Positions 1 to 12,105 of a stretch of 12,105 bases of DNA are shown piece after piece. Positions within the stretch are counted from its first letter, which is position 1, and each line of letters starts with the position of its first letter. The stretch is taken from NCBI GenBank assembly GCA_002329525.1, contig DCTI01000206.1, forward strand, positions 19,211 through 31,315, in the 5' to 3' direction. The notes under the pieces were generated by a model. It saw only the letters and a list, made by a program, of their open reading frames with translations. It searched no databases and was not told where the DNA came from. The translations under genes were made by a program, and so were the position numbers. Source of the stretch: Negativicutes bacterium UBA1444 (lineage in GTDB: Bacteria; Bacillota; Negativicutes; UBA1444).

Positions 1-1
1 C

Positions 2-373
2 ACGAAAGAATGCTGCGGGTCGGGAGAATGCGGCGCCTGTACGATTCTGCTGGACGGCGAAAGCCGGTTGTCGTGCCTTTTGTTGGCGGCGCAGCTCGAT
101 GGACGATCGGTGACAACCATCGAAGGAGTGGCCGGTGCAAACGGGATGCATGTGGTACAGCAGGCATTTGTCGATCACGGGGCTGTGCAGTGCGGCTTTT
201 GTACGCCGGGAATGATTTTGGCCACGCTGGATTTGTTGCGGCGGATTCCCGACCCGACCCGTGAGCAGGTGCGACAAGAACTGAGCGGCAATCTTTGTCG
301 CTGTACCGGGTACCAAAAAATTATCGACGCGGTCATGGCGGCCGCCAACACCCTGAACGAGGGGAGCGTTTAA
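2..373 (+). CDS. [2Fe-2S] subunit of a xanthine dehydrogenase-type molybdenum hydroxylase (5' partial)
   Basis: This is the small iron-sulfur subunit of a molybdenum hydroxylase (XdhC/CoxS type), which passes electrons from the molybdopterin site to FAD. The gene enters from outside the window; about 123 codons are visible and the family is about 150-160 residues long, so only the N-terminal beta-grasp part is missing. The plant-type ferredoxin cluster is visible as KECCGSGECGAC followed by a Cys at visible residue 25. The second, helical cluster is visible as QCGFCTPGM (Cys 64 and 67) and LCRCTGY (Cys 99 and 101). An oddity is that the residue before the second cluster Cys is Cys rather than the usual Gly (KEGCG). 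The stop codon lies two bases before the ATG of the FAD subunit, so the two are co-transcribed. The substrate (xanthine, nicotinate, CO or another) cannot be told from this subunit. Confidence 0.93.
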   Translation, partial: TKECCGSGECGACTILLDGESRLSCLLLAAQLDGRSVTTIEGVAGANGMHVVQQAFVDHGAVQCGFCTPGMILATLDLLRRIPDPTREQVRQELSGNLCRCTGYQKIIDAVMAAANTLNEGSV

Positions 374-375
374 AA

Positions 376-1221
376 ATGCGGATAATGCTCCCGACGTCTT
401 TGGCCGAACTATACGCAGCCCAACAGGAATTTCCGGCGGGAGCGATCATGGCCGGCGGCACCGATCTGTTGGTGAAACTGCGCCATTCCGGCCGGCGGCC
501 GCCGGCGCTGATTTGCCTGGAACGGATCGCGGAATTGCAGGAGTTGACGCTGACGGACGCGGAAATCACGATTGGCGCGGCCGTTACATTGCAACGGTTA
601 CTGGAATGTGATACGGTAAAAACGGAATTTGCCGCCTTGCATCAGGCGCTGACGGTATTGGCCTCACCGCCGGTCCGGCACAGCGCCACCTTGGCCGGCA
701 ACCTTTGCACGGCTTCGCCGGCGGGGGACACCTTGCCGCCCCTGTATGTGTTCAACGCGAGCGTCGATACGGTTTGCACCGGGAAGTATCGGCGCATTCC
801 GGTGGCGGAGTTTATCGCCGGGCCCGGCAGAACCGTTTTGCAGCCAGGGGAAGTCGTCACGTCGGTTCGTCTGGCGCGCGGGCCGAGCGGCAGGAATTCA
901 GGTTATTACAAGGTCGGAAAACGTCAGGCCATGGCAATTGCCGTAGCCAGCCTGGCGGCTTTGGTGACACCGGAGAAAAATGGCCGGCGGCAGATCCGGT
1001 TGGCTTGGGGCAGCGTCGGACCGACGGTCATGACTGCGCCGGCTATTGAAAGTTTTTTGGCGGACCGTTCTTTTACCGAAGAAAATTTACGACAGGCAGG
1101 GGCCCTGGTGTCGGAATTTGTGCAGCCCATCGACGACCTCCGGGCCAGTGCGGGGTATCGTCGTCAACTGGCGGCCAATCTGCTGCTGCGATTAGCGGCT
1201 GATTTCGACGCGGGGGAATAA
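376..1221 (+). CDS. FAD-binding subunit of a xanthine dehydrogenase-type molybdenum hydroxylase
   Basis: This 281-residue protein is the medium FAD subunit (XdhB/CoxM type) that accepts electrons from the [2Fe-2S] subunit and delivers them to the external acceptor. Both FAD-pyrophosphate loops of the family are visible: AGGTDLLVKL at residues 26-35 and AGNLCTASPAGDTLPP at 107-122. The C-terminal CoxM-type domain follows, and the length is normal. The ATG at 376 is chosen because it sits about ten bases after AGGGGA and only two bases after the small-subunit stop; an in-frame ATG three codons later is possible. No molybdopterin-binding large subunit follows, so it must be encoded upstream or elsewhere. 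The actual substrate is unknown. The stop codon runs directly into the ribosome binding site of the next gene, which suggests the transcript continues. Confidence 0.92.
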   Translation: MRIMLPTSLAELYAAQQEFPAGAIMAGGTDLLVKLRHSGRRPPALICLERIAELQELTLTDAEITIGAAVTLQRLLECDTVKTEFAALHQALTVLASPPVRHSATLAGNLCTASPAGDTLPPLYVFNASVDTVCTGKYRRIPVAEFIAGPGRTVLQPGEVVTSVRLARGPSGRNSGYYKVGKRQAMAIAVASLAALVTPEKNGRRQIRLAWGSVGPTVMTAPAIESFLADRSFTEENLRQAGALVSEFVQPIDDLRASAGYRRQLAANLLLRLAADFDAGE

Positions 1222-1234
1222 GGAGGAAGGTTGT

Positions 1235-2503
1235 ATGTCCGGACGACAGGCAGTGGAGTTGACGTTGCCCATTCAGGCCGAATTCTTGCCGGTTGCGACG
1301 GCTTGCGTGGAACAGACTGCGCAGGCTTATGGTATGGGGCGGGTGGAAACCATGCACCTGATGCTGGCCGTAGAGGAGGTGCTCTCTTTTCTGGCGGCCC
1401 GGTTGAGCGGCGGCTATCATCTGCTGAAGCTGCACTGTCGCAACGGCCGCTACTATATGGAGGTGGTCTGCCGCTTTCCCAGCAACGTGCTGCCGGTCGG
1501 CGCCTTTAACATCACCTCGACGGTATCCGCCGACGACGAGCAGTCGCTGGCGGAAATGGGGCTGTTGCTGGCGGCGCGAACCGCCGATCATCTGGCAGTG
1601 TCGGCAAAAAACGACGATATGGAGATCCGGTTTGTGAAAAATCGGCAGTATCCCGCTCTGCCGACGATTCCTGCATCGGTTGCCATGCAGGGAAGTTTGC
1701 GTATTGCCGAGCCGGCGCCGGAACTCATCAAACAGTTCGCGGCGAGGGTAGCGGGAAAATATGAGCGGCAGGCGCCGGCGTATTTCCAATCGCCGGGAAA
1801 AGTCGCCGACATGGTGGCCAGCGGTGACTACGGCGTTTCTTTGGTGACGGATGGCAAGAATAACATTATGGCCGGGATCTTCTGGCGCAACGGAAAACAG
1901 ATGGCGGAAGCGGCCGGTCCCTATGTTTTCTGCGCTGAAGCCGATGCGGCGGTTCAGGCGGTGGAAGGGTGCTTGCAGAAGCTGGCCCGGACCTCGGTGC
2001 TGTGTCTCGTGGTTCAGCAGCCGACTCCGGATATGCCGGCGGGATATTTCGAACCGCTGGCGCAGGACGGGAGTGTGCTTTACCGCCAGCTGGCGGAAGA
2101 TAATGGAATCCTCGTTTACGCGCATCCGATCTTTGCGGATTATTTGACCGACGGTTATCGAAACCTGTTTTTGCCGCGCGACATTCGCCAGGTCGAAAAT
2201 CAGGGGGAAAAACAATCGCTGCATTCGGCCTTTGCGGTTCGGATGGATCGGCCGGCCGGCCGGGTCGTCATGGAGTCGATCTGGGCGGGCGAAGATGCGC
2301 TGGCGGTTGTGGGGCAGCATATTCAGGCCCTGCGGCAAGAAGGCTTTCGGGAAATTTATTTCCATCTGGATACGGGCGTGCCGGAACAGGCGTTGTTGAG
2401 CCCGGCGCTGTCGGTCAACGGGTTTAAGCCGGCCTGGATCGTTCCCTGGGGCGGCGAGGGAGATATTTTGGTTTTGGCGCACCGGGAGGAGGAGTCGTGC
2501 TGA
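1235..2503 (+). CDS. RsbW-like (degenerate HATPase) domain fused to a GNAT-like domain
   Basis: This 422-residue soluble protein has two parts. Residues 1 to about 137 resemble the RsbW/SpoIIAB anti-sigma kinase fold: LMLAVEEVLSFLA (43-55) matches the N-box helix, and SLAEMGLLLAARTADHL (104-120) matches the helix after the G2 box. The ATP-binding residues look lost. The N-box Asn is Phe52, the DNG of the G1 box is absent (FPSNVLPVGAFN in its place), and the glycines of GGLG are replaced by SLAEMG. Residues about 155-422 look like a GNAT/acyl-CoA N-acyltransferase fold, but I see no clear R/QxxGxG/A acetyl-CoA loop, so this part is less certain. The start at 1235 follows AAGGAGGA at 1220-1227. 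The stop overlaps the aminotransferase start (TGATG). A role as a non-catalytic partner-binding protein with an acyltransferase arm is inference. Compare the intact RsbW-like kinase at 4011. Confidence 0.72.
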   Translation: MSGRQAVELTLPIQAEFLPVATACVEQTAQAYGMGRVETMHLMLAVEEVLSFLAARLSGGYHLLKLHCRNGRYYMEVVCRFPSNVLPVGAFNITSTVSADDEQSLAEMGLLLAARTADHLAVSAKNDDMEIRFVKNRQYPALPTIPASVAMQGSLRIAEPAPELIKQFAARVAGKYERQAPAYFQSPGKVADMVASGDYGVSLVTDGKNNIMAGIFWRNGKQMAEAAGPYVFCAEADAAVQAVEGCLQKLARTSVLCLVVQQPTPDMPAGYFEPLAQDGSVLYRQLAEDNGILVYAHPIFADYLTDGYRNLFLPRDIRQVENQGEKQSLHSAFAVRMDRPAGRVVMESIWAGEDALAVVGQHIQALRQEGFREIYFHLDTGVPEQALLSPALSVNGFKPAWIVPWGGEGDILVLAHREEESC

Positions 2504-3618
2504 TGCACCCGTTTCCCCCTTTGGATATGCTGGTTCCTCGCCACATCCAGAAAATCGAACCTTATATCCCCAGCCGGCCGGACGATGTATTGCGGCAGAT
2601 GTTCGGCTGTCCAACCATTTATCGGCTCAATAACAACGAAAATGCGCTTGGGCCATCGCCGGAAGCGATCCGGGCCATCCAGGCGGTCCGGCCGGAACAG
2701 GCGGCGATTTATCCGAGCGGCGATGCTTGGCATTTGCGGCAACGATTGGCGGAAAGGTTCCATCTTCCGCCGGACTCCTTCATTGTCGGCAATGGCGCCA
2801 ACGAAGTGATCGCCTTTGTGATCAAGGCTTTTTGCCAGGAGGGCGACAATATCATCACGACGGACCGGACTTTTGCCGTGTACGAGTGGGTGGCGGAGTT
2901 TTCCGGCTATGAGGCCCGGCTGGTTCCCCTGACGGCGGATTATAGTTTTGACGATGAAGGCATGCTGGCGGCGGTGGATGCGCGAACCAAGATTATCTTT
3001 CTCTGCAATCCCAATAATCCGACGGGAACATATTGGAACGAGGAACGGTTGCGGCGGTTTCTGGACCGGGTGGATGGCCGGCAAATCGTAGTGGTCGATG
3101 AGGCTTACGGTGAATTTGTGGCAAAATCGGATTTTCCCAATGGAATGGAGCTTTTACGGGAATATCCGAATTTACTGGTGTTTCGCACTTTCTCCAAAAT
3201 GTTTGCCTTGGCGGCTTTGCGCATCGGGTTTCTGGCCGGTCAGGAAAAAATCGTCGACGTGGTCCGGCGGACCTGCGTGGTTTATTCGGTCAATTCCTTC
3301 GCGCAACAGGCGGCAATCGGCGCTTTGAAAGATGCGGACCTGCAAATTGAACGGACGCGGCGGATGGTGCAGGAGGCCCGGCAAGTTCTCTGTGAAGAGC
3401 TGCGGCGCCTGAATCTGCCATATATTGCTGGCGAAGGGAACTATGTGGTAATTCGTCTGCCCATGAGCGATACGCTGGCTTACCGGAAACTGATGGCTCA
3501 GGGGCTGATGGTGCGCTCCATGACCGGGTTCCGCTTTCCCAACCATATCCGGGTGACGCTCGCGACGGTGCCGGTTATGGAGAAGCTGGCGGCAGGTTTG
3601 GCCCGGATTATTGCCTGA
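2503..3618 (+). CDS. HisC-family PLP aminotransferase (histidinol-phosphate aminotransferase-like)
   Basis: This 371-residue fold-type I PLP enzyme belongs to the histidinol-phosphate aminotransferase family (class I/II). Visible landmarks are the substrate-side LNNNENALGPSP (42-53), GNGANEVI (96-103) that forms part of the phosphate cup, CNPNNPTGT (168-176) with the PLP-ring Asn, DEAY (199-202) whose Asp contacts the pyridine nitrogen, and the Schiff-base lysine in FRTFSK (Lys232). The Arg of LRIGF follows. The start is set at the ATG at 2503, one base overlapping the previous stop, with GGAGGAG about eight bases upstream; a GTG at 2497 lies too close to that site. HisC is only the closest family. 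There is no histidine biosynthesis gene nearby and the gene sits among signalling genes, so the substrate may be another amino acid, a phosphorylated amine or a keto acid. Confidence 0.88.
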   Translation: MHPFPPLDMLVPRHIQKIEPYIPSRPDDVLRQMFGCPTIYRLNNNENALGPSPEAIRAIQAVRPEQAAIYPSGDAWHLRQRLAERFHLPPDSFIVGNGANEVIAFVIKAFCQEGDNIITTDRTFAVYEWVAEFSGYEARLVPLTADYSFDDEGMLAAVDARTKIIFLCNPNNPTGTYWNEERLRRFLDRVDGRQIVVVDEAYGEFVAKSDFPNGMELLREYPNLLVFRTFSKMFALAALRIGFLAGQEKIVDVVRRTCVVYSVNSFAQQAAIGALKDADLQIERTRRMVQEARQVLCEELRRLNLPYIAGEGNYVVIRLPMSDTLAYRKLMAQGLMVRSMTGFRFPNHIRVTLATVPVMEKLAAGLARIIA

Positions 3619-3631
3619 ACAAGGATTGAAA

Positions 3632-3649
3632 TTTTGCATATATGCAAAA
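3632..3649 (+). promoter_or_regulatory. Perfect 18-bp AT-rich palindrome before the STAS gene
   Basis: TTTTGCATATATGCAAAA is identical to its own reverse complement. It lies in the only sizeable gap (3619-3672) between the aminotransferase and the signalling genes. It has no loop and no following T-run, so it is a poor terminator. An operator for a dimeric regulator is the better guess. A TTGAAA hexamer at 3626-3631 overlaps its edge and could be a -35 element, but I find no good -10 at the right distance. Function is inferred from shape only. Confidence 0.4.
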
Positions 3650-3672
3650 AACGAGGATGGAGAGTGACTAAC

Positions 3673-4011
3673 ATGAATGTCAGCACACGGGATGAAAATG
3701 GATTCTGGGTGATTCGGTTGGAAGGCAGGCTGGACATCGGCAACGCGGCCGAGTTCGAAAAAGCCTGTCTGGCTTGGATTGACGAGGGAAGGCCCAACCT
3801 GGTACTCGATTTTGGCGGCCTCGAGTATATCAGCAGCGCCGGCCTGCGCAGCATTCTCGCCGCCACCAAGCGGGCCAAAGCGGCAAACGGCAGCCTATCC
3901 CTTTGTTCCTTGTCCGGCTTGGTAGCGGAAGTGATTAGCATTTCCGGTTTTGACAGCATTCTGACGGTGTTCGAGGATGTTCCCCAGGCCACGGCAGGGG
4001 GGCAGGTCTGA
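3673..4011 (+). CDS. STAS-domain anti-sigma factor antagonist (RsbV/SpoIIAA-like)
   Basis: This 112-residue single STAS domain is the phosphorylatable antagonist of a partner-switching system. When unphosphorylated it would bind the RsbW-like kinase and release that kinase's target. GFWVIRLEGRLD at residues 10-21 matches the first strands. LDFGGLEYISSAGLRSIL at 45-62 matches the active helix; by alignment with B. subtilis SpoIIAA Ser58 and RsbV Ser56, the predicted phosphosite is Ser55. The ATG at 3673 gives the usual length, with GGAGAG about eight bases upstream. An in-frame GTG at 3664 with GAGG seven bases upstream is a fair alternative. The stop overlaps the start of the kinase gene (TGATG), so the two are translationally coupled, as expected for a stoichiometric pair. 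A palindrome lies just upstream. Confidence 0.92.
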   Translation: MNVSTRDENGFWVIRLEGRLDIGNAAEFEKACLAWIDEGRPNLVLDFGGLEYISSAGLRSILAATKRAKAANGSLSLCSLSGLVAEVISISGFDSILTVFEDVPQATAGGQV

Positions 4012-4427
4012 TGGAAGCGGTGGAAAGAACTTTTTTGGCGAATTTGGAAACCTTGCCAGCGATTGTCGGTTTTGTATCCGAACATGCGGCGGCGATGGGC
4101 GTCCACCCGAAACGGGTGATGCATCTGGAACTGGCGGTGGAAGAAGCCGCCGTCAATATTTGCAGCTATGCCTACGAGATTCCGCCGGGAGAGGTAACCG
4201 TCCGGATTACGCCGGAACCCGGGGTGGTGCGGATCGAACTGGTGGACAACGGCGTGCCTTTCGATCCTTTGTCCATGGATGCGCCGGATATCAAGTCGGA
4301 ACTGGAAAACCGCGAAGTTGGCGGGCTGGGAATTTTCTTGATTCGCCGGATGCTGGATGAAGTGCACTATAGCCGACGCGGCGATCAGAATATTTTGTCG
4401 CTGGCCGTTCGCCATGATGAGAAATAG
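4011..4427 (+). CDS. RsbW/SpoIIAB-like anti-sigma serine kinase
   Basis: This 138-residue GHKL-fold protein is the switch kinase. In the known family it binds ATP, phosphorylates the STAS antagonist and sequesters a sigma factor or other target. All ATP-site elements are present: the N box LAVEEAAVNICSYAY with Glu45 and Asn49, the G1 box DNGVPFDP (79-86) and the G2 box VGGLGIFL (103-110). Length is typical of SpoIIAB/RsbW. Its start overlaps the STAS gene stop by one base, and its last codons overlap the start of the solute-binding protein gene. The adjacent STAS gene and downstream PP2C gene supply the other two components. No sigma factor gene is seen here, so what it restrains is unknown. 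It is the intact counterpart of the degenerate RsbW-like domain encoded at 1235-2503. Confidence 0.92.
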   Translation: MEAVERTFLANLETLPAIVGFVSEHAAAMGVHPKRVMHLELAVEEAAVNICSYAYEIPPGEVTVRITPEPGVVRIELVDNGVPFDPLSMDAPDIKSELENREVGGLGIFLIRRMLDEVHYSRRGDQNILSLAVRHDEK

Positions 4428-5412
4428 GCTGGTCGTTTTCCGTACGATTTTGTTATTAGGGCTGCTGCTGTTATGGTCGCTGCCGGCGGCTGCTTCGACG
4501 CTGAAACCGGTTCGGTTTATGTTGCAGTGGAGTCACCAGGCCCAGTTCGCCGGTTACTATGTCGCCCTGGAAAAGGGCTATTACCGGGATCAGGGACTGG
4601 ATGTTACCATCGTTCCCGGTGGGCCGGGCTTGGATGCGTCCGCTTACCTCAACCGCGGTGATGTGGATTTCGCATCGTTGTGGCTGAGCACAGCGTTGAT
4701 GTTGACGGAACAGGCGCAGCCGCTGGTCAATGTGGCCCAGATTGTCAATGATTCGAATTTGGTGTTGGTGACCCGTCGTGAAGATACTATTGAAAACATT
4801 GCCGATTTGTCGAATAAAAAAGTAAGCATTTGGGAGGGAGATTTCCGGGCTCCCTACGTCGCCTGGCTGCAGTCGAAAAACGTGACGCCCCGGATTTTTC
4901 CGCAATATTACTCCGTGAACCTGTTTTTGCAAAGGGCAGTGGATGCTTGTTCAGCGATGGACTATAACGAAGTGCACATGATTTACCAGACCGGAATTGA
5001 TCTGGATGAGTTAAAACTGTTTTCGTTACGCGACTACGGATTCGGCTTTCCGGAAGACGGCGTATACGCCACTGCGGAAACCGTAAGGCAAGATCCGCAG
5101 CGTGCAATCGCCTTCCGTGCCGCTACCTTGGCGGGGTGGAAGTATGCGGCGGAGCATCCGGAAGAAACGCTGGATATCGTCATGCAGTATATTGAAAAAG
5201 ACAATGTGCCGACTAACCGGCCCCATATGAAGTGGATGCTGGCGAATATTTTGGACAGTGTGATGCCTGGCCCTCAGAACGACTGGATCTTCGGCGTATT
5301 ATCCCGCCAGGATTATGAACGGACCGTTCAAGTGCTTCGCACGCAGGGAATGCTGAAAAAGATGCCGGATTATGAAGAGTTCATCGGTGGAGGCCTGATT
5401 GATGTTCCGTAA
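4414..5412 (+). CDS. Exported NMT1/THI5-type solute-binding protein, probable sensory partner
   Basis: This 332-residue protein has a Sec signal peptide: basic MMRNR, a hydrophobic stretch at about 7-22 and cleavage near AAA27-Ser28. There is no lipobox cysteine. The mature part begins with QWSHQAQFAGYYVALEKGYY (38-57) and a GLDVTI strand, typical of the NMT1/THI5 family, whose members bind thiamine precursors (ThiY), sulfonates or related small molecules. The start is ATG 4414 (or the adjacent ATG 4417), overlapping the kinase gene by 14 or 11 bases; no strong ribosome binding site is visible, which suggests coupling. Its 3' end overlaps the sensor phosphatase gene by 11 bases. No permease or ATPase gene accompanies it. 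I infer that it presents a ligand to the dCache domain of the next protein instead of feeding a transporter. The ligand is unknown. Confidence 0.83.
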   Translation: MMRNRLVVFRTILLLGLLLLWSLPAAASTLKPVRFMLQWSHQAQFAGYYVALEKGYYRDQGLDVTIVPGGPGLDASAYLNRGDVDFASLWLSTALMLTEQAQPLVNVAQIVNDSNLVLVTRREDTIENIADLSNKKVSIWEGDFRAPYVAWLQSKNVTPRIFPQYYSVNLFLQRAVDACSAMDYNEVHMIYQTGIDLDELKLFSLRDYGFGFPEDGVYATAETVRQDPQRAIAFRAATLAGWKYAAEHPEETLDIVMQYIEKDNVPTNRPHMKWMLANILDSVMPGPQNDWIFGVLSRQDYERTVQVLRTQGMLKKMPDYEEFIGGGLIDVP

Positions 5413-7363
5413 CTGGAGTATTGCCTGGCGATTGGGCGGTTCGATGCTGCTGGCCTCACTGGTTATTTTGGGTGCGGTGATTGGTTACGGCTACGGGATT
5501 GCCCGGCAGATTCTTGAACAGGAGTTGGAAGCGAAGGCGTGGCAGCTTTCCCGGGCCGTCACCGCCCGTATCGAAAGCGTTGAAGTTGCCGTGAGAAAGA
5601 CGGTCGACGGTATGGGCGGCCGCATGGCCATCGACGCACCGAAACGCCCGGAAACGTTGTATCTGCTGCTGGAACGCTTGGTGCGCGTCAACGAGGAAAT
5701 CTATGGCGCATCGATCGCGTTGGAACCCAAGGCCTTCGGATACAGCGAGACCTACGCCTCGCCTTATGTTTACCGTTCCTGGAACCAACTGGTCCGGGAC
5801 GACCGCGGAAAACGCGCCGACCGTTATTTCGTGCAGGATTGGTACACCACTCCCCGTCTGACGCGACAACCGCTTTGGAGTGAGCCTTACCGCGCGGCCT
5901 CGCGCGGCAATGCGCTGATGGTGTCCTATTCAACGCCAATTTTCGATGACCAGGACCGTTTTTTGGGCGTGGCCACCTGTGACATTTCGTTAGAATGGCT
6001 GGCCGATTTATTGCAGTCGTTACCATTGGGAAAAGGCGGCTACGCTTTTTTGCTGTCCCGGAACGGCACCTACATTACCCATCCGGACCGCCAGCTGATT
6101 TTAAAGGAAAATATTTTTAGCCAGTCGGAAGAACAACTGAATCCGAAACTGCGTGAACTGGGACGCCAGATGGTGCAGGGCCGGGAAGGGTTTATTCCCT
6201 ATGGCGACGTGTTTGCCGGCCAACACGGCTGGCTCTTGTATCGCTCCATACCCTCAACCGGCTGGTCCATCGGCATTTTTTTCCCGGAAGCGGAGTTGAT
6301 GGCCAAAGTATCGGAATTGAGCCGCCGGGAAGGTTTTGTGGGGTTCTTTGGTTTTTTGCTGTTGATTCCCGTTATGATGTATATCTCCCGGTCCATTACC
6401 GAACCGCTGCGAAAATTGGCCGATAGCACCAAGAGCCTTGCTGCTGGCGACCTGGATGCGCCCTTGCCGATTATCAAGGGCCAGGATGAAGTGGCGAATC
6501 TGGCCGGGTCTTTTGTTTCCATGCGAGGGGAACTGAAAAAGCACATTGATATGTTGCAGGCGGCGGCAACCGCCAAGGAACGGATTGCCAGCGAACTGCG
6601 CATTGCCCAGAGCATCCAGATGGAACTGGTGCCCAAGACGTTTCCGCCGTTTCCCGACCGTCAGGATTTTGAGCTGTATGCGATGATGAATCCAGCGCGG
6701 GAAGTGGGCGGCGATTTTTATGATTTCCTGATGCCGGATCCGGAACATCTCTGGATAGTGATTGGCGATGTTTCCGGCAAGGGAATCCCGGCAGCCCTGT
6801 TTATGGCGGTTACCCGAACTTTCCTCCGGGCGTTTGTGCAGGAGGAAGCGTCGCCGGGTCGGGTGCTGGCCCGGGTCAATGATGAGTTGGCTTGTAACAA
6901 TGAATCGAATATGTTTGTAACCCTATTCTGCGGGGTGGTTCATCTGCCGGACGGCGTGTTCCGTTGGGCCAATGGAGGTCATAATCCGCCGTTTTTCCTG
7001 CCGGCCGGCGGAAAAACGGAATTCCTGCCCAGAACCAAGGGCGCTCTGGTCGGCGCCATCGAAGAACTGGCATTTGCGGAGGCCGAATTGAAGCTGCAAC
7101 CTGGCGATACTTTGTTCTTATATACTGATGGGGTCACCGAGGCCATGAATCAAACCCAGCAATTATTTGGCAACGACCGGACCCGTGACTGTCTGCAGGA
7201 ACTTCGGCAGCAGGATTGCGTCGGCATCGTCAACGGAATGGCGGCCCAATTGGCGGACTTTGCCGAGGGGGCCGAACAGTCGGATGACATTACCATGCTG
7301 GTGCTGCGCTTTTTCGGTCCAGACCTGACAGACGGCCATCCCGGAAGGACGGATGATGCATGA
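5402..7363 (+). CDS. Membrane sensor phosphatase: dCache-HAMP-PP2C (RsbU/SpoIIE-like)
   Basis: This 653-residue inner-membrane protein should dephosphorylate the STAS antagonist when its external domain is triggered. Order of parts: TM1 about 12-32; a large extracytoplasmic dCache-type sensor about 33-305 with DWYTTPRL at 146-153 and the GVATCDISL strand; TM2 about 310-331; HAMP about 331-383 starting SITEPLRKL; a short coiled coil with ELRIAQSIQMELVP; then the PP2C-type phosphatase. Metal-binding motifs are intact: GGDFYD (436-441), GDVSGKG (455-461), TDG (575-577) and SDDIT (627-631). The ATG at 5402 follows GGTGGAGG by eight bases; a TTG one codon upstream is less likely. The gene overlaps the solute-binding protein gene by 11 bases, and its stop overlaps the start of a decayed fabH-like gene. 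It completes the phosphatase-antagonist-kinase set. Confidence 0.94.
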   Translation: MFRNWSIAWRLGGSMLLASLVILGAVIGYGYGIARQILEQELEAKAWQLSRAVTARIESVEVAVRKTVDGMGGRMAIDAPKRPETLYLLLERLVRVNEEIYGASIALEPKAFGYSETYASPYVYRSWNQLVRDDRGKRADRYFVQDWYTTPRLTRQPLWSEPYRAASRGNALMVSYSTPIFDDQDRFLGVATCDISLEWLADLLQSLPLGKGGYAFLLSRNGTYITHPDRQLILKENIFSQSEEQLNPKLRELGRQMVQGREGFIPYGDVFAGQHGWLLYRSIPSTGWSIGIFFPEAELMAKVSELSRREGFVGFFGFLLLIPVMMYISRSITEPLRKLADSTKSLAAGDLDAPLPIIKGQDEVANLAGSFVSMRGELKKHIDMLQAAATAKERIASELRIAQSIQMELVPKTFPPFPDRQDFELYAMMNPAREVGGDFYDFLMPDPEHLWIVIGDVSGKGIPAALFMAVTRTFLRAFVQEEASPGRVLARVNDELACNNESNMFVTLFCGVVHLPDGVFRWANGGHNPPFFLPAGGKTEFLPRTKGALVGAIEELAFAEAELKLQPGDTLFLYTDGVTEAMNQTQQLFGNDRTRDCLQELRQQDCVGIVNGMAAQLADFAEGAEQSDDITMLVLRFFGPDLTDGHPGRTDDA

Positions 7364-7516
7364 GCTGTGAACGGAGACGGGCCGGAATCACCGGTATCGG
7401 GACCTGCGTGCCGGAGCGGGTCGTGACCAACTGAACGTGAACGTATGGTGGATATCCGTGGTGAGTGGATTTTGGATTCTACTGGCATCAAAGGAAGACG
7501 GTTCGCTGACCCGTAA
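7360..7516 (+). pseudogene. N-terminal remnant of a FabH-like 3-oxoacyl-ACP synthase III, frameshifted and truncated
   Basis: The ATG at 7360 overlaps the phosphatase stop (ATGA) and has AAGGA about ten bases upstream, so it looks like a former operon gene. The first frame reads AGITGIGTCVPERVVTN and meets TGA at 7432. The next frame, from 7433, reads ERERMVDIRGEWILDSTG and then IKGRRFADP before TAA at 7514. Joined, these match the N-terminus of the FabH/KAS III family (GIGxYVPExxxTN...ExMVDxxDEWIxxRTGIxxRRxAD). The alignment needs a two-base loss (or one-base gain) near 7432. Nothing recognisable of the catalytic Cys-His-Asn part follows, so some 260 residues are missing. It cannot make a working enzyme. 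From 7517 to 7605 I see no gene and no convincing promoter. Confidence 0.8.
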
Positions 7517-7605
7517 TAGGCGGATATTGCCGAACTGTGTACAAATTGAAATTGATCATTGTGGACATAGCCGACGGATAACTTGTCAAGCGGGGAGGGT
7601 GCCGG

Positions 7606-7902
7606 ATGCTGTCTTGCCGAAAGCTTGCGTCGGCAATTTTTGCTTTCATCGTCGCTGGGTTCATTTGGCTGCCGACGGCAATGGCGGAGACGCTGGCGGA
7701 CATCGATGCCGAGATTCAGGGGAATCGATCAATCCAGACCCACCGGAGCGGGCTGGATGCCTATAATATCTATGATGGGGTGACCAACGGCCGTCTGGAC
7801 CGGAAATGGGCGATTTTACAGGCGGCAGGCGTCAGCTCCTATTTTTTGACGAGTAATTATGCCAATTTTTATTTCATTTACCGGCACCGCAGGAGTTACT
7901 GA
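7606..7902 (+). CDS. N-terminal part (signal peptide) of a frameshifted autotransporter-type outer-membrane protein
   Basis: The start has an excellent ribosome binding site (GGGGAGG at 7592-7598, seven bases before ATG). The product begins with a clear Sec signal peptide: a basic SCRK start, hydrophobic residues at about 8-22 and cleavage at AMA27-Glu28. It continues for about 65 residues of mature sequence (ETLADIDAEIQGNRS onward). The last residues, YRHRRSY before the stop, look like out-of-frame sequence. Moving to the neighbouring frame at about 7866-7870, a run of five T, gives SNYANFISFTGTAGVTD and continues into the 453-residue barrel-containing frame. I therefore read this and the next entry as one gene of about 538 codons with one extra base. 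A sequencing error is as likely as a true mutation. Confidence 0.7.
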   Translation: MLSCRKLASAIFAFIVAGFIWLPTAMAETLADIDAEIQGNRSIQTHRSGLDAYNIYDGVTNGRLDRKWAILQAAGVSSYFLTSNYANFYFIYRHRRSY

Positions 7903-9220
7903 CACCAAACTGGATCTGGTGACCACTACGGCTACGCAGCGATTATTTCGCCGTTCGGCCGGTGCCGGTTCAGAAATTGCCCGGGGCTATTTCGGTGCCT
8001 GGTGGGGCGACCGGTACCGGGGAATTCAGGCGTCCCGCGATGAGCAGGCGATTCTGGCGGCCTGGGGCAGCGATTTGCGGAGGATTTACGTGATTGATGT
8101 GCCGGCAGGCTATACGCTGGTTGGCGGGATCGCCTCGCCGATGGAGAAAAATGGCGAATATCGGGCCGGTGGGGCCTATCAATATTATTACAGCGGCAAT
8201 TTGGCCACGATGCGCGGCTGGTTGGTTTACGCCCTGTATGCGCCGGACTACACCAAAAGCTACGCGGGAGCGGTGACCAGTGCGCAGGCGGCAGGGCGGG
8301 GAATCGCCGCAGATTTGTCCCGCCATCTTGATCAGACCAGGTATTCCGGCTATTTGCCGGAATCGCCGGAGTCCCGGCATGAAACCGGAGAGTTCTGGAT
8401 CCGCGGTTTCGGCGGGACGATGAATACTTTGGAAGGTGAAGGCAGCTCTGTACGGTCCCTGACCTCGGGCGTCAGCCTGGGGTGGCAGCGACCGACCCAC
8501 GATCATACTCCGGGAGCTCGTCAAAAATCATATTTCGGAGTGTTGCTGTCTCAGGGCCAAAACAGCCGGCAGTACGGGGTCAGCGACTATGGCGGCGGTC
8601 AGGTGGAAACCACAACGACAACGACCGTCGCCGGAATTTACGGTTTGCATGTAAATCGTCCCGAAAGTGCGAATGCCTGGTATGGTCAATGGTCATTGCT
8701 TTACGGGGGGATCAACTATCGGAATGTTGTGCCGGGCGAAATCGCCGGCGCTGGCCTGATACAACGCTACGACGGAACGATAGCTATTCTCACGCTGGAA
8801 AATGGAGTATCGTTCCGGCAGAAAAATGGCTGGCTTTTGGAACCGCAGCTTCAACTTTCCTATACCCATATCCAACAGAAGGATTTTCGGGACAACCTGG
8901 GAGCGCTGATAGCGTTGCGACGGGGAAACTCTCTTTGGGGGCGCCTCGGCTTCGAGGCCAGACGGACCATGGGGAGGACGCCTGAACGGAAATCCTGCTA
9001 TTGGGCGCGAATAAGCTATAGTCGTGAGTTTTTGGCCCGGAACGAAGTCGACGTTGCGGGTGACTTGGGCAGGAGCGTTGCGAACCGTGACACATTTTCA
9101 GCTGCTCTGGGCACGATTCTGCAACTCGGAAGAAATGTCGGACTGCAGGCCGAAGCGGTACAGTATTTCGGCGGCGACAAGGGGGCTCAGGCGCAGCTGT
9201 CCGTAAACTACTCCTGGTAG
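7859..9220 (+). CDS. C-terminal passenger and beta-barrel part of an autotransporter-type outer-membrane protein (frameshifted)
   Basis: This 453-codon frame lacks its own signal peptide, and the ATG at 7859 has no usable ribosome binding site, so it is best read as the continuation of the gene starting at 7606. Residues about 1-135 form a small passenger-like region. Residues about 140-161 (AQAAGRGIAADLSRHL) look like the linker helix that plugs autotransporter barrels. From about 178 (GEFWIRGFGG) to the end there are alternating amphipathic strands typical of the autotransporter barrel domain, including YFGVLLSQG and LEPQLQLSYTHI. The protein ends in SVNYSW, the terminal aromatic signal recognised by the BAM machinery. 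This is the strongest sign of a diderm host. The passenger's function is not recognisable. No terminator is seen directly after the stop. Confidence 0.82.
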   Translation: MPIFISFTGTAGVTDTKLDLVTTTATQRLFRRSAGAGSEIARGYFGAWWGDRYRGIQASRDEQAILAAWGSDLRRIYVIDVPAGYTLVGGIASPMEKNGEYRAGGAYQYYYSGNLATMRGWLVYALYAPDYTKSYAGAVTSAQAAGRGIAADLSRHLDQTRYSGYLPESPESRHETGEFWIRGFGGTMNTLEGEGSSVRSLTSGVSLGWQRPTHDHTPGARQKSYFGVLLSQGQNSRQYGVSDYGGGQVETTTTTTVAGIYGLHVNRPESANAWYGQWSLLYGGINYRNVVPGEIAGAGLIQRYDGTIAILTLENGVSFRQKNGWLLEPQLQLSYTHIQQKDFRDNLGALIALRRGNSLWGRLGFEARRTMGRTPERKSCYWARISYSREFLARNEVDVAGDLGRSVANRDTFSAALGTILQLGRNVGLQAEAVQYFGGDKGAQAQLSVNYSW

Positions 9221-9269
9221 AAAATCGCTTGCCTGTGCGCATGACCAATCAGTTTTGGCCATTCCGACA

Positions 9270-9299
9270 TTGTGTTTCGGGAACTCCAGATGCTATAAT
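9270..9299 (+). promoter_or_regulatory. Extended -10 promoter for the urt operon
   Basis: TATAAT at 9294-9299 matches the sigma-70/sigma-A -10 consensus exactly and is preceded by TG one base away (TGCTATAAT), an extended -10. A weak -35 (TTGTGT, 9270-9275) lies 18 bases upstream. Transcription would start near 9306, giving a leader of about 97 bases before urtA. It sits in the 182-base gap after the outer-membrane protein gene, the right place for a new transcription unit. Confidence 0.65.
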
Positions 9300-9340
9300 C
9301 TAAAAAAATCAACAGCGGCCAGTTAGGCACAAGCAATGAG

Positions 9341-9368
9341 GCTTTGCTCGATCGAGCAGAGCTTTTTT
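9341..9368 (+). terminator. Rho-independent terminator in the urtA leader (possible attenuator)
   Basis: GCTTTGCTC (9341-9349) pairs with GAGCAGAGC (9354-9362) through nine base pairs with one G-U, around a GATC loop, and six T follow at once (9363-9368). It lies downstream of the extended -10 promoter and 34 bases before urtA. It could therefore cut short transcripts in the leader as well as those reading in from the barrel gene. I found no convincing anti-terminator stem or known riboswitch motif. Confidence 0.72.
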
Positions 9369-9402
9369 GTTGTTGCCGGGCAATCAGTGAGGAGGAGTAC
9401 AG

Positions 9403-10599
9403 ATGAAAGTGCGCAACAAGTGGCTGGTTTTCCTAGTGGCCATGGGGGTGGCCATAGCCCTGCTGGCAGGCTGCGGCAAGCCGGAAAAAGCGCCGGCCAA
9501 GGCAGGCGCCGACGCAACGGCGGACGGCATCAAAATCGGGGTTTTGTATTCGACGACCGGCCCCTTCTCCATCTCCGAAAAGCCGATGCTTAACGCCGCG
9601 AAGCTGGCGATTGACGAGATCAACGCCGCCGGCGGGATCAAAGGGAAAAAGCTGATTCCGGTTTATGAAGACTATGCTTCGGATCCGGCGAAAGCCACTG
9701 AAAAAATCAAAAAACTGATTTTGCAGGACAAAGTCGTGGCGACGGTCGGCACCAATTCTTCCGCAACGCGGCTGGCGGTCATCCCGGATGTGGAGCGCAA
9801 TAAATCCTTGTTGCTTTACAACACTTATTATGAAGGGGAAAAACCCTCCCCCTACGTGATCTATACCAATTCGATACCAAGCCAGCAAAGCGCGGACTTC
9901 ATCCCCTGGATCGTAAAAAACCTGGGCAAGAAAGTATTCTTTGTCGGTTCGGATTATGTATTCGGCGTGACCAGTGTGAAAAAGGCCAAAGCCATGCTAG
10001 AAAAGGCGGGGGGGCAGATAGTCGGCGAAGAATTTGTACCGCTGGGCCATACCGAATTTTCCTCGTTGATCAACAAAATCAAACAGGCCAAACCGGACGT
10101 GGTTTTTTCAGCAGTAGCCGGCGACAGTGTGGTGCCGTTCTACAAGCAGTACCAACAGTACGGAATTTTGGCCAAAGATATTCCCATCTGCTCCATTGCG
10201 ACGCATGAAGCGACGATCAAGGGGATCGGTGCGGCGGCAGCAGCCGGCCATTACAGCTCGTTTGATTATTTCCAGGTACTGGACACGCCTGAGAGCAAAA
10301 AGTTTGTGACCGCCTATAACAGTAAATTCCAGGACAACACGACGGTGACCAACCTGGCCGAGGGCGCGTATCATGGCGTTTATCTCCTGGCAAAAGCCCT
10401 CGAAAAGGCGACGGCCTACGACGGTCCCACTCTGGTGAAAGCGTTCAAAGGGCTGGAAATCAATTCGCCGCAGGGGAAAATCAAGGTGGATGAAAACAAC
10501 AATCATACCTGGCTGCAATCCTTCATCGGCAAGGTGAAACCCGATGGCACATTTGAGATCGTTTACGGTTCGAAGCAGTTGGTAAAGCCGGAACTGTAA
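9403..10599 (+). CDS. urtA: Urea-type ABC transporter substrate-binding lipoprotein (UrtA-like)
   Basis: This 398-residue protein is a Liv/HAAT-family periplasmic binding protein, most like UrtA, the urea receptor of the UrtABCDE importer. It has a lipoprotein signal with lipobox LLAGC (Cys24), then a charged, Ala-rich linker. UrtA-like landmarks are SISEKPMLNAAKLAIDEIN, EDYASDP, LLLYNTYYEGE, VFFVGSDYVFG, GEEFVPLGHTEFSSLINKI, KPDVVFSAVAGDS and FDYFQVLDTPESK; the YEGE, GSDYVF and PLGHTEFS stretches resemble UrtA/AmiC more than the leucine-binding LivJ/K proteins. AGGAGG lies seven bases before the ATG. It is preceded by a promoter and a terminator-like leader and followed, after a large hairpin, by urtB and urtC. 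Urea is the expected ligand, but short amides (AmiC-like) are possible. Confidence 0.85.
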   Translation: MKVRNKWLVFLVAMGVAIALLAGCGKPEKAPAKAGADATADGIKIGVLYSTTGPFSISEKPMLNAAKLAIDEINAAGGIKGKKLIPVYEDYASDPAKATEKIKKLILQDKVVATVGTNSSATRLAVIPDVERNKSLLLYNTYYEGEKPSPYVIYTNSIPSQQSADFIPWIVKNLGKKVFFVGSDYVFGVTSVKKAKAMLEKAGGQIVGEEFVPLGHTEFSSLINKIKQAKPDVVFSAVAGDSVVPFYKQYQQYGILAKDIPICSIATHEATIKGIGAAAAAGHYSSFDYFQVLDTPESKKFVTAYNSKFQDNTTVTNLAEGAYHGVYLLAKALEKATAYDGPTLVKAFKGLEINSPQGKIKVDENNNHTWLQSFIGKVKPDGTFEIVYGSKQLVKPEL

Positions 10600-10647
10600 T
10601 CTGCCTTTGCGCAACCTTTAGGCGCAACTTATAAGTGGAGGCACAAT

Positions 10648-10695
10648 GAAGTGCGTTTGTCGAACGGCGATTTCCGCTTTCGGCAAACGCACTTT
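10648..10695 (+). promoter_or_regulatory. Long stem-loop between urtA and urtB
   Basis: AAGTGCGTTTGTCGAA (10649-10664) is complementary to TTCGGCAAACGCACTT (10679-10694) over 16 pairs with one G-U. A 14-base loop contains a further CGG/CCG pairing. Only four T follow, so it is a weak terminator at best. It is better placed as an RNA-stabilising or partial-stop element that keeps binding-protein mRNA above permease mRNA. An AUG with GGAGG five bases upstream (ATG 10646) sits at the foot of the 5' arm. Confidence 0.62.
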
Positions 10696-10733
10696 TCACA
10701 GGGGAGCCATCAGCGGGAAAGGAGCGGGGAAGA

Positions 10734-11594
10734 ATGGAGCTGTTCATTTCACAAGGAATCAACGGTCTGAGTGTATCAGCCATGCTGTTTATCACTGCTT
10801 TGGGGCTGGTCATCATTTTCGGCCTGATGGACGTCGTTAATATGGCGCATGGCGAATTCATCATGATTGGCGCCTATGTGACGTACTTTGTGACTACCGT
10901 TTTCCACGGGCCCTTTTTTCTGGCCATGTTGCTGGCCTTTCTGACGGCCGCCTTATTCGGGGCCATCGTCGAAGTGACGCTGATCAAGCGGCTGTACGGA
11001 AAGGTGGCGGAAACCATGCTGGCGACATTTGCGCTGTCGACGATTCTGCAGCAAACGGTGCGGATGCTGTTCGGCCCGGAGGATAAATTTGTCGGACCGC
11101 CGCTGGCCGGGCATTTTTCGCTGCAGGGAATTGTAATTCCCCATTACAATGTGTTTCTGATCATTGTCGCTCTGGCGATTCTGGCGACGACGCTGGTGTT
11201 GTTTTTTAAAACATCCTTTGGCATGCAACTTCGGGCAGTCACGCAGAATCGCAGTATGTCGCAATGCCTCGGCGTCAACACGGCGCGCATCGATACTCTG
11301 ACCTTCGCCTGTGGGTCCGGCCTGGCCGGTTTGGCCGGCGCCTTGATCGCTCCCGTGAAAAGCGTCATGCCGTTGATGGGGTCGTATTATCTGGTGGACG
11401 GTCTGCTAACCGTCGTCCTTGGTGGCGTCACTTCGATCATCGGGACGGCGGCCAGTTCGACGGTGATCAGCGAGTCGGTCACGCTCATGGCCGGCTATAT
11501 GAGCGAAATTACGGCCAAAGTATTGGTGTTCCTGATTATCATCGTACTGATCCGCTTTAAGCCGGAAGGCTTGTTTGCAAGCGAGAAGAGGTGA
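10734..11594 (+). CDS. urtB: Urea-type ABC transporter permease UrtB
   Basis: This 286-residue membrane protein belongs to the LivH/UrtB permease family and has about eight hydrophobic spans. Family landmarks are GLVIIFGLMDVVNMAHGEF near the N-terminus, a cytoplasmic loop MQLRAVTQNRSMSQCLGV, GSGLAGLAGALIAP, and VLGGVTSIIGT followed by a basic C-terminus ending RFKPEGLFASEKR. VTQNR with the following LTF and GSGLAGLAG matches UrtB better than LivH. The ATG at 10734 has AGGAG nine bases upstream. The gene lies 134 bases after urtA, separated by a stable hairpin, and five bases before the urtC start. It should form the inner-membrane channel together with UrtC. Confidence 0.87.
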   Translation: MELFISQGINGLSVSAMLFITALGLVIIFGLMDVVNMAHGEFIMIGAYVTYFVTTVFHGPFFLAMLLAFLTAALFGAIVEVTLIKRLYGKVAETMLATFALSTILQQTVRMLFGPEDKFVGPPLAGHFSLQGIVIPHYNVFLIIVALAILATTLVLFFKTSFGMQLRAVTQNRSMSQCLGVNTARIDTLTFACGSGLAGLAGALIAPVKSVMPLMGSYYLVDGLLTVVLGGVTSIIGTAASSTVISESVTLMAGYMSEITAKVLVFLIIIVLIRFKPEGLFASEKR

Positions 11595-11599
11595 GCGGC

Positions 11600-12105
11600 A
11601 TGTTGGAAAAACTGAAAGAGCTGGGCTGGGAAAAATGTATTGATATCCTGTTGTTTCTCTTTTTGGCGTTGTTTCCGGTGATTGGCTCTTTGTTCCGGGT
11701 GGAAATGATGAGTAAGTGCATCGTGTATATCATTTTCGCGCTTTCCCTGGATATTCTATGGGGCAGCGCGGGCTTGATGAACCTGGGCCAGGCGATATTC
11801 TTCGGATTGGGAAGTTATGTGCTGGCACTGTCGTATGCCACCCGTGACGGGATTCCGGCCTTCATGAGCGGCTTCGGGGTGACGGAAGTCCCCTGGTTCA
11901 TGCAGGTTTTGCACAGTACGCCGGTGGCGATCGCGCTGGGCATGCTCGTTCCCGGTTTGGTGGCCGGCCTGTTGGGATACTTTATCTTCCGCAGTAAAGT
12001 GAAAGGTGTATTCTTTAACATTATTACCCTGTCGTTGGCTTCACTCGTGGAACTGTTCTTCACCAATCAACAAAAATATACCGGCGGGGCCAATGGCATC
12101 AGTGG
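11600..12105 (+). CDS. urtC: Urea-type ABC transporter permease UrtC (3' partial)
   Basis: This is the second permease of the LivM/UrtC family; 168 codons are visible of an expected 330-360 or more. After an amphipathic N-terminus there are hydrophobic spans and the family motif IIFALSLDILWGSAGLMNLG, then IFFGLGSYVLAL, FRSKVKGVFFNIITLSL and a GGANGIS stretch at the window edge, matching the GGNNGL region of UrtC/LivM. The ATG at 11600 is placed five bases after the urtB stop with GAGG eight bases upstream. The frame is open to the end of the window. The two ATPase genes (urtD, urtE) are expected just downstream but cannot be seen. Confidence 0.86.
   Translation, partial: MLEKLKELGWEKCIDILLFLFLALFPVIGSLFRVEMMSKCIVYIIFALSLDILWGSAGLMNLGQAIFFGLGSYVLALSYATRDGIPAFMSGFGVTEVPWFMQVLHSTPVAIALGMLVPGLVAGLLGYFIFRSKVKGVFFNIITLSLASLVELFFTNQQKYTGGANGIS

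What the first reader, a model, noticed from the sequence alone, without database searches (positions are those of the whole stretch)
3673..7363. Compact partner-switching cassette with a built-in solute-binding protein
Four genes overlap end to end: STAS antagonist (predicted phosphosite Ser55), RsbW-like kinase with intact N/G1/G2 boxes, exported NMT1/THI5-type binding protein, and a dCache-HAMP-PP2C phosphatase. In known RsbU/V/W systems input comes through cytoplasmic partners or the phosphatase's own sensor. Here the overlaps imply that a secreted binding protein is made with the phosphatase and may deliver ligand to its dCache domain. The switch output is unknown because no sigma factor gene is nearby.
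Basis: partly seen in the sequence, partly recalled or inferred. Interest (0 to 1): 0.7.

Follow-up and report, generated by a model that had tools for sequence, protein, structure and literature searches.

The report
Binding protein paired with sensor phosphatase
A secreted small-molecule-binding protein is encoded beside a membrane sensor phosphatase in distantly related bacteria, almost never beside a transporter, which suggests it works as part of a signal receptor rather than an uptake pump, although direct contact has not been shown.

Summary
The four genes are present, overlapping, with key motifs intact: STAS (3673-4011), RsbW-like kinase (4011-4427), exported NMT1/THI5-type binding protein (4417-5412), dCache-HAMP-PP2C phosphatase (5402-7363). 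Of 182 non-identical NMT1 relatives collected by sequence alone, 169 have a dCache gene directly downstream on the same strand; they form one clade, with transporter-linked and fused NMT1 proteins outside it. An ABC permease occurs in 1 of the 169 loci, beside a second NMT1 gene. The pair spans many phyla and persists while the output changes (mostly PP2C, also class III cyclase or histidine kinase; at least 6 changes). I read it as a portable two-protein sensory unit, here feeding a partner switch. Physical contact is not shown: coevolution was indistinguishable from phylogeny and the co-fold failed. Against a delivery-only role, dCache pocket residues stay conserved and close relatives without NMT1 exist. 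Nearest solved structures of the binding protein are thiamin and pyrimidine-precursor binders. The output target is unknown. Binding-protein-activated receptors are known, but the lists I read do not include PP2C phosphatases or class III cyclases. New variant of a known kind.

The parts
3673..4011 (+). STAS-domain anti-anti-sigma-like protein (RsbV/SpoIIAA-like), candidate phosphosite Ser55
   Evidence: TIGR00377 over cut-off; Ser55 in 68 of 68
4011..4427 (+). RsbW-like serine kinase (HATPase_c_2) with N, G1 and G2 boxes present
4417..5412 (+). exported NMT1/THI5-type solute-binding protein (start at ATG 4414 or 4417); nearest folds ThiY and a thiamin-bound binding protein
   Evidence: (pLDDT 94.2)
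5402..7363 (+). membrane receptor phosphatase: TM1, periplasmic dCache (about 5501-6310), TM2, HAMP, SpoIIE/PP2C
   Evidence: TM segments read from the sequence
1235..2503 (+). 422-aa protein with a weak RsbA/RsbW-like N-terminal match; homologs recur near the cassette in other genomes
   Evidence: no Pfam; NF041045 2e-4; matches in 14 loci, 12 after dropping two duplicate loci; window included, one match a 59-aa fragment
2503..3618 (+). HisC-like PLP aminotransferase; homologs recur near the cassette
   Evidence: matches in 12 loci, 11 after dropping one duplicate; window included
2..1221 (+). 2Fe-2S (2-373) and FAD (295-1221) subunits of a molybdenum hydroxylase, large subunit just upstream of the window (L095:2771-5137); recurs upstream of the cassette in genomes of the window's class and in deltaproteobacterial records
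   Evidence: FAD subunit in 9 loci, window included

Best explanation
The NMT1 protein is a dedicated extracytoplasmic co-receptor of the dCache-HAMP receptor. Proposed chain: the exported binding protein captures a small molecule; the loaded (or empty) form docks on the dCache domain; HAMP passes the change to the PP2C domain; PP2C dephosphorylates the STAS protein at Ser55; free STAS captures the RsbW-like kinase and so releases or blocks its unknown target. SHOWN here by sequence: gene order, domains, presence of catalytic and regulatory motifs, an NMT1 clade whose testable members all travel with dCache receptors, and persistence of the pair when the output is PP2C, cyclase or histidine kinase. 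INFERRED: physical docking, direction of the effect, the ligand (a pyrimidine- or thiamin-like N-heterocycle is a guess from the nearest structures and the neighbouring molybdenum hydroxylase), and the kinase's target. The dCache may also bind its own ligand, which would make this a two-input receptor.
For: 169 of 182 NMT1 hits (227 before dropping identical domains) have a dCache domain directly downstream on the same strand (two of the 169 are halves of one gene split by a stop, L202). Of the other 13, 5 are cut by a contig or locus end and 8 lack dCache (L103, L104 with ABC genes; L105-L107 long fused proteins; a second NMT1 in L221; L225, L226). Rooted on TauA/SsuA, the 167 dCache-linked rows in the tree plus 2 contig-cut genes form one clade (support 83; a 160-row part at 99). 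0 of 51 pairs with at least 3 kb on both sides have an ABC permease; the profile does find permeases in L103, L104 and L285. NMT1 stop to dCache profile start: median 92 bp; the stop-to-stop open frame of the receptor begins before the NMT1 stop in 162 of 169. Among 80 loci with long flanks, NMT1 and receptor recur in 79 and 76, STAS in 43, RsbW in 28, and no other gene family in more than 11. The output changes at least 6 times among paired receptors on the dCache tree. Phylum samples at E<=1e-60: 66 of 395, 20 of 288, 11 of 100, 5 of 145 genomes, one copy each. Receptor activation by binding proteins is an established principle (PMC11113362 and PMC9602780, passages).
Against: No contact evidence: top inter-protein coupling scores in 166 pairs (Neff 132; maximum 2.34) beat random re-pairing (maximum 1.07 in 20) but not re-pairing among near relatives (mean maximum 2.15, highest 2.38 in 10); the read-through co-fold had pLDDT 61.6 and pTM 0.41; no natural NMT1-dCache fusion among 17 hits of the fusion search. 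The dCache keeps pocket residues W 165, Y/F 165, Y 158, M 156 and D 158 of 166, so it can plausibly bind a small molecule itself. In 244 genomes of the phylum of G111, 35 of 49 dCache hits pair with NMT1, 13 do not and 1 is contig-cut (my comparison; 12 of the 13 inspected), and four of the 13 lie inside paired clades, so some lineages do without NMT1.
Confidence: 0.62

Rival explanations
1. The dCache domain senses its own ligand directly. The co-expressed NMT1 protein buffers, scavenges or concentrates the same or a related compound without docking on the receptor.
For: Five mapped pocket positions are conserved in NMT1-paired (166 rows) and NMT1-less (13 rows, one of them contig-cut) dCaches alike; the nearest solved dCaches include 3lib, which a preprint reports as an amine-binding dCache_1AM domain (PMC10104139, passages and section 6); dCache-HAMP-PP2C receptors after RsbW but without NMT1 exist (L271, L272, L273, L280).
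Against: Does not explain why one NMT1 clade stays with this receptor type through at least 6 output changes, nor the rarity of transport genes. The arginine of amino-acid sensors is absent and the amine motif is only partly met.
Confidence: 0.22
2. The NMT1 protein serves an ABC transporter encoded elsewhere; the receptor gene is beside it only because it regulates that uptake system.
For: ABC components can be unlinked from their binding protein (general knowledge; a PMC9602780 passage notes SBP genes away from transporter genes). L285 holds a second, permease-linked NMT1 beside the pair. I did not search the own genome for unlinked permeases.
Against: Permease in 1 of 169 loci and 0 of 51 with long flanks; transporter-linked NMT1 proteins branch outside the clade.
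Confidence: 0.1
3. The neighbourhood is an ordinary operon kept by linkage, and the NMT1 protein has an enzymatic or structural role unrelated to the receptor.
For: The fold is closest to ThiY and next to the THI5 enzymes, so an enzyme role is not excluded by fold.
Against: Adjacency is kept over many phyla while other neighbours change.
Confidence: 0.06

Closest known systems
LuxP-LuxQ, TorT-TorS, XylFII-LytS, NspS-MbaA and other binding-protein-activated receptors
   Same: A binding protein controls a membrane receptor's cytoplasmic output, often from an adjacent gene (principle in PMC11113362 and PMC9602780, passages; details of the individual pairs recalled).
   Different: Binding protein here is NMT1/THI5 type; output is mostly a PP2C phosphatase of a partner switch, or a class III cyclase. 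The passages read list chemoreceptors, histidine kinases, Ser/Thr or protein kinases, and diguanylate cyclases/phosphodiesterases.
RsbU/RsbV/RsbW partner-switching systems
   Same: PP2C phosphatase, STAS protein with conserved Ser, RsbW-type kinase.
   Different: Added exported binding protein and extracellular sensor; no linked sigma factor found; the kinase matches RsbW models far below their cut-offs.
SiaABCD of Pseudomonas aeruginosa
   Same: Membrane HAMP-PP2C phosphatase with kinase and STAS-like partner; the receptor's best NCBIfam match is SiaA (1e-27, residues 320-638).
   Different: Match is far below the SiaA cut-off (97 against 700 bits) and covers only HAMP-PP2C; no diguanylate cyclase gene beside it in the window, and no binding protein in SiaABCD as recalled (the two PMC7647112 passages mention none).
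ThiY and thiamin-binding ABC proteins (3ix1, 4nmy)
   Different: 18-20% identity, no transporter genes beside it, separate clade from the transporter-linked NMT1 proteins in the tree.
NMT1-GGDEF-EAL fusion proteins (L105, L106)
   Same: An NMT1 domain in a signalling protein.
   Different: One polypeptide, no dCache domain found; 26-32% identity over the matched part.

Membership tests
RsbU/V/W-type partner-switching system | PP2C (SpoIIE) phosphatase with metal-site motifs | tested here: met
   SpoIIE 2.8e-54; motifs
RsbU/V/W-type partner-switching system | STAS antagonist with conserved serine | tested here: met
   (Ser in 68 of 68 aligned)
RsbU/V/W-type partner-switching system | RsbW-type HATPase_c_2 kinase with N, G1, G2 boxes | tested here: met
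   NCBIfam equivalog cut-offs for RsbW itself not reached
RsbU/V/W-type partner-switching system | Linked or known sigma-factor target | tested here: inconclusive
   No SigBFG match over cut-off in the own genome, which is 73% complete; no sigma factor among the window ORFs scanned or the recurrent neighbours scanned (not every recurrent family was scanned)
SBP-activated receptor (LuxPQ-like principle) | Binding-protein gene conserved beside the receptor gene | tested here: met
SBP-activated receptor (LuxPQ-like principle) | Binding protein lacks its own linked permease | tested here: met
   (0 of 51 with long flanks)
SBP-activated receptor (LuxPQ-like principle) | Binding protein contacts the receptor sensor domain | tested here: inconclusive
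SBP-activated receptor (LuxPQ-like principle) | Ligand-dependent control of receptor output | not testable with these tools
   needs biochemistry
NMT1/THI5 Pfam family PF09084 | Profile match over the gathering score | tested here: met
   (133 against 20.5 bits)
ABC importer binding protein (ThiY/SsuA type) | Encoded with permease and ATPase | tested here: not met
   SsuA_fam model far below cut-off (42.7 against 163.5 bits)
dCache_1AA amino-acid sensor | Arginine at the PctA R126 position | tested here: not met
   W 44, Q 34, L 21, E 10 of 166 paired domains lead; placing the position rests on my alignment to the motif described
dCache_1AM amine sensor | Aromatic pair, Met, Ser and Asp of the amine motif plus upstream R103/D133 insertion | tested here: inconclusive
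   aromatic pair, Met and Asp conserved, Ser mostly Thr (133 T, 29 S of 166); in the alignment to 3lib the family has a shorter loop at the insertion; the W155 position was not mapped
dCache_1PU purine sensor | Published purine motif | not tested
   PMC11245519 passages seen; motif not mapped onto this family
SiaA | NCBIfam NF038263 over cut-off | tested here: not met
   97 against 700 bits

The most novel reading that the evidence does not exclude
NMT1 protein plus dCache-HAMP is a portable two-protein receptor module, present across many phyla, in which a dedicated binding protein and the receptor's own pocket together set the activity of exchangeable outputs (PP2C partner switch, class III cyclase, histidine kinase). 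It would be the first binding-protein-controlled PP2C phosphatase that I know of. In the window's lineage it sits with a molybdenum hydroxylase, an aminotransferase and KAS III genes, so the signal may be a product or substrate of that pathway.
Probability: 0.5. Interest if true: 0.75.

Novelty: new variant of a known kind. Interest (0 to 1): 0.6.

Why it matters
Binding proteins without linked transporters exist and their role is often unclear. Here one subfamily is tied to one receptor type across many phyla, which turns a vague annotation (transport protein) into a testable sensory function. It would extend binding-protein control to PP2C phosphatases and class III cyclases, and it offers natural output swaps for studying how one dCache/binding-protein pair drives different enzymes.

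Tried and rejected
Coevolution: regularised Gaussian coupling analysis on 166 NMT1/dCache pairs; the top scores fall on hub columns and are matched by re-pairing near relatives, so no contact can be claimed.

Fusion search: the adjacent genes of L099 read through their stop as one query; 17 hits at E<=1e-30 from 7995 scored candidates, none with NMT1 and dCache together by the listed Pfam domains. Hits did include a permease-NMT1 protein (P0135) and NMT1-GGDEF proteins (P0136-P0138).

Co-fold: five in-frame read-throughs gave pLDDT 61.6 and pTM 0.41, not informative. In such a chain the binding protein hangs on the cytoplasmic end of TM1, so even a good model would have been a poor test. A larger mixed alignment (A3) appeared to place dCache rows on the NMT1 half (12-18% identity to the first row for nearly all of them) and was dropped.

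Genome-contig scan with the single sequence found nothing; the alignment scan gave at least 516 relatives, best 80 kept. redrew largely the same genomes as and added almost nothing. Class of Lamprocystis: only the centre genome itself (1 of 94).

Sigma-factor search in the own genome: 5 weak matches, none over the cut-off.

Literature: (listings: titles and abstract starts). None of them shows a paper on a binding-protein-controlled PP2C or on this gene pair. The library is open-access papers only, so this is not proof of absence from print.
Full report
WHAT IS THERE. The window carries the four genes as described, on the + strand and overlapping: STAS 3673-4011, RsbW-like kinase 4011-4427, NMT1/THI5-type binding protein 4414/4417-5412 and dCache-HAMP-PP2C 5402-7363. 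Catalytic and regulatory motifs are present. The binding protein starts with a hydrophobic signal-like stretch. An autotransporter barrel at 7859-9220 fits a host with an outer membrane. The window lies on a 58,997-base contig of a 2.87 Mb, 73% complete genome; no name is given, and relatives on the same class level include contigs whose proteins are named Anaeroselena agilis and Sporomusaceae, so I take it for a Negativicutes member (inference).

IS THE PAIR REAL? I collected relatives of the binding protein by its own sequence, blind to neighbours: class relatives, the best 80 of at least 516 matches in species genomes, and phylum samples. 227 NMT1 hits remained after leaving out first short copies of the same places; dropping identical domains left 182, of which 169 have a dCache domain directly downstream on the same strand. 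Two of these 169 are halves of one gene interrupted by a stop (L202), so 168 genes. Of the other 13, two genes run into a contig end (L087, L199), three are long proteins cut by the locus end (L126-L128), two sit with ABC permeases and ATPase (L103, L104), three are long fused proteins (L105 and L106 checked as NMT1-GGDEF-EAL), one is a second NMT1 gene next to a permease (L221), and two stand alone near isochorismatase genes (L225, L226). On an NMT1 tree rooted with TauA and SsuA, the 167 dCache-linked rows plus the two contig-cut genes form one clade (support 83; a 160-row part at 99), with transporter-linked, fused and lone proteins outside (two short fragments were not in the tree). TauA and SsuA are long branches, so the root is approximate.

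NO TRANSPORTER. One of the 169 loci contains an ABC permease, and there it adjoins a second, separate NMT1 gene. Many loci carry only about 1.5 kb of flank; among the 51 with at least 3 kb on both sides none has a permease. The profile, built from TauC and SsuC, does find permeases where they exist (L103, L104, L285). I did not search for unlinked permeases elsewhere in the genomes.

WIDE AND PORTABLE. Matches at E<=1e-60 occur in 66 of 395 genomes of the phylum of a Desulfatitalea genome, 20 of 288 of the phylum of a Kiritimatiellae genome, 11 of 100 of the phylum of a Synergistota genome and 5 of 145 of the phylum of an Omnitrophota genome, one copy each and centres included; 1 of 94 in the class of Lamprocystis, the centre itself. 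Record titles add Acidobacteria, Actinobacteria, Nitrospirae, Armatimonadetes and others. Seven class relatives of the window at E<=1e-100 all keep the STAS-RsbW-NMT1-receptor order; 33 loci in all, the window included, have STAS and RsbW just upstream. Not every PP2C pair has a switch beside it: of 47 PP2C pairs with long flanks, 20 have STAS and RsbW within 3 kb, 10 have STAS with RsbW fused to the receptor, 3 have STAS only and 14 have neither. The output varies: PP2C in 129 and PP2C fused to an RsbW domain in 12 of the 169; class III cyclase in 19 and a histidine kinase in 1 of the 161 tree rows that could be assigned (cyclase confirmed by Pfam in eight of them and the kinase in L074). The dCache tree needs at least 6 changes of output among paired receptors. 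The unit that is conserved is therefore binding protein plus dCache-HAMP; partner switching is one of its outputs.

THE OTHER DIRECTION. The dCache profile gave 49 hits in 244 genomes of the phylum of G111. Comparing their places with the NMT1 places are paired, 13 are not and 1 is contig-cut; I fetched 12 of the 13 and the cut one and found no NMT1 beside them. L271 (after STAS and RsbW) and L272, L273, L280 (after RsbW) lie inside paired clades, so the receptor can apparently lose its partner. Five pocket positions that I mapped from published dCache motifs remain: W 165, Y/F 165, Y 158, M 156, D 158 of 166 paired domains, and at least 12 of 13 in the NMT1-less set. The arginine typical of amino-acid sensors is absent. 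The nearest solved dCache structures include 3lib, which a preprint identifies as an amine sensor (PMC10104139; passages and section 6 read). The receptor may thus bind something itself.

CONTACT. I could not show it. Couplings between the two proteins in 166 pairs exceed random pairing but not pairing with near relatives; a single-chain read-through fold failed; no natural fusion turned up.

COMPARISON. Binding-protein-activated receptors are an established principle; the two papers consulted list chemoreceptors, histidine kinases, protein or Ser/Thr kinases and diguanylate cyclases/phosphodiesterases (PMC11113362, passages; PMC9602780, passages). PP2C phosphatases and class III cyclases are not in those lists, and the listings of literature searches showed no paper on this pair. 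Partner switching itself, and sensor PP2C phosphatases such as SiaA, are known; the match to SiaA covers only HAMP-PP2C and is far below its cut-off. I file this as a new variant: known principle, known parts, a combination and distribution that I did not find described.

CONFIDENCE. That the binding protein belongs functionally with the receptor rather than with a transporter: about 0.85. That it docks on the dCache domain and controls output: about 0.62. Whether the dCache also senses directly: open.

Noticed in passing
window 7360-about 7515: Remnant of a KAS III (FabH-like) gene directly after the phosphatase, broken by an early stop and a frame change; the same-genus genome has two KAS III genes there (L096:6024-7100 and 5012-6004, minus strand).
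   Followed up: partly
L095:3-5137 and window 2-1221: Upstream genes: an AMP-binding (acyl-CoA ligase-like) gene and a three-subunit molybdenum hydroxylase; FAD-subunit homologs lie near the cassette in 9 loci, window included.
   Followed up: partly
window 1235-2503: 422-aa protein without Pfam match, weakly RsbA/RsbW-like at its N-terminus, with homologs near the cassette in 12 distinct loci, window included; it may be a second kinase-like partner.
   Followed up: partly
window 7606-9220: Autotransporter beta-barrel gene that appears in two overlapping frames (7606-7902 and 7859-9220), possibly a frame break or assembly error.
   Followed up: no
window 9403-12105: Urea or branched-chain amino-acid type ABC genes: 9403-10599 UrtA-like (below cut-off), 10734-11594 UrtB over cut-off; the third ORF from 11591 was not scanned.
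   Followed up: no
L105:6203-8773, L106:5831-8332, L107:6274-8790 (minus strands): NMT1 domain in long proteins of relatives in the window's class; L105 and L106 are NMT1-GGDEF-EAL fusions, L107 not domain-scanned.
   Followed up: partly
L063:5508-7466, also L067, L087, L092, L093: A second HAMP receptor gene (a class III cyclase in L063) sits just upstream of the NMT1 gene; in L063, L067, L092 and L093 the paired dCache receptor also has a cyclase output.
   Followed up: no
L285 (G369:C13): Adjacent ABC ATPase, permease and NMT1 gene followed by the receptor-linked NMT1 and dCache-HAMP-PP2C: both kinds of NMT1 side by side.
   Followed up: partly
L202 (G161:C16): NMT1 gene of the pair split by an in-frame TGA, with a short dCache fragment after it; likely a pseudogene or sequence error.
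   Followed up: no
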